Under the pieces are notes generated by a model that was given only the letters and a program-made list of their open reading frames with translations, did no database searches and was not told where the DNA came from. The position numbers were made by a program, and so were the translations under genes. A stretch of DNA of 64,000 nucleotides, taken from Arabidopsis thaliana (lineage: Eukaryota > Streptophyta > Magnoliopsida > Brassicales > Brassicaceae). The stretch is from assembly GCF_000001735.4 (NCBI RefSeq), contig NC_003070.9:4154001-4218000 (forward strand). The letters are read 5' to 3'. Positions 1-64,000 of this stretch are shown here, in pieces. Each line of letters begins with the position of its first letter. The first letter of the stretch is position 1.

Positions 1-3000
1 TTCCGGTGATCGGAACACGCCGGCGTTTGAATGGAACAATAGTATGTTGTCGTGGCAACGAACGGCGTTTCATTTTCAGCCTGAGCAAAATTGGATGAAC
101 GGTACGCAATCATTAAAAATAATAATATATTATTGATTTTGTTATTTGTTATTTTGCAAAAGTAGTTATTCTTTTTGTTATAAATTCAAAGAATATTCAT
201 TATTCCTTTTCACATATATTTGTTTTTCCATAATCTGGGAGAAAATGTTGAAATCATATTCAAAATTTCCAAATTAACTAACAGTGATTGATTTGATTCA
301 TTCAAATCCAGAGAATTTTATCATATGATCTTGTGATGATTTTAATTCCAGATTAATTACTAATTAGTTCGTTTGTTTTGTTTCCATATGGTGTTGCTCA
401 ATGGTAAATTTGGGATTTTCTATCATCAGATCCTAACGGTAAGTTTTACTTTCCTTTCTTTTCTGAATTTTTCTCTTAGATCCTGTGAATTTTTGATATA
501 TAGCATTTTTTTAGAATTTGAAAAAATAATAACAAATAACTGGAGCGACAATAAGTAGTAGATCACAGAACAACACAACACACAATCCACGTTGTATCCA
601 ATGTTTACAACTAAAAAGTAAAAAGGTAAAAAGTTCACCGACAAAATCAGAACAGAGTTACCTCACAACCAATTGCAAAATTACTTAGTTGTACCTTTTT
701 GGGGAAATATACTATTTATTTACAGCTGAAAAGGTAAAAAGTTCAGAGACAAAATCAGAACAGAGTTACCTCACAACCAATTGCAAAATTTGGATTATTT
801 AGAAATTTTTATTTTGCCAGTTTGTATTCCACGTGAGATTTTCCACATGCTAAAAAGTTTGTATAAATCATTGGTTGCCATAGAAAAGTAATCTTGATTG
901 TATAAAATCCTTTTATGAATGCAAAGTTTGGATCTTGTCTCAAATTGGATAAAGCCAGTGGGGTATACGAACTAAGCTATATTTCTCTTTGGTACCTAAA
1001 ACTTTCTTATGTATAAATAGAATCCAATTATTTCTGAGTTATTCTCATTTTGACCCCAATAAACTAAAGTTTTTTGCATTTCTGTACAGGTCCATTGTTC
1101 TACAAGGGATGGTACCATTTCTTCTACCAATATAACCCAAACGCAGCCGTATGGGGTGACATTGTTTGGGGTCACGCCGTGTCTAGGGACCTAATCCATT
1201 GGGTCCATTTGCCCATAGCCATGGTCGCTGATCAATGGTACGACTCCAACGGTGTGTGGACCGGCTCAGCCACATTTCTCCCTGATGGCTCTATAGTCAT
1301 GCTCTATACCGGTTCCACCGACAAAGCGGTGCAGGTATGTACCCCGAAATTATTCCTACTTGCACTCAATTTTAAATTGTTGGAACAAGATAATAAAATT
1401 GTAGAAACAGTATTCATAAGAAAGAATTAACTTAGAAAAATAAAACACACAATAATTTCAAATCTAATTTTAGTTTTTGTAATTTACAACCAAATTACTC
1501 TTTTCTAAATATAAAAGCTAATAAAACTCTACTAAAAATGATTGAATCCAATAAATTGTCAAATCTAACAAGTATTTTTGTTAAAGATATATTACCAAAC
1601 TAGTACGTTTAACTTTTAACTATAAAAACTAATTCGATGATTAGTAGGTCGATCCAATGATATATATTTATGTGTGAAAATGTTTTCTTAGAACAAGAAA
1701 CGAGATATTAAGACTTTTTCTTTGGTTTGAAACTTTAGGCGTAGTAGAGTTAATATAGCCAGATTTTTGGTATGTTAGATACTGAACATGTAAATTAGGT
1801 TTAATAATTGTATCAATGATTGTAATTTAATGTTTTTAGGTCCAAAACCTTGCCTACCCTGAAGACCCCAACGACCCACTTCTGTTGAAATGGGTCAAGT
1901 TCCCGGGGAACCCGGTTCTAGTACCTCCGCCCGGTATCCTCCCTAAGGACTTCCGTGACCCAACGACTGCATGGAAGACATCAGAAGGAAAATGGCGGAT
2001 CACGATTGGTTCCAAGCTCAACAAAACTGGAATCTCACTCGTGTACGACACAATCGACTTTAAAACATACGAGAAACTTGACACATTGTTGCACCGAGTT
2101 CCCAACACTGGAATGTGGGAGTGTGTTGACTTTTACCCGGTGTCTAAGACTGCGGGCAATGGGCTTGACACATCGGTCAATGGACCGGATGTGAAGCATA
2201 TCGTGAAGGCTAGCATGGACGACACGAGGTTCGATCATTATGCTGTAGGCACGTATTTCGATTCAAACGGAACATGGATCCCCGATGATCCTACTATCGA
2301 TGTTGGGATGACTGCCAGTTTAAGATATGATTACGGAAAGTTCTATGCTTCAAAGTCGTTTTACGACCAGAACAAGGGTCGAAGAGTCTTGTGGAGTTGG
2401 ATTGGTGAGTCTGATAGTGAGGCTTCTGATGTACAAAAGGGTTGGTCTTCTCTCCAGGTATGTGTTGTTTCCTTGACGTAACGTGTTGTCAAAGTTAGTT
2501 TTTTTGTGTGTGATAGTTGCTTGTAATCCAAGTTTCTAAGATTTGTGTGTATACGGTTATCAGGGTATCCCAAGAACCGTTGTCCTCGACACAAAGACAG
2601 GAAAGAACTTGGTTCAATGGCCAGTAGAAGAAATCAAATCTCTTAGACTAAGCAGCAAGCAATTTGATCTCGAGGTCGGTCCCGGGTCAGTGGTACCGGT
2701 CGATGTAGGTTCCGCAGCTCAGCTAGACATCGAAGCAGAATTCGAGATTAACAAAGAATCTCTAGACAAAATCATCGGAAACGCTTCGGTAGTGGCTGAA
2801 GCCGAGGAATTTAGCTGCGAAAAAAGCGGAGGCTCCACCGTCCGTGGTGCTTTAGGGCCATTCGGATTCTCGGTACTTGCCACAGAGAGCTTGTCTGAGC
2901 AAACACCGGTTTACTTCTATGTAGCTAAGGGAAAAGATTCAGAGCTCAAAACTTTCTTCTGCACAGACACCTCAAGGTATCAATGTCTTAAAATCACTAC

Positions 3001-3457
3001 ACATTACAATCTATGCCATAATACATTCGGTTATGTAACACACAACACTTTCCTATGACAGGTCATCTGTTGCAAACGATGTCGTTAAACCGATATACGG
3101 TAGCGTCGTACCGGTTCTAAAAGGGGAGAAACTGACCATGAGAATTTTGGTAAATAACTGAATCATATATTAACCTTATATACTTTGATGTACTAATTCC
3201 ATTAACTCATTACATTATGTTTTTGTTATTTTCAATAGGTGGATCATTCGATAGTAGAAGCATTCGGACAAGGTGGAAGAACATGTATAACATCAAGAGT
3301 CTATCCAACAACTGCAATCTATGGAGCAGCCAAGCTCTTCTTGTTCAATAATGCTCTTGATGCGACGGTTACGGCGTCGTTTACAGTTTGGCAAATGAAC
3401 AGTGCTTTTATTCATCCTTACTCTGACGAAGCTGTCCGTGCTCTCTCCCGTACCTGA
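1..3457 (+). CDS. BFRUCT4: Vacuolar acid invertase (beta-fructofuranosidase), 3' part of the gene
   Basis: Glycoside hydrolase family 32 enzyme splitting sucrose into glucose and fructose in the vacuole. The gene enters from the left edge; seven exons are visible: 1-101, 430-438, 1090-1334, 1840-2457, 2564-2976, 3062-3149 and 3239-3457. They join in frame to about 563 residues, so roughly the first 100 residues (propeptide and signal anchor) lie outside the window. Visible active-site motifs are the nucleophile motif NDPNG, split over three exons, FRDP (transition-state stabiliser) and MWECVDF (acid/base). The valine in WECVD is the residue known to mark vacuolar rather than cell-wall isoforms, which usually have WECPD. 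The 9-nt second exon is typical of plant invertases. Recognised as AtbetaFruct4 (At1g12240) from sequence and gene order; family certain, exact symbol slightly less so. Confidence 0.95.
621..790. repeat. 62-bp direct duplication inside an invertase intron
   Basis: Positions 621-682 and 729-790 are the same 62 bases with about two differences (CACCG versus CAGAG near the 5' end), separated by 46 bases. Both copies lie in the intron between the mini-exon and the next exon. Confidence 0.85.
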
Positions 3458-3718
3458 TTATTTTTACTTCCTTCTCATTTTTTATACATAGATTTATCTG
3501 TAATAATTAATGGTTTTTTCCGATTTTATTTGATATTTGATTTAGAAAAAAAAGGCACTGAAACATCATTATCACAATTTACAATTTTGGAGAAATAAAT
3601 TTGTTTAATAGTTTTTTTCATGTAATATATTAAAAGTCAGAACCTTCGGATTAGCGCAGAGGGTTTGAGAAACAGAGCTTCTTTTTTTTGGCTCATCGTC
3701 AAAACAAAAGTGTTGGCG

Positions 3719-4893
3719 ATGGAACGAACTACTGTAATACTGTTCGTCTTCTTCTTGCTCTCTGTAGCAATGTGTTCTCTTCACTCTTTTTCTTCCGTAG
3801 CAATTTCATTCAGAACTCAAAAGTACGTAAATACCTCTCTCGTTCATCGCTTATCTCCTATAGGATATCGTAATTATCCTCTACCGTGGGCAGTGACGTC
3901 AATTGACGAAATCCCTCCTAATGCTGTTCGCCGGAAAATAGACCGGAATTGGAGAGGTGGGTTCAGTCTCGGCGTAGATTTAGGTTTATCTCGAACCGGA
4001 ATCGCTATTAGTAAAGGCTACACCGTTAAACCTCTCACGGTAACTTTCGAAATTTCTCGACCTCGTTGCGTTTTCAAATTCAGTAATGAAGTTGATATGA
4101 ATTGGGTATTACTATTAGGTTTTGAAATCGAGAGGGCAAAAACTCGAGACCAGGCTTTTAGAAATTGCTGAAGAAGAAGAGGCTGATGAATTTATAATTG
4201 GGTTGCCGAGATCTTCTGATGGGAAAGAGACGATTCAATCGAACAAAATTCGTTCTGTTGCTGGACGGCTCGCTATTCAAGCCGCCGAGAGGTGAAGCAC
4301 ACTCACACTCACACATTTATATATCGATGAAGTGTGATGAAATTGGTAAAGTTCTGTGCTTTGCAGGGGTTGGAGAGTTTATGTATTTGATGAACATGGA
4401 ACAACGTCAGAAGCTTCAGATAGAATGATTGTAATGTTAGTTTCGTTTCTGAATCTCTCTCTGTTCTTAGTTTAGCAATTCTGGTTTTGATGTCTATAAA
4501 GTTTTTTTTTTTATGTACATTGGTATCTATCTATCAACAACCTTAAATCACTGAACTTTCATGAAAATTTCGATTACGGTGTGTCTGAATTAATGTTTGA
4601 GCATTATGGTATTTCAGGGGACTTAGCAAGAGTGAAAGACAGAACAGATCAGATGCATATGCTGCTGTGGTAAGGCGAACAGTAAACAATCTCGAGTTCG
4701 TGAAATGTAACTGCTATCTTTCTTATTGAATCTTATGTTACAGATATTGTTGGAGAGGTATTTCTCTACACAAGGTTTAGGAATTGAGATTATACTTCCC
4801 AAGAGTTTAGAGCTTCAAGCAAAGATCAAGAACGGTGCACCTGTAGACCCCGACTTCAATCCGGAAAACCTCGAAGAGTATTACACATTCTAA
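3719..4893 (+). CDS. YqgF/RuvX-type RNase H-like protein (Holliday junction resolvase-like)
   Basis: Five exons read by frame: 3719-4039, 4119-4291, 4367-4435, 4618-4669, 4744-4893, giving about 254 residues. The core starts near residue 80 with GVDLGLSRTGIA, matching the first catalytic Asp strand of the YqgF fold (DxGxxRxGxA). It is followed by RGQKLE, the IIGLPRSSDGKE strand, FDEHGTTSEA and a C-terminal RSDAYAAVILLERYF helix with the last conserved Asp. Bacterial YqgF acts in pre-16S rRNA end processing or DNA resolution. Here about 75 extra N-terminal residues, beginning with a hydrophobic stretch, suggest targeting to an organelle; chloroplast is my inference. The start is the first in-frame ATG at 3719. 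The donor after 4435 (GTTAGT) was chosen because the nearer GTAATG breaks the frame. Likely At1g12244; no trusted symbol. Confidence 0.85.
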
Positions 4894-5286
4894 AGTAGTT
4901 TGCGTTGTGAAATTCTTGTGATTTTTTTTAGTTGGATTCATTTCACGCAGACATCGGTATATAAGCAAAGCAATAAGTTTCTGTTCATGACCTTGTTACT
5001 GAATTTTGTTGAAAGCCAAACTAAAGATCTGATTTGTTTTGTTTCTACTGCTTCTGTGTTCTTTGTCACAAGGAAGAACAAAGTCAAAGTAAATTGTGAA
5101 AGACTTGGAATTGGAAGAGAATAGAAAACCAAGAACAAAACAGGTGAACATAAGTGACATACGTGTGCACACCTTGCCCAAGCAAAGTGGATAAAGTTCG
5201 AAATCCTTCACACGTGCAAAATTCATCTCTTCTTCTACAAAGTTGAATGTATCATTTCTCCCCTGCAAAGTTTTAGACTTTTAACA
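4894..5286. other. Intergenic spacer
   Basis: About 390 bases between the YqgF-like gene and the pentapeptide gene. It should hold the 3' UTR of the first and promoter plus leader of the second. I see no further coding or structural signal. Confidence 0.6.
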
Positions 5287-7269
5287 ATGGCTTTCTCTTC
5301 TCTATCTCCTCTACCTATGAAGTCACTTGACATTTCGAGATCCTCATCTTCTGTCTCAAGATCTCCTTACCATTTTCAGAGATACCTATTGAGACGTCTA
5401 CAGCTAAGTTCCCGTTCAAACTTAGAAATCAAAGATTCATCAAACACTAGGTGAGTGAGACTCGAATACTTTCACTAGCAAAACATAGAATCTCAATGTT
5501 TTTCTTGTTATTTGCAAATCTTAGTGTCTTAGAAACTTAGGGGATTGAATTGTTTTTCGAAAAGGGAAGGTTGTTGTTCCAGCGCTGAGTCAAATACATG
5601 GAAGAGGATTTTGTCTGCAGCAATGGCGGCGGCTGTTATAGCCTCGAGCTCCGGCGTTCCGGCCATGGCAGAGCTTAACAGGTTCGAGGCCGATACACGT
5701 GGCGAGTTTGGGATTGGCTCGGCTGCTCAGTACGGTTCTGCTGATCTCAGGTATCATTTAGAGTTCTTGTCTTAAAGTTCTTTAAAGAATTTCATTTGTT
5801 TTTGATGGTGATAGACTGATAGTTCGTTGAGATGAACTCTGTTTCTTTTGCAGCAAAACAGTTCACTCCAATGAAAATTTCAGGTAAAAATTTGACTGTA
5901 GTTTGTCATGATAGAGTTTAAAGCTTTAATCTTTAGGAAGCAAGAGTTTTGTGGTTTGCTCAATTTTTAATGAATGGAATCTTGAATTAGCAAACCCCAA
6001 TAAAGATCAAAGCAAGATTTGTGTTCTAATTGTGTGAACTGAAGTAGCTTACTGATATTGCAGAAGAGCCAACTTTACTTCTGCCGACATGAGAGAGTCT
6101 GATTTCAGCGGTTCGACCTTCAATGGCGCATATCTTGAGAAAGCAGTTGCATACAAAGCTAACTTCTCAGGTTAGTCTCTCTCAACTGTGTTATCACTTT
6201 GCAATGATTATGGATTTATGGTATAAGAATTATGAAAGTGAACAACTTCCACAAATCATAATCGATTCTTCACATGTACCCTTTAACTAACTTCCTTGAA
6301 TCTTAATCCTTTGCCTCCATTTTGACATAGTTTTAAATGCAGTAACAGTTGCTCTACATGTTGCATCCTTAGTTCCATTTGGAGTAGATCTTTCATCTTT
6401 TATATGTCAGCAATGTTTTGAGCATTTAGGAGTTAGGACCCTGGAGATGTGTATCCTCAATTCTTTAAAACGTTCTCCAAGAACTTCACAATGTTCATAG
6501 TGATAACCTCCATTAGATTCAACTCCCGAGCTTTCAAATCTACAAGTGTTAGCCTTAGAAATCTGAGAATTTAGTACTTGAGCCAGTTTGTTGTTCTGTA
6601 AACTACTTAAGCCAAGAAATCTTCTCTTGCAAGAATTCATATTTTGTGGGGAAATTCATTCATAATAACTCTTCTCGAATACCTTAATCTTAATGTGGTT
6701 TGTATTTATGAAAGCTGTGGATTTCAATGGCAGGTGCTGATTTGAGCGATACATTGATGGACCGCATGGTAAACACCACACACCATACTTTGTATACAAT
6801 TACTTGCATATGATACATTTATCTTTCGGTGAAACCTTGGTTCTGTTACTGGCGATTCTAGGTGCTAAATGAGGCGAATCTGACAAATGCAGTGCTGGTC
6901 CGATCGGTTCTAACCAGAAGTGACCTCGGTGGTGCCAAAATCGAAGGTGCTGATTTTAGTGACGCTGTGATTGATCTTCTTCAGAAACAGGTAACAACAA
7001 CACACCATTATATTTATCCTAGCTTCCGTTCCACTATCAAAAAGTATTTTACTAATGGTTTTCATAACGTTTTGAAGGCTCTGTGTAAATACGCAACCGG
7101 GACAAACCCATTGACCGGAGTGGACACGAGGAAGAGTCTTGGCTGTGGAAATAGCCGGAGAAACGCATATGGTTCGCCTTCTTCTCCTCTTCTCAGTGCA
7201 CCGCCTCAACGTCTGCTAGGCCGTGATGGATTCTGCGATGAAAAGACCGGTCTCTGTGATGTCAAGTAG
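5287..7269 (+). CDS. TL20.3: Thylakoid lumenal pentapeptide-repeat protein (TL20.3-like)
   Basis: Seven exons: 5287-5450, 5541-5750, 5854-5883, 6064-6170, 6734-6768, 6862-6990, 7078-7269, about 288 residues by my junctions. The N-terminus is rich in Ser and Arg, as in a chloroplast transit peptide. Near residue 80 comes a second signal: a KR pair, a hydrophobic Ala-rich stretch and the cleavage-like motif PAMA before ELNRF, typical of lumen targeting. The mature part carries A(D/N)LXX pentapeptide units (RANFT, SADMR, ESDFS, GADLS, NEANLT, SDLGG, GADFS), which form a right-handed quadrilateral beta helix. The C-terminus ends with cysteine-containing GFCDEKTGLCDVK. Its biochemical role is not evident from sequence. 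Recognised as At1g12250. Confidence 0.9.
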
Positions 7270-9057
7270 TTTCAAGATGTTATGTATCATGTGTGATTAC
7301 AATACAGATATAGAATTTGTATCTTTATATGTTGTGAAACACTAATCATGTGATGTATGTTTATAGGAGTATTGAATTGTAAATGACTGGAGAAAGAAAA
7401 AGAACAAAAAGATAACACTGAAAAAGAGGAGATAATGATCAGTTTTGTCTCTAAGACAATCAAAAGGTGTAAAAGCCTGTTTAACTCTACTAGGTTGTCC
7501 CCTAGCATTTTAAATAATGTGATTGATTACTTTTTAGACCACATAAATCATAATAGCATTCTAAAAAATATGCCCTTAGCAATTTAATATCCCTATGAAA
7601 ACTTAAAAAAATTATGCTTGCAAATAAAAACCAAAATCTTAATCTAAATTTGTTTGCAACAAGTCACATTTGGGTTTATGATACTTACCAAATGCAATAA
7701 GTTTTGGCAATTGAACAAATAATTACTTCAACATTAGTTAAATAATCATTACAGTTTCAAAATATATTATGGTCTTGGGATTTGTGGTAGTGGCTTATAC
7801 AAAAAGTAGAAACAAACTAATGATTATACGTCACATGCTACTGTGTCATATTAATAATATGCTTCAGAACTCCCTAATATTACTCAGGTTTCAAGTCGGT
7901 ATCGAATATTGGTGATTAAATTGTGACAATGTTAATTAACTTTTCGAAAGCGTAATTAATTGTTTGTTATAGCCGCCGGTAATAAAAGAAAATTTGGATT
8001 ATATCCAAGCTCCTCTGGACCTTGTTTGCCAAACCCAAAGAGCACGCCCTAATCATGATGTTCCTTGCACCAAATTAATTGCGGACGAATTTTTTTCTAA
8101 ATATAATTGAGAAGAAAAAATCCCAAATTATATTTCAATTTTTTTTTGTGTTGATGATCAATCAACTCCGATCCAGGAGTGGCCCAAATCAATATATCCG
8201 CATAATGAACAGAATTTAGTCGTCTAAGTTAATTCATCTTTGAGTAATCACAATTTATATTCCTTAATTGCAGTAAGAATTTTTTTTTTAGTTTTTTTTT
8301 CTATCCAAGTAAATTAGAATCTACGGTTTCTTTTTGTGCCGACATTGAATCAAACACAATAATTACAAAATTCTTCCTGAAATGCTTTAGCTTCTTCTTT
8401 CATGTGAATAAGAAAATAAACACAGTAAAAGAGGTTCTTCTTTCTTTTTCCACGGCTTGTCTTTATATAACAATAGTCTTGACTCGAGTATGTATCTCCT
8501 TCAAGCCACATTCTTCTCATTCTTTCTAATTCTCTATTTATGGTTATACATCCTCTTCAAGCTTCATTGGAGTAATTTTTCTCATGAACACAACTCCGGT
8601 AAGTCGCCAGTCCACATTTTAATTAGTAAAAATTTTCTGAATTTTCTCTATATATACTATATACCTATGACTTGTGTGGATATAGTACAGCAAGTGAGAA
8701 TCTGATCAGACGTATAAATTTGAAGTAAAAAGCTTCCTTTTTAGTGTATGTGAAATTGTTTATACTAGAAGATTATTTAGAAAATAAAATAAAATAAGAA
8801 GAGACAATTGTCTATTTAAAAAATATTGGAGTTACATTTAGATTAGAGTTTATATATGGTTAATCATATTGAGTACAAGTATAAATATGCATAGATACGC
8901 AATGTATATATGCATATGACATAAGTTCAATAATGTAGTAAGAATCAATCAAAGCAAATATAAATCTGTACCATCATCATCATCTACACTTGATTAGTGT
9001 TCGTGTGTACGTATATATATATATGTATATATGCATTTATATGTCTTCTCTTTCAGC
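7270..9057. other. AT-rich intergenic region
   Basis: About 1.8 kb between the convergent pentapeptide gene and VND4 (3' ends facing). Only short chance ORFs. It holds the 3' UTRs and no repeat or RNA gene I can support. Confidence 0.6.
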
Positions 9058-10486
9058 TCACTTCCATAGATCAATCTGACAACTCGAAGAAGTAGAAGCA
9101 GTATATTCTTCTCCCATGTCTGAAGCCCTTTTCGGATCTTTTTCTTCATCAACTTGGTACTCAGCATTGCTTGTGTCCTTGGCATTATTCTGTATAGATG
9201 CAGAAGCTGTGGCAGCCTCCTCGTTGCTTAGCTGAGAAGCAACAAATTTATCGAGAACTCTCCAGTCTGTGACTTGGTCCATCACTTGCTCGTTGCCGCT
9301 GTTCATGTATAGAGAGCTGAAGTTCTGATTTCCTTGATTCAATTGTTCCTCATGCGCGATATTTGATTGCTGCAAGTTAGCATTATGGCTCGAGTTATTA
9401 TCGATGTTGCTTGTTCCATAAGGAAGAGAGTTGCAATTACTGTTATCTTGTTGAATCTTAGGGCTTTCTAGTTGAGGAAGTTGGAGGAACGATAAATGAG
9501 ATTCATCAAGAAGATGATTTCGTTGTACCAGGTGGTTGTAGTGTAGTTCTAGCTCTTGCTTGCATTGCAAGTTAGGGTTGTTGAGAGCGTAAGCAGATGC
9601 ATTGAGGCCATATGGCATATGTTGTTGGTGCTCGTGCTGCTGCTGCTGATGATGATTGGGGAGAATCCGTCGTTGACCGTTTGTCTCGAGCTCGGAGGCC
9701 ATAAAAGAAAGTTGATCATCGTACCAATGTGAAGGGGATGAGTCGTAATCTCCCATTCGTCTAACTGCAGCCAATCTCTTCTTGAAAACCCTACACACAA
9801 CCCATCCTTCTTCCTACAACCCAAATATCATTTAATGAGATTACCTCAAATGATTTTAGGAGATCATATATGCAACTATCATATAATGAGATTGTTTAGT
9901 ATAAACATGCAACTAACTTTTATAGAGAAGTAATGTTTTAGGGTTGTTATATTAATACCTGAGGAGTTCCGTTTTCATCGGTTTCTAAGCGGTATTCGTG
10001 CATGATCCAATCAGACTTTTGTCCATTTGGGGCTCTTCCCTTGTAAAACACAAGTGTTTTCCTCATGCCAATTAGACTATGCCTCAAATAGATAGCCTTA
10101 TCTCTTCCGGTGGCTTTCCAAAACCCTGCTTTTGTTGCTCTATTGGTTCGAGTCCCTGTGGGATACTTCTTGTCTTTATGGCTAAAGAAGTACCAATCAC
10201 TCTGCTCTTCATGCCCAATTTTGCACAACTCTATTTCCACAAACGAATAAAAAAAGACTTTTAAAATCTTTCCTTAGGAAATAGAGACAAAGTAATGAAG
10301 GATAGAGATGGTGGGATTGGGCAAACCTTGAAGGTCCCATGGCTCAATCTTGTAAAGATCAATGTCCTTTATGAAATCAATTTCTATTCTCTTCGATGCG
10401 ACTTTTTTCCTCAGGTAGTAGTCTACAAGTTCTTCATCTGTCGGGTGAAATCTAAAACCCGGAGGGACGTGGGAAAATGAATTCAT
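9058..10486 (-). CDS. VND4: NAC transcription factor VND4 (NAC007)
   Basis: Three exons on the minus strand, 10486-10327, 10230-9959 and 9813-9058, giving 395 residues, the length I recall for VND4/ANAC007 (At1g12260). The NAC domain fills about residues 6-156: [14 protein letters not shown] (A), [20 protein letters not shown] (B), the [25 protein letters not shown]-binding face (C), [12 protein letters not shown] (D) and the [12 protein letters not shown] end (E). The rest is rich in Gln, Asn, His and Ser, as in activation regions, with a [10 protein letters not shown] tract and the VND-type motif [14 protein letters not shown] near residue 325. VND proteins switch on secondary-wall and cell-death programmes in xylem vessels. 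A probable leader intron lies upstream (separate entry). Confidence 0.96.
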
Positions 10487-12000
10487 GTTTGTCTTCTTGA
10501 TCGGTTAATAATCTGCCTATAAGAAAATCACCAAACAAATCGAAAACAAAGTCATGAAATTATGAACATAAGAAGGTTATATATAGCTAGGTAGTTACAT
10601 ATCTTACATAGTGTGATTGTGAATTAGTTGATTATTTCGACAGACATATGATTAGACGTACTATGCTGAATATATAAGAGGTTGAATTCAAAATCGAAAG
10701 GAATTATCGTCAGACATTTATTAATTACAAGAATTAGTTGTGTTACATGCTTACATCTAAAGAAATATGTGAAGACTATTCACATGGTTAGTTATGTAGG
10801 TTCGAGATAATTAATTAAACTCACTAGTTTAAAGTCATGGACTCATGGTAAATAACTGAATTTTCAAGAAAGTAAAATCAGTGAAACCCAATTATATACC
10901 GTATGATGGTATATAGTTAATTGATTTAATGAGATGCATAATTTCAGCTTCAAATAGACTAGATCGATTATTAAATTTGATTCTGCTTATATTTCCATCT
11001 AAGTACTATAACCAAACAAGTAAAGATCAGAAGATGAAGAGGAGTAGTTTTTTTTTTTAAAGAGAGGATGATCCATCTTAAGAGATTCTTTTTTAGATTA
11101 TTGTATAACATCTTATGAAAACTTTTAATCAACTTAACAAAAAAAAACCCCAGCTTGATCTACTTATGTCTATTTTATTATAATAAGATATTTTAGGTTT
11201 AGATGATATTTTGCTTTGCTTGTAACATCAGCAACATTGAGTATGAAATGGGATGGACATGATGATGATGATCATCAAGGTGAATCACCTTAGGTGATTA
11301 ATGAAGATTATGATCAAGGATGATTAAAGATGATGATCAAGTTTTACTTAAAGAAGAAAAAACAGCCAATATTATTTGTGACGATTGGTAATAAATAGAA
11401 AATTGACATAAAATTAGGGTTTTACCTGAAGAAACTCTAGAAATTAAACAGGATAATCCAGATGAGACCTTTTTAAAGCTTCTAAGAAAGCTTTATGTTT
11501 CAGCTATTGTATGATTCTCTCTCGTGATTACTATATAGATAACATCACAAGTTTGAAGACTACACAAGACTAGAAAGAGAAAGAGATCGAGATAAGATCA
11601 AAGAGTGGACAAGATTTGACAGTGCTCCTCGGGAATAGGTTACTGGAAAGAGAGATCAGATCCCGAGAGAGAAAGGGAGAATGATAGAAAGAATGGGAAA
11701 AGAGAAAGAGAGTAGGGTTATATAAAGAAGATCAATCGAGGAAGAGAAGAAAGAGAGAGCACACAAGACACAAATCAAAAGATGACAATCGTGTCCTAAT
11801 AATCTATTATATATTTTACTTTCTTTCATCTCTCTCTCTTTCCCTATCAATCATACTATCTCTCTCTTGTGAGTCCTTTTGAACCTAGAGAGAGAGGGGG
11901 GGGGGACTTTATTTGTTGCAAAAGCTTGGGGGGAGAAGAGAGAGGAGGATAAAGGGGCAAGTAAGATTTAGAGAGAGAGAGAGAGGTGGCAACATCCATT
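10487..12000 (-). promoter_or_regulatory. VND4 leader with probable intron and CT-rich tract
   Basis: On the minus strand, CTTCAG|GTAAAA at 11426/11425 can act as a donor and ATAGGCAG| with its last base at 10513 as an acceptor 26 bases before the ATG. That predicts a leader intron of about 913 bases (10513-11425). Upstream, 11566-11990 is strongly GA-rich on the plus strand (CT-rich in the sense of VND4), including several (GA)n runs and a run of ten G at about 11896. Such tracts are common around plant transcription starts. The transcription start itself cannot be read from sequence. Confidence 0.5.
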
Positions 12001-12360
12001 ACCACCCACCAGCTCTTGATGGATATACTTGATCATCAACATTAAGGTTAATTTTCTTACTTTAATTTGGACTTCTTTTTTATGTCCTAAAATTGTCTTG
12101 CTAAACTAGAGATGTCAAAAAAAAAAAAAAAAAAAAGTAACTCAAGTACTCAACTAGTTTAGAACCCAACGATATTGCTGGTTTGATGGTAGGTTAATTT
12201 GCAAGAAAATCTTTGTTGAAAGATCTATACATCCAGAGTTATTCAGATATCTCAGTAAAACATCAACATGCATGATGATTCTTAAATTCAAGGTTGGCAT
12301 GTCACTGTATTATTCGAAGTTCGAACACCAATGCACACAACAATTAGTGCTATCAAGACT

Positions 12361-12400
12361 ATCATATATATTATCTAGAGATCATATATATTATCTAGAG
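12361..12400. repeat. Perfect 20-bp tandem duplication
   Basis: Positions 12361-12380 and 12381-12400 are identical (ATCATATATATTATCTAGAG). Confidence 0.95.
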
Positions 12401-13095
12401 ATATGTATATCATTAAAATTTGTAGATAATTTAGTTATAAGTTATTCTGTACTTCGTATGAGTTAAATAAAATCATCAAGAGACAAACAGTGTATGATCC
12501 CTACCAATAATGTGAATTAACATTTTTTCTTATAGGAGTTGGTTTTCATTTTTTTTCTTCTTCAAATTCTTTACGTTAATATTGAAATATCAAATATATA
12601 TACTGTACATCATTTCCATGTGATTCGGTAATCTAGGACCTATGAGCAATTTTTAATTGTATTTACAATTTTGTACTTGTATTCACATAATCATTCTGAT
12701 GAAACGAAATGTGGAGACATACTAAAAATAATATGAAAGTGTATGTATCTTCTTGAAGAAAACCTGTTCTATGAGATATTTTTTAAAGTAATTATTGCTC
12801 TCTATTTACATTATTACATATATGAATATTTTCATCCTTTGGAAACTTCAAAAGTAACCATAGACAGCTTCCGTTTTGGTCCAATTGACTGGAAAGAAAG
12901 ATTCATCTTAAACTATTTTGAGCATAAAACAACATTAAAAAAATATATTATCTAAAGTCTTAACTTCAACTTTTAAATCAAAATTTTTGCCATTGATTAC
13001 CCCAAATATATTGTTCTGCTCTTACGAAGAAGAAGAAAAAAGAAAAGAAAAGAAAAAAAGAGCGCGGAACTTGAGCAAGGTGGTAAGTGTAAAGA

Positions 13096-13210
13096 GGGAC
13101 CCACAAAGGGGGGGAGAAACGGAATGATGTGGTGACGTGGCGGGTGGTGGTCCGGCGTGAGCGAGCCATCGATCATTTCCTGTTGCAGGCCGGTTGGTCA
13201 CGTGGGTCCC
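13096..13210. promoter_or_regulatory. GC-richer patch with ACGT core elements
   Basis: This stretch is much richer in G and C than the surrounding several kilobases. It holds GTGACGTGGCG at about 13131-13141, a CACGTG G-box at 13199-13204, and an inverted pair GGGACCCAC (13096-13104) and GTGGGTCCC (13202-13210). ACGT-core elements bind bZIP and bHLH factors. No gene start is obvious beside it. Confidence 0.4.
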
Positions 13211-16200
13211 TTCCCGTTATCCCGTTCTCTTAAACCTTTCTTAATCCAATTATTAATTAATTAATGCACTGTGTTATAAAAAAAAAATGTGAATGTGATC
13301 GTTTTAAGTGTTACTAAAAAAATCATCTACCTTTTCTTACAAAAAACTAACAGAAACGAATTTTGCTTATTCGTGTTCCACAAAATTTCATTATAACTGA
13401 TACATATTTTTTTTCTACCATACCAGAGCAAATAGTAAAGGTGTTTATTAATAAAAAAAATCCATAAATGAAAAGAAACAAAAAAAACTCAATATTTGGA
13501 ATCGTTGTACCACATGAAACAATCTTTTAATTCAAAAGTCGTGACAGAACCATCATCACTTGCTTCAACTAAAAAATTTCTATATATGTGTATTATCGAA
13601 TATATGAATTGAACAGTTACATATTAGTGATATACTTTAATTTCTAACCCATGCGGAAATTTTCGTAGGAATTATTTTTTTTGCTAACTTATCAAATTTT
13701 GTAGAAATATTATCCGTGAATGTATGTACCTAAAATATGTTCCCCGATTAACTATACCAATTTTCTTCCGACCCTTAACTATTATATCAATATCGTGTAA
13801 TCATTTAACTAATTAACTAACCAACTAACAGGATAATATTTTTAAAATACATATTAGGTAAGTTATATGTTGAATATAGCTATAGTTTGTGTTTAGGTAA
13901 GTTCATCAAATATCGGATGGTTATGCGGCTGATGCTAGGGACTTCGGGGCAAAGATTTGGTGTCTAAGAAAATCTTATATTCATAAAACTACAATAAAGA
14001 ATTACAAACAAATAAAGTATTAGAGAGGAAATTGGATGTAGATTTCGTTTAATATTTTTCTTTTTGCTTTTGTGTGTTGTTGAAACGAAGCATAGAAGTG
14101 AAGCAAAAGTAAAGACCGTGATCCCAAAAGTGTCGTTTTTGGTCCCACTTTGCCTCTTGTCCATTACCTATTTGATATTGTAATTAAATTATTCTTAGTA
14201 TTCCACACTTTTTAATTTCATATTGATATATATGCAAAACCATATAAATTAATATAATGATACACAGTCAATATAGTTTTTTTGTTTTTTTCCATAGTCA
14301 ATCTATAACTCATCGAACTCTGTTTTTTTTGTTAGTAAATACTGTATTACAATGACTATGAATAAAAATTCTCGTTTTGCATAGTTATGTAAGAAAAAAC
14401 ACTCTAAAAATCTCTGCACTTTTGTCATTCCATAATACCATTTACCAACCATAGTCGTTAGTATTTCGTAAACAATCTTTACATAGTTATAAAAACATAA
14501 GTGTTTTTACTTCACTAGCTGATTACTGGGATATAATGGTAACTAAGACATAAATGACAGTTTCATTTATAATTTTTCTTTTGTTAAGTATACTGATTAT
14601 TAATGGTGAATGGTGAGCTCTCATTGGGCCACCTACCATTTGTGGAATATTAAAATAAGAATAAAATACTATTTTCTTTTTGTAGAATCCAAAATTATAC
14701 GTTACAATTAACCTACAAAATGGTCGATATAATACTTTTCACATAGATCCTGCTGAAATTGCAAGTTACCACTATGAATAAATAATAATTTTGGATTCTA
14801 GAAGAAGAATCTCCATGAATACCTCTATATATATGGATGGTATTTTTTACTAACTAATATCATGTTAAAATTTTCAATTGAGTGTATAAAACCTTCAAGA
14901 CAACTAATTATACTATCCTATATACGCATGGGCCAAGGTGGCATACATTTTCTTATAAAATATAAAAATATGTTACCTTCTAAAAAATACCCTTCTACTA
15001 TATACTACCGTAGAACCTACAATGATCATCATGACACATTAAGTAATTACGGCCAAATAAATAATCGAAAATAAATGAACGGTGCAAGTCCAAGGCTTTT
15101 TTCTTGTTCTAGGGTTTAGAGGGAATTTGCGCATGACTCGTGTTGTATATCCATTTGATGAGAAGATATATTTCTTCACAACTTGTCCCATAACCCTAAT
15201 CATTACAAAAATTCCCTATGAATTAAACCACGTGGGAAGTTTGTTCCTTTTGTCAGTTTCTTGTCCCATGAGAAAAACTTGTTACATGTGAAAACACTTC
15301 CATGTGAAAGATTCTACCATCTTACTTATTGTTTGGTTTGATCTTACCACTAGTGATGATGTACAGCTAGCCAACGTACAGCCAGTGTTTCAAATCGGCT
15401 CGTTAGTTTTAGGGTTACATAGCGCCGAACTTTTTAGTTTTTTGAGAAAAATACTCAACTTCAGATGATTCAGTACCGATTCATATATGACCAATTTTCT
15501 TAGATTTGAGTCTGGTTAGACCAAATCCATTACACATTTACACCCCGTCGCTTTTTTTTGTTTTGTTGTTATAGATATGCCTGAAGTTGCTTTCTGAATG
15601 GCCACAAAACTGAAATGATCAGATCAAATATGAATGTTTATAAAACAAGATCAAAATCTGGATGGATCGATCCATAGAATCTCATGGCGTCATTTCCATG
15701 CCAATTGCCAAAACGAGCCCGGACTAAGTAACACCATTGTGACATTTATATTTATCAATAATGGTTATTTGTATTATGTGTTACTACTTACTACTAGTAA
15801 GTTACTAGATATCCAATCTCCGAAAATAAGTTCTATGTAGTTTTAAATGATGCATATATATATGCGAGACAAAAAATGTTGCATGTAAACAAAAAATGCT
15901 GATTATTGTGAAATATATTAATTATTTTTTTTATTTTTTTGTTATGAAGGTCATGTTAATTATTTTAAAGACTTTGTTTCAAATAAAATAAAAAATTAAT
16001 TTTAAAAAATCATATATTTGGTATTACAAATTTTTTGAGGTAATAGTTGTAGTTGACTTTGTAAATAATTTACCAAAAAAAATTATGTTTGAAGTGTACT
16101 CTGCCCCAGTAAATAATATTTAGGGCCACCACTATCTATATTATTCAATAAATAAGCGCACATAAAATTCTAATAATTACTTTTTTCTTAAATCCATAAT

Positions 16201-17153
16201 AATTAGTAAGCTAATTATCATTAATAATTATACGTAACAATAGTCTAAATGCATGGCTTTAATCACTATACCATGCACCAAACGACTAATTATTTCATGC
16301 GATATGAATCATTGAATACGAAAAATTACTGGAAGATTTCAAATCGACGAATACTAACTCAACAAACTCAACTAATAATGACCTTTAAACAGTTTGGATT
16401 ATAAATTTATTACCCAATTCAAGAGATAAACAGTAAACCCAGTGACAAGTAGATATCTGAAATTTAAATTTTTTTGAACGGAATTGTTTTTTTAATTCAT
16501 AGGAACAATTTTTTGGAACATCAATCAGCATATATATGGGTTTTTTTGGGGTCAAATTCAACAGCAAGCATGCATATGGTTTATAAACTTTATATATATG
16601 ATTTTATTGTCAACCTTTTTTTTTTGGACAAACTGGTTTAATTGTCAACCTATAGATGATATTTCAAGAAAGACTGAATTCTATTTTGAGTTGACTGTAT
16701 GAGTATGTATGAGTGTAAAAGTCAGCCATTTTGCAGAAACAAATATGCACATCGACGACGACCCTCATGATTTCATAGTTGGCCAGCTCAAGCCGTGTGT
16801 CAAATTATTACAAGTTACATTTATTATATTTTCGTTTATATATGCTTTAGAGAATGTAAGATGTAAATGGAAATGGGAGATATGATTGCATTTTGGTTTA
16901 TATGTCTTCTTCGGAACAATAATACGAAATTATAGTAGTAATCATAAGATAAAGAAATTAATGAACAAAAATTTAAAAAGACTCATATTAAAATAAAGAG
17001 GGTAACAAAAGATAATGAAAATAACTCTCTAGATCTAAGCATGATGTGTCTATATACACCGACATTTTTTTCTTTTAATTAAGTGTATTGAAAATAAATT
17101 AAATAAGCCATGATTTTGATTTTGCAGTTTCGATTTTGATTTTGATTTTATTT

Positions 17154-18037
17154 AAAATGCTATATATGAGCCTGGTAACAGGAATGGTCGATGCAGTTTA
17201 TTTCAATCTCAAGAGCTTACATGTGAAATACACAACTCAATAGCTTTCACTATTTCTTGAACGAAATTGACGAACAAGTAACAAAAAGAAAAATCGAACC
17301 GGAGAAGAAATCGTTGGTCTACCAATAACCGGAGTCTCCACGACAGTACAAAACCGACACCGTTTCTTAGTAATTTTATTCTTAAGATACAATATAATTT
17401 TATACTCGTATCCAAACAGTCCACACACAACCCCAAAACAAAAGTAAGAAAACTTGTAGACAAAAGTAAACAAAAGTAAACAAAAGTACGATAACAAAAC
17501 TCTATACTCGTAGACAAACTTCACCGAACGTATTTAGCTAAAGAAAACTTGACCTCAAGATTTTCTTGTCTTCTTTAATCCAGGTGCTTGTAACTATGAT
17601 TCCATATTACTAAAAACATGCATGTCTCCTTAGCAAAGAAAATCACAAGTAAGAAATGTATCATAATGATGAAAAATGCTATGAGACTGGTAACAAGAAA
17701 TGGGTGATGAAAACAAATTCAATCTCAAGCAACAGTTCTCACTTAGAAGTGAGATCAGTTCAGGAGCTTTCACTATTTCTTAAATGAACTGAAGAACAAG
17801 TGAATACAAAAACAAAATCGAACCGGAGAAATGAAACTCTAAACAATGGAACCGGTGAATAAATCGTGGGTCTGCTGATAACCGGGATTTCCACGACAAC
17901 ACAAAACGACATCGTTTTATAAGATTCTTTATTATTAAACGTAACGAGGATAATTATAAACCCGGACAAATATCCACTAACAAATTCTATCCTCATATCC
18001 AAACAGTCCCTCAATTTCTCAAAACCCCAAACAAGTG
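17154..18037. repeat. Duplicated block upstream of HOP1
   Basis: Copy 1 spans about 17154-17462 and copy 2 about 17672-18037. They share ordered matching blocks, among them GAGxCTGGTAACA, TTCAATCTCAAG, AGCTTTCACTATTTCTT, AAATCGAACCGGAGAA, GATAACCGG or CAATAACCGG, TTTCCACGAC or TCTCCACGAC, and ATCCAAACAGTCC. Copy 2 ends about 70 bases before the HOP1 ATG, so the block covers promoter and leader sequence. Copy 1 carries the diverged duplicate, without the start codon. Confidence 0.85.
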
Positions 18038-18104
18038 TTCTTTTCTTATAGAGAGTAGTCTCCCAAGAAGCTGCAGAGACTTGCAAAAATCTCAGATTCA
18101 AACA

Positions 18105-20575
18105 ATGGCAGAAGAAGCTAAAGCTAAAGGAAACGCTGCTTTCTCTTCCGGTGACTTCACCACGGCTATAAACCACTTCACCGAAGCCATAGCTCTTGCT
18201 CCAACCAATCACGTCCTCTTCTCAAACCGTTCCGCTGCTCACGCGTCGCTTCATCAATACGCCGAAGCTCTCTCCGATGCGAAAGAGACGATTAAACTCA
18301 AACCGTATTGGCCTAAAGGTTATAGCCGTCTCGGTGCTGCTCATTTAGGGTTAAACCAGTTTGAGTTAGCCGTCACTGCTTATAAGAAAGGTTTAGATGT
18401 CGATCCGACTAACGAGGCGTTGAAATCTGGATTGGCTGATGCGGAGGCGTCTGTTGCTAGGTCACGAGCTGCACCGAATCCGTTTGGTGATGCTTTTCAA
18501 GGACCGGAGATGTGGACGAAGCTTACGTCTGATCCTTCGACTAGAGGCTTTTTGCAGCAGCCGGATTTTGTTAACATGATGCAGGAGATTCAGAAGAATC
18601 CTAGCAGTCTTAATTTGTATTTGAAGGATCAGAGAGTGATGCAATCTCTTGGAGTTTTATTGAATGTTAAGTTTAGGCCACCGCCGCCTCAGGGAGATGA
18701 GGCTGAGGTTCCTGAGTCTGATATGGGTCAGAGTTCTAGTAATGAGCCTGAGGTTGAGAAGAAGAGAGAACCGGAGCCTGAACCGGAACCGGAGGTGACA
18801 GAGGAGAAGGAGAAGAAAGAGAGGAAGGAGAAAGCTAAAAAGGAGAAAGAGCTTGGGAATGCTGCGTATAAAAAGAAGGACTTTGAAACTGCTATTCAGC
18901 ATTATTCTACTGCTATTGAGATTGATGATGAAGACATCTCGTACCTCACAAATCGTGCTGCTGTTTATCTTGAGATGGGAAAGGTATGATTTTCATATGT
19001 GTAATGCTCTTTTGTTTTGTCCCTTTATTTGCTGATAGGCTAGAAGCCTAGAATGATGATTTGCTTGTTATGTGCTACAATGGTGATTAGTTTTTAATGT
19101 CATTGTGTTTTGATTCAGTACAATGAGTGCATTGAGGATTGTAACAAGGCTGTGGAAAGGGGTAGAGAGCTTAGGTCAGATTACAAGATGGTAGCTAGAG
19201 CTTTGACTAGAAAAGGGACTGCTTTGACTAAGATGGCCAAATGCTCGAAAGACTATGAACCTGCCATTGAAGCTTTCCAGAAGGCTCTTACAGAGCACCG
19301 TAACCCTGATACGTTGAAGAGACTTAACGATGCGGAAAGAGCAAAGAAAGAGTGGGAACAGAAGCAATATTTCGATCCTAAGCTAGGGGATGAAGAGCGT
19401 GAAAAAGGTGATTGCTTTAGCAATTAGTCTCTTTTTTTTTTTTTGTGTGTGTGTGTGTGTGTGTGTGTGGGAAAAGAAAGCTTATAGAACCCTGAAAACA
19501 AGAATGAATTAGCGTTTTTACTGCTGCTGTTGTGGTGTATTTAATACAGGTAACGATTTCTTCAAGGAGCAGAAGTATCCTGAGGCCATAAAACATTACA
19601 CCGAAGCAATCAAAAGGAACCCAAATGACCATAAAGTAAGGGCACTTCATCATATTTATATGTTCTTAAGGTCTTCTACAATGATTTTCTATTCCGACTG
19701 TTTGAGCAACTCGTACTTTTTTTGCACCTATGTTAGGCATATAGCAACCGAGCTGCTAGTTACACTAAGCTAGGTGCAATGCCTGAAGGACTAAAGGATG
19801 CAGAAAAGTGTATTGAGCTCGATCCAACCTTCTCTAAAGGATACAGCAGAAAAGCTGCAGTCCAATTCTTCCTCAAAGAGTACGACAATGCGATGGAAAC
19901 ATACCAAGCGGGTCTCGAGCATGATCCTAGTAATCAGGAACTTCTTGACGGTGTTAAAAGGTATATACACAGATACACAGAGATTATTAACTTTTCTATC
20001 TATTGCCATGAATTTGTTTAATGTGGTTCAAATCTATTCTGCAGATGTGTACAACAAATCAACAAGGCTAATCGCGGAGACCTTACTCCTGAGGAATTGA
20101 AAGAGAGACAGGTTAGTTACATTCTGATGATTCTCATGTTTTCTCCCCCCATTTGTGATTGAAAGAAAACCCGGGAAGCTAACTTGGATTTCTCCTTTTC
20201 TTTTGTGTAGGCAAAGGGAATGCAAGACCCAGAAATCCAGAACATCCTCACAGATCCTGTAATGAGACAGGTAAATAAACAAACTCTGTCGTAAATTGTG
20301 ATTGTATGAGTATGATGCAATTTTTGTTTGAATCGAGTTTCTTATTACCAATGTTACTCTGTTGTGAGATGTCTAGATAGATCTAACTATGTTTTTACGT
20401 GTTGGTTCGAGTTTGCATGTGATAATACCTCTTAACATTCTAAAACCTTTCTTCCAAACAGGTACTGTCTGATCTTCAAGAGAATCCAAGCGCAGCACAG
20501 AAGCACATGCAAAATCCAATGGTTATGAACAAGATTCAAAAGCTTATTAGCGCTGGGATCGTCCAGATGAAATAA
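18105..20575 (+). CDS. HOP1: Hsp70-Hsp90 organizing protein (HOP/Sti1 co-chaperone)
   Basis: Seven exons: 18105-18983, 19119-19407, 19550-19635, 19737-19960, 20045-20111, 20211-20270, 20462-20575, total 572 residues. HOP bridges Hsp70 and Hsp90 through TPR domains that grip their C-terminal EEVD tails in the cytosol. Order seen: TPR1 (about 2-118, [22 protein letters not shown]), a DP/STI1 region (about 140-195, [23 protein letters not shown]), a highly charged linker of Glu/Pro and Lys repeats (about 215-245), TPR2A (from [20 protein letters not shown]), TPR2B (from [21 protein letters not shown]), and the C-terminal DP2 ([23 protein letters not shown]). Complete and in frame. Known as At1g12270; an upstream duplication covers its promoter. 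Confidence 0.96.
19432..19470. repeat. T-run followed by (GT)n microsatellite
   Basis: In the second intron of HOP1: about 13 T, then about 12 GT units. Confidence 0.95.
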
Positions 20576-20874
20576 ACTCAGAAGAGTTGAAACATCGAAT
20601 ATCCGTTTTGGCAGATTCATTTTTTCTCTTATATCTTTGCAATCTGCAACAATTCTAGATTTGTGACCGGCTGATTTCCCATGTTTACTGACGTTGTGTT
20701 CCGAACAAATTGCAATCATATTTTCTTCTGATATAACATTTACTGCGATCCTTAAAGTTATGTTGCTTTACATCTCTATACCATTTGGAGCATAAGAGAG
20801 CAAATGGCTAAATACACAACGACTTTGTCATTCACAAAATTTGAATCATTTCATTGCTTCAGCTCTACAAATTG

Positions 20875-23559
20875 CTACCGCACATAACTAACTTGCCATT
20901 CAGGTCCAAAGAACTTGAAAAAAGGTAAGAAACGGAGTCTTGTGGCTTCGTTGTCCCATTCAACCCTTTCAAGCCATTCTTCCTCTTGGTACTTAATGAC
21001 AAGTTCTTCATCCCTTATGGCAATTTCAGAATCCAATGGAAGCTTTCTCAGCTCAGGACACTTCGTTATGTGAATTGTCTTCAGACATGGAAAAGACAGA
21101 GGTTGCCAGTAGATGCTCCTCAACATCGCTAGATTGTGTAGGCGTAGACTCTCTAGTTTCTGGAAAGGAATGATACCACTCATAGTCATAGCTTTCTCTT
21201 GGTTTATTATTCCTTCTACTAGTTCCGAGTCCAGAACCTCGAGACTAGTGAGGTTAGGAGCGAACAACAACCACGTCAAATCCTTCAGACCATCACAGCT
21301 ACTTATATGCACAGTGGAGAGGTTATGGAGGAATTGAGTTTTGGGACTTCTGTTCGATGATAATGATAAAGTTTTCCTCTCTATCTTTATCTCACACATT
21401 CCACACTTCCTTATGATGACTTTATTGAGATTATCCATATCTGGCAAAGTCAATACTCCGGATGATTCTTCCTGAACTCCTCTAAGTACTAAGATTTGAA
21501 GACATTTCACCAACCTGGGAGCATTTAACAACTTCTCCACTACCAAGCTTGACTTGATACTTATGTTTAGAACTTCTAAATGTTCTAATAGCTGCAACTC
21601 CTCCACTAAGCTCATGTCTAGCGACATTTTAGACTGTAAAAGTTGCAATTTCCTCAAACTTGATATATTTGATATCCCTGAAATACTCTTAAGTCTCTTC
21701 ATGTAATCCAATCTCAAATATCTGAGCTTTTTCAACTCTTGTAGACCGACAGGTAGCCGCTTAATGTATGTCCACGACAAGTCAAGATAACGCAAGGAGA
21801 CTAACTTTGATATTTGGTTAGGCAATTTCCGGAGACTTGAATTCCCTGATAGATCCAAAACAACTAGCATTGGGATACACCGGAAGAATTCATCCGAGAT
21901 ATGTAGCAATGAATCATTTTTCTGAAGGAACAGAGTTGTAAGTTCCAGGCATTCGGGACTGCCAGATAAAATTTCAATCTCATTTTCCATCAGCGACATC
22001 CTTCTCACAGAACTCCAGTTCTTGACTTTCGGTACCTCACGTAATCCAACACCGACTTGCACAATACATCTTTCTTTATGTTCCCCAAGATCAGATGCAA
22101 TCCATAGAGCCATCTCCCGAACCACATCATGCATTTTAACTTGTTCTTTATTGATAGCTTCCTCCAACAACAAACATGCTCGGACAAGGATACCAATGAT
22201 CTCATAACCTTGGCTTAATGCTCTTTCTCTACTTTCATTTTCATCTATGAATCCCTCACATATCCAATAGTCTATCAACCTCTCTTTTTCCATACGATAA
22301 TCTTCAGGAAACAGAGAGCAATATAGGAAACATGGTTTCACCTGCTCCTTGTTTAAATTATCATAGCTATACTTTAGAATAGGAAGAATTTGTTCCATAC
22401 CAGGGAATTCTGCAGCATATGAGCTCAAAACGTCAATTGCGTTACGCCATTCTTGTACCATCCTTTTGCATGCCATGGTCTCGCCAATGACATTAAGTGC
22501 CAATGGTAGGCCACAACATTTTCCAGCAACTTTTCTTGCAAGTTCAGGAATGTCTGGATGGCCTTTCAATGTGTTTTCTCCAACTTTCATTTGGAACAAT
22601 TCCCAGGCTTCGTTGGGTTCTAGGCAACTGACTTCCATCGGGTCATCAACCCGCATACGCCCACAAACATCTCTAGAACGAGTGGTGAATACTACTTTGC
22701 ATCCATTTTGTCTGCTTGGATAAGGGACTCCAAGCACTTCTAAATTCACTTTCTCCCATATATCATCCAACAACAACACAAATTTTTGTTTCCCAAGGAC
22801 ATTGTATATGTCAAGGGCTCTCTGGTTTTCATTTACATTATCCCACTCTTCGCCTCCAAGGTCTAGTCTCTTCCCGATGTCTCCTTGAATCCTATGGATA
22901 TCTGGACTCTTAGACACCACCACCCATATCACAACCCCAAACCCGCTACATTTTTCAGAAAACTTGTTGTTGATTCGTGTGAGAAGGGTGGTTTTGCCTA
23001 CTCCACCCATGCCATAAAGACCCACAATCTCGTCTCCGTCTTCTGTGAGACGGGTCCATACCCTTTCGAGCATTGTTTCCTGACCTACGATTGTAGGTTG
23101 AATAGGCATCTCTTCAATCCTAGCTATTGGAGTGGCTAAAGTCACAGTATCAAAATCTCCTTGAGAACTAAGACTCTCAATCTCCTTCAACATCAGGACA
23201 ACCCTTTTCCCATAAAGATAGCTCATTTTCACATTTTTAGAGCAAAATCCAAAGAGACACAACCTTTGAAGCTCAGCGTCATTAGTGGTAAGCAGTTCAT
23301 TGAATTTATTCTCGACGGTCGAGACATTCGTAAGCCATCCTTGGACTTGAGAAAGCCTTTCACGACGCCTTGTGAACTCTTCTATATCTACCCTTCTTTT
23401 CACATCATCTCGCTTTTTCTTCAGCACTTCCATGTCTTTCTTCATAGCCACTACATTCTTGGAGAGCTCGCAAATATAACCCACGTTGATGCATAAACCT
23501 TGAGAGATTTGATTCACAACTTCATCACAAGAGAACGAGAGTGTTAAACAAGCTCCCAT
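20875..23559 (-). CDS. SUMM2: CC-NBS-LRR immune receptor SUMM2
   Basis: Single exon, 894 residues from the ATG at 23559, which is the first ATG in frame. The N-terminus MGACL has Gly2 and Cys4, the acylation signal of the RPS5-type CNL group, and suggests plasma-membrane anchoring. Domains: coiled coil (about 20-130), NB-ARC with P-loop GMGGVGKTT (about 182-190), kinase-2 KFVLLLDDIW, RNBS-B KVVFTTRSRDVC, GLPLALNVIGE, MHD (about 475), then LRRs from about 520 to 850 (LVVLDLSGNSSLRKLP, LRYLDLSW). No frameshift. SUMM2 (At1g12280) is known to trigger cell death when the MEKK1-MKK1/2-MPK4 cascade is disrupted. The P-loop codons at 22992-23013 form a weaker miR472 match. The symbol rests on remembered length and gene order. 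Confidence 0.92.
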   Translation of the reverse strand: MGACLTLSFSCDEVVNQISQGLCINVGYICELSKNVVAMKKDMEVLKKKRDDVKRRVDIEEFTRRRERLSQVQGWLTNVSTVENKFNELLTTNDAELQRLCLFGFCSKNVKMSYLYGKRVVLMLKEIESLSSQGDFDTVTLATPIARIEEMPIQPTIVGQETMLERVWTRLTEDGDEIVGLYGMGGVGKTTLLTRINNKFSEKCSGFGVVIWVVVSKSPDIHRIQGDIGKRLDLGGEEWDNVNENQRALDIYNVLGKQKFVLLLDDIWEKVNLEVLGVPYPSRQNGCKVVFTTRSRDVCGRMRVDDPMEVSCLEPNEAWELFQMKVGENTLKGHPDIPELARKVAGKCCGLPLALNVIGETMACKRMVQEWRNAIDVLSSYAAEFPGMEQILPILKYSYDNLNKEQVKPCFLYCSLFPEDYRMEKERLIDYWICEGFIDENESRERALSQGYEIIGILVRACLLLEEAINKEQVKMHDVVREMALWIASDLGEHKERCIVQVGVGLREVPKVKNWSSVRRMSLMENEIEILSGSPECLELTTLFLQKNDSLLHISDEFFRCIPMLVVLDLSGNSSLRKLPNQISKLVSLRYLDLSWTYIKRLPVGLQELKKLRYLRLDYMKRLKSISGISNISSLRKLQLLQSKMSLDMSLVEELQLLEHLEVLNISIKSSLVVEKLLNAPRLVKCLQILVLRGVQEESSGVLTLPDMDNLNKVIIRKCGMCEIKIERKTLSLSSNRSPKTQFLHNLSTVHISSCDGLKDLTWLLFAPNLTSLEVLDSELVEGIINQEKAMTMSGIIPFQKLESLRLHNLAMLRSIYWQPLSFPCLKTIHITKCPELRKLPLDSEIAIRDEELVIKYQEEEWLERVEWDNEATRLRFLPFFKFFGPEWQVSYVR

Positions 23560-24592
23560 TGCTGGAGATGGAAAGAAGAGAGAAAAGAGAGATCTAGAGA
23601 GCAAAACAAGAAACCAAATTGAGTGAGTGACAATTATTCAAAATGATGAAAAGAAGAGATAGGGAATAAATGATTACTATATCGAATTTAAAGATGTATA
23701 GAATAGAATTTCAACCACACAAAGGGAATCAATGATTACTGTATGCATTATTGAAAATATTTATACTTTTCCACGATTATGACATTTCCCACTACTCTAA
23801 TAATATTGTAGAACTTTCAAATGCAAAAAAAAATCGGATACATTTAAGAGAAAGCACAAAAGATGAAGTCTTGTAGATATTTGCTAAACACTTACAACTT
23901 GATGGATTTTTGGTTCCTTTTCCCTACGAATATTGCAAAATATCCACAGATTATCTATACTAACTGCATGATCAGATGCATTCGAGCTACAAATTACCTC
24001 AACCTCCATGGCAACTCCATTTGTGCTCCTATATCAACTTCACTTTGGAAATTCCCAAGCAGCACAAGAACCTGATAAAACATCTCCTTTCACATGAATA
24101 CATGCAAATAAGTCTGATGTAGAATTTGAAATTTTGGTCTTTGAATTGAGTACCTGATCTAACGGAACTGAAACACGATAGTTATGGCTATGCATCTGCT
24201 ATCCTGACCAAGAACCAAACCATGAATTCCATCTTATGGTGAGTATATTGCTTAACCTCCGCTAGAAACAACTCAAACCTTACATTCAAGCAATCCAACA
24301 TAAAAATCCAATAACATTTCACACACGAAATTACACGATAAACTTCCTATAACAAGTTTGAGAAATGAGAGGAAAAGAAGATTCAGTTGTTTGATGCACA
24401 GGGAGATGAAGGTCATACAAATACAATCTAAAGAACACTCCAAAACATAACAAAACAAGAGAGTGGTAGAGGAAGTAGAAAGTTCTTGCAAAAAGAGTAG
24501 AAAAAGGAAAGGAATGATAATGAGGCAGCATAACAACATGACCGTTGAGACCATACAAGTTTTATCAGAAATTTATTCACACCTGCTTTCAT
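23560..24592. other. Spacer between the two CNL genes
   Basis: About 1.0 kb holding the SUMM2 promoter and the 3' flank of the upstream CNL gene. Positions 24089-24322 are homologous to 27801-28012 beside MIR472 (separate entry). No gene seen. Confidence 0.7.
24089..24322. repeat. CNL 3'-flank duplicate, copy A
   Basis: Matches 27801-28012 in the same orientation through several blocks: ACATGAATACAT, TGAGTACCTGA, GAACACGA or AAACACGA followed by TATGGCT or CATGGCT, CATTCAAGCAAT, and AACATTTCA near the end. It lies beyond the stop of the At1g12290-type gene; copy B lies in the same position relative to MIR472. Confidence 0.85.
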
Positions 24593-27247
24593 TTATCGAT
24601 TACACAAAACCAACTTGCATGACGGTAAGAAACGGAGTCTTGTGGCTTTGTCCTCCCACTCGACCCTTTCCTTCCATTCTTCATCTCCATATTGTATGAC
24701 AAGTTCTTCACCCGCCACAATGCAACTTTGAGAATCCAATGGAAGCTTTGTCAGCTTTCGACACTTATTTTGTACATTGATCTGATTCAGACATGGAAAA
24801 GGCAAAGGATTCCAATATATGCTCTTCAGTTCAGGTAAATCCCACAAGTGCAGATATTCTAGTTTCCGAAAAGGAACAATATCAGCTGTGGAAGCTTTCT
24901 CTTGGCTTATTATTTCTTCTATTTGGCGTGAGTTCCAAACATTGAGATGAGTGAGGTTAGGAGCAAACAACAACCACGTCAAATCCTTAAGACCATTGCA
25001 ACCAGTTATCAAAACTTTGGATAGATTTGGAAAGCATGGGCTTGTCAGACTTGTGTTCCTTTCTATAATTATATCCCGCATTCCACATCCCCCTATGAAG
25101 ACTTCCCGGAGATCACCTATAGATGGCAAAGTCAATATTCTGACTGATTCTTCGTCGAGGTATTTAACAGATACCTTTTGAAGACATCTCACCAACCTGT
25201 GAGAGCATAACAGTTGTTCCAATGCTGAACTTGATATGATCTCTATGGTTAGAACTTCTAAATTCTCCAAACGTTCCAGCTCCTCCAGTAAGCTTATAGT
25301 TAGCCACATTCTTAAATTTAGTAGCCTCACCGTCTTCAGATTCGACAAATGATCAATCCCTGAAACACTCTCAAGGCACAACATTGACTCTAGATTCAGA
25401 TGCATCAGCTTTTTCAACTTTAATAAACCAACTGGCAATCTCCCTATGCTCGAATATGACAAGTCAAGATATCGTAATGAAACCAACTCTGATATTTGAT
25501 CCGGTAACCCACTGAGATTGACATTCCATGATAGATCCAAAACAACTAGCCTTGGCATAGACCTGAAGAATTCCCCGGAGATATTTACCAGATGGCGGTT
25601 ATCCTGCAGGAACAAAGTTGTAAGTTTAGGACACTCAGGACTGCCATGTATCTCTTTAATCCTGTTATTCACCAGTGACATCCTACTCACAACTTTCCAA
25701 TCCTTGACCTTTGGTATTTCGTTTAACCTAAAACCGGCTCGAACAATACAATTATCTTTATGCTTCCTTAGGTCAGATGCTATCCACAGGGCCATCTCAC
25801 GTACCACATCATGCATTTTCACATATGACTTATTGTTGAACTTTCCTCCCTCCACCAACAAAGAGGCACAAACAAGAGTACCGAGTATCTCATAGCCTTC
25901 ACCCACCGCTCCTTTTTTATTTTCATCTCCATCAATGAATCCCTCGCATATCCAATAATCTATCAGCCTCTCTTTTTCTATTAAATCATCTTCGGGAAAC
26001 AGAGAGCAATATAGGAAACAAGTTTTAACACTCTCACTTTCCAGATTATCATAGCTGTACTTCAAAATAGGAAGAATCCTCTCCTTTACAGCACCAAAAT
26101 TTGCAGCATATGTTGTTGAGACATCTACTGCACGATCCCATTCTTGCGTTGTCTTCTTACATGCCATTGTCTCTCCAATGACGTTTAGCGCTAGCGGCAA
26201 ACCACAACATGCTTGAGCAACTTTTCTTGCGATTTCGGGAATGTCAGGGTGGCTGCTTAATGTGATATCTCCAACTTTTTTCTTGAACAAATCCCACGCA
26301 TCATCTGCACCTAAACACCGGACTTCCATCGGATCATGAACTCCCATGCTCGCACAAACACTTTGACAGCGAGTGGTGAATGCTATTTTGCATCCGTTTT
26401 CACTTGTTGGATTCGGGATTCCAATCTCAGTTAGTTCCACCCTCTTCCATATGTCATCCAAAAGCAACACAAATCTCTTTTTGCTTAGAAAATTGAGTAT
26501 ATCGACTGCCTTTTGGTTTTCACTTTTCTGGTTCCATTCCACGCCTATAAATCCTATTTTTTCGCCAATCTCTTTTTGTATCTTGTGGATTTGTAGATCA
26601 CCAGATACCACAACCCAAATGACAATTTCAACGCCATCATCGGTGTCACAAAACCTATTGTTGATCTGAGTGAGAAGGGTTGTTTTTCCTACTCCACCCA
26701 TGCCATAGAGACCCATAATCTTAGTTCCATCATCCATGAGGTGGTCCCATGCCTTTTCTAAAATTGTTTCCTGACCAACAATCGTTGGTTGTAGAGGCCT
26801 TTCCTCCCCCACAGCTCTCGTAGCTGGATGAGCCACCTCTTCAAAAATCCCTTTAGATTTTAAGTCTTCAACTATATTCAACATCAAGAAGACCCTTCTT
26901 CCATAGTCATAGCTCAATCTTAAGTTTCTCGAGCCAACACCACAACAACACAACCTTTGAAGTTCAACAGTTCTACTACTATCTAGATCATTGAATTGGG
27001 ATTCGATAGTCTTGACTCTCTTAAGCCATACCTTGATTTGATGAAGCCTTTGTAGACCTCCTTCTTCTGCTGTCTGCACCTTACGTAGCAGATCATCTCT
27101 CAATGCCTTGAGATCTTCCATGGCTTCCTCCAAAGAAGTGAGATTCTCCTTTATATTTTGAATATAATAAAGTTTTCTGCAAAAGCATCTACCTAGATGG
27201 TTCAACAATTGATCGCATGATACTTGGACAGAGACACAACCACCCAT
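24593..27247 (-). CDS. CC-NBS-LRR immune receptor, sister of SUMM2
   Basis: Single exon, 884 residues from the ATG at 27247 (first in-frame ATG). It begins MGGCVSV with Gly2 and Cys4 for acylation, as in RPS5. It is collinear with the SUMM2 gene 1 kb downstream: coiled coil, P-loop GMGGVGKTT (about 179-187), kinase-2 RFVLLLDDIWKRVEL, RNBS-B KIAFTTRCQSVC, GLPLALNVIGETMACK, VKMHDVVREMALWIASD (about 477) and LRRs to about residue 840. The reading frame is intact. Positions 26683-26704 match miR472 at 20 of 22 positions, with one of the two differences a G:U pair. I recall this gene (At1g12290) as a reported miR472 target. Ligand or guarded protein unknown. Confidence 0.93.
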   Translation of the reverse strand: MGGCVSVQVSCDQLLNHLGRCFCRKLYYIQNIKENLTSLEEAMEDLKALRDDLLRKVQTAEEGGLQRLHQIKVWLKRVKTIESQFNDLDSSRTVELQRLCCCGVGSRNLRLSYDYGRRVFLMLNIVEDLKSKGIFEEVAHPATRAVGEERPLQPTIVGQETILEKAWDHLMDDGTKIMGLYGMGGVGKTTLLTQINNRFCDTDDGVEIVIWVVVSGDLQIHKIQKEIGEKIGFIGVEWNQKSENQKAVDILNFLSKKRFVLLLDDIWKRVELTEIGIPNPTSENGCKIAFTTRCQSVCASMGVHDPMEVRCLGADDAWDLFKKKVGDITLSSHPDIPEIARKVAQACCGLPLALNVIGETMACKKTTQEWDRAVDVSTTYAANFGAVKERILPILKYSYDNLESESVKTCFLYCSLFPEDDLIEKERLIDYWICEGFIDGDENKKGAVGEGYEILGTLVCASLLVEGGKFNNKSYVKMHDVVREMALWIASDLRKHKDNCIVRAGFRLNEIPKVKDWKVVSRMSLVNNRIKEIHGSPECPKLTTLFLQDNRHLVNISGEFFRSMPRLVVLDLSWNVNLSGLPDQISELVSLRYLDLSYSSIGRLPVGLLKLKKLMHLNLESMLCLESVSGIDHLSNLKTVRLLNLRMWLTISLLEELERLENLEVLTIEIISSSALEQLLCSHRLVRCLQKVSVKYLDEESVRILTLPSIGDLREVFIGGCGMRDIIIERNTSLTSPCFPNLSKVLITGCNGLKDLTWLLFAPNLTHLNVWNSRQIEEIISQEKASTADIVPFRKLEYLHLWDLPELKSIYWNPLPFPCLNQINVQNKCRKLTKLPLDSQSCIVAGEELVIQYGDEEWKERVEWEDKATRLRFLPSCKLVLCNR

Positions 27248-27800
27248 CTTGCACTTGACACACAAAGACAGATTCACAAATGCAACGAGGAAGCTTAATC
27301 TTGAACTGAAATTTAGTCAATTGGATGTGAAAAGATTATGTGGAAGAAAAGAAATTTGCTGGAAAAAATTGTTTGAATGGGTCAAAGTCTTCTTTTTGTA
27401 TCGTCATTATGCATGGTAGCATCACATTTATATGTAATATAGCAAATTTAAAGAATACTACAGTAGCAATGTCACTTTCATTTCTACTATATAATATGGG
27501 GAAGTTGCCTACGAAAAAAATCTTCATTTCATTTTTACGCCTAATAAAACTCCGTCCTTTTCAAAGGCATATAAACAAACAAGTTTATTCGTAAAATCAT
27601 ACCATTAACAAAAAACACCTAGCTCTGTTAATCACACAAAACTCACCATAGCAGATTAGTTAACTTTGTCTTAAAAAATTACTGGAACTGGCTCAGCCAC
27701 CACAAAAGCATCAAGATAACCCTTCACCTATAATGCTAACTCTTTCTTAAAATGATCTAGAGCAAAAACGACAGCTAGACAACTTCTAAACTGGAGTTTC

Positions 27801-28012
27801 TTACATGAATACATAGAACATAAGGTCGATGCAGAATCTTTGAAATGAGTACCTGAACTAATGGCTTTGGAACACGAGAGTCATGGCTTTCCCAACCAAG
27901 AACTGAAGCATGAAACCCAACCGTATGGTGGCTTAAGAACAGCAAGATTGATCTCCCTCTGCACAAAACACGCATTCAAGCAATGCAACATGTAATCCAA
28001 AAACATTTCAGA
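27801..28012. repeat. CNL 3'-flank duplicate, copy B (downstream of MIR472)
   Basis: Partner of 24089-24322. On the minus strand it follows the MIR472 hairpin just as copy A follows the neighbouring CNL gene, so the hairpin occupies the place of a CNL coding region. Confidence 0.85.
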
Positions 28013-28124
28013 CTAATGAGTAGTCTTCAGATTAAGTAAGTAACTGAAAGTCTAGCGACTAGCCTTACAAAGCAGAGGCTTTATTAGTTTTGGACTCCAG
28101 TAGTAACCCATCAGAGATGGACTC

Positions 28125-28310
28125 AGGATTAGGTGTATGTATGGTATGGGCGGAGTAGGAAAAATCTTACTCAAATCTTGCGCATCTCAACACTTGCAAA
28201 CACCAAAACCTTACAAATCCAACATCTATTCCACAAAATTCATTGTTGATCTGCTAGAAAGGTGAGATTTTGCCTACTTCGACCATACATACATACAGAG
28301 GCGTAATCCC
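28125..28310 (-). ncRNA. MIR472A: MIR472 precursor hairpin (22-nt miRNA targeting CNL P-loops)
   Basis: The plus strand at 28143-28164 is the exact reverse complement of the 22-nt miR472 I remember (begins UUUUUCCUACUCC, ends CCCAUACC), so the mature miRNA is on the minus strand in the 3' arm. The 5' arm (star side) lies at about 28266-28290 and pairs with it with a few mismatches over an internal loop of roughly 100 bases. miR472 is a 22-nt miRNA known to act with RDR6 to generate phased secondary siRNAs from CNL transcripts and to dampen basal immunity. The predicted target site encodes GMGGVGK of the P-loop. Hairpin ends are estimates. Confidence 0.93.
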
Positions 28311-28445
28311 GAATCCATCTTTGATGAGAATATGACTCCCCTTTGGCGCATAATCATTGACAAAACTTGATGCTCAAATGATACTGAGACAGAGAAACAA
28401 ACACGCATCACTGCACTAATAGAGATAAAGAGATTCACAGACTAA
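28230..28445 (-). pseudogene. Relic of a CNL gene 5' end and P-loop region within the MIR472 locus
   Basis: 28230-28330 aligns with the P-loop region of the neighbouring CNL at about 26645-26735: shared CACAAAA, ATTGTTGATCTG, CCTACT(T/C)C and CAGAG or ATAGAG blocks. 28368-28440 aligns with the CNL start region at about 27215-27280: shared ATGATACT, GACAGAGA, CAC.CA, AAAGA and AGATTCACA. The order is that of a CNL gene read on the minus strand, with the coding stretch between the two missing. There is no open frame. Confidence 0.7.
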
Positions 28446-29069
28446 CAACACAGCATAAGCTAATTTGAGTTAAGTAAATCATTAGAATAGAGAACCAGAT
28501 CTTGAATCATTAGAACAAAAAATAACAAATTTGATTAAAGTTTCAGTCTTTTCTTCACTAAACCCTATCAAGTTTCGACAACACACACAATCGATCCAAA
28601 AGAAGGTTAACTTTAATCAAAAATTAAGCTATTGAATAGCCAAATGAGAAAAAAAAAAAAAACGGAAGAACCTCTGCGAGAAGAATCTATGTAATGGTCC
28701 GTTGTCCGTTTGTCGAGCTCAGCTCAGACATGATCTTCCACGCGGTGCCGCCATCTCTTTGGGCCCATAAAGAAAAAGGGCCTGTCAGAGAACCCATTTC
28801 AACAGATAGCCCATTTCTTCTTCACAAAAGAATATAGCCCATATAGCACATTTTGGCATATTCTCTCACTCCAAATAAAATTGCACTTTGCGTTTGCGGT
28901 CTAGCAATAACAACAAATATTCAGGCATTTAAGAAAACTACTAGAAGAGATAGAAAAACAGAACAATATGTATATTGGGTTCATGGGGGCTCCTCAACAC
29001 AGACTACGTCAACAGGTTAGATGCGAACAAAGATTCGAATAATAGGACCAAATACATCATACACTAGTC
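28446..29069. promoter_or_regulatory. Probable MIR472 promoter region
   Basis: Lies upstream of MIR472 on the minus strand. GGGCCC with an adjoining TGGGCC-type site II element at about 28759-28767 and a further GGCCTG at 28789 are elements typical of Arabidopsis core promoters. No coding sequence seen. The transcription start is not known from sequence. Confidence 0.4.
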
Positions 29070-29080
29070 GAGAAATAGTT

Positions 29081-30118
29081 TTTTTTTGCTAAACTGCAAA
29101 TATCATATAAATGAAAAGATAGATTTACATGGGTTTGAACCTTGAAAATTGATTTGGCAAAAAGTTTTAAAACAAGCAAGCAATATAGATCAGTCTGGGT
29201 TGAGCCCATTTTAGTGCAACCAAAGAGTCATAAGCCGCCTGAAACGCTTCTTCAGTCTTCTTGCAGTAATGGAATTTTTAATCTCTCTGTCAATGGTCTT
29301 GAATATCACCGATGGAAGAATATACTCATGATTGTGATGCAAATTATTTCTCTGTTTCCAAATGGCATAGATAACAGATTGAGCAATGAGCTTACGTAGA
29401 GTTGTTGGCGGTGAACGCTTGTTCTTTTGAAGAGTCCATGCCATGAGGTCGTTCCACACAACAAAGTTGATGGGAGGGAGCTCCAATCTCACACTAACAG
29501 TATACCAGATATAACACGCATATTCGCAAGTCAAAAACAAGTGGTCTCTGTCCTCAATGTCCAAGAAGCAAGCCTAGCTTTAGTGGGAAGGCGATCAAGA
29601 TTTGTTGCCCACATATGAAGCGACATGTTTGGGAATTGCACCTTTAAACCACACTGTGCTTGCCCAGCTAACCACATCCGACCTTGGTCTGAGAATTCCC
29701 ACGTCTTAGCTGAGGAGAACCCATTGCATAACTTGTCCTCCACCACCCAATCATACGCATCCAACTCGTCAGAGTCAGTAGGCAACGCTATAGTAGAGAG
29801 GTAGATAAGAAGGTCACACGCCAAACCAGTTCTAGGAGCCGCTAGAGTCCAACCAACTGAGTTATATAAATCAGCTACCTTAGCATTCAAAGGGGCTCTC
29901 AACTACAGGGGCCATCTGTTCCAATGAACTTGATTAGGGGACCAAAAGGAGTCCAGTTATCAAACCAGAAACTAGCAGTCTTTCCATCTCCAATCTTACA
30001 CCTGACAAAGTTTTCTGCTAAACAACGCAACCTTAAGAGACACTTCCAGTTCCAAGAGTCTGAAGGTTTTTCAGGTTGGTTCCAAAAGCTAGTAGATTTG
30101 CTACAGTTGTGATACTTA
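29081..30118 (-). mobile_element. 5'-truncated LINE retrotransposon fragment with 11-bp target-site duplication
   Basis: Minus-strand translation in broken frames gives the C-terminal part of a plant L1-type ORF2: GDGKTASFWFDNWTPFGPL, then a zf-RVT-like region (PNMSLHMWATNLDRLPTKARLASW, DIEDRDHLFLTCEYACYIW, SVIYAIWKQRNNLHHN). The 3' end is marked by an A-run, read as T at 29081-29087. The 11 bases GAGAAATAGTT occur on both sides (29070-29080 and 30119-30129), as expected from target-primed reverse transcription. Stops and frame changes show it is inactive. It sits 34-45 bases beyond the stop of the PPR gene, so it may form part of that gene's 3' UTR. Confidence 0.9.
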
Positions 30119-30162
30119 GAGAAATAGTTAGCTTTATCTCTGGTTGATTAAGATCAAACATT

Positions 30163-32076
30163 CTAAGAAAGCATATCCAAAAAGCTTTTCTTCAATCTAC
30201 CATCCGATAACATATCGATAACCATCTTTATAGTGGAAGCATCAACTGAGAACCCGCACCTCTTCAGTTCTTCAATAAGTTTAACTGATTTGGTTGCATC
30301 ACCATCTCCAAGATGTGCCCTGATGAGTATGTTGTATGTCCAACCATCTGGCGCATGCCCATCCTCTTCCATTTTTCTAAACAACAGTTCCGCTTCAGAC
30401 AATGGGCCTTTCTTACACAGTCCCCCAATCATTATATTGTATGTTTTGACACCGGGCTTCACTCCTTTGAGGGGGAGGCTACAGAATAAATCCCAAGCAT
30501 CATCCACCTTACTAGCATTGCACATCCCGTGAATGATGATGTTATAGATACCAATATCAAGCTCCATCTTACTCTTCTCTATTTTTTCAAATATTTCCAA
30601 CGCTTTTTCTGATTCCCCATTGTCACACAACCCATCCAGCAAAATTTTGTAGGTCACAATATTAGGAGGAACTTTACGAGAAACCATCTCTTGGAAGAGT
30701 TCTTTGGCAACATTAAGTTTTCCCAATTCACAAAATCCTTGGATAAGAGTGTTATAAGTAACTGTATCTGCAACCACTCCTCTCAAAGACATTTTGCGGA
30801 AGAGTTCCAAACCATCGTCAATTCGATTAGCCTTACAATATCCATTTATGAGGATATTAAACGTCCTGATATTAGGATCGCATCCTTTGCTAACCATCAG
30901 ATCCACCATCTGGTTGGCCTTATCTAGGTGGTTCTCCTTGCAAAACCCATCTATCAAAGAAGTGTATGTGATAGTATCAGGAGCTATGCCTCGATGTATC
31001 ATCTCCTTGTGCAGTTCTTCGGCCTCTCGAAGCTTTCCCTCTTTCACAAAACTATCAATCAAAACACTGAATGTGACAACGTTGGGGTTGATTTTCCTCT
31101 TGATCATATCCCTCAATAACTTGGCACCATCATCCCATCTACCAGCATTACAAAAGCCGCCAATGAGAATGTTGTAGGTAATAATATTTGTTGTGATCCC
31201 TTTCATTTCCATTTCATTGAAAAGGTTGAATGCATTGTCGAGGCTCCCGTGTTTGCAAAGACCATCAATGATGATACTGTATTTGACTGCATCGAGCTTG
31301 ATATTTCTTTCTTCCATCTTTCTGAGCAACTCCATGGCAAGGGCAGTTTGGCCGGACTTACACATTACATTTAAAACCGGTCCGTAGGTAACTGCATTGG
31401 GTTGACAGCCATATTCCACCATTTTATCTATCAAAAGCATTGCTTCAGCCTCTTTACCGCTGAGACAAAGTCCATTGACCAGAGTGTTAATAGTTATGAG
31501 ATCGGGTTTATGTCCCATTTCAACCATTCGATCAACTAATTCCAGAGCTTCGGAAACTCTACCCTCGAGACATAATCCGTTGATTAAAGTTGAAAATGTG
31601 ATAGTGTTAGGCTCATACCCAAGTTTAATGATCTTCCCCATAGCAGAAAAAGCCAAACAGAGTTTACGACATCGACAAAAGCAATTAATCATAATACTCA
31701 GAGTGTAGAGGTTATGCGCGATTCCCTTTAATTCCATTTGCTTGCAGAGAGCTAACACAAGATCATACTGTTTCGTTTTGGCAATGGCACTAAACAATCT
31801 ACTGAAATCTATAACAGTGGGAAGAGGACGAGAGTGAATCATGTCTCGGAACAGATCAATAGCATCATCTGCCTTAATATCGACAAGCCCACTTCTCAAT
31901 CTCTCTCTATAAGACAGATTTCTATCGCTGAAAGCAGAGAAGCCGCGTTCGCAGCAAAAAGATAGCTCATTTGGGCAATTAATCAAAGCAATTCTCAGAG
32001 TACCTGTCTCCAGGAGACGAGGCTGAACAAATTTCGAAACTTGAGAACTCAATCTCCGTATCATCAACTTCACCAT
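30163..32076 (-). CDS. Mitochondrial P-class PPR protein of the RFL (restorer-of-fertility-like) group
   Basis: Single exon, 637 residues, start ATG at 32076. The first about 60 residues are rich in Arg, Ser and Leu with few acidic residues, as in mitochondrial presequences. From about residue 70 to the end it consists of roughly 15-16 PPR units of 35 residues (for example VTYGPVLNVMCKSGQTALAM, ITYNILIGGFCNAGRWDDGA), each with the pattern VTYNxLIxGxCKxG. P-class PPR proteins bind single-stranded organellar RNA one base per repeat and define RNA ends. Single-exon, Cys-rich repeats of this type belong to the RFL group, whose members cluster on this chromosome. RNA target unknown. Corresponds to At1g12300 by position. 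Confidence 0.93.
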   Translation of the reverse strand: MVKLMIRRLSSQVSKFVQPRLLETGTLRIALINCPNELSFCCERGFSAFSDRNLSYRERLRSGLVDIKADDAIDLFRDMIHSRPLPTVIDFSRLFSAIAKTKQYDLVLALCKQMELKGIAHNLYTLSIMINCFCRCRKLCLAFSAMGKIIKLGYEPNTITFSTLINGLCLEGRVSEALELVDRMVEMGHKPDLITINTLVNGLCLSGKEAEAMLLIDKMVEYGCQPNAVTYGPVLNVMCKSGQTALAMELLRKMEERNIKLDAVKYSIIIDGLCKHGSLDNAFNLFNEMEMKGITTNIITYNILIGGFCNAGRWDDGAKLLRDMIKRKINPNVVTFSVLIDSFVKEGKLREAEELHKEMIHRGIAPDTITYTSLIDGFCKENHLDKANQMVDLMVSKGCDPNIRTFNILINGYCKANRIDDGLELFRKMSLRGVVADTVTYNTLIQGFCELGKLNVAKELFQEMVSRKVPPNIVTYKILLDGLCDNGESEKALEIFEKIEKSKMELDIGIYNIIIHGMCNASKVDDAWDLFCSLPLKGVKPGVKTYNIMIGGLCKKGPLSEAELLFRKMEEDGHAPDGWTYNILIRAHLGDGDATKSVKLIEELKRCGFSVDASTIKMVIDMLSDGRLKKSFLDMLS

Positions 32077-33499
32077 CTCAAGCTGAATCGTTCCTTTTCA
32101 AACTCTCACTCTCACTCTGTGTGTAAATTGCAAACCCTACAAAACAGCCATGGCACACGACGGACGGAGCTTAGAGACAAAAGAAACAACACCCGAAACG
32201 TACCAAATAAACCGGTTCAATTCAAATTATGCCGGAATTGGTTTTTTTTGTATCTTACTATAAAATACGGAAAGATTTTTATCTTTTAAGTTGCTCGGTG
32301 GAATGCATCAATGGCCTTTGGCACCCTCCTACGTTTTGATCTAGCGATCCAAATACTGCCACGTCTCAATTTACTTGCAAATAGGGAGAGTCCAGTAACT
32401 CGGGATTAGAGAGAGCTTGTTTTTATTCACTCGTGTTTTTGTTTAATCGGTCTAAACCGGACATTGTATGTTAACAGATTCATAGTGTAGTGAACCGAAC
32501 ATTTTGGGTATCATTCTAATGCGTATATTTATATGCTCTTTTCTTTTCACCACTACAATACTTCTTATCATTTACATGTGGTATTCATTAACGGAAATAT
32601 TATTTTGAGAGCTTTGATCTTCACACAAATCATGTATTAGTAAGAAGTAACAGGAACATATAGAGAATGCATGTATCTAATCAAACTTTGAAACTTGCAT
32701 CAGATTGAAATTTCATTTTCGCATAACCATCTACACAAGAAAACTATACCATAACAAGAACCAAAACCGAGTCAAAAACTACCGTTTCGAGAACATGAAC
32801 TACAATGTCAGTGCCATAAGCTTTTTCAAAACTTTGTTCTGATGAGCCATCATAAGCTTTATTACCTTAAACCATGTTATCTAGGTACAACATGCCGCCC
32901 TGAAAGACAAACAACATCCAACAGCAACATAACAACACGATATTGAACAGCACAAGCTTGAGAGCAACAAAAGATCTTTAAATCATTTCGCAATCTTTTT
33001 ACTTTCCACTTCACATACCAACAAAACACAGTCCTTGTCACAGATCGTGCCAGGATAAGGTTATGAAACAAGAAGATAGTATCTCATTCAAGAAGACTAC
33101 TATAACATGAAGAACATTAAACCAAGTCTTAAACAAACAAAAAGGCTTATTAAAAGAATTCAATGCTAGATATCGAAATCAAACATTTCAAGATCGAAAG
33201 AGCGAAAAGTTACCACATTGGGAATCAATGAGATTCCTTGACCCCAATCCAACGAATTACAAAGGCATAAAAGACAAACCTTGACATTCTTAGAGATTAG
33301 ATAAGATAAGAGGAATCACACAGACAACATTTCCATTAAAAATGAAAACAAACATGAAGAAGACAAAGTTAGTAAGCAAATTCCACAATGATAAAACAAA
33401 CCCTAGCTAGGATTCGCTCGAAATCAAACAAACAAGTGAAAAAAACACAAAGAATCTCTTCTTAAAAATTTCAACTTTCAAAACATAAAAGATTAGATC
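32077..33499. other. Intergenic region between the PPR gene and CML13
   Basis: About 1.4 kb: PPR promoter on the left, 3' UTR of CML13 on the right. Only short ORFs; no repeat or RNA gene recognised. Confidence 0.6.
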
Positions 33500-33946
33500 T
33501 CACTTAGCAACCATCCTTGCTATGAAATCTTCATACCGGATCTTTCCATCGGATCCAACATCCACCTCCTTGATCCACTCATCGAACTCATTAGGCTCCA
33601 GCTTCTCTCCGATACTGGTCAGAATATGCCTCAGATCCGCCACAGCAACGAACCCGGTACCTTCCTTATCGAGCACTTTGAATGCGTCACGGAGCTGGCG
33701 ATCGAAAGGTTCCGTCTTCAGATGTTTCGCCATGAGATCGAGGAATCTGTTGAAATCAAACGGTGAAGAGAGATTCTCGGATGCGATTATGGATTTCAGC
33801 TGGGCTTGGGTCGGGTTTCCGCCGAGAGATCGCATGAGGATCCCGAGCTCTGACGGTGCGATTTTGCCGTCGCCATCGGTGTCGAAGAGCATGAAGGCTT
33901 CCTTCATCGACGAGACCTGATCGTCGCTCAGACCATCTTTCCCCAT
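33500..33946 (-). CDS. CML13: Calmodulin-like protein CML13
   Basis: Single exon, 148 residues with four EF-hand positions. EF1 ([12 protein letters not shown], about residues 22-33) keeps a canonical calcium loop. EF2 is degenerate ([12 protein letters not shown]). EF3 ([12 protein letters not shown]) and EF4 ([12 protein letters not shown]) lack the last Glu or other ligands, so only one or two sites can bind calcium well. The length and the N-terminal [10 protein letters not shown] match CML13 (At1g12310), which is known to bind IQ motifs of myosins, CAMTA and IQD proteins as a light-chain-like partner. Upstream TGGGCC elements suit a widely expressed gene. Confidence 0.93.
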
Positions 33947-34100
33947 TTTTCGATTCTTCCGGGTTTTCAGGTCAGATTCCGGGTCAGATGTTTCTCTCTT
34001 TTGCTTCTTCTCTGTACAACGAAATTTAGGATCAGAGAGTCGCGTTTGTAACTTTTAACGAGAGAGGTGTTGATATGGCGTCGTTTTATCTAATATTCAA

Positions 34101-34121
34101 GGCCCAACTATTTCTGGCCCA
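34101..34121 (-). promoter_or_regulatory. Paired site II (TGGGCC) elements upstream of CML13
   Basis: GGCCCA occurs at 34101-34106 and 34116-34121 on the plus strand, giving two TGGGCC motifs in the CML13 direction about 160-175 bases before its ATG. Such pairs bind TCP factors in promoters of constitutive Arabidopsis genes. Confidence 0.55.
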
Positions 34122-35423
34122 TTTATCTCTTGAAATCTTAAAAGATGAACAAAGTCTAACCAATCATATTAGTGGAAATTTAAAGTTTAGGATCTTATTT
34201 TTGAAATGAATGTCTTTCGCCTATAAAGTTTTGATATGTTTGCTAGTTACAAATTAAAAAAAAGAATCAAATATTAGTAGGATAATTTGAGTGGGTTTGC
34301 ATTTTAATATTTGTATTGGCAAATGAAATTGCTTAAAATGATTCCACTATACAACAAATCATTAAGTTTGAGAAAGTGGGATAAAAAGAATAAACATGAC
34401 CTAATATTTCTTTAAGCCACAACCGATAGAGTCGTTTTCAAAGTGACATAGGAATTATAAAAAGGTTTGATTTGTCCCACATAATTGGATCTATGGGGTA
34501 CAAAGACAATTGTTTAAATGCATTGGTCACTATCAATGTATATAGCAAATGATATCATCATGTGATTTAAAAGGTAACCTTCCACTTGGATGATTTTTCA
34601 CATGTTTGAGTTCTTCTATACTTTATATCTTTCTTTTGGGTTTGCTTTGAAATATGATTCACTTGTTTGAAATTTATGCCATTATCTATGACTATCTCCA
34701 TTATCCCTAGATGGAAAAAAAAGTATCCAGACACTCCTTATCAACGATCAATGAGACATTATCTATTATATCCACTTGGTTTTAGTTATCACATGATACT
34801 AAAGTCATTGAAATTGGGTCTGAATAGTGTTTTTTATTGTACCAACTAAATGAAAATTTTCTAAACTTAACTACTATTAACGAATAAACAGTTGATAAAT
34901 CGTTTTAGACTAATTATAGTTTAAATCTCGTTAGCCTACACACGTCAAATTCGTCTGGAATAGTGTCAAAGTCGACTATCTAGAAACCTTATCTTTAAAA
35001 AACAGAAAGAAAGAACAAAACATAGTAAATCTTTTAGAAAATTTACCTATCACTCTCACATATTACACATTTTCAAAATCTAACCTTTACACCACAAAAA
35101 TTTAGGATAATAGTACTCTAATTACCTCCGTTAATTCATAACAAGTGCATTCTCTATGTCCATTTTCTGATTTTAAAGCAACAATTTCTAAACAAAGGAG
35201 CTAAATCGGGGGGTACTTGATTAAAGTTGATAGTATTGGGGCTAAACCTAAAAACTAGACAAATATACAAGGGCCATATCGATACAAAACGAAACGAGAC
35301 TTTTCTTAATGTCTACGTTCTCTATAAAAGCAAACTTTAAGCTAAAACCCAAACAAGAAGCAGAACACAAGAAACGTGAGAAACTTTGAGAAGACCAAGA
35401 AGAAGAAGCAGAAGAAGAAGAAA
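34122..35423. other. Intergenic region between divergent CML13 and DUF1442 genes
   Basis: About 1.3 kb of AT-rich sequence containing the two divergent promoters. No further feature recognised. Confidence 0.6.
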
Positions 35424-36209
35424 ATGAAATTGGTTTGGTCTCCGGAAACAGCATCAAAGGCTTATATAGACACCGTTAAATCGGTAAGTTTTTTTTTTAT
35501 TTTCCGGTGAGTTGTGAAGGAATAATAACACACGCTTCTTCTCTCCAGTTCTCGAAAACTCAGATCTTAATTTTGTTAAAGATTCATGGTTTGTTCTTGT
35601 AACGATTTTTTTCTTTTCTTTTTTGTTCAGTGTGAGAATCTTGAAACGCCGGACGCGGCGGAGCTAATAGCGGCGATGGCGGCGGGATGGAACGTGAAGC
35701 TGATCGTGGAAACTTGGTCAGAAGGAGACGCAATAGCTTCAAGTATTGGTTTAAACGTAGCAAGCAAACACGCAAACGCTAAACACATATGTATAGTACA
35801 AAACTCAAGATCAGAATCTGCTTATCTCCAAGCTATTCAAGAATCTTCATCTCCCTTGAACTTTCCAGAGACTATCGTCGCTGAAGAACCCGGAAAAGCG
35901 ATGAAGAAGCTACAAGGAGTCGACTTCTTGGTCGTGGATTGGCGGAACAAAGAATTTGCAGCGGCTGCGTTGAAAAACGCTGCGTTTGGAAACAGAGGAG
36001 CTGTTGTGGTTTGTAGAAACGGGTATTCGAGCTTGAGAAGGGTTTTAAGAGACCGGAAAGTTGTTAGAACGGTGACTCTTCCGGTCACCGGAGGTATTGA
36101 GATAGCTCATGTTGCGGCTAGGAACTCAGGGAAGAGTGGTAACAATAAGAGAAGATGGATCACACATGTTGATCAGAGATCAGGAGAGGAACATGTGTTT
36201 AGTATCTAG
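35424..36209 (+). CDS. DUF1442 family protein
   Basis: Two exons, 35424-35483 and 35631-36209, total 212 residues. The first exon gives MKLVWSPETASKAYIDTVKS, the usual start of plant DUF1442 proteins. The second begins CENLETPDAAELIAAMAAGWNVKLIVE and continues through a Rossmann-like alternation of strands and helices (HICIVQN, VDFLVVDWRN, GAVVVCRNGYSS) to a basic tail KSGNNKRRWITHVDQ. The architecture resembles an SAM-methyltransferase fold, but no catalytic motif is clear and the function is unknown. Likely At1g12320. Confidence 0.9.
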
Positions 36210-39200
36210 AAAGTCAGAGACAAATAGTCATAAGTGTTTATTGGATCTTGTATTTGTTGTGTTTGTACATAAGATGATTCCATCAGATGCAATTGTTATT
36301 GAAGAAAACATGCTTGTCTTATAAATGTGATCTTTGTGTTGCAAAACTACTATCTCTGCTCGTCTCTCATTGCAATTCACTTGCTTCTATTTGTCTACCA
36401 TGTTGGGAAGCATGAAGAACACTACAGAGTGATGGGCTTAAAAACAGTTGTTTATGAGTTCTTGAGCCCATTACATTAGTGCTCTCCGTGACTTGTAATC
36501 ATATCCTTGACTTTATCTACAAGGAAAGTAATTGGGGTTCCCACATAAATGCTTAAGAAAATGACCTAAAGTGATTTGGTGGGTATGTTCGTTGCCGACG
36601 AGGTTATCATAACAATCGAGGAGAAAAAATTTCCAACTCGGGCCAATTTATAATAAGTGGATTAGCTTATCTTCTTTATACATCATGTTAGATCCATTTC
36701 CACTTCAAATAGGAGAACGGAAACATCACATCATCATGCAAAAATACCACTACAAAGTGGGAATAATCTATCAGATCAATCATGAATCTAAAATCATATG
36801 CTTCTAACTTCAAATTTGATTAGCAGTTACAAGATTATTTATGTTGTTTATATAATATGCTGATTTCACCACCCCCTACATATAATGTGAGATAGTGTAA
36901 CGTAAAACATACCCCAACCAGAATTTCAGATTGATTTCGAAAACAGACCTTCCAACAAAATCATAATGAAGAAAATTCTATCTACATGTTACCGAGAAAC
37001 ACACGTCGAATCATGGATTTTCTGCCATTTTCCAACTTGAGGTTTTCGATATCGATAATGTCACGAGAAATCAAAGGGATAAGAGATAGAAAACAAGCTC
37101 AACATTCTTGGTTAATATCCGGTTAGGGTAACATAGTGGTTTGTTTCCCGGTTTCATTTGTCTAGATTTTGATTTCCGGTTAAGAGATAAACATTGCTTT
37201 CGTTTAGTCCTATTTCGTGGGTTCAGCTTCTATGTTCTAAACACTAGTCAATCAACCCAAAAGCCCAACTACATAAAATTACTACTGGATGGTTTTTGGT
37301 GTTATTCAAATGTAAACACAAAAAGTTAATAAACAACACAAAAGTGAAGAAACAAAATTTTGGTTGATGACTGAAAAAAGTGAGAAGTACGTTTAGAAAA
37401 ATACAAACATGGGCTATGAAAAACAGATGACGCTTGCGTTTTGTCGTGAACCGAAGTTCCCTGCGGTGTTGGGCTGTCCGGTTTCTGAGCGGTCTGACCA
37501 TTATGCGATCATTAACATTATCTCAATTTTAAGAAAATAATAATAAAAATGGCCAAAATATTGATAAAGATTGAAGAAAAATAGGAGAAATAAATGAGAA
37601 AGGAGGTGAGAAGGCGTCACGTGCACATGATCCAACCGGTGAACAGAGACATGTCACGCAAAGTCAGCCATTTTTCAGAGCCCAAAACCAAAAACCCATT
37701 CAAATATTCATGAGCTTTAGGACGATCTTACCCTCTCGTTATCCCATTTTATTACTATCACATGCCCCTTGTTTTCTCACTTTTTGTGTGTGTAGATGGC
37801 TTTTTTTTCCTAATTAAAATTCAAAAGATAATTAAACTCAGATCATGTAATGGATATATCCATTGTTGAATCTTTAATTTTGATCATCATTCTCGGTAAA
37901 CTATGAGTTGAAAACTTTTTTTAAAGAAATGAGAGCAAATTGTTCAAATGTCTTGTATTTAATGAAAGTCCAATTATGTTGTGGTAGCATTATGTTTGTG
38001 CTTTGTTGTCAGTGGCTCAGTGTTATAAATTCATGTTTTTAGTACCTTCATTTTTGCCACTACATAGTTATGGCAATGTAAATTTCTTTAACTACTTTTA
38101 TCTCGCATGAATCTTTGGTAAAAAAACTTTTTTTTATCGAATAGTTATAGTTATACACTATCACCTTAGAATGCTGAACACTACATTAATCAAGATGCCT
38201 TTTCCACCTTCCTTTCTCAATTCTCATGCTTATGAATTCATTTCAAAACCACAATCACATGAATTATAGAATGAGAATTCAAGTTGGGGAGCTGAAAGAG
38301 AAGACAGACCCAATGAATAAGGCACACCAATCTAACAAGTCCATAGGCCAAAAGATGTTTTTGTTTGGTAATGTGGGTCAACCAATATCATAAATGAGGT
38401 AGCTGGATTTGCATTTGTTGCTGCTCTTCTCAAAATTTAATGTGACAATTCCCCCTACTGGATATTTATTACTAAGCAACAAATAATAAATACAAAAGTT
38501 CATATATCTCATTTTTAGCGATTTGATGTCTACGTTTTACTACGTTACTCACGAGCTCTCATGAATTCTGGAACTGCATATCTTTATTGTGTGTATTTAT
38601 GAAAACAATCATACAAGGATGACAATCGTAAAAGTGATGAAAATTTGTACAACTTACGGCAGAGTAAAAATCGCAAAAGCTGTTAAATTAGTATGGTAAG
38701 AAAACGATGAATTTTAATGGAAAATAAAAAATTATCAGTTGAAAAGTCATGAAAAACTGGTATAAGTAATTGTTTTTTTTTTCATTTCTTAAATCTTATT
38801 TACTGTCGCAAACATATTTACTCTCTAAATTAATCAATTATGTACTGTTTTCTTTACTCATACCAACCAGAACTCTAACCTAACAAAATTATCACATTTC
38901 AAATGTATGTGATCTCATTTTAAAAATCAAAATCCCTTTATAGGTCATCATTGCCAAATTTGACGCTAAATATTAGGTATCACAATTTTGATTATTGAAA
39001 TAATTTTCTGTCGTTTCCACTATAAGCTGGTTTTTTGCGGTTGCGACTATTATAAGCTAATGTATGTTGGGATATGAATGGTAGCAGAATTAGAATACAA
39101 ACCAAAACTTCAAGCATCAAATCTATATGCAACCCAATATGCATTTATTGAAAGCAATTTTTTGGTACACTTTAGATAAAAAGGAAAAAAATTGAAAAAT

Positions 39201-40672
39201 AAATTAAGTGCTAATAGAAATCTCTTCTTCTTCTTATTTTCTGACATGAGATTGTCGTTACACCCATAACTATACACCTACGTGTACGTATAGCTTTGTT
39301 TGTATTTTGTATAATTCCAAGTATATTCACCAAGACATGGATATCAAAATCAAATTACCGGATGAGTAAACTCATGATTTAGATCTTCATGTAAAATCCA
39401 ATATTATCCGCAAGACAAAAAGAGTGGTTTTATTGCGTAAAAAAAACTTAGGAGGGTTTTAAAAAAAAAGTCTATACGTATAGTATATGATTGTTTTATT
39501 ACATAATTCTCTTTAAGAGCTCATATAATTTACATACAAAATTTGTGGGTCTATCTAACATGTAAAATATGTATAGCTTTTAGCAAACTTCTCTGATTGT
39601 TTCAGAAGAAATGATCACAAGCTGACGAGATGAACAAAAGTGATGGTGAGAAAACAGAAAAAGAGAAACTCGATAAAACACCTCTTTAACATCTATATCG
39701 AAGGAAATTATAATCATTGCCGTAGTCATATACACACACGAACACGTAAATCAAGATATTTGAGTAACAAAATTGAAAGTATTGGCCAAAAAAACATGAA
39801 AAGTGCCACTAGAATTAGTGCTGGGAAAAAGGCAGAGCTAACAAGTACAATAATTTCGAAAAAATGAAATGAATGAAAAGAAATTACGCCAATGAAACAA
39901 AACAAAAAATGCTGAATGATCAAACTATAGTTACTATGAAATTTATCTGTTTTTTATCTTCTAATAATTAATCAAAAATCGAATGTCTTGAATATAATTA
40001 TTCCAATCTATAAATTAACATATATGAAATTTCAAATTCAAGTATTTTTTCTTCCATTTTAAATGAAGTCTATCTTTTTATTTGAAGTAACTAACTGGTT
40101 ATTTATATATTGATTTGTAACTAATTTGTCTCGGCAATAAAAGTTGGATTCTTTGAAGTTTTTTTTTTTTTTTTATCGAAACCATGTGTCAAGTGTAGTG
40201 CTAATATAAAGTTTTGACGGTTTTCTAACACATGCAAGTTTTACACAGATAAATTTTCTATGTCAAGCTTATACGAAACATATACTATTGTTTTCAAATG
40301 AATATACTGTTGAATAATAGGTGATTTTTGTTGGAAACAGATAATAGAAATATTTTTTGTATGGTATATATAATATTGAAACGATAGTGTCTATTAGAGC
40401 AACGACAACAAAACATGTCTATAAGAGCATAGTCTTCATTTTGGTTTTGATCTTGAACTAAGATGGAAACAAATTTTAATATTTGACCAAAGTTTACCGG
40501 CATAAAACCAAAATAAAAATAATCATCACTATTCTCTTTTTTTTTTTCTTTTTTACAAATTGACTTGATAATAATTTATGTTATCATATGATATATGTGT
40601 ATACATAAAATTAAAGTTAAATATTAAAGCAAACCAGAAAAAAAGAGAGCAAAGAAGGAAGAACAAAAAAAA
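36210..40672. other. Long AT-rich intergenic region
   Basis: About 4.5 kb without a gene I can support; ORFs are short and compositionally driven. A CACGTG G-box lies at about 37618-37623. A T-run lies near 40160-40175. No transposon ends recognised. Confidence 0.55.
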
Positions 40673-42627
40673 ATGGCTCCTTCGTCTTCATCTTCTCCTT
40701 CCAAATCTCCTGTTCCATCTCTTCACCAATCCCTTCACTTCACTCCTGTAAGTCAAAACTCTAATCCCTCTTCTTTGTTCCCCGTGGAAGAAGACAGCAC
40801 ATACCTCAATTTAGTTTTTGTTTTGTCTTTGCTCTGTCACAAAATCAAAAACTTTTCTTTCTGTCTTTCAAAAATAGTGGAATTGATAGGTTATAGCTCG
40901 AAATCTTCTTGTTTTTGCTTAAAAATGAAGGAACAGTGGCAAAAGGAGCATGTTCTGTTACCTTTTCCTCTAAAGTTTTCTCCTTTGATCTCAATGATTC
41001 CATTAGAATCTCATATTCATGTCACTTGAAGATTCTTCCAAATCCAAAGGTTTTGTTTTTCTCTCAATTTAGCATAATTTTCATTTCTCTCTCTGTTTTT
41101 TCAGATTCTAGAATGTGAAGAAGACGACCTCCAAGAAGAAAGATACAAAAACAGAGCAACACCAAGCAGCGACGGTGGTTCTTCCGCCACACCAAACCAC
41201 CAGCACCACCGCCGTACCAACAGCAACAACAACCACCAGCACACTCTAACACCTCTCCACCACAACGGCAAACCCCAAACCAGAAAACGACATGACGACA
41301 ACGACGAAGACGATGGTGGTGCCGTATCCTGCAACAAGTGTCGACCTCACCACTCTCACCGTGACAAATTCTCCGTCGTACCTCTCGAAAGCCACAACAA
41401 CCCTTCTTTCATCTCTAGCCCCAATCTCATAATCAAATCCATCTTCCAATCTCTCACACGGAGAAGCCCCAAACCTTCCTCTGCAACGGCGGCGCTTCCA
41501 CCGCGCTCTTCCTCATCCTCCGCCGCAGATGCTTCTAGAGAAGAACAGTGGCGGTTAGCTGTGGCGGAGCTTTCTCATAAACTGATTCAAGCCACGAAGA
41601 AGAAAGAAGACGCGGTTATAGAAGCTTCTAGGTTGAAATCATCCATGGCAGAGCTAGAGAAGAAACTCAATAAACTCGAGATTTACTGTCACAATCTCAA
41701 ATCAGGTCTCGACGAATGCAGCAACAAAAAACAGAGTGTTCCGATTCGAAAAGACGGATTCAACGACAGGATCATTCAGCAGTTTCTCGTCTCTGTGTCG
41801 GAATCTCGTTCTTCGATCAGAGCTTTAAGTAGATCTCTCGCCTCGCAGCTACGAACCGTCGGTGGCAAAGTTTACGAGAGACTCTCTCTTCTTCTTCAAC
41901 CTTTCGATGTAAAGATCAACTCTTTTGCCAAAAACCCTAAAAGTCTGATCTTTTACCTCGAAGCGATTCTGAGCAGAGCCTTCTTCGAGGATTTCGAAGC
42001 TCCTGGGTTTCAGAAAAACGGGTCGACCCGGATTTTGAATCCAATTGATCGTTGTGAATCCAATTACGCTTCGTTTAACGTCTTGATGGAGCTGACGTGG
42101 GATGAGGTGTTGAGCAGAGGAACGAAGCATTTCTCGGAGGAGTTTAGCCGTTTCTGTGACCGGAAGATGAGTGACGTCGTTTCGATGCTTAGCTGGAACC
42201 GTGCCTGGCCTGAACCGCTTTTACAGGTAAGCAAATGTTAAACCAACCAAACGGTTAATAATGGTTTATTTCAAAACTACTTGGATTGAACCGGTTTTTA
42301 TGGCAGGCTTTCTTTGGTGCGTCAAAGAGTGTTTGGTTGGTTCATCTTTTGGCTAATTCAGTGAACCCGGGGTTGCAAATCTTTCGTGTGGAGAAAGATG
42401 ACCGGTTTGATCCGATTTACATGGAGGAAACCGGTGGGGAACGGTTTAAGAGTCTGGTTAGAGCTATGGTTCAGCCCGGGTTTTATGTCTATGGGAGTGT
42501 GGTTAAGTGCAAGGTGGTTTGCAAGCAATGCGGCAGCGATGAGGAAGAACTAGAAGACCATACGGTCAAAGAATGTAATAAAAACGACAAGAGTTTAATA
42601 AGCATTTGTAGCCCATTAGGAGGTTAA
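40673..42627 (+). CDS. GIL1/IRKI-like plant-specific protein
   Basis: Three exons, 40673-40747, 41105-42226, 42307-42627, total 505 residues. The N-terminal 150 residues are low-complexity Ser, His, Asn and Pro (MAPSSSSSPSKSP, NSNNNHQHTL). A coiled coil follows (about 175-235, AELSHKLIQATKKKEDAVIEASRL and onward). The conserved remainder includes SRSLASQLRT, YLEAILSRAFFEDFE, FSRFCDRKMSDVVSML and the ending MVQPGFYVYGSVVKCKVVCKQC. These blocks resemble the GIL1 (DUF641) and IRK-interacting protein group linked to light gravitropism and receptor-kinase signalling. No kinase motif is present, so an annotation as a cyclin-dependent-kinase-like protein would not be supported. Likely At1g12330; specific role unknown. 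Confidence 0.85.
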
Positions 42628-42897
42628 TTACGTTCATTTAAGGTTTAAAATATTGGTGGGTTTTTGTCTTGTCTTGTGAGGTTGTAATTAAAAAAATCAA
42701 TGGCTTTTGCAAGTGAATATTTTAAAACTGTTTAATTAATGACTTTTGCAAAGAAATATCTAAGAATTAGTTGTTGTTGTTGTTGTTGTCAAAGTGATTC
42801 ATGAAAGAGTCGTTCTAAAGTAAAATATTGGCATTTTCTCGTTGGTTTCGTTATCTTTGATTTGATTACATTTACGCGCGTATTAGTAGTAACAAAA

Positions 42898-42917
42898 TGG
42901 GCCGTTTCTCAGGCCCA
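42898..42917. promoter_or_regulatory. Inverted site II elements, probable original cornichon promoter
   Basis: TGGGCC at 42898-42903 and GGCCCA at 42912-42917 face each other just upstream of the mosaic insertion. In Arabidopsis such elements sit close to transcription starts. Confidence 0.45.
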
Positions 42918-42938
42918 ATATATAGAATTTGCTAATCA

Positions 42939-43233
42939 AAATCCGAGCCTTCTCTGAAAAAGCCCATTTTTGTTCGTTCTTCCTTGTTTCTTCGATTTTC
43001 CGTGACTGATTCTGTTTTGCGAAAAGGATTGAAACAACGATGTGTAAGATACATTGATAATTTCAGCTCTGGAAATAGAGGTGCTGCTTCTACTGAGTAA
43101 GTTTTTATAGTTTTCCAGACTAAAACCCACATAAGTTTGATATGAACTGAGAAAGAGATTGTAATGAAAAACCTTGAATGTTTCCAGATGACCCATGAAC
43201 TGGAAAAAAAAAATCCTTTTCGCAAAACAGAAT
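42939..43233. repeat. Mosaic of forward and inverted fragments copied from the COAB gene
   Basis: Six adjoining blocks match the neighbouring COAB gene. 42939-43034 = 44775-44870 (forward, leader to ATG). 43035-43114 = 45140-45219 (forward, exon 2 and start of intron 2). 43115-43183 = 45520-45588 (inverted, end of exon 4 and intron 4). About 43180-43190 = 45505-45515 (forward). 43189-43213 = 45619-45643 (inverted, acceptor and start of exon 5). 43212-43233 = 44845-44866 (inverted, leader). Junctions overlap by a few bases. Nothing here codes for a protein. Confidence 0.9.
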
Positions 43234-43517
43234 TGGCTTCTCAAAACACATTTATAGGTTCATAGTTAGTTCTTATGTTGGATGTTCATGTCAGGTCTGA
43301 GAATTTACCTCCTTAAGCACAGGTTGTTCCTTTATAAATGAGCTCCATTTCGGCATAATGAAGTGAACCCTTTAGTTTTGTTTGTGTAGACTCTAATGAG
43401 AGGAGTCACTGAGACTGATAAGCTAGCAAACGGAATCTTCCATGTATAAACAGCTTGGGAAGACATTTTCTAGGAAGCTAACTTCTCTTTTCTGAATTTG
43501 AATTCTTTCATTTGCAG

Positions 43518-44032
43518 CTTGTTTGCTTAGCGGATCTCGAGTTTGATTATATCAACCCTTACGACTCTGCGTCGAGAATAAACTCAGTGGTTTTACCGGA
43601 GTTCATTGTTCAAGGAGTTCTATGCGTATTCTACCTCCTAACAGGACACTGGTTCATGACACTCTTATGTCTCCCCTATCTCTACTACAATTTCCATCTG
43701 TAAGTCCAACTAATCTCAATCTTTTGCTCCAATCAAATGTTGTGGTATTGATATCCTTTCGGTTTCTCCGTTGTTCAGTTACTCGAAGCGACAACACTTA
43801 GTAGATGTCACCGAGATCTTCAATTTGCTAAACTGGGAGAAGAAGAAACGGCTGTTCAAGCTTGCTTACATTGTCCTTAACCTCTTTCTCACTATCTTCT
43901 GGTAACGAGAAAAGATATTTCGAATCCCATTATTGCTTAACCATAAGTAGATCAAGAGAGCTAAAACACTTTCTGTCTGCAACTTTTTTTCGTAGGATGA
44001 TTTATTCGGCGCTGGATGATTACGAGGACTGA
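43518..44032 (+). pseudogene. Cornichon homolog lacking its first exon
   Basis: Three exons, 43518-43699, 43779-43901 and 43996-44032, join in frame to 113 residues: [39 protein letters not shown], and the ending WMIYSALDDYED. Cornichon proteins are ER cargo receptors with three to four membrane segments that help load COPII vesicles. The family normally starts with about 24 more residues forming the first membrane helix; no such exon is seen between 42628 and 43517, where the COAB-derived mosaic lies. The open frame upstream of 43518 ends at a TAA (43479-43481) with no ATG. The rest has no stops and good splice sites, so it is either recently broken or uses an unrecognised first exon. Corresponds to At1g12340. 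Confidence 0.75.
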
Positions 44033-44869
44033 CTAATGAAGAAGACATGGTCCATCTTCTTCGGTTTATTGACACTACGCTTAAAGATACAGCGACATGC
44101 TCGTGGACATGAAAAAAAGCAAGGAAAAGTGTTTGCTTTGTGATGTTTGTAAGATTAGTGGCAGGAAGATTTGTGTATTTATTTATTTCTTAGAAACATG
44201 TTCAGATTAACTGTTTTTTTTTTATCTTATGTCTTGATCATTATTTGTACAAGCAATCAAGCTCGTAAACTACTGGTTACAGTAACAATGAAACTGAATA
44301 TTTTCAAATATAAGAAGAAAAAAAGTTAATTCATGTGAACTTTGACTTTTAAAAGTGGGAAACCCTTTAGAGTGATGTAATAAACGAGAACTTAAAAGAT
44401 GATTCGAACCTTCTGTTTCAGTTTGGTAATTAGGTTATCTTATAAAGCTAATCCTTCTCTCACACTGACAATCGTCGTTATCAAGGTGATTTCTTTCTCT
44501 GCGTCAAACATCGCTTACCCTCTTGATTGATTCCTCCAATCTTCTTCGTGTGGTTTCACAGGTGTGTGGTTGATCTCTAGACCCAATTGATGTGGTTCCA
44601 TCCTATTTTTATTTGGTCTGTAATCGTAAAGTCTTTAAGATTTGGGAATCGAGTTTATGTTGTGGTGTTTAGGTAGCGAAACCCCAGTTATTAAATCGTT
44701 GCATCTAGTAATTTGGGGTCCTTTAATTGAAACAAAGGATTAATCTTTCATTCATCTTTGTTCGTTCATTAGCGAAATCCGAGCCTTCTCTGAAAAAGCC
44801 CATTTTTGTTCGTTCTTCCTTGTTTCTTCGATTTTCCGTGACTGATTCTGTTTTGCGAAAAGGATTGAA
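44033..44869. other. Spacer and leader of COAB
   Basis: About 840 bases with the cornichon 3' UTR and the COAB promoter and leader. 44775-44870 is the source of the first block of the mosaic. No other gene. Confidence 0.6.
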
Positions 44870-46633
44870 ATGAGTTCGATCTCTGGATTGGTGGAAGATG
44901 AAATCAGTTCGTTTTTCGAATCGTCTCCACCTCTGAAGAACAAGGAAGAGATCGTAGCCAATCTTAATCAGTTCATTGAGCTGAATTCTTCGTGTCAAGG
45001 TGAGATCAGAATTTGTGTATATATGTAACATTTTGATTTCTGAATGACTTAAAGAGGGTTTTTTCTTTCTTTTATTTTATCAGGAGGGATGAGGAGGATT
45101 GTATGTGTGACTTCAGGTGGAACTACAGTTCCATTGGAGCAACGATGTGTAAGATACATTGATAATTTCAGCTCTGGAAATAGAGGTGCTGCTTCTACTG
45201 AGTAAGTTTTTATAGTTTTTGTTTTCAATTACTCTTTATAGAACTGGTAAAAATATATATTATTGAATACAAACTTTGGTTTTGATTTGGATTGCAAAGG
45301 AATTTCGTCAAGGCTGGATATGCTGTGATATTTCTCTATAGGAGGTAACAATTTGAATGTTGTTTTGTATTTCTCAGCTGTGTGTAGTTTAAAGATTTAG
45401 TGAAATGATGCTTCTTTATATCGGTTCTATTATGTCATCTTTAGGGGAACTTGTCAACCGTATTGCCGGTATCTTCCTGATGATCCATTCCTTGAATGTT
45501 TTGAGTTTCCAGATGCCAAAAACATTCAAGGTTTTTCATTACAATCTCTTTCTCAGTTCATATCAAACTTATGTGGGTTTTAGTCTGGTATTGTAACAAA
45601 TTATGTGTTTTTTGTTCATTTTTTTTTTCCAGTTCATGGGTCACATTCAGGAGCTGTGAAGATGGCTGTTATGGACCAGCAAGCTGTATGCTTAGACCAA
45701 CTGTGTTTTATTTTACGGAAAGCTGATTACTTTTATGTATTTTCGAGTCTTTTGTGTAGTAACCGTGCAAATTAACATTGCAGGCAGTTGCAGAAGGTCG
45801 CTTGCTTAAACTCCCATTCTCAACCATATATGAATATCTCCAGGTTCTTAAATCTTACACTAGCTACTTCAGTCATATTGTTTTGTCTTGACACATAAAA
45901 TGTAATCTTAACTGCCTAAGAAACCATTAGAATTTATCTCAATGCTTGTGGGATTTCTTTAACAGGGCTGCAACTGAGATTATTTTTCTTTGGAATACAA
46001 ACAGATGTTGCGGTTGATTGCTACGATATTGAAAGATGTCGGTCCATGTTCGATGTTTTATCTTGCTGCTGCTGTATCTGACTTCTATGTGCCATGGTTA
46101 AGCATGGCAAGAGTCTCATCATATCCCTGTGATTATGGCTACACAATTCTTGCGTCTGAAAATTGACTTCTTATATATTTGTGAAACCAGACAGAGCACA
46201 AAATAGAATCAGGATCTGGTCCTTTGGACATAAGACTAGCTCAAGTCCCTAAAATGCTTTCAATCTTGAGATCAAATTGGGCTCCAAAGGCTTTCTGCAT
46301 ATCATTCAAGGTCAGCTCTCTCCTTCTCCATTCTCTCTCTTTATTGTATTAGTTGTCCATAATTTGATTATTAAAATAGAATTATGTATCCAGCTTGAGA
46401 CAGACTCAAAGATTTTGCTAGAGAAAGCTACAAAGGCTTTACAAAAATACAAAGTGCACGCAGTTGTAGCAAATGAACTATTAACGCGTAAGGAGGAAGT
46501 TGTGGTTGTTTCAAGTAGCGGTAATGTTGTGGTGAGACGTGATAGCAATAAGCCGGAATCTATCGTAGAAGATAATCTCATTCGTCTCCTCGTAGATCGA
46601 CATTCAACATACATCAAAGAATCTCTCACTTGA
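44870..46633 (+). CDS. COAB: Phosphopantothenate-cysteine ligase (CoaB)
   Basis: Nine exons: 44870-44999, 45084-45201, 45300-45344, 45445-45530, 45633-45685, 45784-45843, 46005-46106, 46191-46310, 46394-46633, total 317 residues. It joins 4'-phosphopantothenate with cysteine in coenzyme A synthesis; the plant and animal form is a separate protein from CoaC. Motifs: [11 protein letters not shown] (about 50), the Asn-rich loop [15 protein letters not shown] (about 70-84), [12 protein letters not shown] (about 185), and the C-terminal [15 protein letters not shown]. The seventh intron has to use a GC donor (ATG|GCAAGA, GC at 46107-46108), because the nearby GTTAAG donor creates an in-frame TGA. 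Recognised as At1g12350. Confidence 0.94.
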
Positions 46634-47171
46634 TCCCCAAATTCTTCTACGTCAAGAAAAGTTCCAAGTGTTCGATGTGGGATACGTGTAATTGTGTATG
46701 AGTGATGACTTGGACCATAAATTACTCAAATAATTTTCACACTTTCTTATGTTTTTGACATGTTGGGAATATATGAATCCTAGAAATCAAACATTTTCTT
46801 GTACTTAGGAAAACTTTTCAACAACCAAATGAAACTAACTTGTCTATTTATCCTCGAAGAGACCTAGTCCACATCGAAGGTTCGAAGCTTGGTTTACCGA
46901 TTCAAACCACCGGTTCGGGTCAACACGGCTTTCGATAGAGATAAATTTAATTTTAATTAAAAAAGGTGTTTGGAGAGAGACAACCAAAAAAAAAAAAAAA
47001 AAAGAGTTTCTTCATCGGTCTTCGTCTCGTCGTTTGATTAGTTCTCTACATTTGTTTTTGATTAGTTCGCGATTCATTTCTATCTTGTCTCCGGTCAATA
47101 TTTTTCTTCGATCCGTCGATCGGATATTTTGACTGGAGATTTAAGAAGTCTGAAATTGTTAGATCGCAGCT
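46634..47171. other. COAB-KEULE spacer with A-run
   Basis: About 540 bases with the COAB 3' UTR and KEULE promoter and leader; an A-run of about 19 at 46985-47003 precedes the leader. No extra gene. Confidence 0.6.
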
Positions 47172-50100
47172 ATGTCGTACTCTGACTCCGATTCGTCGTC
47201 TCATGGTGGCGAGTACAAGAATTTCCGACAGATTACGCGTGAACGTGAGTGTTCTCTATCTGTATCGATTCTCATCTGTTTTGACTCTCGTTGATTTGGA
47301 TTGACTTGTCGATTTTCTGGATTCTCGTGATCGATTTCTGATTCCGGTTTTTGCGGAGCAGCCATTTTAGTTTTGTTGTTTCTGTTTGATTCTGGGTACT
47401 ACGTTCGTGAGAACGATAATGTGTATTTCTCTGCGGTTTATTCGAAATTGAATTTGTGAGGAGTTCAATGGCTAAGACTTGTCGCGGAATTGCATTGGGA
47501 CAGTTGTTTGATGTAATATTGGGGAAATCCGTTGCTTGTTACACTGGTTTGGTTTCTAAGGTTGGAATAAAGTTTTAAGATGAGGTTTATGAATAGGTAG
47601 TAGAGCTAAAATGTTGATACGTTTTACCAAATGTTGCCAGGCACTTAGGAACAGAAACTGATACATGTTTGAAATGCTCACAATGAAAGCATGTACTGTG
47701 TATACATGTAAATGCAGACATGGTTGTTTAATGTTTGAGAAGAGGTTTGTGGATTATGATCGTAGTCAGATTGTAGAGAGTTATATGCAGTTTAGCTCTT
47801 GTCATGCATCTTTGGGTCTAAAATTAAACGAGGCTTTCGCTGCTATAATTGCTTATTTTCTCTTAAGTCTCATTAGTTACATTTCGGTAGTCTATCTGAT
47901 CTATTGGTATTTGGTAGTCTATCTGATCTGTTACATTTCTTTAATTCCCAGGACTCTTGTATGAGATGCTTAGATCTGCAAAGACAGGGAGCTCAAAATC
48001 CACCTGGAAGGTATGTTTTCCTTGTACTTCACTGTGGACTGGCCAGATAATGTTTTTCCGCTTTAAGGTTGATACCCATTTTTCGGCTAAATATTTCCTT
48101 TTTCGTATTTTAGGTACTAATCATGGACAAACTTACTGTCAAGATAATGTCGTACGCCTGCAAAATGGCTGATATCACACAAGAAGGAGTTTCATGTGAG
48201 AATGAAGTATTTTTGTACAAATTCTAGTTCCATATGATACTTTATTTGGGAATAACTTAATTGTCGTAAGATATTATTTCTCTGTAGTGGTTGAAGACAT
48301 ATTTAGACGAAGACAACCACTTCCTTCAATGGATGCAATATACTTCATCCAGCCAACTAAAGAGAAGTAATTTATCTTCGATTTTCCTTTGACTTCCAAA
48401 ATGTGACATTTGTTCCTCTCATATAATGTTTGATTCTGTTTCATCAGTGTCATCATGTTCTTGTCAGACATGTCTGGGAAATCACCCTTGTACAAGAAGT
48501 AAGGACATGACCCCCTCTTAGTTATCAACTCTATCCTAACGACAATCTCTTTATGAAACTGATTTTCTTCTTTATTCCTCTGCATCTGTGAAGGGCATTC
48601 GTTTTCTTCAGTTCACCGGTTTCCAAGGAACTGGTTGGTCACATCAAGAAAGATTCGAGTGTATTACCTCGGATTGGAGCATTGAGAGAGGTGTATATTG
48701 CCAAAAAACTTACTTTCTAGTGTATACTGTGTTGCTATTTAATTTTAACTTATTATTTGATTTTCGTTCTACAGATGAATTTGGAGTTTTTTGCCATTGA
48801 TAGCCAGGTATGATCGTTCTGAATATCCTGTGTTTGTGCATTTTAGTCCCGTTTATATTGGTCCACATTATATGGTTTGAAATGGAGTGTAGCCTGCGTA
48901 TCATGTTGTTAGTCGATGTTTCATGATGTGAAAGAGGGGCAAGAGATAATTTATTTATGACAACTTGTACAGGGTTTCATAACCGATCATGAGCGAGCTT
49001 TAGAGGATCTTTTTGGTGATGAGGAAACTTCTCGAAAAGGCGATGCGTGCTTGAATGTGATGGCTTCTCGAATTGCTACAGTCTTTGCTTCGTTGCGGGT
49101 ACCAATCATTATTCTCACGATTAACATGACTATATTATGCGGATGACTCTTCTGAATCATTTTGGACGTTACAGGAATTCCCAGCAGTACGATACCGAGC
49201 TGCAAAGTCACTTGATGCATCGACAATGACAACTTTGCGCGATTTAATTCCAACAAAGCTTGCAGCTGGAATCTGGAATTGTCTGGCAAAACATAAGCAG
49301 TCGATTGAAAATTTTCCTCAAACTGAAACATGCGAGCTACTCATCCTTGACAGATCCATAGACCAGGTTTATAACATTTGTTTACATTTGATGCGCCTAA
49401 TATTTGTTTCGTTTATTAATCGCAATTGCATACATCTACTTATGGAGCTCATGCTTCCTCCTCTACAAGTGTTATATGATTAGCAGCATTTGCTTGTTTT
49501 GAATGTCTAGATTGCCCCTGTTATACATGAGTGGACATATGATGCTATGTGCCATGATTTACTGAACATGGAAGGAAACAAATATGTACATGTGGTAAGT
49601 TCAAGTCTTTTCCGTATTAGTTATTGTGATTTTGTGGTGGCTCTCTTCCTGGATACTCCATGTGATGTTCATTTAGTTTTTAGATTCCAAGCAAATCAGG
49701 CGGACAACCAGAGAAGAAAGATGTGCTCTTAGAGGAACATGATCCTATTTGGCTAGAGCTTCGACATGCACATATAGCAGATGTGAGTCTGATGCCTAGG
49801 TATTTATTTCTCTTTGGTAACGGAAAAAAAAAAGTTAAACTTCTTGACTTGTGTTTTTCATCAGGCTAGTGAAAGATTGCATGACAAGATGACCAATTTC
49901 TTATCGAAAAACAAAGCTGCTCAGCTTCAGGGTAAGAGGTGGGTATTACTTTTTATTTCTGTAGTAAATATAACTTGAGAGCATATATTACCCTTCTCCT
50001 GAACTGGTGGAACCAGATTTTACTGTTGGATTAGTTCCTCTTGTCATTCAGTCATTCAGATTGATAATACTCTTACATTACTCTACGTTGATCTATGTGG

Positions 50101-52144
50101 TATACTTTATTTGGTTAGAGAAGTAGGTCTTCTCTCCTTTTGATCAATTTTGTTTGACTCTTTTTTCTTAGAGATGGAGCTGAGCTTTCTACAAGAGATT
50201 TGCAGAAGATGGTTCAAGCATTGCCACAGTACAGTGAACAAATTGACAAGCTCTCTCTCCACGTAGAGGTAGTTCCATACTTGTACAATTCTCTCCTTTT
50301 CTTTTCTTGTTGCGTCCACCTCCACTTCAACTTTTGGTAGTGCTACTCACAATTACTCTATTAATATGCATCATTTGATTAACATTTCACAGGATTTAGT
50401 GTCTGACGAATTGTCTGCACATGTCCAGAGTTATTGCTTCTCTGGCTTTTTCTCTGAGCACCGAATTTATATAAACTCTTTCTTCTTTTTGCAGATTGCT
50501 AGAAAACTCAACGACCTTATCAGAGAGCAAGGACTTCGGGAGCTTGGACAACTTGAACAAGACCTTGTTTTTGGTGATGCTGGAATGAAGGATGTGATTA
50601 AATATTTGAGTACTCAAGAGGTTTGCATCTAGTTAACAGTTGTTGATTTACTGTAATACTTCATGAGATATTGAGCTGATGAGCTTTATAATTTTTTGAA
50701 CTACTGTACAGGAGGCAAGCCGTGAAGGTAAGTTACGCCTGTTGATGATCCTCGCAACAATTTACCCTGAAAAGTTTGAAGGTGAAAAAGGTCAAAATCT
50801 AATGAAGGTACTTGGGGTTTTAGCGCTTGTGGATCTTAGTTTGGTTCTCATCCACCCCATCTAAGGGTTTAGTATTGCTTGTGTTTCTAGTTGGCCAAAC
50901 TCTCATCTGATGACATGACCGCTGTAAATAATATGAGCTTACTTGGTTCAGCCGTCGATGCTAAAAAGAATACCCCGGGAGGTTTCACTTTGAAATTTGA
51001 CCTTCACAAGGTAATATCTTCTCTCTCAATCTTCCTTTATAATGTTAAAAATGTACATTTTCTTAACATTGTCTGTTAACGGCTGCAGAAAAAACGAGCT
51101 GTCAGGAAAGAGCGCCAAGAGGAAGCAGCATGGCAGTTATCTCGTTTTTACCCCATGATTGAGGTACCAATCGCAATTGGCCTTGTTGATTTTCCTATTT
51201 GCACAGGACACTACTTTTGACTTTGATGACTTTTTTTCATTTCTGGTATTTGCCAGGAACTCATCGAAAAACTTAGCAAAGGAGAATTGCCAAAAGAGGA
51301 TTTCCCATGTATGAACGACCCAAGCCCAAGTTTCCACGGATCAACCTCACTTTCATCAGCAGCAAGTAGTAGTCAAGGTCAAGCTGCTCAGTCCATGAGA
51401 TCAAGACGCACACCAACATGGGCTAAACCTCGAGGTTCAGATGATGGATATTCAAGGTAAACTGTTTTTAAACAATCCAACAAAGAATCAGATTGGATCA
51501 ATCCAGTATATTGAATAAAACCCAAACATAAGTTGACTATTATTCGTTGATCTTGTTAACTTCTTTCTGTTAGCAAAGTGAAACCTAAAAGCCAGATGAA
51601 ACCATGTGTCCCATTGTTCATTTGCAGAATCCAATTCTTGCTCACATCATTTCGGAACATTGAAAAATAAACTTCTTAACTTCTTTTTTTCCTTCTTTCA
51701 GTGATTCGGTATTGAGACATGCGTCAAGCGATTTCAGGAAGATGGGACAGCGAATATTTGTGTTCATCGTCGGTGGAGCGACTAGATCAGAGGTAAGAAG
51801 CTATGGAAAAAGGCTTTCATTGTTGGAAATAAATTCACATCATAGAATCATGATATATGTGCTGATCTCTTTTCCTGGTATCTTTGATTTCCAGTTAAAA
51901 GTATGCCACAAACTATCCACAAAACTCAAAAGAGAAGTAATCCTCGGTTCCACGAGCCTGGACGATCCTCCACAGTTCATAACGGTAAGCCTCACAAATA
52001 CTTCTCATTCCGAGATTTGGCAAACTATGGAGTATGAATCACCCACTAAATCAAAGTAATCTTTTACTTTCTTCTTGTGTCCCACAGAAATTGAAGCTTT
52101 TGACTGCAAATGATGATTTATCTTTAGACGATCTCCAAATATGA
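47172..52144 (+). CDS. KEU: Sec1/Munc18 protein KEULE (SNARE regulator in cytokinesis)
   Basis: Twenty-one exons join in frame from ATG 47172 to TGA 52142-52144: 47172-47244, 47952-48010, 48114-48195, 48288-48366, 48448-48498, 48594-48690, 48775-48807, 48973-49098, 49175-49366, 49511-49594, 49684-49782, 49865-49938, 50172-50268, 50495-50620, 50712-50807, 50891-51010, 51089-51163, 51257-51456, 51702-51792, 51895-51984, 52088-52144. The total is 2001 bases, 666 residues, matching KEULE (At1g12360). Sec1 landmarks: [33 protein letters not shown] near the start, [45 protein letters not shown] in the middle, and [13 protein letters not shown] near the end. KEULE is known to hold the cytokinetic syntaxin KNOLLE open for vesicle fusion at the cell plate and to act in root-hair growth. 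No domain is missing. Confidence 0.96.
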
Positions 52145-52499
52145 GAATCCAGATCTCAAATCAAATCCCTGTCTTTGTTCTCTTTTGTCTCTCAAACTAA
52201 TTTGTAACCAAGTGAACAAAAAATCGTCAGATTATGAGATCATGATTGTAAGTGTACCCAAATTGTTTGTCCGATAAATATGTAAAGCAACTCATAAAGT
52301 TGACTTCTAGATCTTTGGCTATTTTCTTGTTACATTCGATTGTGTAAATTACCTAAACCCTTCTTTGCTTTTTCAGAATCTTCTCTTATATAAGTTTTTC
52401 AATTAGATTTTTTTGAATCTGAATACGTTGAATATAAAAATGCCCAACACAGGGCAAAGTAGTCTAACAAGTAACAATACCAAGGCATTCAAAGTTAAC
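52145..52499. other. Spacer between convergent KEULE and photolyase genes
   Basis: 355 bases holding the two 3' UTRs. Nothing else seen. Confidence 0.7.
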
Positions 52500-54842
52500 C
52501 TAAACAATAGTTATCTTGGGATCAACAGAGTCTCTGGTGAGCTGTTCTTCAGCTTTCCTCTTCTTCTTTGTTACTGACACCAAACTCTTGACATAAGAGA
52601 TGTAACTATCCACATTGAATTTCCGTTTGCAACCCGCGTAGTTCATGTACCGTATCTTCCCAAAAACCGGCCTCTCTTTCCATCCCTAAAACCCGTCAAA
52701 GCACGAATCGATAAATCAAAATTCAATCACACGCACAACATTCACCAATCTATTCTACTATCACTTCTAGTCAAGTAAGAGGAGAAAATGAAAGAACCTG
52801 ATCATGAACGCCACATATAGACCACATGCACCCAACATATCCACTCGGGTCACGACCATCAATCTCATACTACAAAATATCAAAAACTTTAAGCAACAAA
52901 AAGGAAATTCATGGTAGATACAGAAATTAAGTTGGAAGAAAACCTTGTTATTTAGATAGATGGATATTGAGAGAGCCTCTTCAGGTCCCTTGGTCCATTC
53001 TAGAATCTTCTTTGCCCAATACATTCTGCATGTAATGTTGATAAACGTCAGTTTTTACCATAGTTGCTATTATATAGCACAGTCAAAATCCAGATAAATG
53101 ATTTCACTTGCCGCATGAAACCGTGCATTTTCCCTTGATAAACCATCTCTAACTGTGAAGCATTCCATAGCTGCCAAGATTCAACAACTCAAAAAATAAC
53201 ACTTAAATGCAAATGCTATGAGAAAAGAGATTGGTGGCTTACAGGATCTGCTGTCAGTCCCTTCTCTAACTGCTCCAACCTACAATTTCAATACCGTTTA
53301 ACGTGCATATAGAAGCTTGGAAGATTTTCTTTCCAAAAGAATTAAGGAGTAATGGCTAAAACATTACGAGTAAATGTGTTCCCTCTTATCTGAAGCATGA
53401 TCCATTAGTGACTTGCGTGCCCACTCCCAAGCTCCCTTCAAAGAATCATAATGAGGTTGATAATAGCAAAAATTGTCGGAGAGTTCTCTTCGCACAATCA
53501 ATTCTTCCAAGAATGTGTCTACCGCCTTTAATGGACAAAGACAAACAATGCAAATACCAAACTAAGAGAGTGACCAACAGGTAACAAACAGAGAAAACTA
53601 CACAAGTATATACATTCAAAAGTATGATAGGCCTATGAACCTGAGGGGAAGTACTCCGGACTTTACGCGCCTCCAAGGCACAACGCTGAGCTGATACCTG
53701 CCCGAAATGTAGATAAGGAGAGAGACCAGAGAGTGCTTTCGGCTTTATAGGATTATTCCGGTCAGTTGAATAATTCTTCAACCTCTTCGTCAAAAAACCA
53801 TCTTTATTCCCCATCAATACTTCAATCCCTGCATCTTCTCCAGGCACACACCATTCAATTTCAGGAACTTCTGCACCCTCCCTATCCACATATCACAATC
53901 ACCATAGAACTCAAAACTCAAATAAGCATAAAGAAGCAGGCGTTATTAAACACATTAAACAGCAACTAACCTTACAACTTTATCAATGAGGCTATCCCAA
54001 TCAACAAGCTTCTTATCCATCATCCCCGTCCATTTCTTCTTCGGCGGCTCAAGTTTAGGAAACTCAATGAGGTAATCAGGTAGTAGCTTGTTGATCTTAC
54101 CCCTAATTGTTCTAGCACTGTACTCCAATTTACTCGAAGCAGCCCACATTGGAACTACATTGTGAGCATCAACTTCATGTATCGCTAATGAATCACTCGT
54201 TCTCTTGACAACCTCATCTTTACAACGCCGGATTTCCCGTAAAGGAGAGAAATCAGTAACCAGATGTGAAGCTCCACATTCTGTGAGGAAATTAGGGATT
54301 GTCTCCTTTGCATCTCCCTGAATCGTAAAGTTCATCTTGAGATAAGTAAAGAACATAACTTTACAGCTAATTTTCAATAAACCTACGAAATTCAAAGGTT
54401 TATTCAATGTCTAAATTAGCTTCATCTACCATTTCAATTCCTCATATAACAAAGAGCGTAAAAACCCTAACTTTTCCTCTATGATTGCTCTAATTTAAAA
54501 TGGGTTTGGTGTGAGATCGAGCTATGGACTCACCTGTAAGAGAAAAAACGGAATTTGGAGAGAATCGATTTGGTGGTGAAGCTGACGCAAACCCTTTAAC
54601 ATAAACCCTAATTGCCTCGCTTTTGCGTCCAGAAATTGATCGAACAGATTGAAAACGACGGCCACCGGCGCGTTGGTTCTGTTTGCCAGATCAACGGCGT
54701 GGATTAACGCCCAGTTATCTTTCAACCGTTGATCTCTGAACATCCAGTAAACGACGGGACCCACCGTTTGATCCAACGGTTGCCATGAGCCTTTCTTTAG
54801 GATCCGGATCCGACCCGGTTGAACTGAGACTGTCGACGCCAT
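52500..54842 (-). CDS. PHR1: Class II CPD photolyase
   Basis: Nine exons on the minus strand: 54842-54534, 54317-53971, 53881-53641, 53525-53368, 53279-53243, 53170-53112, 53025-52944, 52869-52798, 52685-52500, total 496 residues, the length of PHR1/UVR2 (At1g12370). It uses blue light and FADH- to split UV-made cyclobutane pyrimidine dimers. N-terminal antenna domain with [22 protein letters not shown] and DNA-binding domain with [49 protein letters not shown] and [20 protein letters not shown], all class II signatures. A basic KKKRK stretch near the C-terminus suits nuclear import. The intron at 53111-53026 uses a GC donor (CG|GCAAGT). Confidence 0.96.
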
Positions 54843-55156
54843 TACGAAGGAGGAGAGACGGATTTTTCCGATTTCACTAATGTGCGCCGGTTATGCGACG
54901 GCGGAGGAGGATAATTTGCGCAGGGGATGCTCAAGCGACAAAGCGCGCGATGTCTTCGAAAAATGGAGGGAAGGCAATAATACACTGTTTGAGTTTGTGG
55001 TTTGAATTGATCTACGTGGATGGTTTACATTATCAACACGTGTCAGACTGTGATTGCTTAATTTTCTTGTCTCTCGCGAATTCTTTCTTAGCAGTTAGCA
55101 TATTAATACATTTGATTGAAGTTTAAAGAAAACTTAATATTTGTGTAATGTGTATA

Positions 55157-55614
55157 GATGTTCGGGAAAAATGTTATTTAATACCTGAACTTTCAAAAAA
55201 TGGTCAAATTAACCGTGAATTTTTGAAATGACCGTTTTATACTTCAATAAATAGTTGATTTCTAATTTAACCTATAAATTATCGTTGATTCGGCCAAATC
55301 GACTCACCGTTAACACTTCTTAACAGCTCTCCTAACAGCGTAACTAACAATTGTTTTCGTCCTTAAACCAACGACAACGGCTGTTAGGCCATGTTTTGTA
55401 ATGGCTGTTAGGAGCGCTATTAAGAAATGTTAACGGTGAGTTGATTTGGTCGGGTCGACGATAAATTATAGGTTAAATTAGAAGTCAACGATAAATTATA
55501 GGTTAAATTAAAAGTCAATTTTTTGTTGAGGTATAAAACGACCATTTCAAGAGTTCACGGTTAATTTGGCCATTTTTTGAAAATTCAGGTATTAAATAAC
55601 ATTTTTCGATGTTC
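55157..55614. mobile_element. Foldback/long-TIR nonautonomous DNA transposon with target-site duplication
   Basis: 55166-55607 is an inverted repeat almost end to end: the left end GAAAAATGTTATTTAATACC and onward matches the reverse complement of the right end over about 200 bases, with shared inner blocks such as AACCTATAA(A/T)TTATCGTTGA and GTTAACGGTGAG. GATGTTC flanks it on both sides (55157-55163 and 55608-55614), and the next two bases differ, so it could be a decayed 9-bp duplication of Mutator-like type. It has no coding capacity. The right arm has an internal direct duplication of CGATAAATTATAGGTTAAAT. Confidence 0.88.
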
Positions 55615-56975
55615 TATACTTCTTCTATATTTGATTCCATGATTTCTGTATGCATTATGGTCCAAAATGTCCTAACAGATTTCTTGTAATTATGTATTTT
55701 GAATTGGTAAGAAGATAAACGTGTAAGTCCTTTAACGAATCAAATTTATATGATGATGCCGATTCATGATGCAAAAAAAAAGATGAATGGATTGACCTAT
55801 ATAGCCATGGTTCATCATTTCCTTTAAATAAAAGAAACCTAGAGCAAATTATTCCTTCACATGCTCGATCGTGCTTATCTAGGGTTTACTCATATAAATA
55901 TCTCCAATGCATAATTAGAAACATACATTCTCTTCAAGCATATAAATTTTGAACATATAATATATATATTCCATTTCATATCATGAGGAATGATAATCAC
56001 TCTTTCCAAATAATATATTTTAGTCCCTAATAATTTAATTTAATTCACTATTATGAATAACTCATCATATGAACATATGAACGGAAGTGATCATAATTAG
56101 TATTTCAATATCATGAATATTACCTCACTGGATTTTTTGTTTATAAAAAAAAACTTAGTGGCAATTGATTAAACAAATAAATTTTCAAACGACTAGCGTG
56201 AGCGTATGAACAATATGTATTTGGTAGTTACAAATTCACCGCAACATTTGTAAAAGCAAGAACAAAGACGCACATAAATTTCCACCAAACTAAACAATTT
56301 TAATCACAATAGCATATTTAACTGCTATGAATAAGTGACAAATACAAGATTGTACAATTCATGTTTTTTTTGTGAATTGTAATGATGAATAAGCAATCCA
56401 ATGAATGTGGAAACCAATAAGCATACCTACCATATCTTATTTTCGGATTCGATTCAGTAGTAAAGTTTCATTTGACCTCAGCTATACCAAATTTTCATTA
56501 TTTAAATGACATAAAAGCTATAAGTGTGTAACATAAATGACTAGATTGACCTAGCCAGTGGATTTTTCAACTCATGAAACTCAGGAGTTTCCGGTCTTTT
56601 ACTTCCTCGGTCTAGTGAGTAATTAAGAACTAATTAACTAACACAGTTGAGTTAATTAATTTTCAGAGCCCTAATGAGTAATGACAGCCACTCGTAAAGT
56701 CGTATGTCTAGCACTGCACAGAATCATTGTCTTATATACCTGAATTTTTATTTATTTAGCTTTATAGGGAGACAAAAGCTGATATCTAATTGAATTAATT
56801 ATAAGATTATACTTGTATTTGTTTGACTTGTTCGTATATGTTCTTTCTCATCTACCATGACAGAACCAACTAATGGTTCTGTTAGTATGTCCTAAACCAG
56901 CCATTAATTTAACTTCAAAATCGTAATATGGAGAATGATAACAACGATATAGTACCAAAAATGAAACCTTTGCCA

Positions 56976-57300
56976 GTTTACTTTACAATTTAATTTTCTT
57001 TAAATACGTATTCATTTTTCAAACTATCACAAATGAAAAAAGATAACAACGATATTACATGAAAATGGAAATTTTTTGGTAGGTTATTTGGTGCTCAATA
57101 AAAATTAACATGTTGGTTAACTCTACGGAATAATCCAAGTTTACTTAACAATTTCATTTTGGTTAAATACGTATTCATTTTTCAAAATATCACATAAAAT
57201 AGGATAACAACGATATTACATGAAAATGGAAAATTTGGTAGGTAATTTGGTGCTCAATACAAAATTAACATGTTGGTTAAAACTCTACGGAATAATCCAA
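56976..57300. repeat. Tandem duplication of about 163 bp
   Basis: Unit 1, 56976-57138, and unit 2, 57139-57300, both begin GTTTACTT and end CGGAATAATCCAA. They share GATAACAACGATATTACATG and TTTGGTGCTCAATA in order, with scattered substitutions and small indels. Confidence 0.9.
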
Positions 57301-57775
57301 CTATATAGGTATGTCATTCTTTGAACATTATTAACAAACAAGGTCGAACACTATTAGTATTCTTTAATTTCTATAGTTTTTTTTTTAATATTCGTATTAG
57401 TGGTTAAAGACAATTAGTTCTCAAAAACCAATTTAAAATTAATCACGAGATAGTTGCGCTAAGATTATTTATTTCAATATGTGTAGACAAAATACTTATG
57501 TTTCCTAAAGATGGCTTGCTTTAATAATTACAAATCAAAATGATGTTTTTAGTGTCAGCAATGTGGTTGTTATCATTCGTTATGTCGTCTGGCCAAAGCT
57601 TAGTCTTAATTCCAAACAATAAACCAAAAGTGATTTTCATTTTGATTTTATAAAAATTTCTTTAAGAGAAGTTAAATCATCCTAATATGTTATAAACAAT
57701 AATAGATGACGTCACTTGTGGGGAACTATTGCATCATAAACTACGTAGATCTACCATCGGTTAAATACAAGACGG

Positions 57776-58040
57776 TTTCCCCGCACGTGCCAGCAGACAC
57801 GAGGAAATATTCAGAAATTTGCCATTGCCAAACGACGCAGTTTCATCGCAAGTTTTTTCTTTACCCAGGGGAGTTATTTATCTGCTGCTCCTCCGACGGC
57901 GTGTACTCTCGTTGACAGTTTCACGTGTCACTAATAGACTGGAGCGTATCAGTAGTAGTAATGTGGATTACTGAAATCAAGTGTCCACCGCACACGAATG
58001 TAATGATCTCTGAGCCACTGATCTTGCCACGTGGTAAATT
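57776..58040. promoter_or_regulatory. GC-richer patch with three ACGTG elements
   Basis: Contains GCACGTGCC (57783-57791), TTCACGTGTC (about 57919-57928) and GCCACGTGGTA (about 58027-58037) in an otherwise AT-rich region. No convincing gene lies next to it; the role is unknown. Confidence 0.35.
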
Positions 58041-60498
58041 CATCAGTAGCGCAATCAACTGCCCTAAATCATTTTTGTTTCTTGCTTTATACTATACCTT
58101 ATTTTACATTTTAGTTTTTGTGTCGATGCATATTTTAAGTTTTTAACCATCAAACTAGAGAGTCTCTTGGGGATAAATGTACTTAACAAGTTAACATACA
58201 TAACTCCATATGCTTGTATATAAATCCATTCCAAATATTTATTAACGAAAAATGTAAATCATTGCATTTTAGTTGTGAATTAGGTTTCTACGCAAATTAA
58301 ACATACATATACATACGTTAAAATTAAAAAAATAATACCTAATGCCATATGCTAAGAAGAATATGCACTATAGTATTTGTTTCTTGAAAATTACTATATA
58401 TCTGTCAAAGCTGAAAAAAATATGTATGTATAACAAATATCGTACTGTCGAGATTTTTTTTTTTTTGGTTAAAAGGAGAGAAACATAAACTTTAGTTTTC
58501 TTGAAACAACATTAAAGTTTGTTTACTGACTATTGTGTAGTAGAAAAAAAAATATGTTGTTATCTTTCAAATCATTTAGATTATTCTTCATTTTCTTTTC
58601 TCCTTTTAGCTTTTTTAAACCTTTTAACGCAAAAAGAAAATCAAATACACATTCATATAATTCGAGAGAGATTTGGTGAGAAGTCAGCATTGCCGACAGG
58701 AAATTCTGCCTCACCACCAAAATGGTGAAAATACCAAACCAATAATTACAACAACTTTATTTAGGTTGTAATTATATGAGTACATAATTACACTACCCTC
58801 TTATTTCCACGAAATATGAACTCATATTATTTAATATATTGACAAAAAAAAACTTGTGTTTCTGTGTCTTTTAATTTTCATTGAAATGATGATGTACATG
58901 CAGTAGTAATAAAAGTGAAAGCCGATGTATTCTAAGATTTTCTTATAACTATTACCTAATTTAAGTTTTGATTTTTTAAAGATCAACTATTCGAGGAGGT
59001 GGGCGAAGTGAATATAATGCATGCTAGAAAGTTCAAAGTTTTACAATGAGAAAAAAAAAAGTGTATATAAAAGAAAAAAGTAGTATACTTTGCTATTTGT
59101 GGGGTATAAAATTTAATTATTGATTTCTACTTTTAGGGTTCCCCTCTTGTTCAGCATAGTTACAAATTACCACTCCAATGAAAATGATTCCTTCTTAAAT
59201 AATTTAAGTGAAAACCTATATTTCCTTCAATCAGTAACCTATATATAGATTCGACTTTATTATTTAACAATACATAAGTATGAAACTTACTTATTAAATA
59301 TAACAGTGTTTTAGAATGTCGTACATATTTGTTTGTGTGTATGTGTGTGTATGAGCATGTGTGTAAAAAAGAAGAAGAGGTACTTGACTTATCTATTTGT
59401 CTGTAACTTAAATGGAAAAATAGCATCTAAATAATTGTATTTCTCTTTACTATTTCGAAATAATTGTTTGTTTTCTCTTTGCTTTCACTGTTCTTACTTA
59501 ATTTGTGTAATTTCACTTTAGCTGTCCGGTCAGTCCATTTATGAAATCTTGCCACTAGATTTCAAAATTTGTGGTACTATTGATAAAGTTATGATTTACA
59601 AGAATATAAATCATGGGTTACAGTTTTTTAAATACCCCACAAAGTACAATACCATGGGCTCATAAATAAAGAAGAAATCTTTTAACCTTTCCAACTATTC
59701 ATAGCCGTAAAAAAATCATGGGTAAATCACACATCTTGCTACAAAAAGATTAACAAGGTTTCATTTATAAACATCAAAAAGGGTTCTTCACATTTACAAT
59801 CTCACAATTTCACCTTTTACAGCTTTAAAATGAACTTGTATACAATAGCCAAGAAAAACTTGCTTTCATGGTGGGGATCCACATTTTTGTTCTTCTAAAA
59901 GACTTAATAGATTGATATAGATAGATAATCTCATAATCATAATCATGGTTAAAATTAAATTGAAACCCGTTAATCAGGTTTTGCTCTTCAATAACTCAAG
60001 ATATCAAAAGTATATGCATCTTTAGTCTGTCATTGCCAACAACAAACGTTATCATGAAGAAAGAACATTAAACTTTCAAAAGTTAAGTCATTTTCTCTCG
60101 AAAAGTAAAGATATGTTTTCAAGTCATGATTAAGAATATGAATTTCCGATGAAAAAAGCGAGTGGGATCATTACACTATTGTACCAAGAGACGAAGAAGC
60201 AAAAGCTGTCATTAATTAGAGTTTCTAACTTCTAACCGATACATCGATGATAAGGACAAGAAACTGAAATAGACACATATGTTATATCGAAAAATTATGA
60301 TGGTATATTATATAGACTAAAGAAATACAAATACTCTCAATCACCTTCTAAAGAAACCAAGTACAAATTGAATATTAATGATAGTATGAATGAGATACTA
60401 GTAAATCAAAGAAATGAATTTAAACAATCCTAAAGAAATGCCAAATTCTAATGAAAAACTAAGGTGAAATCAAATTGATCAAAAAAGAGATTCAAATG

Positions 60499-62880
60499 TC
60501 ACACTGAGGACGTATCGACAAGAACATCGTTTAGCATATGGTCGTCACCATTAGCCATAGCGAGAAGCTCTGCATCCCTATCCTCCTCGTTTGAGAAATC
60601 TCTCCTTTCGAATTTCGAGTTAGCGGATATGAAGATCAGCTTTTGAGCTCGATCAACGGCTGCATGTGACCGCCCGTTCGAGTTTACCCATTTCAAAAGA
60701 GAGGAGTTGCATTTGAACCCTCCAGTCGTAGCGTGGAGGAAAATGAGCCTTACTGCAACTTTTCCTAGTGACCTGAACTCGCTAAGATACGTCTCCCAAA
60801 CAAGTCTACTGCTTTGAGGATTCGCTATCCTCATCTTTCCGGAAACCGGATCACGCTCTTTCATTTGGACCGCCCTTGCATACATAGGATCAAGCCCTTC
60901 GGTTCTCCATTTCATTAGTTCCATCAACGCAATGTGTGCCTCATCTCTAGACACAAGCCTTGTTATCAACTTATCTACATCTTTCTCTTGCTCTGGCGAC
61001 AAACATTTGAACGGAGGAAGATACTTTCCGCTACTATCTCTTATCAAGTAAAGAGGGTCAAGTATAAAAGCCGCAGCCCAAGCCGGATGATAACTCTTCT
61101 TGAATCTTCTCTCAACGACTTTCTCCACATGTCCTTCCCCTACATTAAACTTAGAATCCCAATCTTTAACCTTAGCTCTTAGCTCATCCCATAGAGGTAA
61201 GCATTGCCCTACAAGCAGCTTCTCTTCCTCTATTCTCCGAGCCATCTCTTTAACAAGCTTGATCAAAGCATGAACCGCTTCTACCTCGTTCCAAAACCCT
61301 TCGTCACCAACCATCTCTCTAACCTCCCTAGCCATATGATCCTCCATTAAAACAACCTTGCAAGCATCATCATGTACTACCAACTGAATTGCTCTAGCGG
61401 AACTCAACACATCTTCAAGAAGATTAAACAACGGCTCGTAGAAACAAACCTTGTTACTACCACTACTACTACTACTACAACTTCTACGTTCATCGTCGTA
61501 ATAGCAATGTAAAGGCAACCTAAGCATTATCGATTCGCCATGTTCCTGCAACTGATACTTACAGTGAGCGTTACGTATCTGCGCGGTGTTATTGATGAAC
61601 TTAGCTAGTCTCACACAGTTTTGTGAAACGGATTTGAATAAAGGAAGCTCTTTTACGAAATCTTTGATCAAACTGTTGAGTCCCTGAAACTGACAAGAAA
61701 GATTCACCATCCATTGATGTTGACTCTCCAGATTCCTCAGTGCTTTGGTCTTAAACTTATCAGAGACTATCCCAACACATCTCTGAGGTGAATTTCCACA
61801 AATACCCTTCACCGTCTCCAACAAGACCTCCTCTGCGTAGTTAGACGGCACAGCTCCGTTCACAAGTACCGCTCTTCTGTACAAACTCGTCCCGTTTGGT
61901 AAATTCACAATCAAATTCACAAGACTCTCGCCGGACTCTCCTGGTTTCCAACCGTCCGATGAGATTTGGAAGAACATTGCGTCTCTGATTCTCGATTCAG
62001 CCTCTGCTCTGGCTTCCTCGTGCTTCAAGTCCAATCTCGTGGTGGCGAAATCTCTCTTGGAGATGATTGGTAAACCAACTTGTGTTAAAAAAGCTCGAAA
62101 CTTTGGATGCTCAAGACCCGAGAGAGAAACAGAGCCGCAGGACTCGAAGACCCAATCAGAGAGAGAATCTAAAGCTGACTCTATCTGCGATCTGGTAAGA
62201 GACTGAGTCTGCGACGGTTTAGGACTCTTAAGCTTCTTCACACTGTCTTCAAGCATAGCTAAAGGACCCAAGTCATCTTTTCCACCGGAGAGCATCAAAT
62301 GCTGCGGCGGCGGAGGAGTTGAATAATGCAACTCTCCGCCGCAGAATCTAGAAGGATCAACAACGGTTATCGGCGTGACGTGATAAGAGCCTCCGATGGG
62401 AGGAGGGTTAAGCCGAGAAGGAATCGCGGTGGTGACAGCGCCGGAGGAGTTACGTTTCCGGTGATGAGTTTGAGGAGAGGAAGAGGAAGAGGTAGGAGAA
62501 GGAGTGATGGTGGAAATGGGAGTAACAGAGTTGAAATTAGGACACGTGCCGCGTTTGAGATGCTCAGAGGCAGTGCGTGAAGGATTAGAGGCGGAGAAAA
62601 CGGCGTCGCATAAAGAACAACGAAGCTTCACGGCTTTAGGGAGACCAGTGTCGGTGTTGCGTACGAGGATTGGTTCAAGATGAGTCCAATACCACGCGCC
62701 TTTACCTTTCACTGCTTTTGTTCTCACCGTCATTAAACCTTCGTATCTCTTGTTTAATGCTTTTGCTGTTAGCTCGTCTGTTGTTAACCCATCCATCGCC
62801 GGAGGAGCAGGAGCTGGAGGAGGAGGAGGTGGTGGTGGTGGTGTCTGTTGAGTCGCCGTGTGAGCGTTAGTCGTCGCCAT
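60499..62880 (-). CDS. BED-type zinc finger protein derived from a hAT transposase
   Basis: Single exon, 793 residues, ATG at 62880. A proline run (about nine P) is followed by MDGLTTDELTAKALNKRYEGL and a BED-like finger (about residues 60-115) with C88, C91, H107 and C113 in LRCSLCDAVF and SEHLKRGTCPNF. The central region has the RNase H-like layout of hAT transposases (FFQISSDGWKPGESGESLVNLIVNLPNG, CVGIVSDKF, HPAWAAAFILDPLYL), and the C-terminal part resembles a weak hAT dimerisation region (RLIFLHATTGGFKCNSSLLKW). There are no terminal inverted repeats nearby, and a long intact frame with a normal intergenic setting points to a domesticated gene. Likely At1g12380; function unknown to me. 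Confidence 0.85.
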   Translation of the reverse strand: MATTNAHTATQQTPPPPPPPPPAPAPPAMDGLTTDELTAKALNKRYEGLMTVRTKAVKGKGAWYWTHLEPILVRNTDTGLPKAVKLRCSLCDAVFSASNPSRTASEHLKRGTCPNFNSVTPISTITPSPTSSSSSPQTHHRKRNSSGAVTTAIPSRLNPPPIGGSYHVTPITVVDPSRFCGGELHYSTPPPPQHLMLSGGKDDLGPLAMLEDSVKKLKSPKPSQTQSLTRSQIESALDSLSDWVFESCGSVSLSGLEHPKFRAFLTQVGLPIISKRDFATTRLDLKHEEARAEAESRIRDAMFFQISSDGWKPGESGESLVNLIVNLPNGTSLYRRAVLVNGAVPSNYAEEVLLETVKGICGNSPQRCVGIVSDKFKTKALRNLESQHQWMVNLSCQFQGLNSLIKDFVKELPLFKSVSQNCVRLAKFINNTAQIRNAHCKYQLQEHGESIMLRLPLHCYYDDERRSCSSSSSGSNKVCFYEPLFNLLEDVLSSARAIQLVVHDDACKVVLMEDHMAREVREMVGDEGFWNEVEAVHALIKLVKEMARRIEEEKLLVGQCLPLWDELRAKVKDWDSKFNVGEGHVEKVVERRFKKSYHPAWAAAFILDPLYLIRDSSGKYLPPFKCLSPEQEKDVDKLITRLVSRDEAHIALMELMKWRTEGLDPMYARAVQMKERDPVSGKMRIANPQSSRLVWETYLSEFRSLGKVAVRLIFLHATTGGFKCNSSLLKWVNSNGRSHAAVDRAQKLIFISANSKFERRDFSNEEDRDAELLAMANGDDHMLNDVLVDTSSV

Positions 62881-64000
62881 CAAGAAAGAAAAAAAGTTTC
62901 TAAATCGGAAATTTCGAGGCTCTTGCTAAAAGGGTTTTAAGCGAGAGTTGGATTTTACGTGTGACATTCTTCAGCAGTAGGATTTCGCCGGAAGACGACG
63001 ATCTTTAACGTCGCTGCCATTTTCCGGCGATCAGAAGAAATGAAATTTTTACTCACTTCTTTAGTTTTTTTTCTTTCTAGTGAGCTCTTGTTCTTGACTG
63101 TGAATGGTTTTTTCGAAGAAAGAGACAGAGCGGAGAAGAAGAGGAGAGAAATATGGAAGAAAGAGAGAGAGTTACAGAGGAGGTTGAAGCACACGCGCAT
63201 GGAGGTGAAAGAAGAGAGTCCCACGTCGTACGAGAACACAAACGTTACATTGGCTCGTAGTCTATCTCGCTTTCTCATCATTGGAGCGTTTTAGTCACGC
63301 GCTTTAAGTTGGTTTTGGGGGATTGTTTTTGTTATGTGTGTTTTTTTTCTTTCAACTTTTGTTTCTTTTTTTCTTTCGAAAATCTCTTTTCTTGTCTCCT
63401 ACTTTAATATTTAAAAGAAAAAAAAATTGGAACTATTTGGGACCTTAATTTAATGCATTTTATTTAGATTTTTTCTCTTCTTAATCTTTATAAATGTTTT
63501 TCTTGTGCTATACAGTTTCAACCACCAATGGTAATGTACTTTCGTAACTTCAGTTGAACGGATAAAAAAACAAAATTGGGATCTTGAGAATTTTGAAGGC
63601 TCTAAGTTTTGGTAAAAAAAGAATTATTAACATAGGCTGAGTTTTTAAAAAAATCTAAATGATTAATTCGGTTTATAGAATCCTTATTGTGAATTTAGTT
63701 AGAGATTATGTGAACGTTGAAGACACTTTTTGAACATTTTTTTTGGATTTGATTACAAAAATGAAAAAAATGGGTGAGTGGGATTTCCATTTGTGTCCTA
63801 TTGTCTACGTGGGATGAGTTCAGAATTTGGGCATAAAAGGGTAGAGTGAGAATTTAATTTTTGTTTCTAGATAGACAATGAAAGACATTAACGCAGAGAC
63901 TGTGTTGTGTTGACCATTTTCTGTTGACTCATAAAGTACATTTCTTTGTAAATATTTTTTTTTGGTTTGTGTTGAAAGTTGTTTATTTTTGACTGCAACC
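62881..64000. other. Upstream region of the BED/hAT gene
   Basis: About 1.1 kb to the window edge; contains the promoter and leader of the minus-strand gene. Short ORFs on both strands are purine/pyrimidine tracts. No other feature recognised. Confidence 0.6.

Follow-up and report, generated by a model that had tools for sequence, protein, structure and literature searches.

Background

Break repair that brings copied DNA of several origins between duplicated flanks is an already known kind of event, on which the original plant papers are reportedly those of Vaughn and Bennetzen 2014 and Schiml et al. 2016. In the available text of PMC7407515, rice insertions are summarised as partially tandem duplications that carry inserts of local and of ectopic origin, and are ascribed to asymmetric nicks and end joining; these inserts measure 10-1000 bp and their local sources lie within 200 bp. 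Tandem duplications at breaks with overhangs are reported for mouse and human cells in the accessible part of PMC8355091. The MMBIR model (Hastings et al. 2009, PMC2621351), as its available text presents it, invokes switches to different positions and orientations at 2-5 bp of microhomology, and explains duplications by synthesis that resumes behind the point of collapse. The polymerase theta fillers of Arabidopsis are described in the accessible text of PMC10923293 as short, copied mostly from the immediate flanks of the break or from other donor molecules, and accompanied by deletions. In maize p1 alleles (PMC3014980, in the text available), break repair with filler alters the regulatory surroundings of a gene.

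The locus considered here, next to the COAB gene of Arabidopsis thaliana, is a repair scar of this known kind in an unusually readable case. Like the rice insertions as the accessible text of PMC7407515 describes them, it displays a duplicated flank and an insert drawn from several places near the break and from an ectopic donor. The duplicated flank is a 96-bp direct repeat, the left copy of which adjoins a promoter resembling that of the paralogue COAB2. Unlike in the rice cases, 1836 bp are involved, the local sources extend to about 0.8 kb and one 1.5-kb stretch contains most of a gene together with promoter DNA. Serial switches and both orientations are shared with MMBIR/FoSTeS as the available sources present it, as are, more tentatively, small overlaps and a duplication attributable to synthesis on return. 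That mechanism is described there for human copy-number variants, and two junctions here are without exact overlap; for the present locus, an origin in replication is conjectural. The short pieces copied from the flanks (blocks B to F below) resemble polymerase theta fillers, which in the accessible text of PMC10923293 fit such pieces better than the 1.5-kb stretch or the duplicated flank found here. The maize alleles show fillers 9-13 bp long, fragments of transposons and altered enhancers, with no exchange of promoters between two genes in the available text of PMC3014980.

A source is available for almost all inserted bases, and the order before the insertion can be inferred within the same genome by means of COAB2; the 1.5-kb part of the tract serves as a clock; and the locus connects the repair of a break both with new regulatory surroundings for two genes and with the way in which AtCNIH2, an annotated gene, arose.

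Sequences and methods

The window is the whole 64,000-nucleotide stretch of DNA that was analysed (C1:4154001-4218000); unqualified coordinates refer to it. Genome searches covered the 119.66-Mb assembly in 7 contigs. The donor locus was found by a whole-genome search with 42800-43400, in which a second locus matched from 43232 on. The COAB exon map was built by hand and comprises six exons, with AG/GT at the five internal introns. The translation of COAB (164 aa) matches 3 sequences of phosphopantothenate-cysteine ligases with solved structures (best E 1e-23), as well as the Pfam DFP family. The name CNIH4 is used for At1g12390, following one published numbering. Locus names AT1G12330, AT1G12350 and AT1G12400 are used as we assume them to apply.

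Structure of the inserted tract

A preliminary description of the window had reported six pieces of COAB, in mixed order and both orientations, at 42939-43233. Local alignment and exact-match mapping both find this segment to consist of exact COAB pieces, arranged as described. Local alignment on both strands recovers blocks A, B, C, E and F, with E-values within the window of 1e-48 to 7e-6. The segment is nevertheless only the left end of the tract. It continues gaplessly into 43232-44763, a 97% copy of distant DNA, and the full tract is about 6 times larger than the 295 bp first noticed. The coordinates of the described insertion thus stand, with the exception of 43233 as the end of the tract, since the copy continues from 43232. 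The features are as follows.

42628-42938, forward strand: probable original promoter region of COAB, today preceding the cornichon copy, with the COAB2 match at its right end
42939-43034, forward strand: block A, 5'UTR of COAB, interpreted as the original in place (96/96 to 44775-44870)
43035-43114, forward strand: block B, end of COAB exon 2 and first bases of intron 2 (80/80 to 45140-45219)
43115-43183, reverse strand: block C, inverted start of COAB intron 4 and end of exon 4 (69/69 to 45588-45520)
43180-43190, forward strand: block D, a scrap of 11 bp from COAB exon 4, weak when taken alone (11/11 to 45505-45515)
43189-43214, reverse strand: block E, inverted end of COAB intron 4 and start of exon 5 (26/26 to 45643-45618)
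43212-43233, reverse strand: block F, end of the COAB 5'UTR in inverted orientation (22/22 to 44866-44845)
43232-44757, forward strand: CNIH4-TFB5 copy (source C1:4220682-4222206)
44757-44767, forward strand: 11-bp scrap, exact match to COAB 5'UTR 44805-44815
44768-44774, forward strand: ATTAGCG, without convincing template
44775-44870, forward strand: COAB 5'UTR in its second copy, continuous with the coding region of the gene (ATG 44870)

According to the exon map, block B spans the exon 2 donor, block C the exon 4 donor and block E the exon 5 acceptor, so that intron sequence is present in all three. The splice donor GTAAGT of COAB intron 2 is found at 43097, within block B, which BLAST extends leftward by 7 more bases with 2 mismatches. 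The smallest pieces are less certain. An 11-mer covering the 5 otherwise unexplained bases of block D is given equally by 20/2000 Markov-resampled templates, and the scrap at 44757-44767, 10 bases of which belong to the 17-bp right end, is matched equally by 14/2000 resampled templates. For ATTAGCG, exact-match mapping returned candidate templates only 7-8 bp long, and these were rejected.

Between the starts of both copies of block A lie 1836 bp. The COAB part is made of 96 bp from A, 80 from B, 69 from C, 5 further from D, 26 from E and 19 further from F; the rest is accounted for by 1524 further bases of the CNIH4-TFB5 copy (to 44757) and the 17 bp of the right end. Source mapping therefore assigns all but 7 of the 1836 bp.

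Donor of the cornichon copy

The copy contains part of CNIH4 intron 1, exons 2-4, the 3' region and the region upstream of TFB5. Aligned with C1:4220682-4222212, the stretch 43232-44763 is identical in 1495 of the 1540 columns. BLAST carries the homology to 44763 across one mismatch; the rival reading, which ends at 44757, differs by those few bases. The donor locus lies 21.8 kb beyond the break and possesses cornichon exon 1 (MGDIWTWL...) and exons 2-4, with TFB5 (Pfam Tfb5) downstream. The TFB5 start codon was placed at 4222296, and the copied region ends 84-90 bp before it. The left end of the copy falls inside CNIH4 intron 1, and the first exon of CNIH4 is absent from the copy.

As CNIH4 retains both exon 1 and the neighbouring TFB5, the polarity runs from CNIH4 to the copy. 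At least 4 Brassica records among the matches listed (P0010-P0013) are predicted proteins that combine a cornichon domain with a TFB5 domain, and the cornichon-TFB5 neighbourhood therefore predates the copy. The reverse direction, with CNIH2 as the source of CNIH4, was rejected on these same two grounds.

Probable ancestral order of the locus

The region 42628-42938 starts after the stop codon (42627) of an upstream forward-strand frame. At its right end, direct comparison aligns 42897-42944 with C5:409623-409670, which immediately precedes COAB2 (E 3e-6); in a genome search, 41900-42945 matched nothing besides itself. Compared with the DNA upstream of COAB2, the left flank obtains a score of 45, which 0/2000 dinucleotide shuffles reach, and the present-day COAB upstream region a score of 24, reached by 129/2000 shuffles. 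Within the old COAB promoter region, a 22-nt element, TGGGCCGTTTCTCAGGCCCAAT, occupies 42898-42919. A genome-wide search for TGGGCCGTTTCTNAGGCCCAAT with up to 2 mismatches gives only two exact sites, one at 42898 of the window and the other in front of COAB2 at 409624; a third site, on C3, has one mismatch, and the reversed control gives 0 sites. The distance from the element to the start codon is 136 bp in COAB2 and 1972 bp in COAB today, and becomes 136 bp once the 1836 bp are subtracted. This equality is partly due to chance, the two start codons not being exactly homologous: the coding sequence of COAB extends about 21 bases further at its beginning than that of COAB2.

The paralogue COAB2 indicates the order before the insertion, in which the promoter would have led directly into the 5'UTR and COAB. 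Since the COAB2-like promoter is contiguous with block A, this block is most likely the original COAB 5'UTR in place, and blocks B to F would have been copied from DNA adjacent to the break. The match of block A to COAB is thus complete, as first noted, but its inclusion among the inserted pieces is better replaced by a reading as the original copy. With block A original, 1836 bp would have been added, flanked by the 96-bp direct repeat. The preliminary description had also placed the template 1.8-2.5 kb away. That distance does not hold: without the insertion COAB would start at the break, and the copied COAB pieces would have come from within about 0.8 kb of it. Taken together, the structure of the tract and its order before the insertion are, on the sequence evidence, very probably as given here.

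Junctions and proposed mechanism of repair

The junction overlaps amount to 0 bp for A/B, 0 for B/C, 4 for C/D, 2 for D/E, 3 for E/F, 2 for F/CNIH4 and 1 for CNIH4/A', that is 2-4 bp at 4 of the 7 junctions, 1 bp at one and none at two. Exact-match mapping returns GTTT (43180-43183) and TG (43189-43190) as originally claimed, and the overlap between block F and the cornichon copy is AT (43232-43233). The A/B junction has 0 exact overlap but a 7-bp imperfect match. Over the seven junctions the overlaps sum to 12, compared with a random mean of 8.4 (P 0.023), a result that leans on the weak block D; over the first six they sum to 11 (P 0.019). Microhomology support for template switching is moderate; the lack of exact overlap at A/B and B/C and the dependence on block D count against the reading preferred below.

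The reading we prefer, with a probability of roughly one half, is that the whole tract arose at once, through serial template switching during the repair of a break at the COAB 5'UTR. In the ancestor, the COAB promoter (to 42938) would have been directly contiguous with the 5'UTR and the gene. A break would have occurred at the 5'UTR, with the left side retaining a 5'UTR (block A). The strand growing from the left would then have copied COAB exon 2 and intron 2 (B), followed by scraps C (inverted), D (forward), E and F (both inverted) from the first 0.8 kb of COAB, joined mostly through overlaps of 2-4 bp. A switch to the locus 21.8 kb off would have allowed about 1.5 kb to be copied, beginning in CNIH4 intron 1 and stopping shortly before TFB5. 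The return would have proceeded through the 11-bp 5'UTR scrap and 7 bases without assigned source, to end in a join to the other side, which also bore the 5'UTR. The 96-bp end repeat may stem from fill-in synthesis at the two sides of a staggered break or from synthesis returning behind its start; the sequence fits both fill-in and an MMBIR-type return, which would yield the same repeat. We infer the type of break, the enzymes, the singleness of the event and any transcriptional effect.

Template switching, as proposed at the outset, is supported: short pieces in both orientations from next to the break, overlaps that are mostly small, a long stretch of distant origin and a flank present twice agree with break repair by such synthesis. 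The source of block A starts 12-18 bp from the right end of the cornichon copy, a proximity directly explained by one insertion at one site.

Divergence and age

The cornichon copy differs from its donor at 28/1523 aligned bases, with 17 gap columns in addition, and at 23/1181 noncoding positions; the COAB blocks differ from their source at 0/295. The recent origin suggested in the preliminary description calls for caution: the COAB blocks are free of differences, but the adjoining cornichon copy, with 28/1523, is not a fresh copy, nor is it a duplicate created in assembly. The mutation rate is near 7e-9 per site and generation; given this rate, 1.8% between the copies would correspond to a time of the order of one million generations.

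The divergence is unevenly distributed. In an alignment cut at 44757, 12/1118 bases differ left of 44358 and 15/399 right of it, and a change point near 44358 as strong as this one is reached by 172/5000 permutations (133/5000 with noncoding sites only). Compared with the 0/295 of the COAB blocks, Fisher tests give 0.00027 for the right part (0.0037 with blocks B to F alone), 0.083 for the left part, 0.19 for the left noncoding sites (6/718) and 0.008 for all noncoding sites (0.064 with blocks B to F alone). The zero agrees with the left part but not with the right part, and disfavours one age for all noncoding sites; this unevenness speaks against the single-event reading.

These figures bear on a possible alternative in two steps, to which we give some, though limited, credence. 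An older CNIH4-TFB5 copy would have been inserted between the promoter and COAB with duplication of the 5'UTR; later, a break at the left side of this copy would have been repaired from CNIH4 and COAB scraps, the CNIH4 repair being an ectopic gene conversion over about 43232-44358. The change point is consistent with such a history, as is the fact that the zero count differs from the right part and not clearly from the left. The change point is nevertheless modest and was picked after looking, and a zero is unremarkable beside the left noncoding sites. The data could also result from gene conversion by itself, from mutation rates that vary by region or from constraint on the exons and 5'UTR of COAB. 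The uneven divergence could reflect such constraint, gene conversion in the cornichon part, differing regional rates or a younger second repair. Owing to this unevenness, one event is only somewhat more probable than two.

Divided at another point, the segment 44301-44763 differs from C1:4221749-4222212 at 17/462 positions, above the 11/1061 of the cornichon part to 44300. For this excess near COAB, gene conversion, a regional rate or two ages are candidate causes.

Other origins of the tract

Polymerase theta end joining alone, by iterative short extensions on both ends of the break, is an improbable source of the entire filler. The pieces are short, of both orientations and of local source, with small overlaps, and in Arabidopsis this route typically leaves templated fillers, according to the accessible text of PMC10923293; 1.5 kb from 21.8 kb away and a duplicated 96-bp flank are unlike the cases presented there, although a deletion next to the duplicated flank is conceivable. 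Polymerase theta could have produced the scraps, though scarcely the tract in full.

An assembly or cloning artefact, conceivable insofar as the COAB blocks match their source at every base and one assembly was examined, is very improbable: neither 28/1523 differences with 17 gap columns, unexpected from misassembly of the same DNA, nor a COAB2-like promoter exactly at the left edge agrees with it. Gene capture by a transposable element, which would bring pieces of several genes together between direct repeats, or a retrocopy, can practically be dismissed, because all but 7 inserted bases derive from COAB or CNIH4-TFB5 and leave no space for an element, the direct repeat is COAB 5'UTR, and introns and intergenic DNA are kept in the blocks and the cornichon copy, as the early exclusion of a retrocopy had held. 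No element ends or element sequence were seen around the captured DNA, and the matches listed by genome searches with 42800-43400 and 43232-44400 comprised only the locus, its sources and cornichon or COAB paralogues.

The cornichon copy as a predicted gene

The copy at 43232-44763 appears to be the annotated gene AtCNIH2. We take it to be At1g12340, an identification supported by the 129-aa frame, 129 aa being, as we assume, also the annotated length. At1g12340 is listed as AtCNIH2 beside other cornichons in the accessible parts of published papers, which disagree in their numbering of Arabidopsis cornichons yet keep this name throughout; in the main texts of the literature listing At1g12340 the word pseudogene is absent. 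The coding exons, predicted from splice sites and frame, are:

43390-43443, 43518-43699, 43779-43901 and 43996-44032, forward strand: predicted AtCNIH2 coding exons

The predicted protein starts at ATG 43396, has 129 aa and is devoid of CNIH4 exon 1; one 5-codon upstream frame precedes this ATG in the predicted transcript, for which block B would supply the splice donor. The 129-aa frame matches Pfam Cornichon from profile position 18, the first part being missing. Exon 43390-43443 corresponds to the cassette exon TLMRGVTETDKLANGIFH of A. thaliana record P0001, to part of which the 113-aa cornichon portion is 100% identical. No separate AtCNIH2 protein record appeared among the matches listed (120 of 773). 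AtCNIH2 and CNIH4 differ at 5 coding positions, all synonymous and too few for an assessment of selection; outgroup bases assign 3 of the 5 changes to CNIH4 and 2 to CNIH2.

Predicted consequences for the two genes

COAB is now located behind TFB5-upstream DNA, and the cornichon copy behind the old core promoter and 5'UTR of COAB. An exchange of promoters between COAB and AtCNIH2 is accordingly a prediction from the arrangement. The AG at 44771-44772, 3' of a T-rich stretch, is a possible 3' splice site. If the TFB5-derived leader were spliced to TTAG/CG at 44772, the only ATG would be COAB's own; unspliced, the leader would contain three ATGs, COAB's included. For this count the leader exon was ended at 44484, one base short of the donor CAAG/GTGATT.

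It is tentatively proposed, as a rather unlikely reading in its complete form, that one tract both exchanged promoters and made a gene. COAB would be driven by TFB5-upstream DNA with a repair-made 3' splice site TTAG/CG (44769-44774), and AtCNIH2, a young chimeric gene, by the COAB promoter, 5'UTR and exon 2 donor. Should transcripts agree, COAB and AtCNIH2 would constitute a natural test of a promoter loss survived and of a promoter gained by a partial copy.

The literature searched, which comprised titles and the starts of abstracts, returned neither a description of the locus nor the locus name At1g12350. Within it, AtCNIH2 as a repair-made partial copy, the severance of COAB from its ancestral promoter and the occurrence of both in one tract seem undescribed.

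Related cornichon sequences

A 54-nt in-frame cassette exon is situated in intron 1 of both cornichon loci (43390-43443; about 4840-4893 of L009). It is included in record P0001 (155 aa) and absent from records P0003 and P0009. Elsewhere in the genome, C4:1141437-1141757 (L010) matches 43266-43553 with about 80% identity, covering a fragment of cornichon intron 1, the cassette exon and the start of exon 2. This fragment adjoins a long T run, no other cornichon exon being matched on that stretch, and is probably an older partial copy of the cornichon gene.
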